Source: Eubacterium minutum ATCC 700079
GTDB taxonomy: Bacteria > Bacillota > Clostridia > Peptostreptococcales > Anaerovoracaceae
Reading direction: 5' to 3'
Length of the DNA stretch: 64,000 nt
Assembly (NCBI GenBank): GCA_003433295.1
Contig: CP016202.1
Span: forward strand, 259,087 to 323,086
Below, in pieces: positions 1 through 64,000 of the stretch; positions within the stretch are counted from its first letter, which is position 1; each line of letters starts with the position of its first letter. The notes under the pieces are model-generated. The model ran no database searches. It worked only from the letters and a program-made list of their open reading frames with translations, and was not told where the DNA came from. A program made the translations under genes and the position numbers.

Positions 1-818
1 AGTCGAGGGAAGAGCTGATTCAATATTCCAAGGAACACGGCATTCCGATCAGCCAATCGACTGCCAAGATTTACTCAAGAGATGAAAACATATGGCATAT
101 AAGCCATGAGGGCGGCGAACTTGAAAATCCGTGGAACGAACACTATGATACAATACATGTTTTGAGCGTTCCGCCGGAAAAGGCTCCGGACGAGGTCACA
201 TACGTCGAAATAGACTTTGAAAAGGGTGTTCCGGTAGCGGTGGACGGCGTTAAAATGAAACCTGTTGAGCTTCTCATGAAACTGAACGAGCTCGGCAGCA
301 GGAACGGAATAGGCACGATAGATATAGTAGAAAACAGGCTTGTCGGAATGAAGTCCCGCGGTGTATATGAAACGCCCGGAGGCACGATTCTATTTGCCGC
401 TCACTCGGGTCTTGAGGAACTTATTCTTGACAGAGACACCTCGCATTACAAGAAAATTGTCGGTGATAAATTTGCCGAGCTTTTGTACAATGGACTTTGG
501 TTCACGCCTCTTAGAGAGGCGATCAGCGCATTTGTGGATGTAACGCAGGAAAAGGTTACGGGCAGGGTAAAAATGAAATTGTACAAGGGTAATGCCATCG
601 TTGCCGCGAAGAAATCGCTTTATTCGCTTTACAATGAGGAATTTGCAACATTCAGCAAGGATGAGGTTTACAATCAGTACGATGCTGAAGGATTTATCAA
701 TCTGTGGTCGCTGCCGCTGAAGATCCGTGCAATTCAGAAGGAAACCGCGGAAGGAGGGGCAAGACAGGATGAAACTCTGGAAAGGAAGGTTCTCAAAGGA
801 AGCGACTTCGTCGAGTGA
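1..818 (+). CDS. argG: Argininosuccinate synthase, C-terminal part (5' end outside window)
   Basis: ATP-dependent ligation of citrulline and aspartate to argininosuccinate, the penultimate step of arginine synthesis in the cytoplasm. The frame is open from base 3, so the gene enters from the left; about 271 C-terminal residues are visible of roughly 400 in the family. Diagnostic stretches are YSRDENIWHISHEGG soon after the edge and VENRLVGMKSRGVYETPG further on, both typical of the ArgG substrate-binding region. The stop overlaps the first 50 bases of argH, so the two are translated as a coupled pair. Internal ATGs exist but cannot be the start, because conserved residues precede them. Confidence 0.96.
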   Translation, partial: SREELIQYSKEHGIPISQSTAKIYSRDENIWHISHEGGELENPWNEHYDTIHVLSVPPEKAPDEVTYVEIDFEKGVPVAVDGVKMKPVELLMKLNELGSRNGIGTIDIVENRLVGMKSRGVYETPGGTILFAAHSGLEELILDRDTSHYKKIVGDKFAELLYNGLWFTPLREAISAFVDVTQEKVTGRVKMKLYKGNAIVAAKKSLYSLYNEEFATFSKDEVYNQYDAEGFINLWSLPLKIRAIQKETAEGGARQDETLERKVLKGSDFVE

Positions 819-2133
819 TGAATTCAATGCTTCCATAGGATTCGACCGGAGAATGTATGAGGAAGATATAACCGGCAGCATAGCGCATGCTAAAATGCTG
901 GGGAAACAGGGGATCATATCTTCGGAAGAGTCGGAACTCATCGTTAAAACACTTAGAGAGATATTGACGGATATTGAGGCCGGGAAGATCGACTTCAATA
1001 TCGAAGCTGAAGATATCCACATGAACATAGAGACGATTCTAACCGACAGGATTGGACAGACGGGCAAAAAGCTGCACACGGCAAGGAGCAGAAATGACCA
1101 GGTGGCTCTTGATTTCAGATTGTATCTGAGAAAAGAGACCGCGGAAGTTGATAAGAAACTGTCAGCGCTTCTGGAAACAATCAGAAAGCTTTCGGAGGAG
1201 CACAGCCGGACGGTAATGCCCGGATATACGCATCTGCAGAGGGCGCAGCCGGTAACGCTAGCTTATCATATGCTGGCGTATTATCAGATGTTCTCGCGGG
1301 ACAGAGAGAGGTTCGCCGATTGTCTCGGCAGGATAAACAGGCTTCCGCTGGGAAGCGGAGCCCTTGCGGGAACCACCTATGACACGGACAGGCGGTTTCT
1401 GAAGGATGAACTGGGATTTGATTTGATACTGCCGAATGGAATGGATGCCGTGGCTGACAGGGATTTTGCAATTGAATTTCTGAGCTGTTGCAGTATATGT
1501 ATCATGCATATGAGCAGATTTTGCGAAGAACTGATCAACTGGAGCAGTGCTGAATTCGGATTTATTGAAATTGATGATGCGTATTCGACGGGCAGCAGCA
1601 TCATGCCTCAGAAAAAGAATCCCGATATGGCGGAACTGATAAGAGGAAAAAGCGGCAGAATATACGGAGATCTTATGGCGCTGCTCACCATATGCAAAGG
1701 GTTGCCGTTGGCCTACAACAAGGATCTGCAGGAGGACAAAGAGCCTCTGTTTGATGCTGTTGATACTCTGGAGGCATCGATCGGAATATTCACTGAAATG
1801 ATAGCCACGATGACGGTTAATAAGGAGAGGATGGCTGCCGCTGCCAGATTCGGATATATGAATGCGACAGACGCTGCCGATTACCTCGTGGCAAAGGGGA
1901 TTCCGTTCAGAGATTGTCATGAAATCATAGGGAATATGGTTCTCTATGCGATAAACAAAGGTGTCGCTCTGGATGAACTGACAATGGATGAGTTCAAATC
2001 CTTTTCAGATGCCTTTGATGATGACATATATGCAGCGATCGATATTGTGAACTGCATCAAGGCGAAGAAGTCGGAGGGATCGACCTCATTTGAAAGCGTA
2101 AAAAAACAATTATCGGATTTAGACGGTGAATAA
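769..2133 (+). CDS. argH: Argininosuccinate lyase
   Basis: Cleaves argininosuccinate to arginine and fumarate, the last step of arginine synthesis. It is 454 residues, normal for the family. The fumarase/aspartase superfamily signature GSSIMPQKKNPD lies at about residues 275-286 and carries the catalytic serine; the substrate-binding HTARSRND (about 103-110) and THLQRAQP (about 154-161, with the general acid/base His) are present. The start is ATG 769, preceded by aaggagggg at 751-759; an upstream in-frame GTG at 727 would add 14 residues not seen in the family. It overlaps argG by 50 bases. argR lies 14 kb downstream, a plausible regulator, but no ARG box can be checked because the argG promoter is outside the window. 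Confidence 0.97.
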   Translation: MKLWKGRFSKEATSSSDEFNASIGFDRRMYEEDITGSIAHAKMLGKQGIISSEESELIVKTLREILTDIEAGKIDFNIEAEDIHMNIETILTDRIGQTGKKLHTARSRNDQVALDFRLYLRKETAEVDKKLSALLETIRKLSEEHSRTVMPGYTHLQRAQPVTLAYHMLAYYQMFSRDRERFADCLGRINRLPLGSGALAGTTYDTDRRFLKDELGFDLILPNGMDAVADRDFAIEFLSCCSICIMHMSRFCEELINWSSAEFGFIEIDDAYSTGSSIMPQKKNPDMAELIRGKSGRIYGDLMALLTICKGLPLAYNKDLQEDKEPLFDAVDTLEASIGIFTEMIATMTVNKERMAAAARFGYMNATDAADYLVAKGIPFRDCHEIIGNMVLYAINKGVALDELTMDEFKSFSDAFDDDIYAAIDIVNCIKAKKSEGSTSFESVKKQLSDLDGE

Positions 2134-2222
2134 TGTTCACTCTGAGAAAGAAACTCACACCATGCGGCAGAAAGCATATGTACGCATAAAATGAAACATC
2201 AACAAAACAGATTATTCCCCTA

Positions 2223-2310
2223 ACAGACACGCAGCCCGCATGTATTTCCGCGATTAGGAACAGACATGCGGGCTGTGTGTCTGTTCAGGGAGTGAGCATC
2301 GTTATTTTTT
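2223..2310 (+). terminator. Hairpin terminator after argGH
   Basis: A 21-bp stem (2223-2243 paired with 2264-2284, one G-T wobble) encloses a 20-nt loop. A run of seven T lies at 2304-2310, about 20 nt past the stem, so it is not a textbook intrinsic terminator. The strong hairpin is the only structure in the 299-bp gap between argH and comEC and probably ends the arg transcript. Confidence 0.6.
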
Positions 2311-2373
2311 TGATGGAGTGATTTGGCTTTTGCTTTCCAACGAACTTTTTCAGATGTGAAGTGAGTTTTTCAA

Positions 2374-2402
2374 TTGACTGTTGGAAAATACTGGTATAAA
2401 AT
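2374..2402 (+). promoter_or_regulatory. Promoter of comEC
   Basis: TTGACT at 2374-2379, a 17-nt spacer and TAAAAT at 2397-2402 make a good housekeeping sigma promoter 30 bases before the comEC start. Confidence 0.65.
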
Positions 2403-2432
2403 GAACCCGATAGGATGCCGGGGGAACAATAA

Positions 2433-4994
2433 ATGAGAAGAAAATTGTTTGTTTGCGCCGCGGCATTGATTGTCGGTACCCTGATAAGCGAGTACAATCT
2501 ACTGCTTGCACTCATCATGCTCATGGCGGCGTTTGCGTCATACCGGATAAAAAAGGGAGAGAGCGCCGGAAGAAAAACCGAACACAAGAGAGATGCCTGC
2601 AACGGAGCGGGAAATACATTGGACGAAGTAAGCGATGCAGGTGTAAATTCCGAACGCGTTTTTCAACGTGTACTTATTTATTTCTTCATACTCGGGATTG
2701 TTTTGATGTCGGTTTCTCAATATAGAAGCATTTGTCTGGATAAAGCTTTCAGGGATAGGGAGAGTTGTTTTACGGGACGTGTGATCGCTGTTGAACAGAG
2801 GACGGCAAAAGCGCTTTACGGTTCAAACGGCTTTAACGGAAAAACTCAGAAGCAGGTCAGATATACCGTTCGATTAATCGAGGAGAACGGTAAAAAACTG
2901 TCTTTATTCAAAAGAGCAAAGGTTCTTGTCACATCATATGAAAATACGGTTCGTGAATCGATGAATGCAGCAAACCTGTCAAATCGCATATCTCTATCAA
3001 ATCGCATATCCCGATCAAATCTCATGTCAAAGCGCGGACCTTCCGGCGCTGATACGTCGCATACATCCGCCGAAACATCTTATGAACTTTTAGGAAGACT
3101 CATACGATGCGAAATGACGCCGGAAAGAGCCGATGAAAACGGGAATCCGCGTTGCTTCAACTATCGATTGCACCTGAAATCAAAAGGAATAGATTATATC
3201 TCAAGACAGGACAATTTCGAGGTGATTCGCGAGAAGCACGACGCACCGGAGAGTATATTTTACGCGTTCATGAGAAAACTTATGGTGGCGAGGGAAGAAT
3301 TCCTTGACGGCTTAAACCTCGACGATGAGGGGAAAGCGGTGTTGAGAGGGGTTTTGTTCGGGGATACGAGTCAAATGCCGGAAGAGACTTATGAGGAGTT
3401 TCAAAATAACGGTACGGCTCACGTTCTTGCGGTCAGTGGACTTCACATAGGTATTCTGTACGGCTTTTTCAGAAGACTTACCGCAAGAAGAAAATCAAAG
3501 GGCGCAACGATCCTGATGTTGGGATTTCTGCTTGCATACGGCTGCCTGACCATGTGGAGTGTGTCCGCGACACGTGCGATACTTTTCATCTTCATAATCG
3601 TTATCGGAGATGTGCTTGACAGACCCGTGGATATGCTTACTTCTCTGGCTGCCGTCGCCATAGTCGTCATTGTAAAAAATCCATGGAGTATATATGGCAC
3701 AAGTTTTCAGATGTCATTCATGGCGGTAATATCGATATGTTTTCTGGCGAAGGTTATGTCAAAAGTGCTGCCTGAAGAAATAGGAGGCGCGGTTTCAGTT
3801 CATCTGGGAATGATTCCTTTTCTGGCTTATACATTCAACAGGATACCCCTCATTTCCATATTCTGCAATATTCCCGTAGTCTTTGCCTTGTCGATGGCAA
3901 TCCCTTTTGGAATGGCGGGGTTTGCATCGTATGTGATTCTGAAAAACAGTCTTTTGTTCGGCGCGGTTTCGGCGCGTGTTACGACGATGATGGTTGAAAT
4001 AAACAGGTTTCTGGAATTTAAAGGGATATTTACCGCGCAGGTGTGTTCACCTGCTTTCGGTGCATTGGTTTTCTTTTACCTGCTGTTGTTTTTCCTTTCA
4101 AGTGAATTTTTTTTCGTGCTGAAGAACAGAAAAAAATATCGTACGGTCGCCGTATGTCTGGCTTTGATACCGGTAGTATCCTTGCTGTGCGGCATTACGA
4201 CGGCAACGCCGTTTGACAAAGCCACAGGAGTCATGGTCGATGTGGGTCAGGGAGACTGTTTTCATCTCAGGGTAAACGGGAATACCGGTCTGATTTTCGA
4301 CGGAGGAGGAAAAGAAAACCGTAATGTGGGAAAAGATGTACTGAAACCGTACTTCCTGCATAACGGAGTGGAGAAAATAGACGCGGCTTTTGTGACTCAT
4401 CTTCATACGGATCATTATAAGGGGATAGAAGAACTGAAAGAATGTTTTGAAGTCGGGAAGGTGATTGTGAAAGGACGTGCGGGCAATGAATACAGAATAG
4501 GAAAAGAGGCAAGAGTAAAGATTCTTTGGCCGGAAAAGCAGGATTTTACGGTCGATGACGAGAACATAAACAGTCTTATATTCAAAATCCATGCAGGCGG
4601 CATGAGCATTCTGATTACAGGCGACATGACGGCGGAGGGGGAACGCGCGATGACGGAGAAGTATCGCGGAACCGATGTTCTGCGCGCGGACGTACTCAAG
4701 GTTGCGCACCATGGCAGCAAATACAGCAGTACGGAAGAATTTCTGGATGCGGTAAAACCGAAGGTGGCAATGATAGGCGTGGGAAAAAATAACTATGGAC
4801 ATCCGTCTGATGAAGTTATTGAAAAACTTAAAGAAAAAGGTATAATTACATACAGAACCGATGTAGACGGTGCGATAGGAATAAGGAAAGAGAAAGGTCG
4901 GATTACGGTATGCCGCCAAAGGACAGAAAAGAACCGGGATATAGGGACTTTACCATGGATCTTAAAGAGAATTCATTCCGAAACACGATACTGA
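2433..4994 (+). CDS. comEC: DNA internalization competence protein ComEC/Rec2
   Basis: Polytopic membrane protein forming the channel for uptake of single-stranded DNA in natural transformation. Its 853 residues have the expected order: N-terminal membrane helices and a DUF4131-like soluble region, a central Competence domain (HVLAVSGLHIG at about residues 330-340) with many hydrophobic segments, and a C-terminal metallo-beta-lactamase domain. In that domain VDVGQGD is followed by THLHTDH at about 655-661, so the metal ligands H656, H658, D660 and H661 are intact. The soluble N-terminal region holds an odd SNRISL-type triplicate encoded by an 18-bp tandem repeat. The start follows ggggga and a good promoter. 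The 3' end overlaps holA. No comEA is seen here. Confidence 0.95.
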   Translation: MRRKLFVCAAALIVGTLISEYNLLLALIMLMAAFASYRIKKGESAGRKTEHKRDACNGAGNTLDEVSDAGVNSERVFQRVLIYFFILGIVLMSVSQYRSICLDKAFRDRESCFTGRVIAVEQRTAKALYGSNGFNGKTQKQVRYTVRLIEENGKKLSLFKRAKVLVTSYENTVRESMNAANLSNRISLSNRISRSNLMSKRGPSGADTSHTSAETSYELLGRLIRCEMTPERADENGNPRCFNYRLHLKSKGIDYISRQDNFEVIREKHDAPESIFYAFMRKLMVAREEFLDGLNLDDEGKAVLRGVLFGDTSQMPEETYEEFQNNGTAHVLAVSGLHIGILYGFFRRLTARRKSKGATILMLGFLLAYGCLTMWSVSATRAILFIFIIVIGDVLDRPVDMLTSLAAVAIVVIVKNPWSIYGTSFQMSFMAVISICFLAKVMSKVLPEEIGGAVSVHLGMIPFLAYTFNRIPLISIFCNIPVVFALSMAIPFGMAGFASYVILKNSLLFGAVSARVTTMMVEINRFLEFKGIFTAQVCSPAFGALVFFYLLLFFLSSEFFFVLKNRKKYRTVAVCLALIPVVSLLCGITTATPFDKATGVMVDVGQGDCFHLRVNGNTGLIFDGGGKENRNVGKDVLKPYFLHNGVEKIDAAFVTHLHTDHYKGIEELKECFEVGKVIVKGRAGNEYRIGKEARVKILWPEKQDFTVDDENINSLIFKIHAGGMSILITGDMTAEGERAMTEKYRGTDVLRADVLKVAHHGSKYSSTEEFLDAVKPKVAMIGVGKNNYGHPSDEVIEKLKEKGIITYRTDVDGAIGIRKEKGRITVCRQRTEKNRDIGTLPWILKRIHSETRY
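2979..3032 (+). repeat. Three 18-bp tandem repeats inside comEC
   Basis: Copies start at 2979, 2997 and 3015. The first two share tcaaatcgcatatc; the third is diverged (tcaaatctcatgtc). They encode SNRISL, SNRISR and SNLMSK, keeping the reading frame, in the soluble N-terminal region of ComEC. Confidence 0.9.
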
Positions 4995-5974
4995 TGTACG
5001 GAGTTGAAGATTATCTCATAGACTGGGCTGTTAAAAAAGTGAAGGAGACGTTTATAGATCCCGTGTCGGAACAGATGGATTTTCTGGCGCATGACGGACG
5101 TGATGTCACGCCGGCCGAAATCGTGACATCGTGTGAAATTTTTCCTGTGCTTTCCGAAAAAAGAGTTGTCGTGGTCAAAGACTTTTCTCTGCTCAAAAAC
5201 AGCGGAGGAACTACAGGCTACGGAATCGAGGGAACGGATAATCTCGTTGAATACATATCCGATCCGAACGACAGCGCAATCGTGATCTTTGTAAATCCCG
5301 ATATTGACGGCAGAAACAGGATCGTCAAGGCGCTTAAAAAGTATGGAAGCGCGTACAACTTTGAAAAATTGTCTGAAAAAGAACTCAGGTCGTTTGCAAG
5401 CAAGAGGCTCCGGGATGCGGGTGTGAAAATAGGCAACAGAGAAACGGCTCTGCTCATTAACAGCACCGGATACCTCAACAAAGAGAGCGAATACAGATTA
5501 TACAATTTTGAAAATGACATAAAGAAACTTATTGCCTACTCACAAGACGGAACTGTGACGGAAGAAGGAATAGGCATGTTGATAGACGGCGACGACGACA
5601 GTTTTATATTCAACCTGATAGACGGAATCGGCGAAAACGATAAAAGCGTCGCCTTGGAGATACTTTATAACAGAATGAGAAAAAATTCATATGAGGGCGT
5701 TTCCATAGTGCTTGCTATAGCTTCACAGGTTGAACTGATGTACGAGATTAAGGAATTTATGTCGGGTCACGACGGACTTTCAAACGCATATGCGATAAGC
5801 AAATATATGCGGATACATAAGTTCAGGGTGGAAAAGGCAATGAGATATGCTTCCGCATACTCGTTGGAGAAACTGAGGTTTATGTTGCTTGAAATATACA
5901 GGACCTACACTGCGATAGTGACGGGAGTCATGAATGCGAGGACGGCGCTCGAACTTTTTATAGCGAGCATATGA
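4910..5974 (+). CDS. holA: DNA polymerase III delta subunit
   Basis: Clamp-loader delta subunit, which opens the beta sliding clamp during replication. The 354 residues and the opening LKENSFRNTILMYGVEDYL match the family, as do FLAHDGRDVTP, KRVVVVKDF and the C-terminal helical collar region (LRFMLLEIYRTYTAIVTG). The gene overlaps comEC by 85 bases, an arrangement common in Firmicutes, where holA follows comEC. Start choice is uncertain: ATG 4910 keeps the family-like YRDF residues, while ATG 4955 has a marginally better spaced purine tract. The rpsT gene that often follows holA is not present here. Confidence 0.9.
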   Translation: MPPKDRKEPGYRDFTMDLKENSFRNTILMYGVEDYLIDWAVKKVKETFIDPVSEQMDFLAHDGRDVTPAEIVTSCEIFPVLSEKRVVVVKDFSLLKNSGGTTGYGIEGTDNLVEYISDPNDSAIVIFVNPDIDGRNRIVKALKKYGSAYNFEKLSEKELRSFASKRLRDAGVKIGNRETALLINSTGYLNKESEYRLYNFENDIKKLIAYSQDGTVTEEGIGMLIDGDDDSFIFNLIDGIGENDKSVALEILYNRMRKNSYEGVSIVLAIASQVELMYEIKEFMSGHDGLSNAYAISKYMRIHKFRVEKAMRYASAYSLEKLRFMLLEIYRTYTAIVTGVMNARTALELFIASI

Positions 5975-6110
5975 GATATACAAGTGTTGACGGACTTTGA
6001 AACATCAGGATACGGTTGACGGACGGCGGGATCGAAGCGATGCGATTCAGGCGGCGAAATCCGGGAGATGAGGACGTCGTACAGAACTGTCGGCAGTAAA
6101 GGAGAAAAGT

Positions 6111-7022
6111 ATGAAAATAAACAGTGGGCGAGCTTTAAAAGCGGATTTCATGCTACTTGTCGTTGCGGTTTGTTGGGGATTTTCTTACTATGGAATGAAA
6201 ATAGCCTTAGAAGAAGTCACAACTTTCACGCTGAATACATACAGGTTTTTGGGCGCGTTCGCCGTGGCGGTGATCCTGTCATTCCCGAAACTCAGAGGAG
6301 TGAACAGGACCATGCTCATGTACAGCGGAGTAATAGGGGGTGTCCTTGCCGCTGTATACGCGGGAGCGACGATAGGCGTTCAGTACACAACCCTTTCAAA
6401 CTGCGCGTTTCTTTGCGCGACCACGGTGTTTTTCGTGCCGGTACTGGAATTTATACTGTACAGAAAAAAAACATCCAAGAAAATTTTTTTTGCGATAACG
6501 ATATGTTTCATCGGGATAATGCTCATGACCCTGAAAGAGGACTTCTCTTTTAATTTGAAGCATTTAAAAGGGGATTTGATAAGCCTGAGTACAGGAGTGA
6601 CGTATGCGCTGGAGATAGTCATAACTTCAAAGGCTGTCAGCGATAAACGCGTCGATCCGTATATAACCGGGGTGTTCAGCCTCGCATCGTGCGGTGTAGT
6701 AATGTTGGTTCTGAGCATTACCATGGAGAATATGACCGTTCCGCATTCAGCGAACGTATGGATAGCCGTGATATTTCTTGCGGTATTCTGCACAGGGGTT
6801 GCCTTTATAATTCAGCCGATAGCGCAGCAGCACACCGAGCCGTCGCATGTTGGGATCATATTCTCGCTTGAACCGGTATTTGCGGGGATAATAGCCTTTT
6901 TGTTTGCCGGTGAAGTGCTTACGCAGAAACAGGTTTTCGGAGAAGTTCTCATTCTGATCGCACTGTTCTTCATGGAAGTCGACTTCGGAAAGATGAAAAA
7001 AAGCCGCAAACCGAAACCTTAA
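6111..7022 (+). CDS. EamA/DMT-family transporter
   Basis: Predicted ten-helix inner-membrane permease of the drug/metabolite transporter superfamily; substrate unknown. Two EamA repeats are visible: the first opens MLLVVAVCWGFSYYGMKIAL and the second covers residues from about 155 on, with the conserved Q(H)TEPSHVGIIFSLEPVFAGI segment typical of EamA proteins. Length (303) is normal, and the C-terminus is basic (KMKKSRKPKP), as usual. The start has a ggagaaaag ribosome site at about 6101-6109. It stands alone between holA and the redox operon, so context gives no substrate. Confidence 0.85.
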   Translation: MKINSGRALKADFMLLVVAVCWGFSYYGMKIALEEVTTFTLNTYRFLGAFAVAVILSFPKLRGVNRTMLMYSGVIGGVLAAVYAGATIGVQYTTLSNCAFLCATTVFFVPVLEFILYRKKTSKKIFFAITICFIGIMLMTLKEDFSFNLKHLKGDLISLSTGVTYALEIVITSKAVSDKRVDPYITGVFSLASCGVVMLVLSITMENMTVPHSANVWIAVIFLAVFCTGVAFIIQPIAQQHTEPSHVGIIFSLEPVFAGIIAFLFAGEVLTQKQVFGEVLILIALFFMEVDFGKMKKSRKPKP

Positions 7023-7045
7023 TTGCGATTTATCGTCTGACGGGT

Positions 7046-7088
7046 GTGTATCTTTGACGATTTACACGTCAAAACACTCGATTTTTTT
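7046..7088 (+). terminator. Intrinsic terminator after the EamA transporter
   Basis: The arms tttgacg (7053-7059) and cgtcaaa (7067-7073) form a 7-bp stem with a 7-nt loop, extended by gtgt/acac around a bulge and followed by seven T at 7082-7088. Confidence 0.6.
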
Positions 7089-7112
7089 ATCCCTTTAAAA
7101 CAAAAGCCCGCA

Positions 7113-7141
7113 TTGATAAATCTTTTTATCTTTTGTATAAT
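7113..7141 (+). promoter_or_regulatory. Promoter of the NuoE/NuoF/NuoG-GltD operon
   Basis: TTGATA at 7113-7118, a 17-nt spacer and a perfect TATAAT at 7136-7141, 44 bases before the first start codon. It lies directly after the upstream terminator, so the redox genes form their own transcription unit. Confidence 0.75.
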
Positions 7142-7185
7142 ACATTTGGTTATTTGGATTTTATATAACAACAGGAGGAAAAACG

Positions 7186-7698
7186 ATGAGTGAAAAGAAG
7201 ACTTGTGTCTGTCCCGGCAAAAGTGAGCAATTCAAAGAATTGCAGCCTGTTCTGGACAAGTATGCAAAAGTCCCGGGCAGCCTGATTACAATCCTGCAAA
7301 AGACGCAGGACATCTACGGCTACCTTTCGGTTGAGGCCATCAATCACATTTCGCTGGCAACGGGAATAAAGCCTGCAAAAATCTATGGTGTCGCAACTTT
7401 TTATGCACAGTTCAGACTGCAGCCGGTGGGCAAGTATCTGATCATGCTGTGCAAGGGAACGGCATGCCACGTTAACGGAGCCGACAGCATCGAAGAAGCT
7501 ATAAGCGAGTATCTTGAAATCAGCGACGGAGAAACCACGGAGGACGGGGTGTTTACCCTTAACAACGTCGCATGTCTCGGATGTTGTTCGCTTGCGCCGG
7601 TCATGATGGTTACGAGCGTCACTGGAGATGAAACATACGGGAATCTGACGAAGGATAAGGTAAAACAGATTCTTGCAGAAATCAGGGAAAGAGCTTAG
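7186..7698 (+). CDS. nuoE: NuoE/HydC-like [2Fe-2S] subunit of a bifurcating-type oxidoreductase
   Basis: The small thioredoxin-fold iron-sulfur subunit that partners NuoF-type flavoproteins. The 170 residues carry the four ligands of one [2Fe-2S] cluster in the classic spacing: C89, C94, C130 and C134 (CKGTAC ... CLGCC). The N-terminal helical part (LDKYAKVPGSLITILQKTQ) is standard for the family. It is the first gene of a three-gene operon with a strong ggagg ribosome site. By order and partners it corresponds to the small subunit of HydABC, NADP-hydrogenase or Stn complexes rather than to respiratory complex I, since no membrane subunit is nearby. Confidence 0.9.
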   Translation: MSEKKTCVCPGKSEQFKELQPVLDKYAKVPGSLITILQKTQDIYGYLSVEAINHISLATGIKPAKIYGVATFYAQFRLQPVGKYLIMLCKGTACHVNGADSIEEAISEYLEISDGETTEDGVFTLNNVACLGCCSLAPVMMVTSVTGDETYGNLTKDKVKQILAEIRERA

Positions 7699-7711
7699 GG
7701 AGGTGGAAAAG

Positions 7712-9460
7712 ATGAAAGTAGTAATCGGACAAGGAAGCTGCGGCATCGCCACCGGAGCCAAGAAGACGGAAAGTGAATTTCTGGAACAGATAAAGAAACA
7801 CAACGTGGATGTCGATCTGACGGTTACAGGCTGTGTAGGCACATGTTACCTGGAGCCGATCGTGGATGTCTATGAAAATGACGGAAAAATGACACGTTAT
7901 GTCAAGGTTCAACCCGATAAGGTGGAAAAGATCGTCGAAGAACACTTAAAAGGCGGACAAGTCGTTTCGGATTACGCGATAGATGTTGAAGACCAGCAGT
8001 TTTTGGCGAAACAGGAACGTGTGGTTCTGAGGCACTGCGGTGTGATCAATCCTGAAAAAATAGACGAATACGTTGCGGTAGGCGGATATGAATCCGCGAA
8101 AAAAGTATTGACCTCGATGTCCCGGGATGAGGTGGTCGATATCATAAAAACTTCAAACCTCAGAGGAAGAGGAGGGGCGGGATTCCCGACATGGTTCAAA
8201 TGGAACGCGGCCAAAGGCAATCCGGGCAAAGAAAAATATATAGTCTGTAATGCCGACGAGGGCGATCCGGGAGCATTCATGGATCGTTCGGTTCTCGAGG
8301 GCGATCCGCATTCTCTGCTTGAGGGAATGATAATAGGCGGCTTTGCCATGGGAGCGACAGAAGGCATTATTTACTGCCGTGCAGAGTATCCGCTTGCGAT
8401 AAAACGCCTTGAAATCGCAATGGAGCAGGCGAGAGAAAAAGGTTATCTCGGGAAAAATATTTTCGGAACCGGGACTGACTTTGACATAAGGATTAAAGCC
8501 GGCGCCGGAGCTTTTGTGTGCGGTGAAGAAACCGCCCTTATAGCTTCTCTTGAGGGAGAAAGAGGCATGCCGCGCCTGAAACCGCCGTTCCCTGCGGCAA
8601 AGGGATATTGGCAGCTGCCTACGAATATCAATAACGTGGAAACATTTGCAAACGTTCCGTGGATAATAGAAAACGGCGGAGAAGCGTTTGCAAAACTCGG
8701 AAAAGCGCCTTCCACGGGAACAAAGGTGTTTGCGCTCGCCGGCAAGATAAAGAAAGGCGGACTTGTGGAAGTTCCTATGGGACTTAAGGTGAAGGACGTT
8801 ATATTCGGAATCGGCGGCGGAATCAAGAATGACAGGAAGTTTAAAGCCGTACAGATGGGAGGACCGTCGGGAGGTTGCATTCCTGCAGACATTGCCGACA
8901 CTCCGGTAACGTACGAGGATATAGTCAAGACAGGCGCAATTGTCGGATCCGGCGGTATGATCGTAATGGACGAGGACACATGCATGGTGGACATGGCCCG
9001 CTACTTCCTCGATTTCACCAAGAAAGAGTCCTGCGGCAAGTGCAACTATTGCAGGATCGGGACCAAGAGAATGCTCGAAATACTGGAACGTATCACTAAG
9101 GGCGAGGGTCAGGACGGCGATATAGAAAAACTGGAAGAACTTGCAAATAAGATTAAAGACGGTTCGATGTGCGGTCTGGGGCAGACTGCTCCTAACCCTG
9201 TGCTTTCAACCATACGCTACTTCCGAAATGAGTATGAAGACCACATCTACAACCATACGTGCACGGCCAAGTCGTGCAAGGCGCTGATACACTATGAGAT
9301 AAACGACAAGTGTGTCGGATGCACAAGATGTGCGCGCAACTGTCCGGTCGATGCCATTGACGGAGTTGTCAAAGGACAGCATGTCATCAATCAGGACATA
9401 TGCATCAAATGCGGAAAATGCGAAGAGAATTGTAACTTCGGTGCGGTAGTCAGGCTTTAG
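7712..9460 (+). CDS. nuoF: NuoF/HydB-like flavoprotein, NADH and ferredoxin-linked
   Basis: FMN-containing NAD(H)-binding subunit. Its 582 residues show an N-terminal [2Fe-2S] thioredoxin-like domain (C10, C41 and C45 are visible; a fourth cysteine is not obvious), the FMN site RGRGGAGFP at 151-159, ADEGDPGAFMDR at 181-192, CGEETALI at 270-277, and the N3-type [4Fe-4S] ligands C441, C444, C447 and C487. A C-terminal pair of [4Fe-4S] ferredoxin motifs follows (C534-C544 and C564-C574). This extended architecture is the HydB type found in electron-bifurcating complexes, where the C-terminal clusters talk to ferredoxin. The start is ATG 7712 after agggaggtgg; an earlier in-frame start would lie inside the upstream gene. 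Confidence 0.93.
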   Translation: MKVVIGQGSCGIATGAKKTESEFLEQIKKHNVDVDLTVTGCVGTCYLEPIVDVYENDGKMTRYVKVQPDKVEKIVEEHLKGGQVVSDYAIDVEDQQFLAKQERVVLRHCGVINPEKIDEYVAVGGYESAKKVLTSMSRDEVVDIIKTSNLRGRGGAGFPTWFKWNAAKGNPGKEKYIVCNADEGDPGAFMDRSVLEGDPHSLLEGMIIGGFAMGATEGIIYCRAEYPLAIKRLEIAMEQAREKGYLGKNIFGTGTDFDIRIKAGAGAFVCGEETALIASLEGERGMPRLKPPFPAAKGYWQLPTNINNVETFANVPWIIENGGEAFAKLGKAPSTGTKVFALAGKIKKGGLVEVPMGLKVKDVIFGIGGGIKNDRKFKAVQMGGPSGGCIPADIADTPVTYEDIVKTGAIVGSGGMIVMDEDTCMVDMARYFLDFTKKESCGKCNYCRIGTKRMLEILERITKGEGQDGDIEKLEELANKIKDGSMCGLGQTAPNPVLSTIRYFRNEYEDHIYNHTCTAKSCKALIHYEINDKCVGCTRCARNCPVDAIDGVVKGQHVINQDICIKCGKCEENCNFGAVVRL

Positions 9461-9471
9461 GAAGGGGGAAG

Positions 9472-12400
9472 ATGATGAAAAACTTTAGATTGAATATAGA
9501 CGGAAAAGAAGTAATCGGCCTTCCGGGACAGACCATACTCGAGGTCGCAAAGGAGAACGACATATTCATTCCGACACTCTGCTATGATGAGAGAACGACC
9601 GTTTACGGCTCATGCGGCATCTGTGTTGTGGAAGTTGAGGGTAATCCTAAACTCTGCAAGGCATGTGCGACGGAAATCGCGCCCGGAATGGTAGTCAGAA
9701 CGGATACGGAAAGGGTACTGGAGTCGAGGAAGACGAACCTCGAACTTCTGGTCTCCAATCATAACGGTGATTGTATAGCGCCATGTAAGCTCGCATGTCC
9801 GGGCGGGACCGACTGTCAGGGATATGTGGGACTTGTGGCAAACGGTGAATTTGCAAAATCAAACGAACTCATAAAGGATAGAATTCCGCTTCCCGCATCC
9901 ATAGGACGTGTCTGTCCGCACCCTTGTGAAGACGCGTGCAGACGAGGTCTTGTGGAAGAACCTATAAGCATAATGGAGATTAAACGCTTTGCGGCTGACA
10001 TAGATCTCGCATCGGAGGAACAGTACCTGCCGGACATGGAAGAAGATACGGGTAAATCCGTTGCAATCATCGGCGGCGGTCCGGTGGGACTTTCCGCAGC
10101 GTACTTTTTGAGGCAGAAGGGGCACGATGTAACAGTGTTCGATGCCATGCCGAAATTTGGAGGAATGCTTCGTTACGGAATACCTGAGTACCGCCTGCCG
10201 AAGGAAGTACTGGACAGTGAAATCAAGATCATTGAGGCTATGGGGGTTGAACTTATTCCCAACACCAAGGTCGGCGTAGACATTCCTTTTGATACGATAA
10301 GAAACGATTTTGATGCGGTCCTCCTCGGGATCGGAGCATGGGTTTCCACCGGAGTCGGATGTCCCGGAGAAGATGCGGACGGAGTGATCGGAGGAATCGA
10401 CTTTTTACGCAAGGTCGTGCGTAACGAACCCGTGAACCTCGGGAAAAAAGTTGCTATAGTCGGCGGAGGCAACACCGCGATGGACGCTTGCAGAACCGCG
10501 GTACGTCTTGGCGCGGAAGAAGTGTATAACATTTACAGAAGAACCAAGGACGAGATGCCGGCCGACCTCATCGAAATAGAAGAGGGTGAAGAAGAGGGCG
10601 TAATATTCAAAAACCTGACAAATCCGCTTGAAATCGTAAAAGATGAGAATGGCCACGTAAAACAGATAATTCTGCAGTGCATGGAACTTGGAGAACCTGA
10701 CGCTTCCGGTCGTCGTCGCCCTATGCCTATAGAGGGAAAGACTGAAACTCTCGATGTGGACAACGTCATACTTGCGATAGGTCAGGCTGTCGACGCGGAA
10801 TTGTTCGATGTCGAGAAGACAAGGAAGAACGCGATAGCCTATGACGACGACACTTTCATGACGAGCATACCGGGAGTGTTCGCCGGCGGAGATTGCGGAA
10901 ACGATAAAATTTCGATCGCCATAGAAGCGATAGGGGATGCGAGAAAGGCTTCCATAGTCATAGATTCGTATCTGAACGGCAAGACCATAAAATATGAAAA
11001 ACCGTTTGTAGTAGAAAGAACCGACATTACGGAAAAAACATTTGAAGACCGTGAAAGGCTCTGCCGTGAAAAAGCCGATCAACTCACCGCCGCGGAGAGA
11101 AAGGATAATTTCTCCGAAGTCGTGTATGGGGGGCTCACGGAAGAACAGGCTGTCAGAGAAGCCAACCGCTGTCTGGAATGCGGTTGTCACGACTTCTTTG
11201 AATGTAAACTCATAGAACTTTCCAACCAGTACGGCGTGAAGTCCGATCGCTTCTGCGGAGAAAAGAATCTTACTAAGATTGAAGACGACCACCCGTTTAT
11301 CGTGAGGGATTCCGATAAGTGCATATTGTGCGGGCTTTGTGTAAGAGTCTGCGACGAGGTCATGGGAGTCGGAGCTTTGGGACTTGTCGATAGAGGTTTT
11401 GATACCGTTGTGGCGCCTACCTTGGGACTTCCTCTTGCGGAATCCGGATGCGAATCCTGCGGTCAGTGCGTAACATGCTGCCCTGTCGGAGCGCTGCAGG
11501 AAAGACAGTCGGTTCAGAAAGAGGTTCCGGTCGATACGGAAGTCACGGAAACCACGTGTTCTTACTGTTCGGTAGGATGCAGCCTCGATCTGGAATCCCA
11601 CGGCGATATGCTGATCAAGGCGAATCCGGCAAAAGACGGATACGTTAACAGGGGGATCTGCTGCGGAAAGGGCAAATGGGGATTTGACGCGTCCATGTTG
11701 GAAGACAAGATCGTGGATCCTATGGTAAAGGACGAGAGCGGCAAATTCAGACTCACGGATTACCACGAGGCATTTGTCATGATGGCGAAGAAACTGGAGG
11801 CCGTTGCGCAGAGAAACGGTCGTCAGAGCATAGGAATAGCGGTTTCCGATCGTTATACAAACGAAGAAGCTTACGCAATCAAAAAGTTTGCCGATACCAT
11901 AGGTGCCGTGACATTTACCTTCAACAGACGCCAAAGCGGTGTAAAGGAAGTGCTGGGATTGCCGTACGAAGCTTCACCGAACACTATCGACGAACTGCTT
12001 TCAACCGATGTGGTCCTTGTTCCGGGCTTCATAAAGAAAAAGAACCCCGTTATCTGGAACAAGATCAAGCAGGCTTCTGAAACGGGTGCAAAGGTTATAG
12101 TCGTTACCGCGGAGGGCGCGGATGATTCATGGAAATTCGCCGACAGGATCATTGAAACGCCGAACGACACGACTTTCCTGAAGAAGATCGCGAAAGCACT
12201 TGTGGAAATGGGCAAGAGCAGCGACGCGAAAGGATTTGAAGAGTTCAGGAAATCCCTCGGCGATGTGGAAGCTTGCGATGACTGCAGAGAAATTGCGGAA
12301 CTGTACGCCAACGCCAAAAAGGCCATGATAGTTTATCAGCAGAACATATTGTCGGAAGAAGCCGGCAGGCTTATCGGCGAGATAGCCTTGCTTTCCGGTC

Positions 12401-13002
12401 ACATAGGAAAGCCGAGGGACGGAATTCTTGAAATAAAGCCTAAGAACAATTCGCAGGGGCTTTTGGATCTTGGAATCGAAGCGGGGGCGGAAATTCTTAA
12501 GGATCTCAAGGGACTTATCATCTTCGGCGAAGACCCTAAAGATGCCGACTTATCCAACCTGGAGTTCCTCGGAGTCTCCGACATATTCATGACGCGAACC
12601 GCGGAAAAAGCCGACGTATTTATACCGGGTACGGGCTTTGCCGGCACATCCGGAACCTATACCAACACGGAAAGAAGGCTTTTACCTGTGGAAGCTGCCA
12701 TAGACGAGGATGTGGACTTCAGCAACTGGGAGATAGCGACGGAACTTGCACACGTGTTTGAGGTGGAATTTAACTTTGAAGACGAGTACGATATTTCGGT
12801 AGAGATGAATGACAGAATCCCGACGTACAGGCACGCGGAAGAAGGAGAAATCCTCGGAGGACAGCTAAAGGCGCATGAGCCTAAGTTCATGAAAGCGGAT
12901 ACAGTCAAGCTGGTTGATGAGCTGCCTTGCACCGACGCCCTCATGGTCGCAACGTCAGCAAGGATTCCTGAGGCGGTCAAAGTGCCGGAAATGGAGTCAT
13001 AA
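9472..13002 (+). CDS. NuoG/GltD fusion, StnC-like NADP(H)-binding subunit of transhydrogenase
   Basis: A 1176-residue multidomain redox protein. In order: NuoG-type [2Fe-2S] ferredoxin (C37, C48, C51, C65); GltD/NfnB-type cysteine-rich linker (C101-C156); FAD site GGGPVGLSAA at about 201; NADPH site GGGNTAMDACRTAVRLGA at about 331 with YRRTKDEMPA after it; two [4Fe-4S] motifs (C617-C627, C660-C670); then a molybdopterin-oxidoreductase-like region from about 694 with its own [4Fe-4S] motif CSYCSVGC. The NuoG plus GltD combination beside NuoE and NuoF is the composition described for the Stn transhydrogenase of Sporomusa ovata, which couples NADH, ferredoxin and NADP(H). The last region lacks the Cys/Sec-His pair of formate dehydrogenases and ends early, so a structural NuoG-like role is inferred. 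No H-cluster motif is present. Function is by homology only. Confidence 0.8.
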   Translation: MMKNFRLNIDGKEVIGLPGQTILEVAKENDIFIPTLCYDERTTVYGSCGICVVEVEGNPKLCKACATEIAPGMVVRTDTERVLESRKTNLELLVSNHNGDCIAPCKLACPGGTDCQGYVGLVANGEFAKSNELIKDRIPLPASIGRVCPHPCEDACRRGLVEEPISIMEIKRFAADIDLASEEQYLPDMEEDTGKSVAIIGGGPVGLSAAYFLRQKGHDVTVFDAMPKFGGMLRYGIPEYRLPKEVLDSEIKIIEAMGVELIPNTKVGVDIPFDTIRNDFDAVLLGIGAWVSTGVGCPGEDADGVIGGIDFLRKVVRNEPVNLGKKVAIVGGGNTAMDACRTAVRLGAEEVYNIYRRTKDEMPADLIEIEEGEEEGVIFKNLTNPLEIVKDENGHVKQIILQCMELGEPDASGRRRPMPIEGKTETLDVDNVILAIGQAVDAELFDVEKTRKNAIAYDDDTFMTSIPGVFAGGDCGNDKISIAIEAIGDARKASIVIDSYLNGKTIKYEKPFVVERTDITEKTFEDRERLCREKADQLTAAERKDNFSEVVYGGLTEEQAVREANRCLECGCHDFFECKLIELSNQYGVKSDRFCGEKNLTKIEDDHPFIVRDSDKCILCGLCVRVCDEVMGVGALGLVDRGFDTVVAPTLGLPLAESGCESCGQCVTCCPVGALQERQSVQKEVPVDTEVTETTCSYCSVGCSLDLESHGDMLIKANPAKDGYVNRGICCGKGKWGFDASMLEDKIVDPMVKDESGKFRLTDYHEAFVMMAKKLEAVAQRNGRQSIGIAVSDRYTNEEAYAIKKFADTIGAVTFTFNRRQSGVKEVLGLPYEASPNTIDELLSTDVVLVPGFIKKKNPVIWNKIKQASETGAKVIVVTAEGADDSWKFADRIIETPNDTTFLKKIAKALVEMGKSSDAKGFEEFRKSLGDVEACDDCREIAELYANAKKAMIVYQQNILSEEAGRLIGEIALLSGHIGKPRDGILEIKPKNNSQGLLDLGIEAGAEILKDLKGLIIFGEDPKDADLSNLEFLGVSDIFMTRTAEKADVFIPGTGFAGTSGTYTNTERRLLPVEAAIDEDVDFSNWEIATELAHVFEVEFNFEDEYDISVEMNDRIPTYRHAEEGEILGGQLKAHEPKFMKADTVKLVDELPCTDALMVATSARIPEAVKVPEMES

Positions 13003-13015
13003 AGTAATCAGGGAC

Positions 13016-13044
13016 TTGACTTTTTAAGGCGACGGCTTTAGAAT
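13016..13044 (+). promoter_or_regulatory. Promoter of the 13.1-kb lipoprotein gene
   Basis: TTGACT at 13016-13021, a 17-nt spacer and TAGAAT at 13039-13044, 43 bases upstream of the start codon and just after the redox operon. Confidence 0.7.
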
Positions 13045-13087
13045 AAGGCAAAAAGTTATAAAAAGTTATCGTTAAGGAGGAAGTATA

Positions 13088-13966
13088 ATGAAAATTTACA
13101 AAAAACGTTTTAACCTTGCACTGCTCATCGTTTTGACGGTTTCGGTCGCGCTGGCATTCAGTGCATGCGGTAAAAAAGAGAAGAGTGCTCTTGAGATATT
13201 CAAAGCCGCGAGCAAGAATGTTCAAAACGCGAAGGATGCGAAGATTGAGAACGGAAAGATGACCGCGGCGCTCGATCTGAGCGGTCAGAAGATGGAGTTA
13301 AATGCGGATATCAACGGACAATTCATTAAATCCACAACCGACAATCCACTGGATTTTCAGGGATTTATGGAAGTATCCATGAATTTTGCGGGAAACAGCA
13401 ACAAGACAAAGGCATATATGAAGGATGGCAATGTCTATCAGGAGAGCACCACCGCTGCGGGAACTACCAAGACAAAGAGTCCTATCGGTATAACGCAGGA
13501 AGCGCTCAAGCAGTTAACTAAAGACGGCAACGATATGAAAATCGATGATTTTGTCAAGGAAAACAGCAAAGACGGCGATAATATTAAATTGACGATCGAC
13601 GCCAATAAGTATATTGAAAAAGCTATGGAGAAATTCGACAGCAAACAGAAGGCGGGAGTCGATAAAGCCAAAATAGAGAAACAACTTAAGGGTTTCGGAA
13701 TCAAAGACGTACTCATAGAGGCGAAGGTCAAGGACGAAAAATTTCAGTCCATAAAGTACACTTTTGAAGTAAATATCGATGGAGGTGCGCTCGGCGGAGG
13801 CACTGCAGGAGGCGCTAAAGGAGGGAATAACAAGATAGGTATGAAAATTACGATTGACTTCCCTAAAATAACACTGGATTCAGGTGAACAGATTCAGTTC
13901 CCTGACTTCAAGGATTTCAAAAGTGCGCCTGCCAACCCTGCAAAGAAGACCAACCCGTTGCTGTAA
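13088..13966 (+). CDS. Predicted lipoprotein, DUF6612/LolA-like
   Basis: Secreted lipoprotein of unknown role. Residues 1-26 form a signal peptide (KKR, then a hydrophobic stretch) ending in a lipobox AFSAC with C27 as the acylated cysteine. The mature part has the LEIFKAASKNVQNAKDAKIENGKM opening and regular beta-rich composition common in clostridial lipoproteins that resemble LolA/LppX or DUF6612; I base that only on general appearance. A glycine-rich segment (about 233-250) precedes the C-terminal strand region. It has its own promoter, aaggagg ribosome site and terminator, so it is monocistronic. No functional link to the upstream redox operon is evident. Confidence 0.75.
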   Translation: MKIYKKRFNLALLIVLTVSVALAFSACGKKEKSALEIFKAASKNVQNAKDAKIENGKMTAALDLSGQKMELNADINGQFIKSTTDNPLDFQGFMEVSMNFAGNSNKTKAYMKDGNVYQESTTAAGTTKTKSPIGITQEALKQLTKDGNDMKIDDFVKENSKDGDNIKLTIDANKYIEKAMEKFDSKQKAGVDKAKIEKQLKGFGIKDVLIEAKVKDEKFQSIKYTFEVNIDGGALGGGTAGGAKGGNNKIGMKITIDFPKITLDSGEQIQFPDFKDFKSAPANPAKKTNPLL

Positions 13967-14002
13967 CGGAAACGGACGTTGAAAAAAGGCGCCGGAATTC
14001 AT

Positions 14003-14076
14003 AAAACGCCGAAATTCCCGGTCGGGGCAAGTTTCTCGGAAACTTGCCCCGACCGGGAGGAAAGGCGTTATTTTTT
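14003..14076. terminator. Bidirectional terminator between lipoprotein gene and recN
   Basis: A perfect 19-bp stem (14016-14034 with 14040-14058, 5-nt loop ctcgg) is flanked by a second pairing aacgcc/ggcgtt. Seven T follow on the plus strand (14070-14076). On the minus strand a T run follows the same stem near 13983-13988, so it can serve both converging genes. Confidence 0.85.
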
Positions 14077-15714
14077 TGCGTTTTTTATAAGTTCCAACGC
14101 GTTTGCTTTAGTCAGATCCGTGACAGTTTCGCCACCCAGCAGACGCGCGATTTCATCAACCGAGGAATTGCCGTCAAGCATTTCTATATGCGTATAAGTG
14201 CTTGTATCGTCGGTTTCCTTGTATATTCTGTAATTTGCATCTGCGCAGGCCGCGATCTGCGGAAGATGGGTTATACATATCACTTGATGGTTTTTTGCGA
14301 TTTCGTTGAGTTTTCGACCTACGACACTTGCCGTTATTCCGCTTATGCCTGAATCTATTTCGTCGAATATAAGCGTAGGAATGTTGTCGGTGCCGCCGGT
14401 AACATTTTTCAGCGCGAGCATTATACGTGAAATTTCACCGCCCGATGCAACCTTGGCCAGCGGTTTCATAGCTTCGCCCTTGTTGGCGGAAATCAGTATT
14501 TCCACATCATCTCCGCCTTTTGCACCGATCGTGGAAGCCGGACTCACGGCAATTTGAAAACGCGCATCTTTAAAGTTCAGATCGTAGAGTTCGTTCTCCA
14601 CCGACCTGCTCAGTTTTTCGGCAACCTTAAGCCTGCATTTGCTTAGAAGCACGGTCTTTTCTTTGAGAACGGAAAGTTTTTCCTGAGCCGATTTCTCCAG
14701 CGTATTCTTCATTTCCTCAAAGTTCTCCGCGGCAAAGACCTTTTCCGCAATGCTTTTACGATAACTGAGTATGGATGCTATTTCCGAACCATATTTTTTC
14801 TTCAGGTTTTCTATGGTATCGAGTCTTGTGATCAGAGAATCGAGTTCCTGCGGCGTGTAGTCCTGCGCATCTATAAGATTTGACATTTTGGACAGAACAT
14901 CCTGCACGATGTAGTATGCATCACCGAGCAAATCCGAGAGTTCACCGAGGTTGTCCGAGCAGGATGCTATGTCCTCAAGTACATGCTTCGCCTGACCTAT
15001 TGAAGAAAGGACGCCGATATTCTTTCCGTCCGAGTCATCCAGCAAGCGATACGATTCTTCAAGGCCTTGGAAAATTTTTTCGCTGTTCTGCAAGAAAGCG
15101 ATTCGACTCAACAACTCTTTGTCTTCATCAAGTTTCAGATTGGCGTTGTCTATTTCATTCATTTCGAATTTGAAAAAGTCCATACGCTTCAGATTTTCAC
15201 GTTCATCGGTTATGAGGCGATTCAGCTTCTGACGGCTCGACTTGTATTCCTCATATGCGCGGGAAAACTCCGCCATTAAAGGAAAAATTTCGGTATGCCC
15301 GTAAGTATCCAGAACGTTTATATGCTCATCGGGGTTCAATATCAGTCTGTTGTCGTACTGTCCGTGTATATCCGCAAGTTTTCCGGCAAGAGTTGAAACT
15401 TCTGTAAGTGTAACTATCTCCCCGTCAATCTTACACAGGTTTTTCCCGTTTCTTGCGATTTCGCGCGTGATTATATATTCCCTGACGTTACCCTCGCCGT
15501 CTTCATCCTCTGCTACAAGTTGAATGATCGCCTTATCTTCGCCGTTTCGGACAAACGAAGAATCCGCCCGCGCACCCAAAGCGAGACTCACCGCCTGTAC
15601 AACTATGGATTTTCCGGCGCCGGTTTCTCCTGTTATGATATTGAGACCCTCCCGCAGATCAATCTCCGCATCGGATATTGTTGCAAAGTTTTTTATCAAC
15701 AGATGACGCAGCAT
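14068..15714 (-). CDS. recN: DNA repair protein RecN
   Basis: SMC-like ATPase that acts early at double-strand breaks. The N-terminus has IKNFATISDAEIDL and the Walker A GETGAGKS (about residues 29-36). Coiled-coil arms fill the middle, and the C-terminal half carries the signature region LAKVASGGEISRIMLALK and Walker B LIFDEIDSGISG. Length (548) is typical. The ATG at 15712-15714 sits two bases after the argR stop, so the two minus-strand genes form an operon (argR then recN), a gene order widely conserved in Firmicutes. Confidence 0.97.
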   Translation of the reverse strand: MLRHLLIKNFATISDAEIDLREGLNIITGETGAGKSIVVQAVSLALGARADSSFVRNGEDKAIIQLVAEDEDGEGNVREYIITREIARNGKNLCKIDGEIVTLTEVSTLAGKLADIHGQYDNRLILNPDEHINVLDTYGHTEIFPLMAEFSRAYEEYKSSRQKLNRLITDERENLKRMDFFKFEMNEIDNANLKLDEDKELLSRIAFLQNSEKIFQGLEESYRLLDDSDGKNIGVLSSIGQAKHVLEDIASCSDNLGELSDLLGDAYYIVQDVLSKMSNLIDAQDYTPQELDSLITRLDTIENLKKKYGSEIASILSYRKSIAEKVFAAENFEEMKNTLEKSAQEKLSVLKEKTVLLSKCRLKVAEKLSRSVENELYDLNFKDARFQIAVSPASTIGAKGGDDVEILISANKGEAMKPLAKVASGGEISRIMLALKNVTGGTDNIPTLIFDEIDSGISGITASVVGRKLNEIAKNHQVICITHLPQIAACADANYRIYKETDDTSTYTHIEMLDGNSSVDEIARLLGGETVTDLTKANALELIKNAKK

Positions 15715-15716
15715 GG

Positions 15717-16181
15717 CTATTTGGTGGACTTGATAAGCAACATATCGTTGAATATGGCAAGTATTTTTTCCACATTTTCCTCTTTGTCAATGACCAAAAG
15801 CAGAGTATTGTCACCCGCAACGCTTCCGACAAGGTGAGGGAGATCTATACAGTCGATAGCCTCGCATGCCGCCGAACCGCAGCCTGACAGAGTTTTTATT
15901 ATGATGAGGTTCTGAGCGGATTTGAATGACAGTACCGTCTCTCTGAAAATCTTTATAAAACGTTCGGAAATAGGGGTGTCATGTCCTGTGCTGACAGCAT
16001 ACTTGTAACGACCGTTGACGTTAAGTATCTTTACAAGCTGAAGTTCTTTTATGTCTCTTGAAATCGTTGCCTGCGTCACTTTAAAGCCCTCTTCTTCGAG
16101 CAGGTTGGCAAGCCTTTCCTGTGTGTCGATCTCGTACTTTGTTATGAGATCCAGAATCTTGTTTTGTCTAGAATAACGCAT
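15717..16181 (-). CDS. argR: Arginine repressor ArgR/AhrC
   Basis: Hexameric transcription factor that senses arginine and represses biosynthesis genes such as argGH. Its 154 residues show an N-terminal winged helix (RQNKILDLITKYEIDTQERL, VTQATISRDIKEL) and a C-terminal oligomerisation/arginine-binding domain with GSVAGDNTLLLVIDKEENV. The start is ATG at 16181, preceded on the minus strand by gaggtaaaaat; two upstream in-frame starts would add non-conserved residues. It is transcribed divergently from ruvC, with recN downstream in the same operon. Confidence 0.95.
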   Translation of the reverse strand: MRYSRQNKILDLITKYEIDTQERLANLLEEEGFKVTQATISRDIKELQLVKILNVNGRYKYAVSTGHDTPISERFIKIFRETVLSFKSAQNLIIIKTLSGCGSAACEAIDCIDLPHLVGSVAGDNTLLLVIDKEENVEKILAIFNDMLLIKSTK

Positions 16182-16224
16182 ATTTTTACCTCGCATATCT
16201 ATAACTTTGGACTTATTTTTAATC

Positions 16225-16253
16225 ATTATATCACAGTGGCGGCGGAAAATAAA
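16225..16253 (-). promoter_or_regulatory. Candidate argR promoter
   Basis: On the minus strand, TATAAT (plus coordinates 16225-16230) is preceded after 17 nt by a weak TTTATT box (16248-16253). The -10 is perfect and the -35 poor, as might fit an autoregulated gene. Confidence 0.45.
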
Positions 16254-16411
16254 TACGAATATTGTAACTTTTTTTCCAAAAAAGCAATAAGGAGATTTCC
16301 GGTTTAATTTTCCCGAGCTGTATAGTATAATGTATTGACTGTTCTTTAAGTACCCGCAGAACTTTATTATTACACATCAATCTGTAAAATATACAAATGG
16401 AAAGGCGTAAA

Positions 16412-16921
16412 ATGAGGATTTTAGGTATTGATCCCGGATATGCCATAATGGGCTGGTGCGTTCTGGATATGAAGGGCAACACGTTCAAACCTGTGGACTA
16501 CGGTTCAATAACTACCGACGCAGGGCTTGAAATGCCGATAAGGTTGCAACATCTCTATTCCGAACTGGTTTTCATAATAGAAAAGTACAAGCCGGAAGAA
16601 GCAGCCGTGGAAGAACTTTTTTTCACCACCAACGCGAAGACGGCAATCAAGGTCGGAGAAGCGCGGGGAGTCGCGATGCTGGCATGTATCAACGGCGGGC
16701 TTGAGGTGAGCGAATACACGCCGTTGCAGATAAAGCAGGCTTTGGTGGGTTATGGAAGAGCGGACAAAAAACAGGTTCAGGCGATGGTGAAAGCTATACT
16801 CAATCTGGACGAAGTGCCGAAACCCGATGATACCGCCGATGCGGTGGCGGCGGCAATCTGCCACGGTCACTCTGCCGGAAACAGGCAGATAAAGAATATG
16901 AAACTTATGAAACTGAAATAA
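16412..16921 (+). CDS. ruvC: Holliday junction resolvase RuvC
   Basis: Endonuclease that cleaves Holliday junctions held by RuvAB. Its 169 residues open [15 protein letters not shown] with catalytic D7; VEELFF (second acidic residue) and the C-terminal [13 protein letters not shown] motif supply the other acidic ligands. ATG 16412 is preferred over an ATG 15 bases upstream, because the catalytic aspartate must lie within the first ten residues and ggaaagg lies at 16399-16405. A TATAAT at 16326-16331 is a candidate -10, with a poor -35. The ruvA start is 105 bases downstream. Confidence 0.96.
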
Positions 16922-17026
16922 AATGACAGATCGGAACGTTTTGTTGAAGTAAAAACACCCGTGCGGGTCCGACAGGACTGAAACAGCCGCGCGAACATAA
17001 AACATTCAGGAGTTTGCACACGTAAA

Positions 17027-17620
17027 ATGATAAGGTTTTTAAAAGGAAAATTTCATCCGTACATCGACGGTACGGCGGTGATAGAAACATCGTCCGGCAT
17101 AGGATTTCTGGTCAACATACCGGCGAATTCATTGTTGTACAAGCATATGGAGGGGGAAGATGTCAAGGTTCACACTCACATGATTGTAAGAGAAGACGAT
17201 ATGAGTCTGTACGGCTTTGACGACAGGGAGGAACTTGAACTTTTCAAACTGCTTATCACGGTTAACGGAGTCGGCGCAAAGGCGGGCATGGCTATTATGA
17301 GCATTTTGCCGCAGACACAACTCAGACGTGTCATAGCCACAGGCGATGCAAAGGCCATTACGGCGGCAAACGGAATCGGAAAGAAAACGGCGGAGAGAAT
17401 AATACTGGAGCTGAAGGATAAAGTGGGAGAATTTGTTCCGGAAGAGGGGATTTCCGAAACAGAAATCCGATTCGTTCCGGGCAACCGGCGTGCGGAAGCG
17501 GTCGGAGCTCTGATCTCTCTGGGATATGGCAGAGGTGAAGCGGAAAGGGCTGTTTCCGCGATAGAGGGTGATGATTTGAATGTGGAGGAATACATCAAAC
17601 TGGCACTGAAGGAAATGTGA
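17027..17620 (+). CDS. ruvA: Holliday junction DNA helicase subunit RuvA
   Basis: Tetrameric DNA-binding subunit that loads RuvB on Holliday junctions. The N-terminal OB-fold (MIRFLKGKFHPYIDGTAVIE) and tandem helix-hairpin-helix motifs (ITVNGVGAKAGMAIM and ITAANGIGKKTAERIILELKDK) are clear, and a small C-terminal domain that contacts RuvB ends in VEEYIKLALKEM. Length (197) is normal. No strong ribosome site is visible just before the ATG. ruvB follows after 48 bases. Confidence 0.96.
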   Translation: MIRFLKGKFHPYIDGTAVIETSSGIGFLVNIPANSLLYKHMEGEDVKVHTHMIVREDDMSLYGFDDREELELFKLLITVNGVGAKAGMAIMSILPQTQLRRVIATGDAKAITAANGIGKKTAERIILELKDKVGEFVPEEGISETEIRFVPGNRRAEAVGALISLGYGRGEAERAVSAIEGDDLNVEEYIKLALKEM

Positions 17621-17668
17621 TTGCAGTCGCGGGATGATTGCAGTGAAATGGATTACGGTACGAAATAA

Positions 17669-18727
17669 ATGGAAGAAGAACGCATAACACAATCCGGCGC
17701 CATACAGGCGGATATTGGACAAGATGTCACGCTCAGACCTCAGCGTCTTGATGATTTCATAGGTCAGAAAGTCGCAAAAGAGAATCTTAAGATATTCATC
17801 GAGGCGGCAAAACTCAGGCATGAGCCCTTGGATCACGTCCTGTTCTACGGACCGCCGGGTCTGGGGAAAACGACGCTGGCAGGCATAATCTCAAATGAAC
17901 TCGGAGTGGACATCAAGATAACATCGGGACCGGCAATAGAAAGAGCGGGCGATCTGGCCGCCATATTGACAAATCTCAACGACAATGACGTTCTGTTTAT
18001 AGACGAGATACACAGACTTAACAGAAGCGTGGAGGAAGTGCTGTATTCGGCGATGGAGGATTACGCCCTTGACATAGTCATCGGCAAAGGTCCGTCGGCA
18101 AGATCCATACGCTTGGATATAGCAAAGTTCACTCTTATAGGAGCAACGACAAGGGCGGGAAGTCTGTCTGCGCCGTTGCGCGACAGGTTCGGCGTTATCA
18201 GCAAATTTGAGATATACGGTAACGATGAACTGACAGATATAATAAAACGCTCAGCAAAGCTCATGAACGTTCCCGTGCAGGAAGACGCAACCGCGCTGAT
18301 GGCAAAATGTTCGCGGGGAACTCCAAGGGTCGCAAATCGCCTTTTGAAGCGAATAAGAGATTTTTCGCAGGTCAAGGGTAACGGTACTGTAGATAAACAG
18401 ATAACCGAAAAAGCCCTGAAGGCGCTCGGCGTTGACGCTCTCGGCCTTGAAAAACTTGACAGGGAGATACTTTCAACCGTCATAGAAAGATTTTACGGAG
18501 GTCCCGTGGGCATAGACACAATTGCCGCTTCTATAGGCGAGGAACGCGTTACAATCGAAGAAGCTTACGAGCCGTATCTGATACAGTCAGGACTATTGTA
18601 CCGGACACAGAAAGGCAGAATGGTATCAAGACTCGGATACGAACACATGGGACTTAAATATCCCCATGACGGGGAAGACGAATTTGAAGGTGTGCAGGAA
18701 GAGTTTGAAAACTTGCGGGAGAAGTAA
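17669..18727 (+). CDS. ruvB: Holliday junction branch migration ATPase RuvB
   Basis: AAA+ motor driving branch migration with RuvA. Its 352 residues contain [12 protein letters not shown], Walker [12 protein letters not shown], Walker [10 protein letters not shown], sensor 1 LIGATTRAG, the arginine finger region APLRDRFG and the C-terminal winged helix ([18 protein letters not shown]). All catalytic elements are intact. The acidic C-terminal tail ([19 protein letters not shown]) is slightly longer than usual. It is followed after 21 bases by queA, the standard Firmicutes order. Confidence 0.97.
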
Positions 18728-18748
18728 GTTTTTACTTATGGAGAACAG

Positions 18749-19795
18749 ATGAGAATCGAAGATTTTGATTACGATTTGCCGGAAAGACTGATTGCGCAGA
18801 CACCGAGCGGAGAAAGAGACCGGTGCAGGCTGATGGTTTTGAACCGCGCGGACGATACGATAGAGCATAAATCGTTTCGGGACGTGTTAAAACATCTGCG
18901 GCCCGGTGACTGTATGGTTCTGAATGATTCAAGGGTGATACCGGCAAGATTGTTTGGAAAAAAAGAAAAAACGGGTGCCGGAGTTGAATTCCTTCTCAGC
19001 AGGAGACTTGAGGGTGATATCTGGGAAACGCTTGTAAGACCGGGAAAAAGACTGAAACCCGGCGATGTTGTAAACTTTGGAGACGGAAAGCTTAAAGCGG
19101 AAATTATAGATTACGGCGACGACGGCACCAGACATGTACGTTTTTTCTACGACGGAATATTTATGGAGCGTTTGGAGGAACTCGGCAGAATGCCTCTTCC
19201 GCCATATATAACGAGGGAGAGTACGGAAAAAGACAGGGAGATGTATCAGACCGTTTACGCCAGAACGGACGGTTCTGTTGCGGCTCCGACCGCGGGACTT
19301 CATTTTACGGAAGAACTCTTGAAAGAGGTAGAGTCCAAAGGCGTGAAAATTGCGTACGTAACGCTTCATGTCGGTATTGGAACGTTTCGCCCCGTAAAAT
19401 GCGATAATATTGAAGATCACGAGATGCACTTTGAGGAATATTCGATAAGTGGATCTGCGGCGGACACCATAAACAGCGCAATAGAAAGAGGGGACAGAAT
19501 CATCTCAGTAGGGACAACTTCAGCAAGAACCTTGGAAAGTGCGGCTTATTCCGACAGGTCATCCGGTAAGAATTTCGTACACGCAGGAACGGGAAACACG
19601 GGGATTTTCATCTACCCGGGATATGAATACAAGATAGTAAAAGCACTTATAACCAACTTTCACCTGCCGAAGTCGACGCTCATAATGCTGGTTTCGGCTT
19701 TGTACGACAGGGAGAAGATTTTGAAAGCCTACGATGAGGCGGTAGGCGAGGAATATCGTTTTTTCAGTTACGGCGATGCAATGCTTATAGAGTAA
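18749..19795 (+). CDS. queA: tRNA preQ1(34) S-adenosylmethionine ribosyltransferase-isomerase
   Basis: Transfers and isomerises the ribosyl moiety of SAM to preQ1 in tRNA, giving epoxyqueuosine. Its 348 residues carry [13 protein letters not shown] at the start, [32 protein letters not shown] and [11 protein letters not shown]-like [14 protein letters not shown], plus [15 protein letters not shown] near the end. With tgt downstream it forms the queuosine module; genes making preQ1 itself are not in the window, so the precursor may be salvaged or made elsewhere. The gene ends just before a tandem repeat array. Confidence 0.97.
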
Positions 19796-19802
19796 ATAAC
19801 GT

Positions 19803-20064
19803 GGAAACGGTTAATTCGGTACAGCGGAAACATAGAACGGTTAATTTAATTGATATAGAGGAAACATAGAACGGTTAATTTAATTGATATAGAGGAAACA
19901 TGGAACGGTTTATTTGATTGATATAGGGGAAACATAGAACGGTTAATTTAATTGATATGGCGGAAATATAGAACAGCCAATTTGATTGATATAGCCGAAA
20001 TATAGAACAGTTTATTTGATACAACGACAAGATAAAATACTTTATTTGCTATAACATATAAAGT
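19803..20064 (+). repeat. 34-bp tandem repeat array, about seven copies
   Basis: Exact 34-bp periodicity: the motif gaaacatag (later gaaatatag) starts at 19827, 19861, 19895, 19929, 19963 and 19997, followed by a degenerate copy near 20031 and preceded by a partial copy at about 19803. Each unit reads gaaacatagaacggttaa then an AT-rich tail ending ttgatatag. The array fills almost the whole 292-bp gap between queA and the cupin gene. Copies at the left are nearly identical and those at the right are diverged. It does not look like CRISPR, since there are no unique spacers. Confidence 0.93.
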
Positions 20065-20087
20065 AGAGAAAAAGGAAGGAAACAGAA

Positions 20088-23045
<2,958 letters not shown>

Positions 23046-23131
23046 AACTGTATAAAATACTTGAAATAAAGGGACTTCGTATAAATGGATAATTTACCGG
23101 AATATGAATTTGATGATATATAGATGCTTTT

Positions 23132-23350
23132 GATACATGTGACCCGATAACAGTAGTCAATAACTTGTCTGAATTTATCTTCAGTTTGATTCGAACCATA
23201 GGAATGATACTTTTAAGATTTGGGATCGTTCAAATTGGACTGTCACTAAAATCTCATGATTCATCTCAAAGAGCGAATGGATTTTCAACATTGGCAGGAG
23301 ACGTTATCATAACCTTTGCATAGGAAATATTGAATCGTATTGTAGGATAA
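23132..23350 (+). pseudogene. Decayed small membrane protein of conjugative-element type
   Basis: In the 434-bp gap after rlmD one frame reads VVNNLSEFIFSLIRTIGM, then a hydrophobic stretch, then GLSLKSHDSSQRANGF, GDVIITFA, a TAG stop at 23321-23323, EILNRIVG and a final stop. The frame has no start codon. Small proteins with this layout (membrane helix, QIGLSLKSHD-SQRANG, then a second helix) occur in the transfer regions of Firmicutes conjugative elements (Maff2/TrbC-like). I recognise the pattern from memory and cannot search. It looks like a scar of a mobile element at the left edge of the AT-rich island. Confidence 0.5.
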
Positions 23351-23479
23351 TAAGGGCAGCCGAAAGATTGTTCTTATACATATAGATACTATTATAGTAC
23401 AATAAATATACTTTTAATAAATGTGGGCATCGAACAATTTATAGTTTAATTGTATAGAGAGTGAGGTTATGAGAAAACA

Positions 23480-24280
23480 ATGAATGATATATCAAAAACA
23501 ATAAAAACAAATTTTTTGCCTGTAGCATTTGTAAAAGATGGCCATGTAAAAATTGAAGGTAAAAAAGGGGATGATTCTTATGAAGATTATTTGCGTGAAC
23601 TGCTTAATCACTCTAAGCATTTCATGATATTAACAAAGGGCAACAAATTAGAAAGACCCTTAACTGAAAATAATGGAGAAAACGATGCAACTTCAGAGAA
23701 ATACAGCATAGACTTTAAATTAATTTTAGGAAACAGTGCACAAAAGGCTATTGCAAACACTTCTCGTCGAATTTCAACCAATAAAGCAAAATCAATTTAT
23801 TTTGACCATAATCCAAGAGGAAATGGCGAATATAAGGCAGTGCGTTTGCATGCATTGTTGCGAGATTATAATCAAAACGAGTTGAGAGAAATAATCAAAG
23901 ATGATCGTTTAAAAGATAGAGATATAGATGATATAGAAAAAACCGATATTAGTTGTTTTTTAAAATCATTAATGTATAATAAAAATCTTTTCCTGTTTTT
24001 TCCTGTCGTCTTTTATAAAGATGATGACAGGAAAATAACTATGGATAGTTTATGTGAATTGTTATTTGAGGATTTTCAAAATGCACTTAGATTAAGAACG
24101 GAAAAATTTCCAAAGTATGATACCTATTTTGCAATTATATATGAAAAAAAACTTATGATTGCAAAGCATGAAAAAAACAATCTGATTTTTATAGAAAATG
24201 TTGAGCTTAGACATAGCAAAACATTTAATAGAATAAAAGGATATTACGATCAAGTTTCCTTTGTAAGGGAATATTTATAA
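23480..24280 (+). CDS. Unknown AT-rich 266-residue protein
   Basis: I do not recognise this protein. It has no signal peptide or membrane segment and is rich in Lys, Asp, Asn and Ile. Segments that look structured are SIYFDHNPRGNGEYKAVRLH (about 113-132), a strongly hydrophobic NLFLFFPVVFYKDDD (about 171-185) and DTYFAIIYEKKLMIAKHEKNNLIF near the C-terminus. Base composition is far more AT-rich than the flanking housekeeping genes, pointing to horizontal acquisition. A four-codon frame (ATG at 23469, stop overlapping the ATG at 23480) lies between the gtgagg ribosome site and the start, so the start is uncertain or coupled. It is followed by a terminator. Confidence 0.65.
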   Translation: MNDISKTIKTNFLPVAFVKDGHVKIEGKKGDDSYEDYLRELLNHSKHFMILTKGNKLERPLTENNGENDATSEKYSIDFKLILGNSAQKAIANTSRRISTNKAKSIYFDHNPRGNGEYKAVRLHALLRDYNQNELREIIKDDRLKDRDIDDIEKTDISCFLKSLMYNKNLFLFFPVVFYKDDDRKITMDSLCELLFEDFQNALRLRTEKFPKYDTYFAIIYEKKLMIAKHEKNNLIFIENVELRHSKTFNRIKGYYDQVSFVREYL

Positions 24281-24291
24281 GTAGCATGTAT

Positions 24292-24316
24292 GACCGACTT
24301 TCAATAGGTCGGTTTT
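24292..24316 (+). terminator. Intrinsic terminator after the unknown gene
   Basis: The arms accgac (24293-24298) and gtcggt (24308-24313) enclose a short loop and lead into tttt-atta. It is located 12 bases after the stop codon. Confidence 0.7.
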
Positions 24317-24441
24317 ATTATGTTTGTAAATATAAGAAAGTGATTTATGAATAAGTTAGAGTTAATAGGTGATGCAATAATGTATTCAAAGAAGAAGTTA
24401 AGAGGTGAATTGTGTTGTCCAAAAAATATCCGCACCCCGTC

Positions 24442-25392
24442 TCATTTCAAATCGTTCCTGATTTCGATAGGTGTGACGCCGTAAATATCCTTAAATGCTC
24501 TTTGAAAGAAACCATCTCCATAATAGCCAACACTTTTTGCGATTTCTACAATAGGGAGTTCTGTGTTGGAGAGCAACTCAAGTGCTTTTGACATTCGCAG
24601 CCTTTTTCTATATCCGTTAATAGTTACACCATAGAGTTCTTTAAAGCCGGTAACAATCTTTTGCTGGTTGATTGCAAAACGTTTGGTTAATTCCGTGATG
24701 GTTGTATTGCCCGAATAATGATCCTCAAGGTGTTTTTTTATTAATGCCAAGGTTTGTTTGTCAGTGTCGGACAGGTGTAGAGTTTGCTTTTTGTCATGCT
24801 CCGTGATGTACTCAAAGAGAAGTGAGAAAACTTCTAAAGCCTTGCCTTCGATATATAATTTCAAAGCATCTCCGGTCAAAGTACATTCTTTCAGTTGATT
24901 GCAGATAAAAGTTATTTTAGGAATGTTCAATAGTCCGGAATTCAATGAAGCAGCAGCTAAATCCCAGAATTTTTCAGGCAAAGAAATAGGAAGCTTATCA
25001 AAAAAGTTTTTTCTAAAGGCAAAACCAACATTGATGAGTGGAATATTCTCCTCAATTTTTTTATAGCCATAGAAAAAATAAGGATGATTTACATATGCAT
25101 TTAATCCATATTCGAAAGTAATATTTTCTGCTTTTTTCTCATAGAGAGAAACGGATCCTTCGTAATACTGCCCGATCTCAATCATTTTTTCATGTACACA
25201 TTCTACAACTACAAATGGCTTTTTTAAGGAACAATTTGAAATGATTCCCATTGCACCTTTCGGATCGCCTAAAATACTGAAACCTCCGCTTCCTATCTCT
25301 TCGGGCAATATATAATCTATTCTGCCGTTGGTCTCGGTTTTAATAAATCCAAAATCTATAAAGTCTTGCCAGTAATCTTCAACAAATCTCAT
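24442..25392 (-). CDS. AraC-family transcriptional regulator
   Basis: Its 316 residues comprise an N-terminal effector region of unknown ligand and a C-terminal AraC/XylS DNA-binding domain with two helix-turn-helix motifs (TTITELTKRFAINQQKIVTG, and LSNTELPIVEIAKSVGYYG followed by FFQRAFKDIYGVTP, about residues 230-310). It is transcribed divergently from the ABC transporter pair, the usual arrangement for an AraC activator of that operon; in yersiniabactin-type systems a comparable regulator (YbtA) sits beside YbtP/YbtQ. AT-rich like its neighbours. The start is ATG at 25392 with aaggag upstream on the minus strand. Confidence 0.88.
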   Translation of the reverse strand: MRFVEDYWQDFIDFGFIKTETNGRIDYILPEEIGSGGFSILGDPKGAMGIISNCSLKKPFVVVECVHEKMIEIGQYYEGSVSLYEKKAENITFEYGLNAYVNHPYFFYGYKKIEENIPLINVGFAFRKNFFDKLPISLPEKFWDLAAASLNSGLLNIPKITFICNQLKECTLTGDALKLYIEGKALEVFSLLFEYITEHDKKQTLHLSDTDKQTLALIKKHLEDHYSGNTTITELTKRFAINQQKIVTGFKELYGVTINGYRKRLRMSKALELLSNTELPIVEIAKSVGYYGDGFFQRAFKDIYGVTPIEIRNDLK

Positions 25393-25439
25393 AAAATCTC
25401 CTTTTCATTTTAAAATATTTCCTTCTCTTATTAAAGAGG

Positions 25440-25469
25440 ATTATACATCAGATGTATTGATAAATACAA
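25440..25469 (-). promoter_or_regulatory. Candidate araC-type regulator promoter
   Basis: Minus strand: TTGTAT (plus coordinates 25464-25469), an 18-nt spacer and TATAAT (25440-25445), about 50 bases upstream of the regulator start. Confidence 0.55.
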
Positions 25470-25511
25470 GTATAACAACCGGAACCCTTTTCTAATTAAA
25501 GAATTCATCGA

Positions 25512-25540
25512 TTGACTTTATTTGTTAGTCAGATTAAAAT
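25512..25540 (+). promoter_or_regulatory. Promoter of the ABC transporter pair
   Basis: TTGACT at 25512-25517, a 17-nt spacer and TAAAAT at 25535-25540. It faces away from the regulator promoter within a 198-bp divergent region, where an AraC-type operator is expected. Confidence 0.65.
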
Positions 25541-25590
25541 GGTTCAAAGTTATAGTTCTCTAACCTAAAATGGAAAAGGAGGAAGATGCA

Positions 25591-27402
25591 TTGAATAATA
25601 AAAGAAAAGGTGTACTTAGCAGAGTATTTAATATTTCATCGGAAAGAAAAGGGTTTTTAATCATCAGCGTATTTGCGTCTGTAATAGGAATGGTAAGTGG
25701 GGTTGTACCATATTTATCCGTTTATTTTATAGGAAAGCATTACTTAGTAAACGGGCTTTCGGGTACGAATGAAATCATATTCTGGGTGATTGTTTCAGCA
25801 GGAGCAATTGTATGCAATACGGTATTCACATTTTTAGGTAGCTTAGGCTGTCATACTGTTGCGTTTCGAATTTTATTAAATTATCGTCTGCATGTTATTG
25901 AGCACCTTGGGAAGCTTTCAATGAGTTTTTTCTCATCAAATTCAAGCGGGAGCATTCAAAAAATCATGGATGAGAATATTGAGAAGATTGAAGGCTTTAT
26001 TGCACATATGCTTCCCGATATGATCGGCTCATTTGCGGTTTTAATCATCTTACTTTTAGGAGTGGGAACCTTGAGTATACCTCTTGCAATTACCATATTA
26101 ATAGCGTCGATTATAGGCTTTTCCTTCCAATTTATGATATTTGGCGGAAGTAAGTCAAAGCAAATCTGGGCGGACATTAGCAGAGCATCTGCGAATACGA
26201 CAGGAACGTTTTCCGAATACGTTAAGGGAATGGCTGAGGTAAAACTATTTGGGAAAATCGGCTCAATAACGAGAACTTTGGAAAATAATATTAAAGAGTA
26301 TCTTACTTGGGAAGTCGAAAGCTATAAGAGATCGGCAGCGGCGATGAGCATGTATAAGAGCATCATTCTTTCGCTTTTGACTTTTGTTCTACCGGTTGGA
26401 ATTTATCTTATCTTGAAAAATCCGACCGGAAATATGGTTCTTTCCGTTTTGATGGCACTAATAATTGTTCCGGCAATTTATGACCCTTTAATGGCTTGTG
26501 TAGAATATGCAACCATGTTAGGTATGCTCGGTGCGGGAATGGAGCAAATAGATGAAATTCTTGCACAGCCAAAGATCAATTCGGCGAAATTGCAAAAAGT
26601 ACCAAAGGATTGGGAGATTGAATTTAAGAATGTGTCCTTTTCTTATGGAGACGATGATGATGCGTTTCGAAAGATGGCGCTGAATAATATAAGCTTTACG
26701 GCAAAACAGGGAGAAATGACTGCTCTTGTAGGTGAATCAGGAAGCGGGAAATCGACAATAGGAGGACTGCTTCTACGCTTTTGGGATAACTTTCAAGGCG
26801 AAATAAGTATCGGCGGAGTAGATATCCGTGACATACCCAATGAAAAGCTAATGGATTATGTTGCTTTTGTTTTTCAGGACAACTTTATCTTCTCGGATAC
26901 TGTTCGTGGAAACATCATTATGAATAGAAATGTTAGTGATGAAGAAATGATAGAAGCTTCGAAAAAAGCAAGGTGCCATGAGTTTATCATGAAGCTACCC
27001 GAAGGATATGATACAAAAATCGGTTCCGGAAGTATCAAACTTTCAGGAGGTGAGGCACAGCGTTTATCTATAGCAAGAGCAATTTTAAAAGATTCACCGA
27101 TCATTGTATTAGATGAGGCGTTGGCATATTCAGATGCAGAGAATGAAAATCTTATACAAATGGCAATAAAAAATTTGATAGAAGATAAAACCATCATAAT
27201 CATTGCGCACAGACTTCAAAGTATTATGACTGCCGATCAAGTATTGGTATTAAGGCAAGGCGAAATAATTGAGCAAGGGAATCATAGCAGTCTATTAGGT
27301 AAAGACGCGGAGTATAAAATGCTTTGGGAATTGCAACACAAAACCGATGACTGGTCAATCACAGTGAGTAAAAAGGAGGGGCAACATGAGAGAAATCATT
27401 AG
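25591..27402 (+). CDS. ABC half-transporter 1, exporter fold (YbtP/IrtA-like pair)
   Basis: Membrane domain of about six helices followed by an ATPase domain: Walker A GESGSGKST, Q-loop FVFQDNFIF, signature LSGGEAQR, Walker B IIVLDEALAYSDAENE and switch IIIAHRL. The unusual Walker B/D-loop (DEALAYSDAENE rather than DEPTSSLDA) resembles that of exporter-fold siderophore importers such as YbtP/YbtQ and IrtA/IrtB. I infer a possible metal-chelate or peptide substrate; the direction of transport is unknown. An in-frame ATG at 25570 exists, but a perfect aaggagg at 25576-25582 points to TTG 25591 as start (604 residues counting the initiator, less or more by choice). The second half overlaps its end. 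Confidence 0.85.
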   Translation: MNNKRKGVLSRVFNISSERKGFLIISVFASVIGMVSGVVPYLSVYFIGKHYLVNGLSGTNEIIFWVIVSAGAIVCNTVFTFLGSLGCHTVAFRILLNYRLHVIEHLGKLSMSFFSSNSSGSIQKIMDENIEKIEGFIAHMLPDMIGSFAVLIILLLGVGTLSIPLAITILIASIIGFSFQFMIFGGSKSKQIWADISRASANTTGTFSEYVKGMAEVKLFGKIGSITRTLENNIKEYLTWEVESYKRSAAAMSMYKSIILSLLTFVLPVGIYLILKNPTGNMVLSVLMALIIVPAIYDPLMACVEYATMLGMLGAGMEQIDEILAQPKINSAKLQKVPKDWEIEFKNVSFSYGDDDDAFRKMALNNISFTAKQGEMTALVGESGSGKSTIGGLLLRFWDNFQGEISIGGVDIRDIPNEKLMDYVAFVFQDNFIFSDTVRGNIIMNRNVSDEEMIEASKKARCHEFIMKLPEGYDTKIGSGSIKLSGGEAQRLSIARAILKDSPIIVLDEALAYSDAENENLIQMAIKNLIEDKTIIIIAHRLQSIMTADQVLVLRQGEIIEQGNHSSLLGKDAEYKMLWELQHKTDDWSITVSKKEGQHERNH

Positions 27403-29137
27403 AAAATTTACAATGGGACATGCAAAGCAAATGATAGCTCCTGTTGCGTGGTTGTTTCTTGAAGGAGTGAGTATCTCTTTCCCTGCGATTGCTGTATACT
27501 TTGCGATAAATATATTGATTGCGTCATATTCTAATCCTGTGGACATAGACATCCGAGGTCTTAATAAGATTGCAATAATAATGTTTGTTTTATTCCTCAT
27601 ACAATTTATTATCAGCATGGTAACATTTCTCAGAACATTTTTGCCGGCAGCAAAACATTCGTCAGAGAACAAGATGGATTTCATTCATAAGTTAAGAAAA
27701 CTTCCGCTGGGATTTTTTTCAAAAAAAATGACAGGTGAATTAATCAACACTTTTACCGGCGATTTCTTAGCTTTGGAGCAGAGTATGGTAGGCTTGTTTA
27801 CGGGGATTTTAGGATTGGTAATTAGCTGTATTCTGACATCAGTCTTTATGTTTTATTTTAACCCTGTAATGGCAACAGCATTTTATTTGACATTGCCAAT
27901 TGCGGGAGTAATTCTGTTTTTTTCTTTAAAAACCCTTGAAAAATTAAGCATAAGATTAAAAAGCACAAAGGACAAAATCTCTGATGTTCTAAACGAATAT
28001 TTGATCGGAATGAAAGTATTGAAATCCTACAATCAAACGGGAGAGGGATTTTCACGATTAAAAAATGCTTACATGGAATTGATGAAGCAAAGTATGAAAG
28101 CGGAAAGCATTGGAGGGAGTCTTCTTGGTCTGGCACTCACATTTGTGAGACTGGGATTGCCGCTAATGTGTTTTGTGGGAGCATATTTATTGCTTGGCGG
28201 GAAAACAGGTTTGGTTGAGTATTTAAGTTTAATAATTATTGGCACAAAGATTATTAGTCCACTTCTAATTTGGGTAAGACACATGGCTGTTCTCAGAAAT
28301 CATGTAGTGTCTGCGAATAGAATAGATAATATAATGCGAGAATCGGAGCTTTACGGGAATGAAGAAATAAAGGAAATCGCGGACATTGTTTTTGATAATG
28401 TGAGTTTTTCTTATTTGAAAGAAAGTGAAGAGCCTGTACTAAATAATATTTCTTTTACGATTCCAAGTGGGAAATTAACTGCGATTGTTGGAGCAAGCGG
28501 AAGCGGGAAATCGACAATTTTGAGGTTAATAGCAAGGTTCTGGGACATTGACAGCGGTAGTATCAGTATAGGGAATAATGAGCTTTCCTCAATAAATCCT
28601 GAAACATGGTTAAAGAATATTTCCATGGTTTTGCAGGAGGTTTATCTTTTTAACCAGTCAATTAGAGATAACATACTATTTGGCAGACATGATGCCACGG
28701 AAGAAGAAATGATTGAAGCGGCCCAAAAGGCATCTTGTCATGACTTTATAATGCAACTTCCGGACGGATACGACACAATTGTTGGTGAAGGGGGCTCGAC
28801 TTTGTCGGGAGGTGAGAAGCAAAGGATTTCCATTGCAAGGGCAATTCTTAAAAACGCTCCAATTTTACTTTTAGATGAGCCTACCTCAAGCTTGGATGCA
28901 AAGAATGAAGATTTGGTACAAAATGCAATTTCCAACTTAGTAAAGGATAAAACGGTCGTGATGATAGCTCATAGATTAAAGACAATTGAAAATGCAGATC
29001 AGATCATAGTTCTTGAAAAAGGTCGAGTAATAGAAGTCGGAAGTCATAGAGAACTTATAAAAGAAAAGAAGACATATCATAGATTTTGGAATCTACAAAA
29101 CAAATCAAAAGAATGGATTATATCAAGAGGAGTGTAA
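27386..29137 (+). CDS. ABC half-transporter 2, exporter fold
   Basis: Partner of the preceding half-transporter (583 residues). The membrane domain carries PLGFFSKKMTGELINTFTGD, typical of the exporter intracellular loop; the ATPase has Walker A GASGSGKST, Q-loop MVLQEVYLF, signature LSGGEKQR, Walker B ILLLDEPTSSLDAKNE and switch MIAHRL, all canonical. The start ATG lies 17 bases inside the upstream gene with aaggagggg before it, indicating coupled 1:1 expression of a heterodimer. In the partner the degenerate D-loop suggests asymmetric ATP sites. A terminator follows about 95 bases after the stop. Confidence 0.87.
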   Translation: MREIIRKFTMGHAKQMIAPVAWLFLEGVSISFPAIAVYFAINILIASYSNPVDIDIRGLNKIAIIMFVLFLIQFIISMVTFLRTFLPAAKHSSENKMDFIHKLRKLPLGFFSKKMTGELINTFTGDFLALEQSMVGLFTGILGLVISCILTSVFMFYFNPVMATAFYLTLPIAGVILFFSLKTLEKLSIRLKSTKDKISDVLNEYLIGMKVLKSYNQTGEGFSRLKNAYMELMKQSMKAESIGGSLLGLALTFVRLGLPLMCFVGAYLLLGGKTGLVEYLSLIIIGTKIISPLLIWVRHMAVLRNHVVSANRIDNIMRESELYGNEEIKEIADIVFDNVSFSYLKESEEPVLNNISFTIPSGKLTAIVGASGSGKSTILRLIARFWDIDSGSISIGNNELSSINPETWLKNISMVLQEVYLFNQSIRDNILFGRHDATEEEMIEAAQKASCHDFIMQLPDGYDTIVGEGGSTLSGGEKQRISIARAILKNAPILLLDEPTSSLDAKNEDLVQNAISNLVKDKTVVMIAHRLKTIENADQIIVLEKGRVIEVGSHRELIKEKKTYHRFWNLQNKSKEWIISRGV

Positions 29138-29231
29138 ATGAAAAAATAATAGAATCGGACTCAAAAGAAGTATCTAGAAAACTATGCGAAACAAATCATT
29201 TTAGAAAATGCAAACATAAAATTCATTTTTA

Positions 29232-29268
29232 GAGGACTTCTTATGCCAAGTGCAGGAGTCCTCCGTTT
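29232..29268 (+). terminator. Terminator after the ABC pair
   Basis: The arms gaggact (29232-29238) and agtcctc (29257-29263) are followed by cgtttt. The 307 bases between the ABC pair and the acetyltransferase otherwise hold only the next promoter; the first about 90 bases look like non-coding or decayed sequence. Confidence 0.6.
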
Positions 29269-29329
29269 TCTGCCTGAAAAACAGTCAATCAAAAGAAGGA
29301 ACAAATATAATAAAATCAACCATAAAACA

Positions 29330-29372
29330 CTCCCCATAAATTATTGGGATTTGGGGAGCGTAATGGTATAAT
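29330..29372 (+). promoter_or_regulatory. Promoter of the acetyltransferase with overlapping inverted repeat
   Basis: TTGGGA at 29344-29349, a 17-nt spacer and TATAAT at 29367-29372, with a TG one base upstream of the -10 (extended -10). The inverted repeat ctcccca (29330-29336) / tggggag (29352-29358) straddles the -35 box and enters the spacer, a position expected for a repressor operator; no cognate regulator is identified. Confidence 0.6.
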
Positions 29373-29444
29373 GACATCAAGAAATGTTCCCCAAAGGAGA
29401 AAAAATGATGGATATAAAGTATTCGGAATTTAAGGAGATAGAAA

Positions 29445-29906
29445 ATGCTACGAAGATGTGTTTTTTTAGACAAAGAAAAATGGATTACGTTAAATTTGGA
29501 ATTTATGGCTTACGAATATGAGGACGAAAACATTTGGGAAGACCCTTTAAAGAAAGGTAACCCGGGTGATATGTTCGAGGAAATTATCCGAGATAATAAA
29601 TCGCCCAATATTTTATTTTTTATCGAAGAGGAGGGAGAGGTCATTGGCTTTATTAACGCAGCATATTTTATAAGTGTTTGGGCGCACGGAAAGGTATTAT
29701 TCATAGATGATTTTTTTATTATTGAAGAATTCAGAGGAAAAGGTTATGGAAAGAAAGCCCTCCAAGAGTTAGAAGACAAAATGAAAGTTGAAACTTATAA
29801 AAGATTTCAGTTGTTGGCAGAGGAGACCAATCCGAAAGCAGTTAGTTTTTATGAGCGGGAGAACTATTCAAAACAAAAATTAAATTTCTTCTGCAAATAT
29901 CTATAG
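29445..29906 (+). CDS. GNAT-family N-acetyltransferase, probable N-terminal frameshift
   Basis: Acetyl-CoA-dependent acetyltransferase of unknown substrate. The core VLFIDDFFIIEEFRGKGYGKKAL is the GNAT motif A (acetyl-CoA pyrophosphate loop RGKGYG), and NPKAVSFYERENY is motif B. The frame starting at 29445 has a ribosome site aaggag at 29432-29437. However, a better start (ATG 29405/29408 after aaaggag at 29393-29399) reads in another frame up to a run of seven T at 29461-29467. Removing one T would join both frames into MDIKYSEFKEIENATK-MCFLDKEKW, a sensible N-terminus. So either the gene is frameshifted by one T, translation begins at 29445 and it remains active, or the run is a sequence error. 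Confidence 0.75.
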   Translation: MLRRCVFLDKEKWITLNLEFMAYEYEDENIWEDPLKKGNPGDMFEEIIRDNKSPNILFFIEEEGEVIGFINAAYFISVWAHGKVLFIDDFFIIEEFRGKGYGKKALQELEDKMKVETYKRFQLLAEETNPKAVSFYERENYSKQKLNFFCKYL

Positions 29907-29934
29907 AATTAACGCCGATTTGAAAAGGAGTAAA

Positions 29935-30810
29935 GTGCATTTTACAAAAGTCAAAGGAATACTATCTTCAAAGAATGGAATGAATTTGTTCAGAGGCTGC
30001 ACTCATGGGTGTATTTATTGTGACTCAAGAAGTAAATGCTATCAGATGAACCATAATTTTGAAGACGTAGAAGTAAAAGAAAATGGAATCATCCTTTTGG
30101 AAGAGAGGCTAAAACGAAAGCGAAAAAAATGTATGATCGGCTTAGGTTCTATGACCGATCCATATATTCCTGAAGAGTTAAATTTAAATTACACAAGAAA
30201 AGCTCTTGAACTGATAAACAGATATGGCTTCGGTATAACGCTTATAACAAAGTCAGCTGATGTTTTAAGAGATTTAGATTTATTTAAAGAGATAAATTCA
30301 AAAACAAAATGTGTAGTTCAAATGACACTAACGACCTATAATGAAGAACTTTGTAAAAAAATTGAACCTAATGTTTCAAGTACGAGAGAAAGATTTGAAG
30401 CATTAAAAACCTTGAGTGATGAGGGGATACCAACAGTGGTTTGGTTGACTCCGATACTCCCGTTTATTAACGATACAGAAGAAAACATTCTTGGGATTTT
30501 AGATTATTGCAAAGAAGTAAAGGTATTTGGAATAATATGCTTCGGTATGGGACTGACACTCAGAGATGGGAATAGAGAATATTTTTATTCCCAGTTAGAT
30601 AAAAAGATTCCAAAGCTGAAAGAACGATACATCAGAGAATATGGAAACAGTTATATGATAAATAGCAGAAATAACAATAAGTTAATGAATTTATTTCATG
30701 AGTTTTGTGAGCAGAATAATATAGTTCACGATAATGAGGCTATCTTTAAGTACCTCAATCTATTTGATGAGAAGGATGGTTCAAAGCAACTTAGTTTTTT
30801 TGATGTGTAA
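29935..30810 (+). CDS. Radical SAM protein, SPL/Rv2578c-like
   Basis: Radical SAM enzyme with the cluster motif CTHGCIYC near residue 22-29 and a following GLGSMTDPYIPEE segment, characteristic of the Rv2578c/SPL-like group whose reactions are mostly unknown. The sequence TLITKSADVLRDLDL and WLTPILPFINDTEENI fit that group as well. It is 292 codons from GTG 29935, which has aaaggag four bases upstream; an in-frame TTG 15 bases earlier lies inside that ribosome site. It is AT-rich and is the last gene of the island. The AsF-like tail (QLSFFDV) is common in the group. Substrate unknown. Confidence 0.8.
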   Translation: MHFTKVKGILSSKNGMNLFRGCTHGCIYCDSRSKCYQMNHNFEDVEVKENGIILLEERLKRKRKKCMIGLGSMTDPYIPEELNLNYTRKALELINRYGFGITLITKSADVLRDLDLFKEINSKTKCVVQMTLTTYNEELCKKIEPNVSSTRERFEALKTLSDEGIPTVVWLTPILPFINDTEENILGILDYCKEVKVFGIICFGMGLTLRDGNREYFYSQLDKKIPKLKERYIREYGNSYMINSRNNNKLMNLFHEFCEQNNIVHDNEAIFKYLNLFDEKDGSKQLSFFDV

Positions 30811-30857
30811 ACCGCAAAGCTTAAATACAATTCCCCTTAACCGACAAAGGAGAACCT

Positions 30858-31790
30858 ATGCCTAACAGAAAAACAATAATAAAAAGGTCAATACTTTGTA
30901 AAATCATATCTTGTACACTGCTGCTGATCGTTTCGGCTGTTTGCCTTTACAGCTGCGGAGATGTGAAAAAGAATATAAAGAAAGATGTGGAAAAGCACAG
31001 CATGATTTACGGACTCACCATAGATGATGCGTGGTATGACGATATTGCATTAAAGGATGTCGTCAGAGGGCTGAAGAACCTTAAAGCAAGACCGACGGTC
31101 AGGATAGTAATGTCAAAGGAAATTAAGCCGGCGGAATATGTAAAACTGTTTAAATCCGTAAAGCCTTATGCGGATATAATGGCATGCCCTGTAGACTCTT
31201 CCGAAATGAAAAATTTTAAAGACAGTGAAAGTTATCTCCGGAGGTTTAAAGATGCTTACAGACATTTGTCTGAGTATGTAAGCATTTGGGAGGTTGGAAA
31301 TGAAATCAACGGAACGGAGTGGATAAAGCAAAAGCCTGAGATTATAGTCGATAAAATATCTTCGGCGGCAAATTTTATAAAGAGCAAGGGAGAGAAGATA
31401 GAATTGACGTTGTATTGCACCGATTCGCCCCGTAAGGATATGATAGAGTGGACGAAAAAATATATTCCCGCAAAACTGGCCGGTTCCGTTGACTACTGTC
31501 TTGTGAGTTATTATGAAGACGATAACGACGGTTATTCCCCTGAATGGAAGAGCATATTCAAGGGACTCGGCGAACTTTTTCCGTCGGCTTTTCTCGGCAT
31601 AGGGGAGTGCGGCAACATCGCTGAAAACGCAACAGAACAGAGTAAAATAGAAATGGCTAAAAAATATTACAGTATGCCCGAATATCATAAGCGCTTTGTC
31701 GGAGGGTATTTCTGGTGGAATTGGGTTGAGGACTGCATCCCGTATAAAAATAACAAGATATACGAAACCATCAGAAACCACGGTGTATGA
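30858..31790 (+). CDS. Lipoprotein with glycoside hydrolase clan A-like TIM barrel
   Basis: Secreted lipid-anchored protein, 310 residues. A basic N-terminus and hydrophobic stretch end in the lipobox LYSC (C33). The mature part has strand/helix alternation of a TIM barrel with WEVGNEINGTEW (N148-E149, candidate acid/base) and LGIGECGN (E250, candidate nucleophile), spaced about 100 residues apart as in clan A glycoside hydrolases; YFWWNWVED follows near the C-terminus. This is a motif-based inference, and the family and substrate are not identified. A ribosome site (aaaggag) precedes the ATG. Base composition is nearer to the host than to the adjacent island. Confidence 0.7.
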   Translation: MPNRKTIIKRSILCKIISCTLLLIVSAVCLYSCGDVKKNIKKDVEKHSMIYGLTIDDAWYDDIALKDVVRGLKNLKARPTVRIVMSKEIKPAEYVKLFKSVKPYADIMACPVDSSEMKNFKDSESYLRRFKDAYRHLSEYVSIWEVGNEINGTEWIKQKPEIIVDKISSAANFIKSKGEKIELTLYCTDSPRKDMIEWTKKYIPAKLAGSVDYCLVSYYEDDNDGYSPEWKSIFKGLGELFPSAFLGIGECGNIAENATEQSKIEMAKKYYSMPEYHKRFVGGYFWWNWVEDCIPYKNNKIYETIRNHGV

Positions 31791-31849
31791 TATCTGAATA
31801 CGTTTATAAAAATGTCTTATGATATCTGAATACGTTTATAAAAATGTTT
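31786..31849 (+). repeat. Perfect 32-bp tandem duplication at the lipoprotein stop codon
   Basis: The unit beginning tatgatatctgaatacg occurs at 31786 and again at 31818; the first 30 bases are identical. The first copy contains the stop codon of the lipoprotein gene. The 250-bp gap that follows up to the cupin gene holds nothing else I can support. Confidence 0.9.
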
Positions 31850-32040
31850 TAAAAGAGGCGAATCTAAAGGAGACAAAAACAAAAAATCATAGAATAGGTG
31901 CAAATAAACCCGATGACTTTGTTTTAAAGATTAAACTTTATGGGTACAATGCCTGTGAGTCGATGTGGAATTTTACTGCGGTTCGGTATGACGCAATACC
32001 GTAAAAAACACGGGCGACGGAAAGAACGAGGTGAACATGG

Positions 32041-32694
32041 ATGAAAGAGAAAACGGGTAAAGTATTTTCAATAGCCGAGGACAATGTTCCGGTTACGGGA
32101 TGCACCATATCAAAAGAAGTGTACAGCGGAGGGAATTACATATTGTACTTTTCTCTCGCTAAGAATACGGATATAAGTGCGGAGATATTTCCATATCATA
32201 AGTTCATTATCGTGGCAGATGGAACTATGGAAGTATACACTTCGGACGGAAAAGTAAAAGAACTGAAAAAAGGAGATTCCGTTCTTACCCCGACGGACAT
32301 CCCGGTCGGGATGAGAACCCGAACAGCGGCGGTTTACACGGAAATTGAGATAAGAAAGGAAGATAAAGTGAACGAAGCAATCAAGGCGGGAAATATATTC
32401 AAACTGGCGGAACTTGTACCATATCAGGAAGGAAAAATCGTCAACATGGATGTTGTCCACAACGATAAGATGAAACTTGTCGTGATGGCGTTTGATTCGG
32501 CGACGGGACTTTCGGAACACGCGGCCCCGGGTGAGGCTCTAATCTTCGCCCTTGAGGGCGAAGGCGTGATCGGATATGAGGGCGTAGACAATGTTATCAA
32601 AGCGGGGGAAAACTTCCACTTTGCCAAGGGCGGAATGCATTCCGTGAAAGCCGACGGCAGATTCAAAATGGCGATATTGCTGACACTTGAATGA
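32041..32694 (+). CDS. Double-cupin protein
   Basis: A 217-residue bicupin without signal peptide. The first cupin covers about residues 35-105 (EIFPYHKFIIVADGTMEVYTSDG) and the second about 140-215 (GLSEHAAPGEALIFALEGEGVIGYEG, then GENFHFAKGGMHSVKADG with His residues in metal-binding positions). Only the second appears to keep the metal-site histidines. Such proteins often sense or bind small molecules in anaerobes; no substrate can be assigned. The start is ATG 32041, preceded at a distance by gaggtg. Confidence 0.75.
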   Translation: MKEKTGKVFSIAEDNVPVTGCTISKEVYSGGNYILYFSLAKNTDISAEIFPYHKFIIVADGTMEVYTSDGKVKELKKGDSVLTPTDIPVGMRTRTAAVYTEIEIRKEDKVNEAIKAGNIFKLAELVPYQEGKIVNMDVVHNDKMKLVVMAFDSATGLSEHAAPGEALIFALEGEGVIGYEGVDNVIKAGENFHFAKGGMHSVKADGRFKMAILLTLE

Positions 32695-32728
32695 TCTTGT
32701 CAGGGTACCGTCCCGGAATCGTTTTTTA

Positions 32729-32757
32729 TTGCCATTTTAAAATTTAAGGAGTATAAT
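32729..32757 (+). promoter_or_regulatory. Promoter of the candidate 6S RNA
   Basis: TTGCCA at 32729-32734, a 17-nt spacer and TATAAT at 32752-32757. Transcription would start near 32764, exactly where the paired RNA begins. Confidence 0.7.
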
Positions 32758-32763
32758 GAGGTT

Positions 32764-32945
32764 GCCTGGAACACATGTCAAGGGCTCTTAATTGAACCTA
32801 CAACACTTGAATGGGAATCTGAAGTTCGTCCTGCGATGTCGTGCCGCGCTTGTCGCGGAAGGCAAATCTTGATGACAGGATACCCACCTATCCTTAGGAT
32901 AGGCGTCAATTAAGCCCTGACGGCGTTTCCGGGTTATTTTTATAT
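32764..32945 (+). ncRNA. ssrS: Candidate 6S RNA (rod-shaped non-coding RNA)
   Basis: A 375-bp gap before polA holds no frame of note but contains a long imperfect terminal stem: about 32767-32795 (cctggaac...taattga) pairs with about 32908-32937 (tcaattaagccct...ccggg). Inside, an open middle region and an apical stem (tcctg near 32829 with cagga near 32876, plus ccgcg-cttgt-cgcgg at about 32844-32858) give a rod. On the 3' side of the open region a perfect hairpin cctatcc-tta-ggatagg sits at 32887-32903, comparable to the hairpin that 6S RNAs form beside the central bubble. A strong promoter precedes it and a T-rich end (ttattttta) follows. Size about 180 nt fits 6S RNA. Identification rests on shape, not on a covariance search. 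Confidence 0.6.
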
Positions 32946-33069
32946 CCGATGAGCGCTCAATGAGTCTTAATTAAAATCAGGTGTTTACTTTTGATTTAAA
33001 ACTGTCAGGACTTATTGAACGTAGCAGTCACTATTTATAAAGACGCGGAGAACGGCGGGAGAACATCGT

Positions 33070-35730
33070 ATGGACAGAATTGTTATTATAGACGGGAACA
33101 GCCTGATCAACAGAGCGTATTACGCCATGCAGCGTCCCATGATCACAAAGACGGGAATATACACGCAGGGCATTTACGGTTTTCTGAACATGCTGAATCG
33201 CATACTGGAAGATTATGTTCCCGAATATATTGCGGTGGCATGGGACAAGAAAGCGCCCACTTTCAGGCATAAGGAATATAAAGAATATAAAGCGGGCAGA
33301 AAAAAAATGCCGCCCGAGCTTGCCATGCAGCTTCCGCTTATCAAAGAAGTCATGAACGCAATGAAGATAACCAACCTCGAAGCTGAGGGGTTTGAGGCGG
33401 ACGACATAATCGGAACCGTCGCAAGAATCGCCGAAGAAGAGGGGCTGAAACCTCTCATAATAACCGGAGACAAGGATGCTCTCCAGCTTTGCGGCAAGGT
33501 GACCGAAGTGCTGATTACGCGGAGAGGAATAAGCGAGTTCGATCTGTTCGACCACGATAAAATGCTCGAGCGGTACGAGCTTACACCGTCGCAGTTTGTG
33601 GATCTGAAAGGTCTAATGGGTGACAGTTCGGACAATATACCGGGAATCCCCGGAGTCGGAGAAAAGACCGGTATAAAACTGTTAAAGCAGTTCGGGACGG
33701 TAGAAAACCTCGTGGCAAACACGGAGGAAATAAGCAACGCGAAATTACGTTCAAAAGTTGAGGACAACGTGCAACTTGCCCTGCTCAGCAGAAAGCTTGC
33801 TGAAATCAACAGGTTTGTGCCCATCGACATAAGTATCGAGAATTTCAGAACACAGGAATCCGATCGCGATGAACTGATTTCCATATATACTAAACTGGAA
33901 TTCAACTCCTTTCTGAAAAAACTTTCTTTCCATGACGGAAAGAGCGACATAAAGCCATCCGGCGGAGATGAAACCGAATACCGAAGATGCGTAATAAGAA
34001 ACAGCGGAGATCTGACTGAACTTAGAAACATTGAAGAAGGAAGCACGGTTATTCTGAAAGTCTTCGGGAACAACGATCACGTAAATCTGCCGGTGATAGA
34101 CGGGATATCGATGATAACGGGAGATCGGAGCATATATGTTTCGCTTGACGAAATCGAAATCGGAGAAGTTACGGAAATCCTCAACGATAAGAATTTAAAA
34201 TTTGTCGGACACGAACTCATCCGCGACTATTTTATGCTTATGTCGTACGGGATGAAATCGCCGAATACTGAGTTTGACACGGCGATCGCGGCCTATGTGC
34301 TGAACCCCTCACAGTCAAACTACAACATAAAGACTCTCACATTCGAAGAACTTCATGAGGAAATAATATCCGAAGAAGAGTTCAGGAAGAATGCGGGGCA
34401 GATCGACATGCTCGGCGACAATATAAAAGAAATTGCCGAATACGGTCTTCTCTGGTGCAAAAACGTAAAGGCGCTGCATAAGGCTTTTAATAACCGGATG
34501 ACCGGGGATGATATCAAAATCTGCGATGAAATCGAGTTTCCTCTGATAAAGATACTTGCGGATATGGAAGTTACGGGGATTACGGCAGACGTCGATATAC
34601 TGCGCAAACAGGGTGATGAACTTAAGCGTGAAATAGCAGGCATAGAACAGGAAATCCACAATCTTGCGGGAGAAACTTTCAATGTAAATTCCCCGATGCA
34701 GCTCGGAAAAATATTATTTGAAAAACTCGGACTGCCGGCGGGCAAAAAAACTAAGAAAGGATACAGTACGAGTGCGGAAACGCTGGAAAAGATCAGCTCG
34801 GAGCATCCGATAATTCCGCAGGTTCTGAGATACAGAACCGTCTCAAAGATCAACGGCACTTACGTTGAAGGTTTGATTCCGCTTATCGGATTTGACGGAA
34901 AGATACGGGCACACTTTCAGCAAACCGTTGCAGCAACGGGAAGGTTGAGCTGTACTGAGCCCAATCTCCAGAACATCCCTGTCCGGGAGGAAATGGGACG
35001 TCGTATCAGAAAGGCTTTTGTGCCTGAAGACGGCCATGTTTTTGTAGGAGCCGATTATTCCCAGATAGAACTCAGGATAATGGCTCATCTTTCGCAGGAC
35101 GAAAATTTGATAAATTCGTTTAACAACGGTGACGATGTTCACAGAATGACGGCATCCCGCGTCTTTGACATCGACTATGACAAGGTTACGCCTCTCGACA
35201 GGAGCAGGGCAAAGGCCGTGAACTTCGGAGTGATCTACGGAATGAGCGCTTTCGGGCTTTCGGAGGAACTGGGTATAACGCGCAGGCAGGCGGAACAGTA
35301 CATAGAAGACTATTTCAAGAAACATGAAGCCGTGAAATCGTATCTTGATGAACGGGTCAAACTGTGCAGGCAGCGCGGATATACTGAGACAATTTTCGGA
35401 CGAAAACGTTACGTGCCTGAAATCTCCGCATCGAACTATATGACGAGGCAGTTCGGGGAAAGACTCGCTATGAATACTCCTATACAAGGTTCTGCCGCAG
35501 ATGTTATAAAGATTGCCATGCAGAGGGTTTTCCGTGCGCTGAAAGAGAATTATCCGAAAGCGAAACTTGTTCTGCAGATTCACGACGAGCTTATTATTTC
35601 CACCGAAAAAGAAGATCTGGGAGCCGTAAAGAAACTTTTGACCGAAAATATGGAAGAAGCCGTGAAACTTTCCGTCAGACTCATATGTGACGTGAACAGC
35701 GGCAGCTCATGGTACGATTTGAAGGATTGA
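33070..35730 (+). CDS. polA: DNA polymerase I
   Basis: Repair and Okazaki-fragment polymerase, 886 residues. The N-terminal 5'-3' exonuclease domain is complete (IIDGNSLINRAYYAM; FEADDIIGTVA; LKGLMGDSSDNIPGIPGVGEKT). The polymerase domain has motif A DYSQIELRIMAHLS, motif B RAKAVNFGVIYGMSAFG and motif C QIHDELI. The middle 3'-5' exonuclease-like region keeps the fold (FDTAIAAYVLNPSQSNY) but lacks the FDTET-type acidic pair at its start (VILKVFGNNDHVN instead), so proofreading is probably absent, as in Bacillus PolI. A poor promoter (TTGAAC-N17-TAAAGA, 33015-33043) is possible. coaE begins two bases after the stop. Confidence 0.97.
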   Translation: MDRIVIIDGNSLINRAYYAMQRPMITKTGIYTQGIYGFLNMLNRILEDYVPEYIAVAWDKKAPTFRHKEYKEYKAGRKKMPPELAMQLPLIKEVMNAMKITNLEAEGFEADDIIGTVARIAEEEGLKPLIITGDKDALQLCGKVTEVLITRRGISEFDLFDHDKMLERYELTPSQFVDLKGLMGDSSDNIPGIPGVGEKTGIKLLKQFGTVENLVANTEEISNAKLRSKVEDNVQLALLSRKLAEINRFVPIDISIENFRTQESDRDELISIYTKLEFNSFLKKLSFHDGKSDIKPSGGDETEYRRCVIRNSGDLTELRNIEEGSTVILKVFGNNDHVNLPVIDGISMITGDRSIYVSLDEIEIGEVTEILNDKNLKFVGHELIRDYFMLMSYGMKSPNTEFDTAIAAYVLNPSQSNYNIKTLTFEELHEEIISEEEFRKNAGQIDMLGDNIKEIAEYGLLWCKNVKALHKAFNNRMTGDDIKICDEIEFPLIKILADMEVTGITADVDILRKQGDELKREIAGIEQEIHNLAGETFNVNSPMQLGKILFEKLGLPAGKKTKKGYSTSAETLEKISSEHPIIPQVLRYRTVSKINGTYVEGLIPLIGFDGKIRAHFQQTVAATGRLSCTEPNLQNIPVREEMGRRIRKAFVPEDGHVFVGADYSQIELRIMAHLSQDENLINSFNNGDDVHRMTASRVFDIDYDKVTPLDRSRAKAVNFGVIYGMSAFGLSEELGITRRQAEQYIEDYFKKHEAVKSYLDERVKLCRQRGYTETIFGRKRYVPEISASNYMTRQFGERLAMNTPIQGSAADVIKIAMQRVFRALKENYPKAKLVLQIHDELIISTEKEDLGAVKKLLTENMEEAVKLSVRLICDVNSGSSWYDLKD

Positions 35731-35731
35731 G

Positions 35732-36322
35732 ATGACTAAAATTATAGGGATAACCGGAGGGATAGGAACGGGAAAATCCACGGTGGCGGAGTATCTGAAG
35801 GAAAAAGGATATCCTGTTATTGATGCCGATGAAATCGGAAGACGCATAAGCCGGTCACGGGAAACTGTCCGGGAGATAGAGAGCCGGTTTGGAACCGAAT
35901 ATGTCGGCAAGGAAGGGCTTGACAGAAAAGCCGTGGCTGCTCTCATATTTTCCGATCCATTAAAAAAAGCGGAGTTTGAGAAAATAGTCACTAAGAGAAT
36001 TCTCGATTGCGTGGGCAAAGAGATAGCCGATTACAGAAAGCGTGCGGATCAAACCCACGTATTTCTCGACGCTCCGACGCTGTTTGAAACCGGCGCGGAC
36101 GGGATGGTCGATGAGGTGTGGCTCATTACGGCGGATGAAGAAAAGAGGGTGGAGAGAGCGGCGAAGCGGGACGGATGTTCTTTTGAGGAAATCATGCTCC
36201 GAATGAAAAATCAGATGCCGGAAGAGGAGAAGGCGGCGAGAGCCGATGTCGTGATAGACAATTCACGCGACAGAACTTTCCTGTTTGAACGCCTGGATGA
36301 ACTGTTGGAACTTCGACGATAA
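35732..36322 (+). CDS. coaE: Dephospho-CoA kinase
   Basis: Phosphorylates dephospho-CoA in the last step of coenzyme A synthesis. The P-loop GGIGTGKST lies at about residues 9-17, with VIDADEIGR and the lid region DAPTLFETG following; VWLITADEEKRVERAAKRDGCSFEE is the typical nucleotide-base region. Length 196 is normal. polA-coaE is a conserved Firmicutes pair (sometimes with mutM between). The transcript probably ends before the tRNA promoter, but no clear terminator is visible in the 112 bases between. Confidence 0.95.
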   Translation: MTKIIGITGGIGTGKSTVAEYLKEKGYPVIDADEIGRRISRSRETVREIESRFGTEYVGKEGLDRKAVAALIFSDPLKKAEFEKIVTKRILDCVGKEIADYRKRADQTHVFLDAPTLFETGADGMVDEVWLITADEEKRVERAAKRDGCSFEEIMLRMKNQMPEEEKAARADVVIDNSRDRTFLFERLDELLELRR

Positions 36323-36434
36323 CGGCGATACCGCCACCCGCATTCTGTCATACGCTTTCTGTTTATACATTTGAATAAGGTTCCGGGGACAACTTTCAGA
36401 ATGTTGCAATGTTAATTTAAGCGGAAAGTTTTGT

Positions 36435-36463
36435 TTGACAAAGGGAGAATAATTTCGTATAGT
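36435..36463 (+). promoter_or_regulatory. Promoter of the tRNA-Leu pair
   Basis: Perfect TTGACA at 36435-36440, a 17-nt spacer and TATAGT at 36458-36463, 20 bases upstream of the first tRNA. The near-consensus boxes fit a strongly expressed stable RNA. Confidence 0.85.
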
Positions 36464-36482
36464 AGTGGAGCGGGATATTTGT

Positions 36483-36565
36483 GCGGCTGTGGCGGAATAG
36501 GTAGACGCGCACGCTTGAGGGGCGTGTGGGCGACCGTGCTGGTTCGAGTCCAGTCAGCCGCACCA
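36483..36565 (+). tRNA. tRNA-Leu (anticodon GAG)
   Basis: The cloverleaf is complete: acceptor gcggctg with cagccgc at 36555-36561, anticodon stem cacgc/gcgtg around the loop ttgaggg (anticodon GAG), long variable arm as in class II tRNAs, T-loop ggttcgagtcc, discriminator A and encoded CCA at 36563-36565. Reads CUC/CUU leucine codons. Confidence 0.95.
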
Positions 36566-36589
36566 TTTTTTTAGGGGAAGATTATGCCG

Positions 36590-36676
36590 GCCGGCGTGAT
36601 GGAATTGGCAGACGTGCAGGATTCAAAATCCTGTGGTGGTGACACCGTATGGGTTCGACCCCCATCGCCGGCACCA
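36590..36676 (+). tRNA. tRNA-Leu (anticodon CAA)
   Basis: Acceptor gccggcg at 36590-36596 pairs with cgccggc at 36666-36672; anticodon stem cagga/tcctg holds the loop ttcaaaa (anticodon CAA, UUG codons). Long variable arm, T-loop gggttcgaccc, discriminator A and encoded CCA at 36674-36676. It lies 24 bases after the first tRNA-Leu and likely shares its promoter. Confidence 0.95.
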
Positions 36677-36711
36677 AATTTTTTGATATTTGATAATAGA
36701 GGAGAAGAATT

Positions 36712-37218
36712 ATGAGCTTTGGAACGAGTTTAATGGCGGGAGGCAAATCGATAAACATAGGATTTCAGGCAGTCATCCTGATAGCTTTCATCGGTTTGAT
36801 GTACTTCCTTTTGATCAGACCTCAGAAAAAGAAGGAAAAAGAAGTCAAGCAGATGAGAAACGCTCTGAGCGTAGGCGATGAAGTCGTGACCATCGGCGGC
36901 ATTTGCGGCAAGATAGTCAAAACGAAAGACCAGACTTTGATTCTTCAGGTAGGAGCCGACAAAATCAAATTTGAAGTTACTAGATGGGCTATTTCCAGCA
37001 TAACCAAGAAGAGCAGAGAAACCGTCAAGGAAGAAAAAGAAGAAACCGAAGAACGTAAACCTGCACCTAAACGACTTAAGAAGAGCAAAAAAGGGAACTC
37101 TGAAGAAGTTAAAGAAAATAACGAGCAGGCAAAGAAAGCAGAAAGTGTCAAACATGAGGCGGATGAGGCGGATTCGGTCGATAATGCCGAAGAAACGCAG
37201 GCTTCCGACGATAAGTAG
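36712..37218 (+). CDS. yajC: Preprotein translocase subunit YajC
   Basis: Small single-span membrane protein of the Sec translocon accessory complex with SecDF. The hydrophobic helix lies at about residues 17-36 (FQAVILIAFIGLMYFLLIRP), followed by the conserved QKKKEKEVKQMRNALSVGDEVVTIGGI...GKIV. The first 95 residues match the family; the remaining 70 form a highly charged Lys/Glu tail, longer than usual. ggagaag precedes the ATG. It follows the tRNA pair directly, without its own obvious promoter, and ends at a terminator, so it is separated transcriptionally from secDF. Confidence 0.93.
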   Translation: MSFGTSLMAGGKSINIGFQAVILIAFIGLMYFLLIRPQKKKEKEVKQMRNALSVGDEVVTIGGICGKIVKTKDQTLILQVGADKIKFEVTRWAISSITKKSRETVKEEKEETEERKPAPKRLKKSKKGNSEEVKENNEQAKKAESVKHEADEADSVDNAEETQASDDK

Positions 37219-37243
37219 AATATGTACCAAGAGTTTATTGGGG

Positions 37244-37287
37244 TTTGATCCTGAGTGTCGGTCTGCTCAGGGTTGAGCTCCTTTTTT
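37244..37287 (+). terminator. Intrinsic terminator after yajC
   Basis: A 12-bp stem with several G-T pairs (37244-37255 with 37266-37277; core cctgag/ctcagg), followed by ctcc and six T at 37282-37287. Confidence 0.7.
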
Positions 37288-37340
37288 ATTCTGTGTGATT
37301 ATAAAGCGGTGTATACTGTGTCTTTTCAGCATTAAATTCC

Positions 37341-37369
37341 TTGAAGTAAAGGTGAAAAAGTAGTAAAAT
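37341..37369 (+). promoter_or_regulatory. Promoter of secDF
   Basis: TTGAAG at 37341-37346, a 17-nt spacer and TAAAAT at 37364-37369, 61 bases before the secDF start. Confidence 0.6.
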
Positions 37370-37430
37370 GTGGTGTATGTTATATTTAATTTATTAAATT
37401 TTTTATTTTATAGAAGGTGAGAAAGACAAG

Positions 37431-39734
37431 ATGAATTCAAAACTAAAAAAAGTGCTAAGCGTTATCATAACGCTCATCGTTATTTTCGGAATTGTCGTTT
37501 CGGCAAAGGGTCTGGGTTCTGTGAAAAACCTAAAAAAATCATTGAACTACGGACTTGATATCGATGGCGGCGTCAACGTGGTCATGCAGGCCAAGACGGG
37601 CAACCAGAGCGGGAAAGAACTGAGGCAGACCATGGAACAGACCAAGGAGGTTCTGGGTAAGCGCGTAAACGCAATGGGAGTTTCCGAAGCCACCGTGAAC
37701 ATAGAAGGCAGAAACCGTCTTAGAATTGAAATGCCGGGCGTCAAAGACGCGAAGACTGCCATCAACAGGATAGGGGAAACCGCCAAGTTGAGATTTACAC
37801 TTGCCGACGGAACCGAGTACCTGACGGGTAATGACGTAAAGGATTCCGCAGCGGAAATCGACTCCGAAAGAGGAGGATACAAGGTTACACTTAAATTCAC
37901 TTCGGCAGGTCAGGATAAGTTCGCCAAGGCGACGAAGCTCTCTTCATCAGGCAAGGTCACTCCGACGGTTAAAAAAGCCGACGGCACTCTCGTGGACAAG
38001 ACAGCGGTCGTAATCTGGCTGGACGACAAGATTCTGACGGCTCCGACAACGCACGGAGAGATAAGCCAGGGTTCGTGTGAAATAACGGGCGGATACGATA
38101 AAGCGGAGGCACAGGAGACTTCTGCGCTTATCAGAGGTGGCGCGCTTCCGGTGGCTTTAAAAGAAGTGAATTCCTCCGTACAGACCGCATCGATCGGTGC
38201 CAATGCTCTCAACAAGAGCATCGTGGCGGGGGGCATAGGTCTTGCGCTGGTGTTCGTACTCATGCTGCTGATGTACAATCTGCTCGGATTGTTTGCAAAC
38301 ATAGCACTCTGTCTGTATGTAATGCTCGTACTTTGGGGAATGTCCGCCATGGGGGCGGTTCTCACCCTGCCGGGGATAGCGGGTATAGTCCTGGGTATAG
38401 GAATGGCGGTGGATGCGAATGTAATCATCTTCTCGAGAATAAAAGAAGAAATAGGACTGGGAAGATCCATCCGTGTTGCGGTGGATGAAGGATTCAAGCA
38501 TGCTCTCGTTACCGTTCTCGATGCTCAGATTACGACTCTGATAGCCGCAGTCGTATTATACCAGCTGGGTTCTGCGGCGGTGAAGGGATTTGCCGTTACG
38601 CTGATGATCGGTATCGTCGTAAGTATATTTACGGCGGTCGTTGTCACTCAAATATTCGTGGGCGCAATTGCGGACAGCAAGTTTGCAAAGAACAGATTCT
38701 TCGGTTGTAATGCGGACGGAACTCCGAGAAAACTGATAAAGAGAAGTTTCCACATAATCGAAAGAAGGAAGATATTTTATCTTATCAGCGCCACCGTTAT
38801 TGCGGTAGGACTTGTAACCCTTGTCATAAGAGGATTCAACCTCGGAATTGACTTTACCGGCGGAACCATCGTGCAGATGGACATGAACAAAAAGGTTCAG
38901 ATCGCCGATGTACAAAAGACCATAGAAAAGTATGACCTGAATGCGGATATAGTCTATTCCGGGAGCAAACAGCACGAGATAATAATAAAGACCACAAAGT
39001 CTTTGAACGCGAACGAGAGAGATAAGGTTCAGAAAACCATACAGGAGAAGTATAATCTGAGCGATAAATCGGTCGTTTCGTCGGAACAGTTTGAGGCGAC
39101 CATAGGTAATGAGATAAAGACTAATGCGGTAAGATCCATTTTGATCGCCGCCGTGTGCATGCTTCTGTACATCATATTCAGATTCAAGACGTGGAAATAC
39201 GGTGTGGCGGCGATATCGGGCATTCTGCACGACGTGCTCGTATTGATAGCGCTTTATTCCATATTCCACATCCAGGTGAACAATCCGTTCATCGCGGCGA
39301 TATTGACCGTGGTCGGATATTCCATAAACGATACCATAGTTATCTTCGATCGCGTCAGGGAGAATACGCACCTGTTGAGAGGAAAGCCCGTTCTTGAATT
39401 GCTGGATACGAGTATAACCCAAACGCTGGATCGCTCGATCATGACATCGTTGACTACGGTTCTTGCCACCGTTCCTATGTTGTTTCTGGTTTCGACACAA
39501 CTTGCGCAATTCGTTCTTCCTTTGATGGTAGGCGTTCTGGTGGGAACATATTCCTCGATATTCCTCTGCAGTCCGCTTTACTATGAATTCAACAAAGGCG
39601 AGGAAAAATCGAAATACCTTGCGCAGCAAAAGGCGAGAAAGAGAATAGAAGAGAAGAAAAAACGGAACGAAAGCAAGGGTGACGCAAAAAAGAAAACCGA
39701 AGATAAAAAATCAAGAAAGAAGAGGAAAAAATAG
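37431..39734 (+). CDS. secDF: SecD-SecF fusion, proton-driven protein export
   Basis: Membrane component that uses the ion gradient to pull preproteins out of SecYEG. Its 767 residues hold both halves: SecD with LNYGLDIDGGVNVVMQA near residue 37, the periplasmic P1 domain, and the RND segment VLGIGMAVDANVIIFSRIKEE; then SecF from about 430 with FNLGIDFTGGTIVQMDM and TVVGYSINDTIVIFDRVREN. Each half has six helices. Fused SecDF is known from Bacillus and several Clostridia. The C-terminus is a long Lys/Arg/Glu tail (about 730-767). rsh starts 24 bases later. Confidence 0.96.
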   Translation: MNSKLKKVLSVIITLIVIFGIVVSAKGLGSVKNLKKSLNYGLDIDGGVNVVMQAKTGNQSGKELRQTMEQTKEVLGKRVNAMGVSEATVNIEGRNRLRIEMPGVKDAKTAINRIGETAKLRFTLADGTEYLTGNDVKDSAAEIDSERGGYKVTLKFTSAGQDKFAKATKLSSSGKVTPTVKKADGTLVDKTAVVIWLDDKILTAPTTHGEISQGSCEITGGYDKAEAQETSALIRGGALPVALKEVNSSVQTASIGANALNKSIVAGGIGLALVFVLMLLMYNLLGLFANIALCLYVMLVLWGMSAMGAVLTLPGIAGIVLGIGMAVDANVIIFSRIKEEIGLGRSIRVAVDEGFKHALVTVLDAQITTLIAAVVLYQLGSAAVKGFAVTLMIGIVVSIFTAVVVTQIFVGAIADSKFAKNRFFGCNADGTPRKLIKRSFHIIERRKIFYLISATVIAVGLVTLVIRGFNLGIDFTGGTIVQMDMNKKVQIADVQKTIEKYDLNADIVYSGSKQHEIIIKTTKSLNANERDKVQKTIQEKYNLSDKSVVSSEQFEATIGNEIKTNAVRSILIAAVCMLLYIIFRFKTWKYGVAAISGILHDVLVLIALYSIFHIQVNNPFIAAILTVVGYSINDTIVIFDRVRENTHLLRGKPVLELLDTSITQTLDRSIMTSLTTVLATVPMLFLVSTQLAQFVLPLMVGVLVGTYSSIFLCSPLYYEFNKGEEKSKYLAQQKARKRIEEKKKRNESKGDAKKKTEDKKSRKKRKK

Positions 39735-39758
39735 CGGAAAAACCTCAGAGAGTCGTAC

Positions 39759-41963
39759 ATGGAGACAAAAGCCAAATTCTTAGAAACAATAAAACAATAT
39801 AAGGACTACGACACCGAGATTATAGGAAAGGCTTACGATAAGGCGAAACTGCTTCATGAGGGACAACTCAGAAAGAGCGGCGAGCCTTATCTTATCCATC
39901 CGGTTGCGGTTGCTGTCATACTTGCTCAGCTCGGGATGGATGATGAAACACTGGTCGGCGGGCTTTTGCATGATGTTGTTGAGGATACCTCATATACGAG
40001 AGAAATGCTTGTCGAGGATTTCGGGGAAGAAGTCGCTCTCCTTGTCGACGGCGTAACCAAGTTGGGCACGTTGAAATTTGACAGCAAGGAGGTCGCCCAG
40101 GCGGAAACGCTCCGAAAAATGTTTCTTGCCATGTCAAAGGATATCAGAGTTCTCATAATAAAGCTTGCGGACAGGCTGCACAATATGAGAACTTTGGGTT
40201 ATATGAGACCGGAAAAAATCATAGAAAAATCGAGAGAAACGCTCGATATATATGCGCCGCTTGCGAGCAGACTCGGTATATTCACGATAAAATTCGAGCT
40301 GGAAGACATCGCTCTGAAATATCTTCATCGAAAAGAATACGATGAACTGCAAAAAGAAGTGGCGGAAAAGAAGACTCAGCGTGAGCTTTTCATAAATGAG
40401 GTTATGCAGGAGATAAGGGAAGCTCTTGAGGCGATGAACATGCACTTCGACATTTCCGGACGCTCCAAACACCTTTACAGCGTCTACAAGAAAATGGTCA
40501 TCCAGCATAAACAGCTTGACGAAATCTTTGACTTGACCGCAGTCAGAGTCATAGTTGAAAACGTAAGAGACTGCTATGCCGTACTGGGGCAGGTGCACAC
40601 CATGTGGAAGCCTATACCGGGTCGTTTCAAGGATTACATAGCGATGCCGAAACCGAACATGTATCAGTCGCTTCATACGACGGTTCTTGGCGATAACGGA
40701 GAGCCGTTTGAAATTCAGATAAGAACGTATGAGATGCACAGGGTGGCGGAGTTCGGTATAGCTGCTCACTGGAAATACAAGGAAGGCGGGCATGCTTCCG
40801 GTCAGAACAACGAAGATCTGAAACTTGCATGGCTCAGGCAGACTTTGGAATGGCAGAAGGAACTTGAAGATCCGCGTGAATTTATGGAGACCCTGAAGGT
40901 CGACCTGTTCGCCTCTCAGGTCTTTGTGTTTACTCCGAGAGGAGAGGTCATAGATTTGCCGGCGGATTCCACTCCTCTTGATTTTGCTTTTAAAATCCAT
41001 ACCGACGTGGGATGTCATTGCGTGGGAGCCAAGGTGAACGGCAAAATGGTGACCATAGATCACACTTTGCGGAACGGAGACATTGTTGAAATAGTAACTT
41101 CGGCAAACTCTTCGGGGCCGAGCGTTGACTGGCTGAAAATCGCGAAGAGTTCTTCCGCGAGAAATAAGATAAGACAATGGCTCAAACGTCAAAACAAGGG
41201 CGATGACATAGCCAAAGGGAAGGATATGTTGGACAAGTATCTGCGGAAAAAGGGACATGATCCGCAGACCATTCTCAAGACGAAGTTTCTGACCGCCGCC
41301 GCAAAGGAAATGAAGTTCAACACGTTGGACGAGGCGTATACCCAGATTTCGCAGGGCGGAGCGACTCTGAGCAAGTATGCCAATGCCATACTGGAAATGT
41401 TCGACGGCGAAAAGAAAGAGGAAGAAAAGCAGCTCAGGAAAAAAGAAGAGGATCTGATAAACGAGTCGCCTAAGAAAATCCGTGAAGAAAAAAAGTTCCA
41501 GCAGAGTCCGGGAATACTTGTCGAAGGCAGCAAAGACAATCGTTTGATGGTAAGACTTTCGCGCTGTTGCAATCCCGTGCCGGGAGATGAGATAGTAGGT
41601 TTCATAACCAAAGGCCGGGGGATTTCCGTTCACCGCAAGGACTGTTCCAACATACTGTCGCTTCCGGAAAATGAACGGGCGAGGTTTATAGATGTCGAAT
41701 GGGAGGACGTGAAAGACGATAAATTCTACGCCGCAAATATCTGTGTCGTATGCGCGGATCGACGCGGAATTTTTTCCGATATATCGCGGGCGTGCGAAGA
41801 TCAGGATGTAAGGATAGAGGGCGTAAATGCCAAGAGCGATAAGAACGAAACTCTCAACATAACGCTCACGCTCATGCTCGTCAGCGTTCAGCAGATGCAG
41901 AAGATACAGAGAAATCTGCGCAACGTTCCGGGCGTTATGAGCGTGTACAGGGCAAAGTCCTAA
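39759..41963 (+). CDS. relA: Bifunctional (p)ppGpp synthetase/hydrolase (RSH)
   Basis: Makes and degrades the alarmone (p)ppGpp. Its 734 residues show the HD hydrolase domain (HPVAVAVIL, LLHDVVEDT, KLADRLHNMRT), the synthetase domain (RFKDYIAMPKPNMYQSLHTT, EIQIRTYEMHRVAEFGIAAHWKYKEG), a TGS domain (VFVFTPRGEVIDLPADSTPLDFAF), a zinc-finger/conserved cysteine region (RLSRCCNPVPGDEI) and a C-terminal ACT domain. Both active sites look intact, so a bifunctional Rel enzyme is expected. In many Clostridia apt and recJ lie between secF and rel; here they are absent. Confidence 0.96.
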   Translation: METKAKFLETIKQYKDYDTEIIGKAYDKAKLLHEGQLRKSGEPYLIHPVAVAVILAQLGMDDETLVGGLLHDVVEDTSYTREMLVEDFGEEVALLVDGVTKLGTLKFDSKEVAQAETLRKMFLAMSKDIRVLIIKLADRLHNMRTLGYMRPEKIIEKSRETLDIYAPLASRLGIFTIKFELEDIALKYLHRKEYDELQKEVAEKKTQRELFINEVMQEIREALEAMNMHFDISGRSKHLYSVYKKMVIQHKQLDEIFDLTAVRVIVENVRDCYAVLGQVHTMWKPIPGRFKDYIAMPKPNMYQSLHTTVLGDNGEPFEIQIRTYEMHRVAEFGIAAHWKYKEGGHASGQNNEDLKLAWLRQTLEWQKELEDPREFMETLKVDLFASQVFVFTPRGEVIDLPADSTPLDFAFKIHTDVGCHCVGAKVNGKMVTIDHTLRNGDIVEIVTSANSSGPSVDWLKIAKSSSARNKIRQWLKRQNKGDDIAKGKDMLDKYLRKKGHDPQTILKTKFLTAAAKEMKFNTLDEAYTQISQGGATLSKYANAILEMFDGEKKEEEKQLRKKEEDLINESPKKIREEKKFQQSPGILVEGSKDNRLMVRLSRCCNPVPGDEIVGFITKGRGISVHRKDCSNILSLPENERARFIDVEWEDVKDDKFYAANICVVCADRRGIFSDISRACEDQDVRIEGVNAKSDKNETLNITLTLMLVSVQQMQKIQRNLRNVPGVMSVYRAKS

Positions 41964-41970
41964 GCATGCG

Positions 41971-42034
41971 GCGGATAATAGTGAAACGTCTGCATGCACC
42001 AAGCGGATAATAGTGAAACGTCTGCATGCGCGAC
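41971..42034 (+). repeat. 32-bp tandem duplication before the MBL gene
   Basis: The unit gcggataatagtgaaacg... (27 identical bases ending in gcatgc) occurs at 41971 and 42003, period 32. A further gcatgc palindrome sits at 41964. It lies in the 155-bp gap between rsh and the MBL hydrolase gene and could affect mRNA structure; function unknown. Confidence 0.9.
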
Positions 42035-42118
42035 AATTCGACACGGAATTTCCGCTGTGGTCCGTCTATAATTCAACAGAACAGAATACACCGATTATAT
42101 AACAGAGGAGGAAAAATC

Positions 42119-42745
42119 ATGGAGGTATACAGCTTCCCGACAGGGCCTATAATGGTCAATACATATCTTGCTTTTGACGAAACGCGCAAGGCGTTTATAG
42201 TCGATCCGGGCGGAGCGAGTCCTTCGCTTTTAAACAAGATAAAGGAAGAAAAATTGATTCCGGAGTACATAGTCCTCACCCACGCACACGGAGATCACAT
42301 AGGCGGCATTGATGATCTGAGAGAGCTTTTTCCGAAGATCAAGGTCATTGCGCCGGCTAAAGAGGAAGAAATGCTCAGTGACGGAGTGCTGAACTCATCA
42401 AAAGAACTGTATGGCAGAGCCATTACGGTAGAACCTGAGATTTCGGTCGAGGACTGCGATCACATAGAAATAGGCAACATGGAACTCATATTTATAGAAA
42501 CTCCGGGGCATACCAAAGGCGGAATGTGCATCAAGTGCGGAAAGTATCTTTTCAGCGGAGATACGCTGTTCAGAGAATCCATAGGAAGAACGGATTTCTA
42601 TGGAGGGGATTACCGCATGTTATTGAAGTCAATAAAAGAAAAGCTCTACACTCTGCCCGACGATACCGTGGTTCTCCCGGGACATATGGAACAGTCAACC
42701 ATAGGACATGAAAAGAAGAGGAATCCTTTTGTCAGGGAAGGCTGA
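42119..42745 (+). CDS. MBL-fold hydrolase, glyoxalase II-like
   Basis: Metallo-beta-lactamase-fold enzyme of 208 residues. The metal site THAHGDHIGG, the later His in ETPGHTKGG and the Asp in FSGDTLFRESIGRTD, and the closing VLPGHMEQSTIGHEK, place it in the glyoxalase II-like (YqgX/GloB-type) group, which hydrolyses thioesters such as S-lactoylglutathione or analogues. True substrate unknown. The start is ATG 42119 after gaggagg; an upstream in-frame ATG at 42026 would extend through the tandem repeat with unlikely sequence. It sits between rsh and hemZ, as in many Clostridia. Confidence 0.87.
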   Translation: MEVYSFPTGPIMVNTYLAFDETRKAFIVDPGGASPSLLNKIKEEKLIPEYIVLTHAHGDHIGGIDDLRELFPKIKVIAPAKEEEMLSDGVLNSSKELYGRAITVEPEISVEDCDHIEIGNMELIFIETPGHTKGGMCIKCGKYLFSGDTLFRESIGRTDFYGGDYRMLLKSIKEKLYTLPDDTVVLPGHMEQSTIGHEKKRNPFVREG

Positions 42746-42758
42746 AACCCGGAAACAT

Positions 42759-44123
42759 ATGGTTCCAATCAAGATTCACGGTGTGTCAAACGTGGCGATT
42801 CTGAGGGAATTGATAGACGAGTTTATTTCTCCCGCAGAATATGAAATTATAGAGGACGACGGATTTTTTCACGACGACTGTCTACATATAAACGCCGGGC
42901 TTAAGAGCGACAAGGATGCGATAAAGAGAGAAATCTTTAATGCTTTGAACACACTTACCGGGGTAAGACCCGATTGGGGAATCCTGACAGGTGTGCGTCC
43001 CGTCAAACTCGCGGGAGAACTCATCGAGAGTTTGAATTCCCGCGAAGCTGCGCAAAGAACCCTGCGCGGACGGTACATGCTGACGGAGGAAAAAGCGAAG
43101 CTTATAACGGACACATATGGGAGACAGAACTCTGTTTATGGTAAACCGAAGGAAGATTCCGTCGGGATATACATAGGAATACCTTTTTGTCCCACTCGAT
43201 GCCTGTACTGCTCATTCACTTCAAATCAGGCGGATCCCGAAGAAATAGAGGCTTACTTGGAAGCCCTGAAGAAAGAGATCGGGTATGTCGCGGAGAAATT
43301 GAAAGTAAACGGTCAGCATCCCGAAACGCTGTACTTCGGCGGGGGCACTCCAACGACGCTTTCCACGGATCAGCTGAAAAGAGTGCTGGATGAGCTTAAA
43401 GCCTCTTTTGACTTCTGCACTCTCAGAGAATTCACCGTGGAAGCGGGAAGACCGGACACGATAGACGAAGAAAAACTCGATGTGTTACAATACTTCGGAG
43501 TGGACAGAATAAGCATAAATCCACAGTCTATGAAAGAGGAAACGCTTAAAATCATAGGTCGCGGTCACAGCCCGGAAGATATACGCAGGGCGTTTAAAAT
43601 CGCCGGGCAAAGAAATTTTAAGGTGATAAATGCCGATCTTATAGCGGGGCTTCCGGGAGAAACCCGAGCGGATTTTTTAAAAACGCTCGAAGAAGTTGTG
43701 GATTTGGGCGCGAATAACGTAACGATCCATACCCTTTCCGTAAAGAGAGGATCGGGACTTAAAAATGTTGACGAGAACTACCATTATACCGTGGCGGACG
43801 TCGTTTCCGACATGCTTGCCGGCAGTCGCGAAATTCTGACCGCCGGAGGATTTGTCCCATACTATCTGTACAGACAGAAGCATATGGCGGGATTCTTTGA
43901 AAATACGGGGTACTGCCTTGGCGAAACGGACGGACTTTACAATATCAGAATAATGGATGAGCATCAAACCGTAATAGCACTCGGAGCCGGAGGAATATCG
44001 AAACGGTATTATCCTGAAACAGACAGGTTGGTAAGGATCCCCAACGTGTCAAATTACAGAGAGTATATAAATCGTATAGACGAAATGTGCGACAGGAAAG
44101 AAAAGAAATTATGGAGTATTTGA
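42759..44123 (+). CDS. hemZ: Oxygen-independent coproporphyrinogen-type dehydrogenase HemZ
   Basis: Radical SAM enzyme of the HemN family, HemZ subgroup. The [4Fe-4S] motif IPFCPTRCLYCSF lies at about residues 144-156, with FGGGTPTTL, EAGRPDTI, RISINPQSM and the HemN-type ADLIAGLPGET following. The N-terminal region with GILTGVRPVKLA is specific to HemZ. The start is ATG 42759, aligning with the HemZ family start (IKIHG); an ATG at 42708 would overlap the MBL gene by 38 bases. Whether this organism makes haem cannot be judged, as no other haem genes are here. 454 residues. hisS follows after 21 bases. Confidence 0.9.
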   Translation: MVPIKIHGVSNVAILRELIDEFISPAEYEIIEDDGFFHDDCLHINAGLKSDKDAIKREIFNALNTLTGVRPDWGILTGVRPVKLAGELIESLNSREAAQRTLRGRYMLTEEKAKLITDTYGRQNSVYGKPKEDSVGIYIGIPFCPTRCLYCSFTSNQADPEEIEAYLEALKKEIGYVAEKLKVNGQHPETLYFGGGTPTTLSTDQLKRVLDELKASFDFCTLREFTVEAGRPDTIDEEKLDVLQYFGVDRISINPQSMKEETLKIIGRGHSPEDIRRAFKIAGQRNFKVINADLIAGLPGETRADFLKTLEEVVDLGANNVTIHTLSVKRGSGLKNVDENYHYTVADVVSDMLAGSREILTAGGFVPYYLYRQKHMAGFFENTGYCLGETDGLYNIRIMDEHQTVIALGAGGISKRYYPETDRLVRIPNVSNYREYINRIDEMCDRKEKKLWSI

Positions 44124-44144
44124 CGATATAAGGAGGTCGCGGAT

Positions 44145-45395
44145 ATGCTGACGAATGCACCAAAAGGAACAAAAGACACAACCCCCGATAAGGTTTACAG
44201 ATGGCATTATATAGAGAAAAAATTTGCGGACATCTGTAAACGCTACGGATTCAGTGAGTTACGCACTCCTGTGTTTGAACATACGGAACTTATAAACAGA
44301 GGAGTGGGAGACACTACCGACATAGTGCAAAAGGAGATGTACACCTTTGACGATCATGGCGGAAGGAGCCTTACGTTAAAGCCGGAAGGTACGGCTCCGG
44401 CGGTCAGAGCTTTTGTTGAACATAAAATGTATGCTGAGATTCAGCCGACCAAGCTCTACTACGATACGGCATGTTTTCGCTATGAAAAACCGCAATCGGG
44501 ACGTCTCAGAGAATTTCACCAGTTCGGCGTGGAAATTTTCGGAACGCCGAACATGATGGCGGATTCCGATGTCATATGCCTCGGACATGATTTTATCGAA
44601 GAGATGGGAATCAGGGACGTGGTTTTGGAAATAAACAGCGTGGGCTGTCCTTCATGCCGCACCAAATATAAAAAGGCTTTACAGGATTTTTTGAAACCGA
44701 ATTATGATAAACTCTGCGAAACGTGCAAAGACAGATTCGAAAAGAATCCGATGAGGATATTGGATTGCAAATCCGATGAGGACAGGGAGCTTGTGAAAGA
44801 CGCGCCGCTGATGACCGATTACCTGTGCGGGGAATGTTCCTCCGCATTTGAAGAACTTAAGAAAAATCTTGATGCGATGGGTCTGAAATACAAGGTGAAC
44901 CCGAGAATAGTGCGAGGACTGGATTACTATACCAAGACTGCGTTTGAGTTTGTTTCCAATAAGATCGGCGCGCAGGGCACGGTATGCGGCGGCGGAAGAT
45001 ACGACAATCTCTGTCAGGAGATAGGCGGTCCTCCGATTCCGGGAGTCGGCTTCGGCCTCGGAAAAGAAAGGCTTCTGATGCTCATGGATGTCAACAATGT
45101 TGAAATTCCGGAACCGGAAGCGACCCGGGTTTTCATAGTTACCATGGGAGAAGAGTCGAAAGCAAAAGGTCTTGAAATTCTACGAAATCTGCACCGGAAC
45201 GGAATTTCGGCGGAGACGGACACGCTGGAAAGAAACGTAAAGGGGCAGTTCAAGTACGCCGCGCGGAAAAATGTAAAGCAGACCATAGTTATAGGTGATG
45301 AAGAACTGAAAAAAGGTGTGGTGCAACTCAAGGATATGGATGCCCATGAACAGAGAGAAGTGCCGTTCGATGAAATATTGTCGGCCATAAGGTGA
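44145..45395 (+). CDS. hisS: Histidyl-tRNA synthetase
   Basis: Class II aminoacyl-tRNA synthetase charging tRNA-His. Motif 1 region RTPVFEHTELINRGVG, motif 2 YDTACFRYEKPQSGRLREFHQFGVE, the histidine-specific loops RGLDYYTKTAFEF and GGGRYDNLC, and motif 3 GFGLGKERLLML are all present; an anticodon-binding domain closes the protein (416 residues). aaggagg precedes the ATG. No T-box leader fits in the 21-bp gap, so it is cotranscribed with hemZ. Confidence 0.97.
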   Translation: MLTNAPKGTKDTTPDKVYRWHYIEKKFADICKRYGFSELRTPVFEHTELINRGVGDTTDIVQKEMYTFDDHGGRSLTLKPEGTAPAVRAFVEHKMYAEIQPTKLYYDTACFRYEKPQSGRLREFHQFGVEIFGTPNMMADSDVICLGHDFIEEMGIRDVVLEINSVGCPSCRTKYKKALQDFLKPNYDKLCETCKDRFEKNPMRILDCKSDEDRELVKDAPLMTDYLCGECSSAFEELKKNLDAMGLKYKVNPRIVRGLDYYTKTAFEFVSNKIGAQGTVCGGGRYDNLCQEIGGPPIPGVGFGLGKERLLMLMDVNNVEIPEPEATRVFIVTMGEESKAKGLEILRNLHRNGISAETDTLERNVKGQFKYAARKNVKQTIVIGDEELKKGVVQLKDMDAHEQREVPFDEILSAIR

Positions 45396-45489
45396 TACGT
45401 TCCCGGTGTTGATCAATAAGAAAACGCGACAACGTGACGTAAGACAGGCTGCAGCATAATGCTATATGATTTGAGAGGGAGTTGACTTG

Positions 45490-47259
45490 ATGTCGGAAGT
45501 GTTTAAAAGAAGCCATATGTGCGGGCTTCTTAATATGAAGAACGTTGGAGAAGATGTGGTTTTGAACGGCTGGGTGGCCAAACAGAGGCGGCTTGGCGGC
45601 TTGATTTTCGTCGATTTGAGGGATAAGACCGGAATTGTGCAGATAGTCTTTGACGAAAATGTCCCAAAGAATGTATTCGATGAAGCACATAATCTCAGAG
45701 GCGAGTATGTCGTGGGGATCAAGGGTAGTGTCAGGGAACGACTGTCCAAGAATCCCGAAATCCCTACAGGCGATATAGAGGTTGTCGCAACGGATATGAC
45801 ACTGTATTCGAAAGCGGAAACACCGCCGATATACATTAAGGATGACGACAACGCGGACGACAATCTGCGTCTGAAATACAGGTACCTCGATCTGCGAAAA
45901 CCGGGAATGCAGAAAAATCTGGCGTTCAGGCATAAGATTACCAAACTGACGAGAGAATACTTCGATGAGCTCGGTTTTACGGACGTCGAAACACCTGTAC
46001 TGGTCCGCTCCACGCCGGAGGGTGCAAGAGATTACCTCGTTCCGAGCAGAACGGATAAGGGAAAATTCTACGCTTTACCTCAATCACCGCAGCTGTTTAA
46101 GCAACTTCTGATGGTTGGAGGTACGGACAGATATATCCAGATTGCAAAGTGTTTCCGCGATGAGGATCTGCGCGCCGACCGTCAGCCCGAATTTACGCAG
46201 ATAGATATGGAGATGTCGTTTGCGGATGTCGACGATGTGATAGAAATTCAGGAAGGGTATCTCAAGAAGCTTTTCAAAGAACTCATGGACGTGGAAATAG
46301 AGACGCCCCTTCCGCGTCTGTCGTGGCGGGAAGCTATGGAAAGATACGGTTCCGACAAGCCGGACACGAGATTCGGGTTTGAACTCAGGTGCATAAACGA
46401 GCTTGATGTTATTAAAAACACAGAATTTCAGGTATTCGGAAATGCGCTCAAAAACGGTGGTGACGTCAGGGGAATCCGCATCGACGGCGGTTCCGGCTCG
46501 TTTTCAAGAAAAGACATAGATAAGCTCACGGATTCAGCGAAGGAGTACGGTATCAAAGGACTCGTGTGGATAAGGGTCGAGGAGAATGAATACAAGTCCT
46601 CGGTAAACAAGTTTTTCGATCAGACCGCGCTTTCCGAAATTGCAGATGAATTCGAGGCGGAGCCGGGTGATTTGATTCTGATAGCCGCGGACAAACCAAA
46701 AATCGTCTTTGACGGTCTAGGCTTTCTCAGGCGGCACATTGCCGGGAAACTCGGATTGCTTGACGACAGGAAGTTTAATCTTCTGTGGGTGACGGAGTTT
46801 CCGATGTTTGAAAAGGACGATGAAACGGGAAAACTCAAGGCCGTGCACCACCCGTTCACCCATCCGATGCAGGATGATATTGCCGTACTCGATCACGACC
46901 CGACCGCCGCAAGGGCGGATGCCTATGATATTGTACTCAACGGTGTGGAATTGGGGGGCGGCAGCATACGTATACATGATGCCGGACTCCAGAAAAAAAT
47001 GTTTGAACTGCTGGGTATCTCCGAAGAAGAAAGCAACATGAAGTTCGGATTTTTGCTTGAGGCTTTCAAATACGGCGTTCCGCCTCACGGTGGAATAGCG
47101 TACGGTCTCGATCGTTTGGTAATGTTGCTGTCGGGAGAGTCGAGCATAAGAGAAGTCATGGCTTTTCCGAAGAATCAGAACGCGCAGTGTATGGTCAGCG
47201 ACGCGCCCAACAGCGTCGATCCGGCACAGCTTGATGAATTGGGACTGAATTTGGAGTAA
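45490..47259 (+). CDS. aspS: Aspartyl-tRNA synthetase, bacterial type
   Basis: Charges tRNA-Asp. Its 589 residues include an N-terminal OB-fold anticodon-binding domain (VVLNGWVAKQRRLGGLIFVDLRDKTG), the class II core with VETPVLVRSTPEGARDY, LPQSPQLFKQLLMVGG, CFRDEDLRADRQPEFTQID, the bacterial GAD insertion and motif 3 YGLDRLVMLLSG. ATG 45490 is chosen over the adjacent in-frame TTG. gagaggga lies just upstream. hisS-aspS is a conserved Firmicutes pair; whether it charges tRNA-Asn too cannot be judged. Confidence 0.97.
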   Translation: MSEVFKRSHMCGLLNMKNVGEDVVLNGWVAKQRRLGGLIFVDLRDKTGIVQIVFDENVPKNVFDEAHNLRGEYVVGIKGSVRERLSKNPEIPTGDIEVVATDMTLYSKAETPPIYIKDDDNADDNLRLKYRYLDLRKPGMQKNLAFRHKITKLTREYFDELGFTDVETPVLVRSTPEGARDYLVPSRTDKGKFYALPQSPQLFKQLLMVGGTDRYIQIAKCFRDEDLRADRQPEFTQIDMEMSFADVDDVIEIQEGYLKKLFKELMDVEIETPLPRLSWREAMERYGSDKPDTRFGFELRCINELDVIKNTEFQVFGNALKNGGDVRGIRIDGGSGSFSRKDIDKLTDSAKEYGIKGLVWIRVEENEYKSSVNKFFDQTALSEIADEFEAEPGDLILIAADKPKIVFDGLGFLRRHIAGKLGLLDDRKFNLLWVTEFPMFEKDDETGKLKAVHHPFTHPMQDDIAVLDHDPTAARADAYDIVLNGVELGGGSIRIHDAGLQKKMFELLGISEEESNMKFGFLLEAFKYGVPPHGGIAYGLDRLVMLLSGESSIREVMAFPKNQNAQCMVSDAPNSVDPAQLDELGLNLE

Positions 47260-47329
47260 TGAAGCGCCTGTTGTTTTTCACGGACACGTTTTACCGTAAA
47301 CATCAGAGGTGAATTAGAAGTAAATTGAC

Positions 47330-47932
47330 ATGAGCGAAATAGGAATTTTGGGCGGGACTTTCGATCCGTTTCATCTGGGGCATCTTTCTGTACTGGAAAG
47401 CGCGATAGAAGAGGCGGACTGCGAAAAAATCGTTCTGTTGCCCGCCAAGGTAAACCCGTTTAAAATCGGAAAAAAAATGGCCGATGACAGGCATAGGCTC
47501 GCCATGCTTGAGATCATCGCCGATATGTACGGCAATGTGGAAGTTTCGGATTTTGAGATAAAAGAGGCGAAGGTTTCTTACACCTATCATACCCTCAGAA
47601 GCATAAGCAGGCAGCGCCCGGACGACAGACTGCATTTTATAGTCGGCAGTGACTCACTGCTCAGCATTGAATCATGGCATAAGGGTGATGAACTGCTCAG
47701 GGAATTTTCCTTTATTCTGGCGCCGAGACCGGGGTTTTGTACCGGCAAAACCGCCGACAAACTGAAAGAACTGTACATCAAGTACGGTACGAAGATAAAG
47801 GTACTCAACAACAGGCCGGTGGACGTATCTTCAACCGAGGTCAGAAAGGCGCTTAAGGAGGGGCGGTCGATAGAACGGTATATTCCGGAACCTATTGCCG
47901 ATTACATTGATGAAAAAGGACTTTACAGGTAA
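47330..47932 (+). CDS. nadD: Nicotinate-nucleotide adenylyltransferase
   Basis: Adenylates nicotinate mononucleotide in NAD synthesis. The nucleotidyltransferase motif GGTFDPFHLGHL (about residues 8-19), LPAKVNPFK, the FIVGSDSLLSIESWHK stretch and the C-terminal VSSTEVRKALKEGRSIERYIPEPI(ADYI) are diagnostic. Length 200 is normal. gaggtg lies about 18 bases upstream. It starts the nadD-yqeK-rsfS cluster typical of Firmicutes and overlaps yqeK by 23 bases. Confidence 0.95.
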   Translation: MSEIGILGGTFDPFHLGHLSVLESAIEEADCEKIVLLPAKVNPFKIGKKMADDRHRLAMLEIIADMYGNVEVSDFEIKEAKVSYTYHTLRSISRQRPDDRLHFIVGSDSLLSIESWHKGDELLREFSFILAPRPGFCTGKTADKLKELYIKYGTKIKVLNNRPVDVSSTEVRKALKEGRSIERYIPEPIADYIDEKGLYR

Positions 47933-48524
47933 GGAACCGCTGCGGCAAAGACAAACCATTCTCAGTGTCGCCGCAGATCTAAAAGAAAATCTTTCCGAAA
48001 AAAGATTCGGTCACACGGAGAGGGTTCGTGAAACCGCGTCGGAACTTGCCGACAGGTATGGCGAGGACATTGAAAAAGCGGAACTCGCGTCACTCTTTCA
48101 CGACATGTACAGAGAAATTTCCGAAGATGAACTCGAGGCCCGTATCGACGAATATCATTTGGATAAGTGTCGCTACTCGGGAAACATAGAGCTGGCGCAC
48201 GGAAAAATCGCGGCGGCCGCAATGCGGGTCAAGTATGGGATCGAAGACGCGGATACGATAAATGCGGTGAGTTTTCACACCACGGGGCGGGCAGGCATGT
48301 CCCTGCTGGAAAAGATAATTTTTATCGCCGATGCCACGGAACCCTTGAGAAACTACCCCGGAGTGGAGAACCTCAGGGAAATACTGAAAAAAGATTTAAA
48401 TCGTGCCTGCATGCTCGCGCTGAGGAACACAATAAAATTTCTCAACGAGAAAAAAATACGCATAGACAGAGATACGCTGGAAGCGGAAAAATATTTCACT
48501 GAATTGCTGCGAGAGAACGGTTGA
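47910..48524 (+). CDS. yqeK: HD-domain phosphohydrolase YqeK
   Basis: HD-superfamily protein of the YqeK group; members hydrolyse diadenosine tetraphosphate symmetrically. Metal-site residues are visible in FGHTERVRETASELA, SLFHDMYRE (HD), ELAHGKIAA, AVSFHTTGRAGM and IFIADATEP. The 204 residues from ATG 47910 fit the family; an in-frame TTG 15 bases upstream is possible. It overlaps the end of nadD, and rsfS follows after 36 bases, the standard order. Confidence 0.9.
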   Translation: MKKDFTGKEPLRQRQTILSVAADLKENLSEKRFGHTERVRETASELADRYGEDIEKAELASLFHDMYREISEDELEARIDEYHLDKCRYSGNIELAHGKIAAAAMRVKYGIEDADTINAVSFHTTGRAGMSLLEKIIFIADATEPLRNYPGVENLREILKKDLNRACMLALRNTIKFLNEKKIRIDRDTLEAEKYFTELLRENG

Positions 48525-48560
48525 ATAAAATATAATAAAATGAACAAAAAGGAGAATGCC

Positions 48561-48902
48561 ATGGAAAACAAAGAACTTGCGCTGATAGCGGCTCGTGCCA
48601 TCGACGATAAGAAGGGCATGGATGTAAAAATCATAGACATTGCCGAGAAATCATCGTTTGCCGACTACCTTATAATAGCCGGAGGAAGCAATGACAGACA
48701 GGTCGGTTCGCTTGCGGACGCCGTCGAAGATGCGTATGAAAAGCTGGGCATTACTCCGGCAAGCATTGCCGGAAAACGGGATTCGGGCTGGATTTTGATG
48801 GATTATGGTGATATAGTGGTGAACATCTTTAATCCTGAACTGAGAGAAAGATATAATCTTGAAACCGTTTGGGGTGATTGCGACATTTTGGATTTTATTT
48901 AG
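48561..48902 (+). CDS. rsfS: Ribosomal silencing factor RsfS
   Basis: Binds uL14 on the large subunit and blocks 30S joining in starvation. Its 113 residues have the RsfS/Iojap core: [58 protein letters not shown]. The start is ATG 48561 after aaaggag at 48547-48553; an ATG 21 bases upstream overlaps that site. leuS begins 11 bases after the stop. Confidence 0.95.
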
Positions 48903-48913
48903 AGAGGAAAGTT

Positions 48914-51385
48914 ATGAAAGAAAGATACGAATTCAAAAGAATAGAGAAGAAATGGCAGACGTACTGGGAAGAAAATAAAAGTTTCAAGACCGTGGAAGAC
49001 GATTCGCGGGAAAAGTATTATGTTCTGGAAATGTTTCCTTACCCGTCAGGAAAGCTCCACATGGGACATGTCAGAAACTACTCGATAGGCGACGTCGTTG
49101 CAAGATTTAAACACATGAGGGGATTCAACGTCCTTCACCCTATGGGGTTTGATTCTTTCGGACTTCCCGCCGAGAATGCCGCAATCAAGAACGGAACGCC
49201 GCCTGCGGAATGGACATTCAGGAATATAGAAGAGATGACGGAGCAGCTCAAGCAACTGGGTATCTCCTACGACTGGGAACGTGAGGTGGAGACCTGCAAT
49301 CCGAATTACTACCGCTGGATGCAATGGATATTTGTACAGTTCTTCAACAAAGGACTGGCCTACAAGAAAGAAAATCCCGTGAATTGGTGCCCGAGCTGTC
49401 AGACCGTGCTCGCAAACGAGCAGGTGATTGACGGAGCATGTGAAAGATGCCACACACCGGTCGGCAAGAAAAATCTTTCGCAGTGGTACTTCAAGATAAC
49501 CGATTATGCCGAGCGTCTTTTGGACAATCTGAAAAAACTGCCGGGATGGCCGAACAAGGTCAAGCTGATGCAGGAAAACTGGATAGGAAAATCCATAGGC
49601 GCAAACGTAAATTTTAAGGTCGACGGAACCGATAAAATAATGAAAGTGTTCACTACACGTGCAGACACTCTCTTTGGATGCACATACATGGTTATGGCCC
49701 CGGAGCATCCTTATCTTGAAGAACTTGTGCAGGGTACGGAATACGAAGAAGAAGCACGCCGGTACATGCAGGAAGTTCAGCATATGGACGAAATTGAACG
49801 CACGTCCACGGTCAAGGAAAAGACGGGAGTCTTCATAGGGAAATATGCGATAAATCCCGTGAACGGAAAGAAAGTACCCATATTCATATCCGACTACGTT
49901 TTGATGGGATACGGTACCGGCGCCATAATGGCGGTGCCGGCTCATGACCAGAGGGACTTTGATTTCGCTAAAAAGTTTGACCTTGAAATAATTCCGGTAG
50001 TTAAAAGCAAAGATCCGTCTGTGGATATAAACGACCTTAAAGAGGCCTTTGTCGCAGAAGGAACCATGATCAATTCCGGAGAATACGACGGCATGAACAA
50101 CCGAAAGGTTATTCCTATGATGGTCGATTGGCTCGCCGAACATAACAGCGGAGAGAAGACCATAAACTACAAACTGAGGGACTGGCTCGTTTCGCGCCAG
50201 AGATACTGGGGAACGCCTATTCCCATGATTTTCTGCGACGACTGCGGATGGGTTCCCGAAAAAGAAGAGAATCTCCCGGTTCTCCTACCTGAAGATGTTG
50301 AGTTTACGGGCAAGGGAGAATCCCCTCTGACAACCTCAAAGTCGTTTGTCGAGTGTTCCTGCCCGAAATGCGGCGGGAAAGCGAGGCGCGAAACAGACAC
50401 GATGGACACGTTCCTCGATTCGTCGTGGTATTTTCTCCGCTTTTGCGATCCTCACAACGACGAGAAAATATTTGAGAAGAAAAAGGTGGATTACTGGATG
50501 AACGTCGATCAGTACATCGGCGGCGTCGAACATGCAATTCTGCACCTTATGTATGCAAGATTCTTTGAAATGGCTCTCAGTGACATGGGTCTTGTAACAT
50601 CCGAAGAACCGTTTAAAAATCTGCTTACGCAGGGAATGGTAAACAAATACGGCAAAAAGATGAGCAAATCACTCGGAAACGTGGTCAGCCCCGAGGAAAT
50701 CATAGAAAAGTACGGCGCCGATACGGCAAGGCTTTTCATCCTGTTTGCGGCGCCGCCCGAGAAAGAACTGGACTGGTCGGATGAGGGAGTTGAAGGAAGT
50801 TACAGATTTCTTAACCGTGTATGGCGACTCATCCGTGAATTCAAGGAAAAAGTTGATAATAGCGATGGTGCTATAAATATAAAGTCAGTAAATGACAAAA
50901 AATTAAATTCAAAACTTAACGCAACAATAAAGAAGGTCACCGATGATATTGAGAAAAGATTCAATTTCAATACGGCGATCAGTTCGATCATGGAATTGGT
51001 GAACGAACTGTACAAGTACAAGCAGGGAGAGGATCTGAACACCCCTCTGCTTGAGGACGCAATCACAAAACTTGTTACGCTTTTGTCACCGTTCACACCT
51101 CACATATGCGAGGAGATGTGGCACGAGCTGGGAAAAGAAGAGTCTTTGATCGGGGTCCGCTGGCCGGACTACGACGAGTCGGCTCTGGTGGAAGATGTGA
51201 AAACGATAGTTATTCAGATCAACGGAAAACTCAAAGAAAGACTCTCGCTGCCCGCGGGACTTTCCGGAGCCGATCTGGAAGAAAAAGTCTTGGAAGAACC
51301 TAATGTGGCTTCCCTCATACAAGATGTGAATGTGGTTAAAACGATTGCGGTTCCTGACAAACTTGTGAATTTTGTTGTTAAGTAG
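48914..51385 (+). CDS. leuS: Leucyl-tRNA synthetase
   Basis: Class I synthetase charging tRNA-Leu. The HIGH-type motif [15 protein letters not shown] (about residues 37-51) and [12 protein letters not shown] (KMSKS at about 582) are present, as are the CP1 editing domain with [14 protein letters not shown] and [15 protein letters not shown], and the leucine-specific zinc-type cysteines [12 protein letters not shown]. The 823 residues are normal. The start is ATG 48914 after gagagg, in preference to an upstream in-frame start inside rsfS. No T-box leader is present in the 11-bp gap. Two tRNA-Leu genes lie 12 kb upstream. Confidence 0.97.
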
Positions 51386-51398
51386 AAGGGAACGATCA

Positions 51399-53351
51399 AT
51401 GAAACAAAACAACACTAAACCTGCTTTCAGATCTTCGATCAGAAGACCCAAAAGCAGTGGTTTTGGCGGTAAAAACAGCAAAAATGCCGTCAACGACTCC
51501 GCTTTTAACACAAAGAACAAAAAAAGGAGCAATCCGAAAGTTGATATGAAATACCGTTCCGATACGGGACAAGGTAAGCGGGCGGGCGGAAATTCAGGAA
51601 ACGGAAAAGCCCGCCGCAACTTCAGCTTGAAAAATGATAACTCCGGATCAAACGGTTACGGAAAAGCACTGACTAAAGTTTTAAAACCGGTTAAGAATTC
51701 CGATACCCTTAAGATTCTGCCGATAGGCGGTCTTAACGAGATCGGCAAGAACATGACCGCTTTTGAATACGACGATCAGATTATCATCATCGACTGCGGC
51801 ATGTCCTTTCCTGAAGACGATATGTTCGGGATAGATGTGGTCATCCCCGACTTCAGTTATCTGACAGAAAACGCGAAGAAAGTAAAGGGTGTCGTTATAA
51901 CGCACGGTCATGAAGACCACATAGGAGGCATTCCGTATCTTCTTAAAAAATTGAACGTGCCGATTTACGGCACACAGCTGCCGCTCGGACTGATAAAGAA
52001 CAAGCTGGAAGAGCACAAGATAAAAGCGGACTTGAGAACGATTGCGGCAGGCGATAAATTCAAAATAGGAAAGTTCAAGATAGAAGCTCTCAGAACCACG
52101 CATTCTATTGCCGATGCAATCTGCTTTTACGTGGAAACGCCGGTCGCGTCCTTCTTCCACACCGGAGATTTCAAAGTGGATTTTACACCTATCGACGAAG
52201 AGCCGATAGACTTTGCCCGGCTTGCGGAAATAGGAAAAAACGGTGTGGATCTTCTAATGGCGGACAGCACAAACGTGCTCAAACCGGGGTTCACCCCGTC
52301 GGAACAGCTGGTGGGGGAAACCCTTGAGGCCATCTTCAGAGAAGCGACGAACAGAATAATCATAGCCACCTTTTCTTCCAACGTCCACAGGGTGCAGAAA
52401 ATCATTGAACTGTCCGTCAAATACGGAAGAAAATTCACCGTATCGGGACGGAGCATGGAAAACGTGGTGAAACTTGCCGAGGAATTGGGATACCTGAAGT
52501 TTCCGGCAGGTTCTTTCGTCGAATTGAACAAGATGAAGAATGTTCCCGACAAAGAACTTGTTGTGATAACTACAGGCAGCCAAGGTGAACCGATGTCGGC
52601 TCTTGCGAGAATGGCGGACGATGAACACAGAAATGTCAAGCTTAAAAGAGGGGATATGGTGATACTGTCATCGACACCTGTACCCGGCAATGAAAAGACG
52701 GTTTCAAACGTCGTGAACAAGCTTTACAAGAAAGAAGTAAACGTAATATACAATGACATAGCGGACATCCACGTTTCCGGACATGCATGCCAGGAAGATT
52801 TGAAACTCATGCATTCCCTTATAAGACCGAAGTACTTTATGCCGGTACACGGGGAACACAGACATCTTGTCAGGCATTCTCAGCTTGCGGAATCTTTAGG
52901 CACCGAATCTTCCAATATATTCATACTGGAAAACGGTGATCAGCTTTCCATAGGCAGGCAGAAAGCAATAAAATACCCTAATGTTATCAATGCCGAGGAT
53001 ATACTGGTAGACGGCCTTGGAGTAGGAGATGTCGGGGATGTCGTCCTGAACGAGAGAAGAGTTCTTTCGGAAGCGGGGCTTATAGTGGTCGCCGCAACCA
53101 TAGACATAAAAAATCGTATAATAATTTCGGAACCGGAACTGCATTCGCGCGGTTTTGTATATGTAAAGGAGCATGGCGAGCTTATGAAAGATGTAAAGGA
53201 GCATGCCTGCTCGTCGTTGGAACATCATTTGAATAACGGCAAGAACGATTGGAACGCGATCAGAAACGGTGTGAGAAACGATATGCGAAAGTATGTATTT
53301 GCCAGAACCAAGAGGAGTCCCATGGTGCTTTGCATTTTCATGGACGCCTGA
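51399..53351 (+). CDS. rnj: Ribonuclease J
   Basis: Metallo-beta-lactamase/beta-CASP RNase with 5'-3' exo- and endonuclease activity in mRNA decay. The metal site VVITHGHEDHIGGIPYL, the SFFHTGDFKVDF region, the beta-CASP motifs (LLMADSTNV, ATFSSNVHRVQ, TGSQGEPMSAL) and MPVHGEHRHL are intact. The first about 95 residues are an extra basic, Asn/Lys/Gly-rich tail before LKILPIGGLNEIGKN, so the protein is 650 residues against about 555 for the core family. Such N-terminal tails occur in other Clostridia. agaaggg precedes the ATG. Confidence 0.95.
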   Translation: MKQNNTKPAFRSSIRRPKSSGFGGKNSKNAVNDSAFNTKNKKRSNPKVDMKYRSDTGQGKRAGGNSGNGKARRNFSLKNDNSGSNGYGKALTKVLKPVKNSDTLKILPIGGLNEIGKNMTAFEYDDQIIIIDCGMSFPEDDMFGIDVVIPDFSYLTENAKKVKGVVITHGHEDHIGGIPYLLKKLNVPIYGTQLPLGLIKNKLEEHKIKADLRTIAAGDKFKIGKFKIEALRTTHSIADAICFYVETPVASFFHTGDFKVDFTPIDEEPIDFARLAEIGKNGVDLLMADSTNVLKPGFTPSEQLVGETLEAIFREATNRIIIATFSSNVHRVQKIIELSVKYGRKFTVSGRSMENVVKLAEELGYLKFPAGSFVELNKMKNVPDKELVVITTGSQGEPMSALARMADDEHRNVKLKRGDMVILSSTPVPGNEKTVSNVVNKLYKKEVNVIYNDIADIHVSGHACQEDLKLMHSLIRPKYFMPVHGEHRHLVRHSQLAESLGTESSNIFILENGDQLSIGRQKAIKYPNVINAEDILVDGLGVGDVGDVVLNERRVLSEAGLIVVAATIDIKNRIIISEPELHSRGFVYVKEHGELMKDVKEHACSSLEHHLNNGKNDWNAIRNGVRNDMRKYVFARTKRSPMVLCIFMDA

Positions 53352-53422
53352 TTTCGACATCGCGACGCGGATGTTACATAAAGCCTGAACGGCTAAAATA
53401 CGGAAATGAAAGGAAAAAAGAA

Positions 53423-53761
53423 ATGAATGTATATGATACGGCGCATAACCTTGCAAACGCGATAAAAGAATCTCAGGAGTACAAGGATTATGCGGCTTTG
53501 AAAGAAAAAATAGACGCAAACCCCGAACTGTCCGGTATGATGAAAGACTTTGAGAGCAAACAGCTCGATCTTCAGACAAGACAGATGGTAGGCGAAGAGG
53601 TTACGGAGGATGCTCAGAAAACGGTTCAGGAACTTTATGCGATAGTGATGAAAGATCCGTCGGCCGCCGCATATCTTCAGGCGCAGATGAGATTCTCGAT
53701 TATGATGAATGATGTTTACAAAATCCTCGGAGACGCCATGGGTATTGGCAATCCGCAATAA
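53423..53761 (+). CDS. YlbF/YmcA-family protein
   Basis: A 112-residue all-helical protein of the YlbF/YmcA group. In Bacillus, members form a complex with YaaT that affects RNase Y-dependent processing and development. MNVYDTAHNLANAIKESQEY, DYAALKEKIDANPEL and ELYAIVMKDPSAAAYLQAQMRFSIMMNDVYKIL are family-typical. It follows RNase J by 71 bases, a sensible place for an RNA-decay accessory factor. The start is ATG 53423 with aaagga upstream; a longer frame reaching back into rnj is not credible. Confidence 0.85.
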   Translation: MNVYDTAHNLANAIKESQEYKDYAALKEKIDANPELSGMMKDFESKQLDLQTRQMVGEEVTEDAQKTVQELYAIVMKDPSAAAYLQAQMRFSIMMNDVYKILGDAMGIGNPQ

Positions 53762-53773
53762 ATTTGATATAAT
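53745..53773 (+). promoter_or_regulatory. Promoter of efp
   Basis: TTGGCA at 53745-53750 (inside the end of the ylbF-type gene), a 17-nt spacer and perfect TATAAT at 53768-53773. The resulting leader before efp is about 155 nt and contains the hairpin ttaatga-ctgc-tcattaa at 53792-53809 and the palindrome tcgggtcccga. Confidence 0.75.
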
Positions 53774-53935
53774 GCCTTATTATGTGAATAATTAATGACT
53801 GCTCATTAAAATCTGTCGGGTCCCGATGAGGATACAGCAGGTTCGAGGCGAGTTCTTTTGATTGAAACGACGGCGTTTGGAGTTTGACGGGCGTTCATTG
53901 ATTAATTTTAAAATTAGAAAGCGAGAAGTAAACCG

Positions 53936-54496
53936 ATGATAACAGCAGGAGATTTCAGGAAAGGCGTCACTTTTGAGATTAACGGAGAACCGCATGTCGT
54001 TTTGGACTTCCAGCATGTAAAGCCGGGAAAAGGTGCGGCGTTTGTACGAACAAAGTACAAGAACATTCTCACGGGTGCCATCCGCGAAGATGCGTTCAAC
54101 CCGAGCGACAAATTCCCAAAGGCACACATCGATACCAAAACGATGCAGTATCTTTACAATGACGGTGAACTGTATTACTTCATGGACGGAGAAACCTTTG
54201 AACAGGTTCCGATAAGCAAGGATGACGTGGAAGACGCCATGAAATACCTAAGGGAAAACGATGAAGCTACCATCAAGTTTTACAAGGGATCGCCTTTTCA
54301 GGTTGAACCTCCGAACTTTGTCGACCTCGAGGTCGTTGAAACCGAGCCGGGAGTCAGAGGGGACACAGCCACAAATGTTACCAAGGCCGCAACGGTCGAG
54401 ACCGGGGCTGTTATTCAGGTTCCGGTATTCATAGAAGCAGGAGAGAAAATACAGATAGACACCAGAACCGGCGACTATCTGGGAAGATCGAAGTAA
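53936..54496 (+). CDS. efp: Elongation factor P
   Basis: Relieves ribosome stalling at polyproline stretches. Its 186 residues have the three-domain layout: domain I with [37 protein letters not shown] (in which the K of PGKGAA marks the modified position), domain [16 protein letters not shown], and domain III with [30 protein letters not shown](QIDT) and the terminal YLGRS. No EpmA/YmfI-type modifying gene is seen in the window. It starts its own unit with a promoter inside the preceding gene. Confidence 0.97.
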
Positions 54497-54508
54497 CCGG
54501 AGGATTTA

Positions 54509-55603
54509 ATGGGCAAGAAGGAAAAAACTAAGACCAAAAGCGGTACTCCGCTCAGAATCCTGCTGATCGTCGTCGCATTTATCATAGTGATATTGCTTGG
54601 GGTTTATATTTACGGCAAAAGCCTTGGCGGCAGCGCGAAGGACAAGAACAACAAGAACGAGATCATGGTCACCATAGAGAAAGGTTCGACGACCGCCGGA
54701 ATCGGCAAACTGCTTCAGGATAAAGGGATCATAAAGTCGCAGAAAGACTTTAAACTTTATACTACGCTCAACAGATATGACGGACTGTATCAGGCGGGTT
54801 CCTACGCGTTTTCGCCGTCCATGACCACGGACACGATAGCCAAGGCGCTCAGAACCGGTAAGACAAACGACATTACTTTTACCATACCTGAGGGTTACAC
54901 CGAGTACGATATTGCAAATAAGTTGGATAAGATAGGGCTGGTCAAAAAAGATGAGTTTGTAAACACTTTGGAATCTGCGGGATTCGCTTCGGAATTCACA
55001 TTTCTTAAAGGAGCCCAGAAAGGCGCTCACAGACTCGAGGGATACTTGTTCCCGAGTACCTACACCATTCCGGCGACATCGGACAACAACTTCATCATAA
55101 GTTCGATGCTCACGCAGTTCGACAAGAACTTTACAGCAGCCGACAGGGCGAAGGCGAAGGAGATGAAGTTCACCGAGAATCAAATAATAATAGTGGCTTC
55201 GATAATAGAGAAAGAGGCAGCGATAGATGCGGACAGAGACAAGGTTGCGAGCGTCATATACAACAGGCTCAAAGCCAAAATGCCTCTTCAGATGGATTCT
55301 ACGGTTCAGTATGTGCTCGGTCTTGACAACAACAGAAAAAAAGATCTGTCGATCGATGATACTCAGGTCAAGTCCGAATACAACACATACACCAACCGGG
55401 GACTGCCTCCGGGACCTATATGCTGTCCGGGCAAGGCTTCCATACGGGCCGCGTTGAATCCCGCGGATACCAAGTACATGTACTTTATACTCAGCGACAG
55501 ACTGGACGATTCCATGGCTTTCTCCGAAAAGTACAGTCAATTCCTAAAAGATAAAGATGCCTACTATAAGGCGAGAAAAGAAAAAGAAGGAAAGGGCAAC
55601 TGA
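54509..55603 (+). CDS. mltG: Endolytic murein transglycosylase MltG
   Basis: Single-span membrane enzyme cleaving nascent glycan strands. Residues about 12-36 form the membrane helix. The YceG-like domain follows with LEGYLFPSTYTI, the catalytic Glu in IIVASIIEKEA, the QMDSTVQYVLG stretch and the closing YNTYTNRGLPPGPICCPG(KASIRAAL)NP. Length 364 is typical. The ggagg before the ATG is good. It leads the mltG-trmR-U32 cluster known from Bacillus (yrrL-yrrM-yrrNO). Its stop overlaps the next start (TGATG). Confidence 0.95.
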   Translation: MGKKEKTKTKSGTPLRILLIVVAFIIVILLGVYIYGKSLGGSAKDKNNKNEIMVTIEKGSTTAGIGKLLQDKGIIKSQKDFKLYTTLNRYDGLYQAGSYAFSPSMTTDTIAKALRTGKTNDITFTIPEGYTEYDIANKLDKIGLVKKDEFVNTLESAGFASEFTFLKGAQKGAHRLEGYLFPSTYTIPATSDNNFIISSMLTQFDKNFTAADRAKAKEMKFTENQIIIVASIIEKEAAIDADRDKVASVIYNRLKAKMPLQMDSTVQYVLGLDNNRKKDLSIDDTQVKSEYNTYTNRGLPPGPICCPGKASIRAALNPADTKYMYFILSDRLDDSMAFSEKYSQFLKDKDAYYKARKEKEGKGN

Positions 55604-56262
55604 TGTCATTTTACGTTGTCAATCCCGAAATCAGGGATTTTCTGAACAGCAGCCATGAACCGCTTGATAAATTCATGAAAGATTTTCGTGTTTCGGCGGA
55701 ACATGACAGCGTGCCTATAATATTAAAAGAGACGGAAGAACTGCTATCCATGTTGCTTCGGCTTAAGCGACCGGAAAAGATACTGGAAATAGGCACGGCA
55801 ACAGGCTATTCGGCAACTTTTTTCGCAAAGACATGTCCGGATTCGGAAGTCTATACAATTGAAAACGATGAATTTGCATATACCGAAGCTATCAGGAATT
55901 TTAAGCGAGCAGGTGTGGCCGACACAGTCCGCGCCTGTTTCGGCGATGGCCGGGAACAGATAGAGAATTTGAGAGATCAAGGCATCGTCGGCTTTGATTT
56001 TATTTTTATAGATGCGGCAAAAAACAGCTACAAAAGGTTCATGGAAAGTTCCATGGAGATCTGTCGGCATGGAGCCGTCATAGTGTCGGACAACATCCTG
56101 ATTCACGGTCTTACCGTTCTCGAGGAACTGGATCCGAAGAAGAAGCACAAGACACACAGAAAAAAGATGAAAGAGTATATAGAGTTCATAACCGGAAATG
56201 ATAATCTGGCTACATCCATGTTTTCGGTAGGAGACGGTGTTGCTGTTTCGATTCTGAAATAA
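55603..56262 (+). CDS. trmR: tRNA 5-hydroxyuridine O-methyltransferase TrmR-like
   Basis: SAM-dependent O-methyltransferase of the class I (COMT-like) fold. SAM-binding motif ILEIGTATGYSATFFA, then VYTIENDEFAYTEA, FDFIFIDAAKNSYKRFME and VIVSDNILIHG with metal-ligand type acidic residues. In Bacillus subtilis the gene in this position (yrrM) methylates 5-hydroxyuridine-34 in tRNA to give 5-methoxyuridine. The adjacent U32-family gene, whose homologues make that hydroxyuridine, supports this assignment. 219 residues. Confidence 0.88.
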   Translation: MSFYVVNPEIRDFLNSSHEPLDKFMKDFRVSAEHDSVPIILKETEELLSMLLRLKRPEKILEIGTATGYSATFFAKTCPDSEVYTIENDEFAYTEAIRNFKRAGVADTVRACFGDGREQIENLRDQGIVGFDFIFIDAAKNSYKRFMESSMEICRHGAVIVSDNILIHGLTVLEELDPKKKHKTHRKKMKEYIEFITGNDNLATSMFSVGDGVAVSILK

Positions 56263-56336
56263 GTTGTTTACCTGAATGCCCGCCTTGAACTTTAATAAGA
56301 AACGTTATAACGAATACTTTATCGGACAATCATGAC

Positions 56337-57584
56337 ATGTCAATGAACAATGTAAAGAAAGCAGAACTGCTGGCTCCTGCGGGAGACCCGGAAAAACTCA
56401 AGATAGCCGTGCTTTACGGAGCGGACGCCGTTTACTTTGGCGGAGAAACTTTTTCACTCAGAGCCGGCGCCGGAAACTTTACCGTGGACGAAATCGAAGA
56501 AGGTGTTGCATTTGCGCACGAATACGGATGCAAATGCTATATGACGCTGAACATATATGCGCATAACGAGGATATAGAACCGCTTGAAAAGTATCTGCAA
56601 AAGATTAAACATATACCGATCGATGCGTTTCTTATATCCGATCCGGGAGTTCTTACAATAGTAAAAGAGATTCTGCCGTCCGCCGAACTGCATCTTTCCA
56701 CTCAAGCCAACATGACCAACTACACGAGCGCGAGGTTCTGGTACGACATGGGGATCAGACGGCTTGTGGTCGCCCGTGAACTGTCGCTGGACGAAATTTC
56801 GGAGATTTCCCGGAAAATTCCGGAGGATATGACGCTGGAAGCCTTTGTTCACGGAGCAATGTGCATATCCTACTCAGGAAGATGCCTTCTCAGCAACGTG
56901 ATGACGGGGCGTGATGCCAACCGCGGTCTGTGCGCTCATCCATGCAGGTATCGGTACGCGGTCATGGAAGAAAAACGTCCCGGGCAGTATTATCCTATAG
57001 AGGAAGATGCAAGAGGTACGTATGTATTCAATTCCAAGGACTTATGCATGATCAGGCACATACCTGAACTGATTGAGAGCGGCATATCGAGTCTTAAAAT
57101 AGAGGGACGGATCAAAAGCCTGTACTATGTTGCGAGTATCATACACGCGTACAGGCAGGCGATAGACGAATATTACCGGGATCCGGAATCGTACCGTTTC
57201 AAAGAGGAATGGTTTGAGGAACTCAAAAAAGCAAGTCACAGAGAATTCACCACGGGGTTTTATTTCAGGAAAACCACGCAGGATGATCAGAACTACCTGA
57301 CGAGCGCTTACATAAAAGATTACTCTTTTACGGGGATTGTCAAAAGTTATGATGCCTGCGCCGGCTTTGCCGTGGTTGAACAAAGAAACAAGATGCTCGA
57401 AGGTGATGAGATAGAAATATTCGGTCCCGCGCCGGGTTTCGTAAAGCAGAAAATATCGGAAATGTATGATTTTACAACGGGAGAACGCCTTATCTCCGCA
57501 CCCCATCCCAAGCAGCTGTTGAAAATGAAAATGGAAACCCCGGTTTCAGAAAATTATATTCTGAGGAAAAGGATAAAGGAGTAA
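56337..57584 (+). CDS. U32-family protein, TrhP-like tRNA hydroxylation
   Basis: Peptidase U32-family protein, 415 residues. It opens AELLAPAGDPEKLKIAVLYGADAVYFGG and has the signature EAFVHGAMCISYSGRCLLS with the later CAHPCRYRY cysteines that bind an iron-sulfur cluster in the family. Homologues beside yrrM act in prephenate-dependent hydroxylation of U34 in tRNA (TrhP), which gives the substrate for TrmR; the older name peptidase is probably misleading. Bacillus has two consecutive U32 genes here and this organism has one. The C-terminal beta-barrel-like part (FTGIVKSYDACAGFAVVEQ) is present. The start is ATG 56337 or 56343. Confidence 0.88.
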   Translation: MSMNNVKKAELLAPAGDPEKLKIAVLYGADAVYFGGETFSLRAGAGNFTVDEIEEGVAFAHEYGCKCYMTLNIYAHNEDIEPLEKYLQKIKHIPIDAFLISDPGVLTIVKEILPSAELHLSTQANMTNYTSARFWYDMGIRRLVVARELSLDEISEISRKIPEDMTLEAFVHGAMCISYSGRCLLSNVMTGRDANRGLCAHPCRYRYAVMEEKRPGQYYPIEEDARGTYVFNSKDLCMIRHIPELIESGISSLKIEGRIKSLYYVASIIHAYRQAIDEYYRDPESYRFKEEWFEELKKASHREFTTGFYFRKTTQDDQNYLTSAYIKDYSFTGIVKSYDACAGFAVVEQRNKMLEGDEIEIFGPAPGFVKQKISEMYDFTTGERLISAPHPKQLLKMKMETPVSENYILRKRIKE

Positions 57585-57588
57585 ACCA

Positions 57589-58917
57589 ATGTTATCAGAC
57601 CCCTGCAATCTATCAACTTCAACCCTCATCATAATTGCCGTCGTCACGATAATCCTGAACGGAATAATAACGCTGAGCGGCAGTTCCATAGAGGCGGTGA
57701 GCCGCAGCAGTATAACCCGGATGCTTGAAGATGACGAAACCGATGTGAGAGCCGGGAGAATCCTGAAGTTTATTGAAACCCCCTATATTTACAGGTATAC
57801 CAACAAACTGTGGAGTTACATATTCATGTCCATAGGACTGGTTGCCGTACTTTTCACGGGTAAGCATAGTCCGGTTTTTCTGATTGCGTACTTCTTCGTA
57901 ATGATCTCGCTCGGTGAAATGTTCCCAAGACGGCTCGCAAAGCAGAACTGCGACGAATTCGCGCGAGGTCTATGCGGACTTCAGAAGATATTCAACACTG
58001 TCACGTTCCCGCTTATCTGGGTACTCTTGAAATTTGCAAACATCATGCTTAGAGTTTTTAAGCAGAAAACAGATATAGACGAGAAGGAGTATTCCGAAGA
58101 AGAAATAATGTCCATCCTTGAACTCGGGCAGCTGAGCGGATCTTTAAGAGAAGAAGGGAAAAAGATGATCGGGAGCATTTTCCGCTTTGACGATGAACTC
58201 GCGTATGAGATAATGACACCGAGAACCGATGTTTTCATGATCGATATAACGGATCCTCCCGAGGAATATGTCAATCAGCTGATGAAGCTGCGCTACACGA
58301 GGATGCCTGTTTGCAGGAACGGATCGGATGATATAATCGGTATACTCCACATAAAGGATTATCTGATAAAAGCAAGGGAAGCGGGCTTTGACAAGGTGGA
58401 CATAGAAAGCATACTTCGGGAGCCGTACTTTGTACCGGAAACGAAGAAAATCGACACCCTCTTCTTTGAACTGCAAAAAGAACGTCAGCATATAGCCATA
58501 CTTATCGACGAATACGGAGGATTCAGCGGTATAGTTACAATGGAGGACATCATAGAAGAAATCGTCGGAGAGATTGATGACGAGTACGATGAGGAAGAAG
58601 TTTCCATAGAAAAATCAGGCGAAAACTGTTATCTTATCGACGGCAACGCGGATCTTGACGACATAGACGAGGAACTTGGGATCTCCATTTCCTCAGACAC
58701 CAGTGAAACAATAGGCGGATATATTATAGACATACTCGGAGAAATTCCGAAGGACGGGTACATCAATAAAGTTATAGAGGTCGATAACATGATATTCACC
58801 GTTTTGTCGGTTAAAGAGCGAAGAATAGAAAGGGTCAGGCTGGAGATAATTCCAAATAGCGATGCGTCTGAAGACGATGCGTTCACCGGAGAAAACGACA
58901 CCGAAGAGCATGAATAG
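57589..58917 (+). CDS. CNNM/CorC-type transporter, hemolysin C family
   Basis: Membrane protein with an N-terminal DUF21/CNNM domain (four hydrophobic segments in residues about 8-160), a CBS pair (EIMTPRTDVFMIDITDPPEEY; RMPVCRNGSDDIIGILHIKDYL; FELQKERQHIAILIDEYGGFSGIVTMEDIIEEIVGEI divided across the pair) and a C-terminal CorC_HlyC domain. CNNM/CorC proteins export magnesium or related ions; the hemolysin name is historical. 442 residues. Only four bases separate it from the U32 gene, so it is in the same operon. The acidic tail (ENDTEEHE) is not conserved. Confidence 0.88.
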   Translation: MLSDPCNLSTSTLIIIAVVTIILNGIITLSGSSIEAVSRSSITRMLEDDETDVRAGRILKFIETPYIYRYTNKLWSYIFMSIGLVAVLFTGKHSPVFLIAYFFVMISLGEMFPRRLAKQNCDEFARGLCGLQKIFNTVTFPLIWVLLKFANIMLRVFKQKTDIDEKEYSEEEIMSILELGQLSGSLREEGKKMIGSIFRFDDELAYEIMTPRTDVFMIDITDPPEEYVNQLMKLRYTRMPVCRNGSDDIIGILHIKDYLIKAREAGFDKVDIESILREPYFVPETKKIDTLFFELQKERQHIAILIDEYGGFSGIVTMEDIIEEIVGEIDDEYDEEEVSIEKSGENCYLIDGNADLDDIDEELGISISSDTSETIGGYIIDILGEIPKDGYINKVIEVDNMIFTVLSVKERRIERVRLEIIPNSDASEDDAFTGENDTEEHE

Positions 58918-58932
58918 ATCTGGAGCGTGTAA

Positions 58933-59274
58933 ATGGCACTGAAAACGGAAAACAAGGCGGCAAATCTCAATATTGAAAACTACATGCAGGCAGTTTCCGA
59001 AGAGGTTAAAAGCATAAACGGCGTCAGCAGTATGAGCGGCAGCTTTACAGATTCTCTGCCGGGTTTCAAGCCTGCCATCAAGGGCGTCAAACTGTCTGAG
59101 GACGCGGGCAGGTTAATAATCGACCTTTACATAAATGTTTTTTATCACAGCAATATACCGCGGCTGGCGTGGGATATACAAAAACAGGTGAAGACGCGAA
59201 TGGAGGAAATATCACCGGCAAAGATTAAAGAAATAAATGTCCACGTTCAGGGCGTGGAGATGCCCGGGGATTAA
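58933..59274 (+). CDS. Asp23/Gls24-family envelope stress protein
   Basis: A 113-residue Asp23/Gls24 (YqhY/DUF322) protein. VKSINGVSSMSGSF, GVKLSEDAGRLIIDLYINVFYHSNIPRLAWDIQKQVKTRMEE and INVHVQGVEM are the family core. YqhY homologues lie just before nusB in Firmicutes, and Bacillus YqhY affects lipid metabolism. The position here supports that subgroup. nusB starts 12 bases later with a ggaga ribosome site. Confidence 0.9.
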   Translation: MALKTENKAANLNIENYMQAVSEEVKSINGVSSMSGSFTDSLPGFKPAIKGVKLSEDAGRLIIDLYINVFYHSNIPRLAWDIQKQVKTRMEEISPAKIKEINVHVQGVEMPGD

Positions 59275-59286
59275 GGAGATAAATCG

Positions 59287-59709
59287 ATGAAGAGAAAAAC
59301 TGCGCGGGAATTTCTTATGAAAGTTCTTTTTCAGATGGATGCATCGGGTGAATTTTCTGCGGACAATATAGAAAAAATCATTTCAGGCACATCGCTCGGA
59401 GAGCAGCGCGATTATTGCACGTCGCTTCTTAACCGGGTATGTGAACATAAAGAAAGTATAGATGAGCTGATAGCGAAATTCAGTACGAGCCGGAAAGTGG
59501 AAAGAATGCCGAAAACAGATATTTCGATATTAAGGCTGTCGGTTACGGAAATCGTATATTTTGACGATATTCCCGTCGCCGTTTCCATAAATGAAGCCGT
59601 TGAACTTGCCAAGAAGTACGGAACCGAGCAATCACCGAAATTTGTAAACGCGATATTGGGAAGCATCGGCAACGACCGCTCGTCGAACCTGCGCCGGACT
59701 TCTTCCTGA
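59287..59709 (+). CDS. nusB: Transcription antitermination factor NusB
   Basis: RNA-binding antitermination factor that works with NusE/S10 on rRNA operons. Its 140 residues show the all-helical NusB fold: KRKTAREFLMKVLFQMD at the start, then RKVERMPKTDISILRLSVTEI and IPVAVSINEAVELAKKYGTEQSPKFVNAILGSI, the most conserved part. The Ser/Arg-rich last residues (NDRSSNLRRTSS) are extra. It is in the Asp23-nusB-xseA cluster, with a Kae1-like gene inserted after it. Confidence 0.95.
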   Translation: MKRKTAREFLMKVLFQMDASGEFSADNIEKIISGTSLGEQRDYCTSLLNRVCEHKESIDELIAKFSTSRKVERMPKTDISILRLSVTEIVYFDDIPVAVSINEAVELAKKYGTEQSPKFVNAILGSIGNDRSSNLRRTSS

Positions 59710-59747
59710 CGGACTGAACGGGGAGTTTTGACAAGGAGCGGAGAATC

Positions 59748-60845
59748 ATGAGCGGAAACTATTATCTTGGAATAGATACGAGCAATTATAAGACTTCCGT
59801 TGCGGTAGTGGATGACGAGGGAAACGTTATTTCTGATTGCAGAAAGTTTCTTGAGGTAAAAAAGGGTGAAAGAGGGATAAGACAGTCCGAAGCGCTCTTT
59901 CAACACGTCAACAACCTGCCCGACGTTATAAAAGAGGCAGTTGCGGCTCTCACTGCCGACAATCGCGTCAATCGCACGGGAGCGCTCAATACGGAAAACG
60001 AGACAGGATCTTTCGAGTTAAAAAAAGTCAAAAGAGATTTTAATATAAAAGCGGTCGCCGTATCTTCGAGACCAAGGCCTCTGAAAGGTTCATATATGCC
60101 CGCATTTCTCGCAGGAGTAAGTGTGGGAAAATCTGTCGCAACCGCCATGGGAATACCTGTTTACGAGTTTTCGCACCAGGAGGGACATGTCGCTGCCGTC
60201 AAAAGAGGTTTACGTCTTGAAAATCCCGAAAGATTCATCGCGTTTCACTTTTCGGGAGGAACCACCGAGGCTGTAATGGTGACGAATCCCGACTCGCGTG
60301 AAGGCGAAGACGTAAACCGGAACGTCACGACTTATGAGATCGTCGGCGGAAGCAGAGATATTTCTTACGGTCAGCTGCTCGACCGGATAGGCGTTGCCGT
60401 CGGATTCCGCTTTCCGTGCGGAGAAGAGATGGATAAAATAGCCTGTGCCGAAGCGACACGGGGGATAAAAATCCCAAAGATAAAATGTAAAGACGGCTAT
60501 ATAAACCTTTCGGGACAGGAAGCACACTGTCTCAGACGGTTAAAAGAAAACGGGGATCTCCGTCCCGAAAATGTAAACGGATTGATATTTGCTTTGTTCG
60601 AGGAAATAACTTCATCAATGAGTGAGATCACGGAGTACCTTGCAAAAAAATATGATGTGCGTGACTTTATATATGCAGGTGGAGTTTCCTCGAGCAGTTT
60701 TGTCAGGAAAAAACTGAAATGCGACGGCAATTGCAACATTCATTTCGGAGAGCCGGAACTGGCGACCGACAACGCCGTCGGAACAGCATTGTTGGGGAGG
60801 GAAAGATATGGCGCTGAAACCGATCGGTGTGTCACAACTAAATGA
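59748..60845 (+). CDS. Kae1/TsaD-like ATPase-fold paralogue
   Basis: A 365-residue member of the ASKHA superfamily related to TsaD/Kae1. GIDTSNYKTSVAVVD is the phosphate-1 region, SHQEGHVAA gives the HxxxH metal motif (H143, H147), and FHFSGGTTEAVM, GGSRDISYGQLLDRIG and the C-terminal YAGGVSSSSFVRKKL...TDNAVG match the Kae1 fold. It differs from true TsaD, which makes the t6A tRNA base, in the SRDISYG region and in an extra charged insertion around residues 65-105. The family is usually labelled O-sialoglycoprotein endopeptidase, with no evidence for that activity. A true tsaD is expected elsewhere. It overlaps xseA by 38 bases. Confidence 0.8.
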   Translation: MSGNYYLGIDTSNYKTSVAVVDDEGNVISDCRKFLEVKKGERGIRQSEALFQHVNNLPDVIKEAVAALTADNRVNRTGALNTENETGSFELKKVKRDFNIKAVAVSSRPRPLKGSYMPAFLAGVSVGKSVATAMGIPVYEFSHQEGHVAAVKRGLRLENPERFIAFHFSGGTTEAVMVTNPDSREGEDVNRNVTTYEIVGGSRDISYGQLLDRIGVAVGFRFPCGEEMDKIACAEATRGIKIPKIKCKDGYINLSGQEAHCLRRLKENGDLRPENVNGLIFALFEEITSSMSEITEYLAKKYDVRDFIYAGGVSSSSFVRKKLKCDGNCNIHFGEPELATDNAVGTALLGRERYGAETDRCVTTK

Positions 60846-62007
60846 TTATCTGTCACGCGTGATAGGCTCCGACCCGATAATGTCCAATGTGCTTATAAAG
60901 GGAGAGGCTTCAGGAGTGAAGTACCATTATACAGGTCATGTCTACTTCTCGCTGGTAGACGGCGCATCCAAACTGAACTGCTTCCTGCACAAAGACAGCC
61001 TGTCTGAACTGAATTCCGCCATAAGCGATGGAATGCAACTCGTGTGTTCGGGGAGAATAACCGTCTATAAGGCCGGAGGTTCTTATTCCCTTTATGTTAA
61101 ATCAGTTGAAATTGCCGGTGAGGGCGATCTGGCGGCGGCATTTGTCAGGATGCGCGACAGGTTGATGGAGGAAGGTCTTTTCGACCCCGCGCATAAGAAA
61201 AAACTACCTCTCTTTCCGCGTAACATAGGTGTGGTAACGGCAAGCACAGGAGCGGCCGTAAAGGACATCATAAAAACTTTGAAAAGCCGAAACGATGTCT
61301 GCGGCATAAAGATATTCCCGTGCCGCGTACAGGGAAACGGAGCGGCGGAAGAAATCGCGGATAGGATAAGGTTCGCAAATGAGAAATACCGGGAACTCGA
61401 AATTCTGATAGTGGGACGAGGCGGCGGATCGGCGGAAGATCTCTGGCCTTTCAACGAAGAAATCGTTGCAAGAGCCGTCTATGAGTCTGAAATTCCCGTC
61501 ATTTCCGCCGTCGGACATGAAACCGACTTTTCCATATCGGACATGGCGGCGGATGTCCGAGCCGCAACGCCTACCGCAGCCGCCCAGATAGCCGTGCCGG
61601 ATACCGGGGAACTTGCAGAAAACATGGCTCATATCGTATCCGCCATGAAAAGACAAATTGAAAACACCTTTATGTTCAACAAGATGAAAGCGGAAAACTG
61701 CATTTCGCAAGTCGGGAATTTACTGGAGAAGAAGGTTATTCAGAGCAAGAACAGCCTGGAACACTGCAGGCTGCTTCTGGAAGAAAATCATCCGTTCAGA
61801 GTCCTTGAAAAAGGATATTCCGTGGTGGAAACCGAAACCGGCAGGGTTATAAGTGACAGCTCCGATCTGATTCCGGGCGCTGATTATCGCATAATATTCA
61901 AACGCGGAAAAGGAGTATTCCGTTTCATAAGACAGGAAAGTGGAAATACGGTAAGTGAGCGGCGCGAAAACGCCACAAAAGGCTGTACAGATGAAAAAAG
62001 CATGTAG
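60808..62007 (+). CDS. xseA: Exodeoxyribonuclease VII large subunit
   Basis: Large subunit of exonuclease VII, which degrades single-stranded DNA from both ends. The N-terminal OB-fold (ISVSQLNDYLSRVIGSDPI-like VSQLNDYLSRVIGSDPI, then GEASGVKYHYTGHVYFSLVD), and the catalytic core with PRNIGVVTASTGAAVKDI, IFPCRVQGNGAAEEI, GRGGGSAEDLWPFNEE and SAVGHETDFSISDMAADVRAATPTAAA are all present. The coiled-coil C-terminal region is shorter than in E. coli (399 residues in all). The start lies within the Kae1-like gene, preceded by ggaggga (60796-60802), implying coupling. xseB follows. Confidence 0.96.
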   Translation: MALKPIGVSQLNDYLSRVIGSDPIMSNVLIKGEASGVKYHYTGHVYFSLVDGASKLNCFLHKDSLSELNSAISDGMQLVCSGRITVYKAGGSYSLYVKSVEIAGEGDLAAAFVRMRDRLMEEGLFDPAHKKKLPLFPRNIGVVTASTGAAVKDIIKTLKSRNDVCGIKIFPCRVQGNGAAEEIADRIRFANEKYRELEILIVGRGGGSAEDLWPFNEEIVARAVYESEIPVISAVGHETDFSISDMAADVRAATPTAAAQIAVPDTGELAENMAHIVSAMKRQIENTFMFNKMKAENCISQVGNLLEKKVIQSKNSLEHCRLLLEENHPFRVLEKGYSVVETETGRVISDSSDLIPGADYRIIFKRGKGVFRFIRQESGNTVSERRENATKGCTDEKSM

Positions 62008-62053
62008 ATAAACCATGAAAATGCTTAAGAAATTATGGAAAGCGTGAGGAAAA

Positions 62054-62359
62054 ATGAGGAAAGAAAGAATCGGCACAAACATAATTGTGATGACTTCGCA
62101 CGATGAGACAAGTGCGGGCAATCCCTCCGGGGTCACGGGGGATACCGGCGCCGCCGGTGAAAAAATATCAGAGGACATCGGATTTGAAGAGTCTTTGGAG
62201 AGATTGAATTACCTGGCGGATAAGATTAAGGAGCCCGGAACCAATCTTGAGGATTCCCTTGCATATTACGAAGAAGCGATGAAGTACTATGAAATCTGCA
62301 ATAAGATTTTGAAAACCGCGGAGCAGAAGATTGAAACAATTGAAGAGGTGCGGCCATGA
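62054..62359 (+). CDS. xseB: Exodeoxyribonuclease VII small subunit, extended N-terminus
   Basis: Small helical subunit of exonuclease VII. The family core is FEESLERLNYLADKIKEPGTNLEDSLAYYEEAMKYYEICNKILKTAEQKIE (split here only for reading; it lies at about residues 44-94). The first about 43 residues are an added Ser/Gly/Thr-rich tail, making 101 residues against 60-80 in most species. ATG 62054 has gagg just upstream; an internal ATG at 62090 would shorten the tail but has no better ribosome site. It overlaps ispA by four bases (ATGA). Confidence 0.9.
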   Translation: MRKERIGTNIIVMTSHDETSAGNPSGVTGDTGAAGEKISEDIGFEESLERLNYLADKIKEPGTNLEDSLAYYEEAMKYYEICNKILKTAEQKIETIEEVRP

Positions 62360-63249
62360 AAGAAAACTATGATGAGTATAAAGAAATTGTGGAAGAATAT
62401 CTGATCGACTTTATTCCGAACGTCGATACAAAGAGCAGGACTCTTTACGATGCCATGAGGTACAGCCTTGCCGCGGGGGGCAAACGTCTTCGTCCTATCC
62501 TCCTAATGTCTGCATGTGAATTTGCGGGCGGGGATTCTTCAAAGGCGATTCCTTTCGCGTGTGCCATAGAATACATACATACTTATTCTCTTATACACGA
62601 CGATCTGCCCGCGATGGACGACGATGAACTGCGCAGAGGCAAACCGACAAATCACATGGTTTACGGTCCCGGGATAGCTACGCTTGCGGGCGACGGACTT
62701 CTCAACACTGCTTTTGAAATAATGAACAGAGATCTGTTGCTACATTTTGACGATATTCCCGAGATGAAAAGGCGAATAAATGCGGCGTACGCGATTTCAA
62801 AGGGAGCCGGAGTCCGGGGAATGATAGCGGGGCAAGTTTCAGACATTGAATCGGAAGCGAAAGAAAGTTCGCCTGAGATGCTGGAGTATATACATCTGAA
62901 CAAGACCGGTGCGCTCATATCCGCAGCGATCATGGCAGGGCTTTTCCTCGGCGGAGCGGATTCGGAGATGATTTCAAAGATGAAAAATTATGCGGAGAAC
63001 ATGGGATTGGCGTTTCAGATTGCCGATGATATACTCGATGTCACCGGCAAAGAAGAAGAGATGGGGAAGAAGCCGTCGGAAGATGAGAAAAAGAAAAAAC
63101 TGACTTACGTTTCGCTGCACGGAATGGAATCCTCAAGGGAACAACTTCACCTGTTGACGGAAAAAGCTGTTGACGCGATCTCGGATTACTATGATAATGC
63201 GGAGTTTTTCCGTGACTTAGCGTTTAGACTGGAAAAGAGAACGAAATGA
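62356..63249 (+). CDS. ispA: Polyprenyl synthetase (farnesyl/geranyl diphosphate synthase)
   Basis: Head-to-tail prenyl transferase, 297 residues. The first aspartate-rich motif HDDLPAMDDDELRRGKPTNH and second FQIADDILDVTGKEEEMGK are intact, with GGKRLRPIL for substrate binding. The layout matches ispA-type farnesyl diphosphate synthases that precede dxs in Firmicutes; chain length cannot be proved. It overlaps xseB at its start and dxs at its end (ATGA each), so the three are translated as a coupled set. Confidence 0.94.
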   Translation: MKENYDEYKEIVEEYLIDFIPNVDTKSRTLYDAMRYSLAAGGKRLRPILLMSACEFAGGDSSKAIPFACAIEYIHTYSLIHDDLPAMDDDELRRGKPTNHMVYGPGIATLAGDGLLNTAFEIMNRDLLLHFDDIPEMKRRINAAYAISKGAGVRGMIAGQVSDIESEAKESSPEMLEYIHLNKTGALISAAIMAGLFLGGADSEMISKMKNYAENMGLAFQIADDILDVTGKEEEMGKKPSEDEKKKKLTYVSLHGMESSREQLHLLTEKAVDAISDYYDNAEFFRDLAFRLEKRTK

Positions 63250-64000
63250 AAAAGAACTTGACGGATTATGATTTTCCGAATGATTTAAAGAATATGAGCA
63301 ACGGGGAACTTGAGCTTCTTGCCGTTGCCATAAGAGAATTTCTTATAAACAGTGTGGCCGAAACAGGTGGTCATCTGGCGTCCAATCTGGGAATAGTTGA
63401 GATCACGCTCGGACTTCATAAGATATTCGACAGCCCGAGAGATAAGATTATATGGGACGTAGGGCATCAGTGCTATGTGCATAAGCTTCTTACGGGAAGG
63501 CTCCGGGACTTCGGTACGTTGCGCAAGACAGGCGGGATGAGCGGATTTCCGAAATCCTCTGAAAGCTGTCACGATACTTATGACACGGGACACTCGAGCA
63601 CATCGCTTTCGGTTGCCGCAGGGATGGCCGCCGCAAGAGACATAAAGGGTGAAGATTACAGTGTCATTGCGGTAATAGGCGACGGCGCCATGACGGGCGG
63701 CATGGCCTTTGAGGCTCTGAACAACATAAGTGCTTCAAAATCAAAGGTGATAGTGATCTTGAACGATAACGGAATGTCGATCTCAAGAAATACAGGCGGC
63801 TTGTCGAACCATCTCAACAAGTTGCGTGCTTCGAGTCGGTATATCGGGGCAAAGAAAAGCATAAAAAGCACATTGCATAAAATCCCGTTGATTGGCAGGA
63901 GTCTGGCGTCGGGGCTTTCCGGCGCAAAAGACAAATTCAAATACGCGCTTATTTCAGGCGGTGTCATATTTGAGGAGATGGGGTTTACGTATCTGGGACC
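63246..64000 (+). CDS. dxs: 1-deoxy-D-xylulose-5-phosphate synthase, N-terminal part (truncated by window end)
   Basis: First enzyme of the MEP isoprenoid pathway, a thiamine-diphosphate enzyme joining pyruvate and glyceraldehyde 3-phosphate. About 251 of roughly 620 codons are inside the window. Visible are GGHLASNLGIVEITLGLH, WDVGHQCYVHKLLTGR, the TPP/metal motif GDGAMTGGMAFEALNN and VILNDNGMSISRNTGG. The ATG at 63246 overlaps the ispA stop. The gene continues beyond base 64000. Confidence 0.96.
   Translation, partial: MKKNLTDYDFPNDLKNMSNGELELLAVAIREFLINSVAETGGHLASNLGIVEITLGLHKIFDSPRDKIIWDVGHQCYVHKLLTGRLRDFGTLRKTGGMSGFPKSSESCHDTYDTGHSSTSLSVAAGMAAARDIKGEDYSVIAVIGDGAMTGGMAFEALNNISASKSKVIVILNDNGMSISRNTGGLSNHLNKLRASSRYIGAKKSIKSTLHKIPLIGRSLASGLSGAKDKFKYALISGGVIFEEMGFTYLG

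Follow-up and report, generated by a model that had tools for sequence, protein, structure and literature searches.

A predicted single-copy 6S RNA gene of Eubacterium minutum and its place before polA

What does the protein-free gap upstream of polA encode in Eubacterium minutum ATCC 700079, and is its product tied to polA itself? We considered these questions in a window of 64,000 nucleotides (the whole stretch of DNA that was analysed, contig CP016202.1), to which all coordinates refer. A preliminary description, made from the letters alone, had proposed a 6S RNA at 32764-32945. Features of the locus are collected in Table 1.

Table 1. Features of the 6S RNA locus and the following polA gene (positions in the window)
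Feature	Position	Strand	Evidence
Sigma-A-type promoter of the 6S gene, TTGCCA-17-TATAAT	32729..32757	+	11 of 12 matches; 0/200 shuffles as good; TATAAT kept in 14/17 genus members
6S RNA gene (predicted)	32760..32939	+	RF00013 66 bits vs 46.4; sole genome match; covarying helices
Block UAAUUGAACCUACA	32789..32802	+	Identical in 17/17 genus members (invariant columns 30-43)
3'-central-bubble hairpin, 7 bp, 3-nt loop	32887..32903	+	At least 6 consecutive pairs in 31/31 family members
3' strand of closing stem (CCGGG) and U-rich tract, probably an intrinsic-terminator-like end	32929..32943	+	Fold; T-tract in relatives
polA (DNA polymerase I)	33070..35730	+	TIGR00593 965.5 bits (cut-off 600), NF004397; 130 nt downstream of the 6S match

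Identity of the RNA gene

RF00013, the covariance model by which the preliminary description had proposed to check its 6S candidate, matched 32760-32939 above its curated cut-off over model positions 1-187 of 187, with E = 8.1e-11 in a search of the whole window, and the candidate is upheld by this full-length match. The proposed coordinates also agree with the likely transcript: with a -10 box ending at 32757, its start is placed near 32764. Besides 6S, just two tRNAs exceeded their cut-offs in the whole-window Rfam search. Other RNA families sought in 32600-33100 up to E = 10 gave lsy-6 (18.3 of 60) and RydC (15.4 of 48), both far under their own cut-offs and downstream of the 6S match. The match is the only one in the 1.9-Mb genome (96% complete), with no second copy at E <= 0.001. 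We put a probability of about 0.96 on the reading that this stretch is the gene for an ordinary single-copy 6S RNA of the ssrS/bsrA type, with its own sigma-A promoter-like site and a predicted RNA of about 180 nt. The sequence itself shows covariance-model membership, a site resembling a promoter, a structure that is both conserved and covarying, a template block kept in the genus, and the place before polA.

A promoter-like site near consensus and the absence of a protein frame were likewise found, in line with the preliminary description. When the 60 nt preceding the Rfam match were shuffled 200 times with dinucleotides preserved, no shuffle reached the promoter score. In the 14 genus members that keep TATAAT, it lies no more than 30 nt ahead of the 6S match, and the best promoter score averaged 9.8 of 12 in the genus versus 6.8 in shuffles. 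Promoter support among relatives is nevertheless uneven and counts against full confidence: G005 and G010 are without a clear -10 at the usual position, and the promoters of G003, G004 and G005 blend into shuffles, of which 20, 35 and 96 of 200, respectively, were as good. No ORF of at least 60 aa starting with ATG, GTG or TTG overlaps 32764-32945, and the longest stop-free run in 32695-33069 is 72 codons on the forward strand and 60 on the reverse strand. On the reverse strand, a promoter-like TTGACA-17-CATTAT (10 of 12, 32753-32781) overlaps the 6S start and may be due to chance.

How this gene compares with those of relatives was surveyed with RF00013 in 61 genomes, namely the genome itself and 60 relatives, with a genus of 17 members (window included). 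A 6S match at E <= 0.001 was present in 53 genomes and exceeded the cut-off in 50; all 17 genus members carried exactly one each, all above the cut-off and with scores of 51.9-79.3 bits. The best order members reached up to 113 bits, and the lower score of 66 bits in the window might indicate a degenerate or non-functional copy. However, this score falls inside the genus range, and the sole 6S match of the genome comes with a near-consensus promoter and with its helices and template block kept, so that we consider decay of the gene very improbable.

A second model, R1, built from the 17 genus sequences, recovered 6S in two of the eight genomes missed by Rfam (G017 and G035). The other six (G018, G021, G022, G030, G048 and G054) gave no 6S match with RF00013 and none with R1 up to E = 1, where 150 first-look candidates out of some 190-250 per genome were scored. 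With a completeness of 100% for G018 and 96% for G048, true loss or a very divergent 6S is possible; the other four are 81-86% complete. Three order relatives (G038, G041 and G049) had two 6S matches each, possibly pairs resembling 6S-1 and 6S-2. The genus as grouped here seems to include Aminicella lysinilytica (G013, by appearance), which the NCBI taxonomy places in Clostridia, Peptostreptococcales, Anaerovoracaceae. The 6S matches of G013 and of the A. lysinilytica genome (L070) share contig number, coordinates and score, and their polA positions also coincide (contig 6, about 68.8-71.4 kb).

Structure, covariation and the predicted pRNA

The stretch 32760-32945 folds into a rod of -63.8 kcal/mol (z = -3.36), a value equalled by none of 200 shuffles. 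The terminal stem, the apical stem and the open middle (on the 5' side) of the preliminary description are all present, together with its perfect 7-bp hairpin on the 3' side of the bubble (CCTATCC-TTA-GGATAGG). In 6S RNAs of the B. subtilis type, the known counterpart of this hairpin is the 3'-central-bubble hairpin. Read sequence by sequence with G-U pairs allowed, it reaches the pair count given in Table 1 in 17 genus and 14 other family members, and both of its arms have changed in G020, G027 and G029. The count is restricted to these 31 sequences; in the 22 sequences from other families (of 53 in all), a crude motif search left 6 without an anchor and picked several wrong or short hairpins.

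Hairpins of this length are also found by chance, as 193 of 940 shuffled 28-nt stretches had a best hairpin of at least 6 pairs. Evidence therefore comes from the constant place and the arms, and not from length alone. If the whole structure were a chance fold of a non-coding gap, the frequency of such hairpins in shuffles would speak for it, but the covariance-model match refutes it, and the z-score of the rod and conservation with covariation over 17 and 31 genomes also speak against it; its probability is negligible.

RNAalifold on the alignment of the 17 genus sequences returned the rod plus the 3' hairpin. In this alignment, 95.7% of 831 cells pair and 14 of 49 pairs show changes on both sides (13 by RNAalifold's own count), for a scored structure that derives from the same alignment and is favoured by it. 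None of 500 shuffles reached any of five pairing measures, although shuffles ignore relatedness, which alone can exceed them, and sliding the partners by 1-3 columns lowered pairing to 32-48%. The closing or lower helix is quieter: of its 24 pairs, 11 are invariant and 9 differ on a single side. The alignment of 31 family sequences shows two-sided changes in 25 of 43 predicted pairs. The 6S helices are thus backed by compensatory changes among relatives in both alignments. On the family alignment, RNAalifold omitted the hairpin and paired AGG, the last three bases of its right arm, with CCU of the 5' bubble. In the window these are CCU 32797-32799 and AGG 32901-32903, the pairing of which is a possible alternative state of the bubble.

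The invariant block runs from T 32789 to A 32802. Its first seven bases (32789-32795), paired in the free fold, are the 5' strand of the helix that adjoins the bubble, and the remainder opens the 5' bubble. A comparison with the Rfam consensus alignment and with the pRNA of B. subtilis 6S-1 puts the predicted pRNA start opposite C 32801, at about nt 38, with reading towards 32788, and the predicted pRNA is 5'-GUAGGUUCAAUUAA. An A immediately precedes its start, with AA at positions 9/10 and GG at 4/5. Published hallmarks of pRNAs are an upstream A, AA at 9/10 and GG, the latter at 5/6 in lactic acid bacteria or at 4/5 in more distant bacteria, as described in PMC8414754, and the predicted pRNA follows the distant bacteria rather than the lactic acid bacteria in its GG.

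Blocking the pRNA region in the fold opened the neighbouring helix and left the apical arm and the 3' hairpin folded. For a 14-mer, the energy of blocked fold plus duplex was -75.5 versus -63.4 kcal/mol, a gain that any complementary oligomer would likewise bring. The collapse helix of the central bubble described for B. subtilis 6S-1 on pRNA binding did not appear in minimum-energy folds with 8-16 nt blocked; such folds ignore RNAP and kinetics.

According to known 6S biology, from which RNAP binding, pRNA synthesis and a growth-phase role are carried over here, the sigma-A promoter would yield a rod-shaped RNA of about 180 nt, the central bubble of which stays open. The bubble would mimic a melted promoter and occupy sigma-A RNA polymerase when nutrients run out. 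Upon return of NTPs, the polymerase would start at about C 32801 and use the 5' side of the bubble as template for the short pRNA, and this synthesis would open the neighbouring helix and free the enzyme.

Linkage of the 6S gene to polA

The preliminary description had also noted the position before polA and suggested comparing it across relatives; polA was confirmed by TIGR00593 in the same direction, and the place proved conserved within the genus. A same-direction gap of no more than 130 nt between 6S and polA occurs in 15 of 17 genus members and one of about 36 nt or less in 10 of 17, counted as the bases between the end of the 6S match and PolA residue 1 extrapolated from tblastn, so that real starts could lie a few codons away. 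Apart from the window's own genome, 15 of 16 genus members have polA downstream in the same orientation; the gap is 19-100 nt in 14 of them and 696 nt in G014. In the apparent A. lysinilytica (G013), no polA was found in the 3.8 kb downstream of 6S, and polA lies on another contig; the linkage is therefore dispensable.

Outside the genus, polA was found within 4 kb downstream of 6S in 5 of 14 family loci (at 16, 28, 943, 1807 and 3066 nt). In other families the count was 1 of 10 loci (at 3729 nt). Both counts are lower bounds owing to contig ends, in a survey covering 41 of 56 6S matches. Conversely, 14 of 80 other public polA loci, A. lysinilytica included, were searched up to 4 kb upstream (less in four), and none had a 6S match above the cut-off; seven of these 14 genomes searched whole all contained a 6S match, above the cut-off in six. 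The lack of a nearby 6S in genomes that carry one argues against a family-wide link to polA, and the 6S-polA context is lineage-specific, at the level of the genus.

Side observations concern the other neighbours. Two tRNA-Leu genes (GAG at 36483-36565 and CAA at 36590-36676) come after polA and a dephospho-CoA kinase gene and before yajC-secDF, and a pair of tRNA genes likewise follows polA at the A. lysinilytica locus (L070). No conserved upstream neighbour emerged, as the cupin gene (32041-32694) and the ORF at 30858-31790 had no tblastn match at E <= 1e-5 in 40 loci reaching up to 1.5 kb upstream of 6S. The latter ORF, of 310 aa, matched nothing in Pfam or NCBIfam at E <= 0.001.

Closeness to polA could also mean that the structure is a cis-acting leader of polA, a riboswitch or attenuator, instead of a free-acting 6S RNA. 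In its favour, polA starts about 19-130 nt downstream in those 15 genus genomes and no consistent promoter was found between the two. Against it stand the full-length RF00013 match, the conserved RNA of G013, which lies away from polA on another contig, and 22 of 24 family and order loci that are without polA within 130 nt downstream, some of them cut by contig ends. A polA leader is hence highly unlikely, and we return to a 6S RNA gene with polA as its usual neighbour.

In the window and 15 linked relatives (G013 not included), all 16 genomes carry 6 or more T among the 10 nt that follow the closing stem. The 3' end of 6S would be set by this U-rich tract, near 32940, and most 6S transcripts therefore probably stop there. 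A terminator scan limited to short loops reported no terminator on the 6S strand. Some transcripts would run past the U-tract into polA.

A gap of 36 nt would scarcely have space for both a sigma-A promoter and a ribosome site, and gaps of this length or less are probably too short for a promoter of polA's own. This shortage of room suggests that polA may be supplied by read-through of 6S transcripts, or else by a promoter hidden inside 6S; in the window, polA would possibly be transcribed in part by such read-through. A search for a separate polA promoter in the 3' part of 6S and the gap gave a mean best score of 8.1 of 12 versus 7.1 in mononucleotide shuffles (15 genomes; G013 and G014 left out), and only G009 and G011 reached 10 of 12, a score equalled by 3 and 1 of their 200 shuffles, respectively. 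ATGACA-17-TAGGAT lies inside 6S at 32872-32900, and its counterpart, 38-39 nt before the 6S end, is the best site in 5 of 16 genomes, the window's included. A consistent internal promoter for polA was not found in the genus, with unusual promoters still possible.

It is a tentative and rather doubtful further reading that 6S and polA form one transcription unit in the genus. Pol I would then be made mainly from terminator read-through, its supply would follow the 6S promoter, and the 6S leader of the mRNA could bind sigma-A RNAP. As to the last point, B. subtilis 6S-1 extended by a neighbouring mRNA is reported in PMC11077062 to bind RNA polymerase. Among the literature matches listed, no title or abstract mentioned a 6S-polA unit, in a search with subscription journals mostly outside its scope, and the search for 6S in Anaerovoracaceae gave no paper.

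Comparison with known 6S systems

The RNA resembles B. subtilis 6S-1 RNA (BsrA), which is described as a rod with a central bubble and a small 3'-central-bubble hairpin already present in free RNA (PMC8876501). According to the same source, pRNA synthesis begins near nt 40 in B. subtilis, compared with the predicted nt 38 or so here, and GTP is the starting nucleotide there and, as a prediction, here. B. subtilis differs in having two copies compared with one match here, and in its flanking genes, given as aspS and yrvM (PMC11077062), compared with polA following here. Likeness extends to 6S RNAs of lactic acid bacteria, for which PMC8414754 describes the canonical structure, a hairpin opposite the 5' bulge, and the upstream A and AA at 9/10 of pRNA. 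Their usual neighbours, in contrast to polA here, are rarA and uspA, in a context conserved by family, and a transcript shared by 6S and tRNA-Lys was inferred in some Streptococcaceae (PMC8414754).

The arrangement of ssrS-ygfA in E. coli, where a protein gene directly downstream of 6S is co-transcribed with it (PMC2848244), is a precedent for this gene order. Here, by contrast, polA takes the place of ygfA and co-transcription is an inference; if it is real, polA is a new partner in a known arrangement.

The 6S gene is of a known kind and gives little surprise, its sole oddity being the usual place almost directly before polA in the genus. With it, a global transcription regulator and its predicted pRNA are placed in a little-studied lineage of Clostridia that appears to be the Anaerovoracaceae; otherwise this is routine annotation. 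The tight order of 6S and polA makes it simple to test whether, outside the gamma-proteobacteria, a neighbouring protein gene is driven by 6S. If the 6S-polA unit is true, it would tie replication and repair capacity to the switch between stationary phase and outgrowth.
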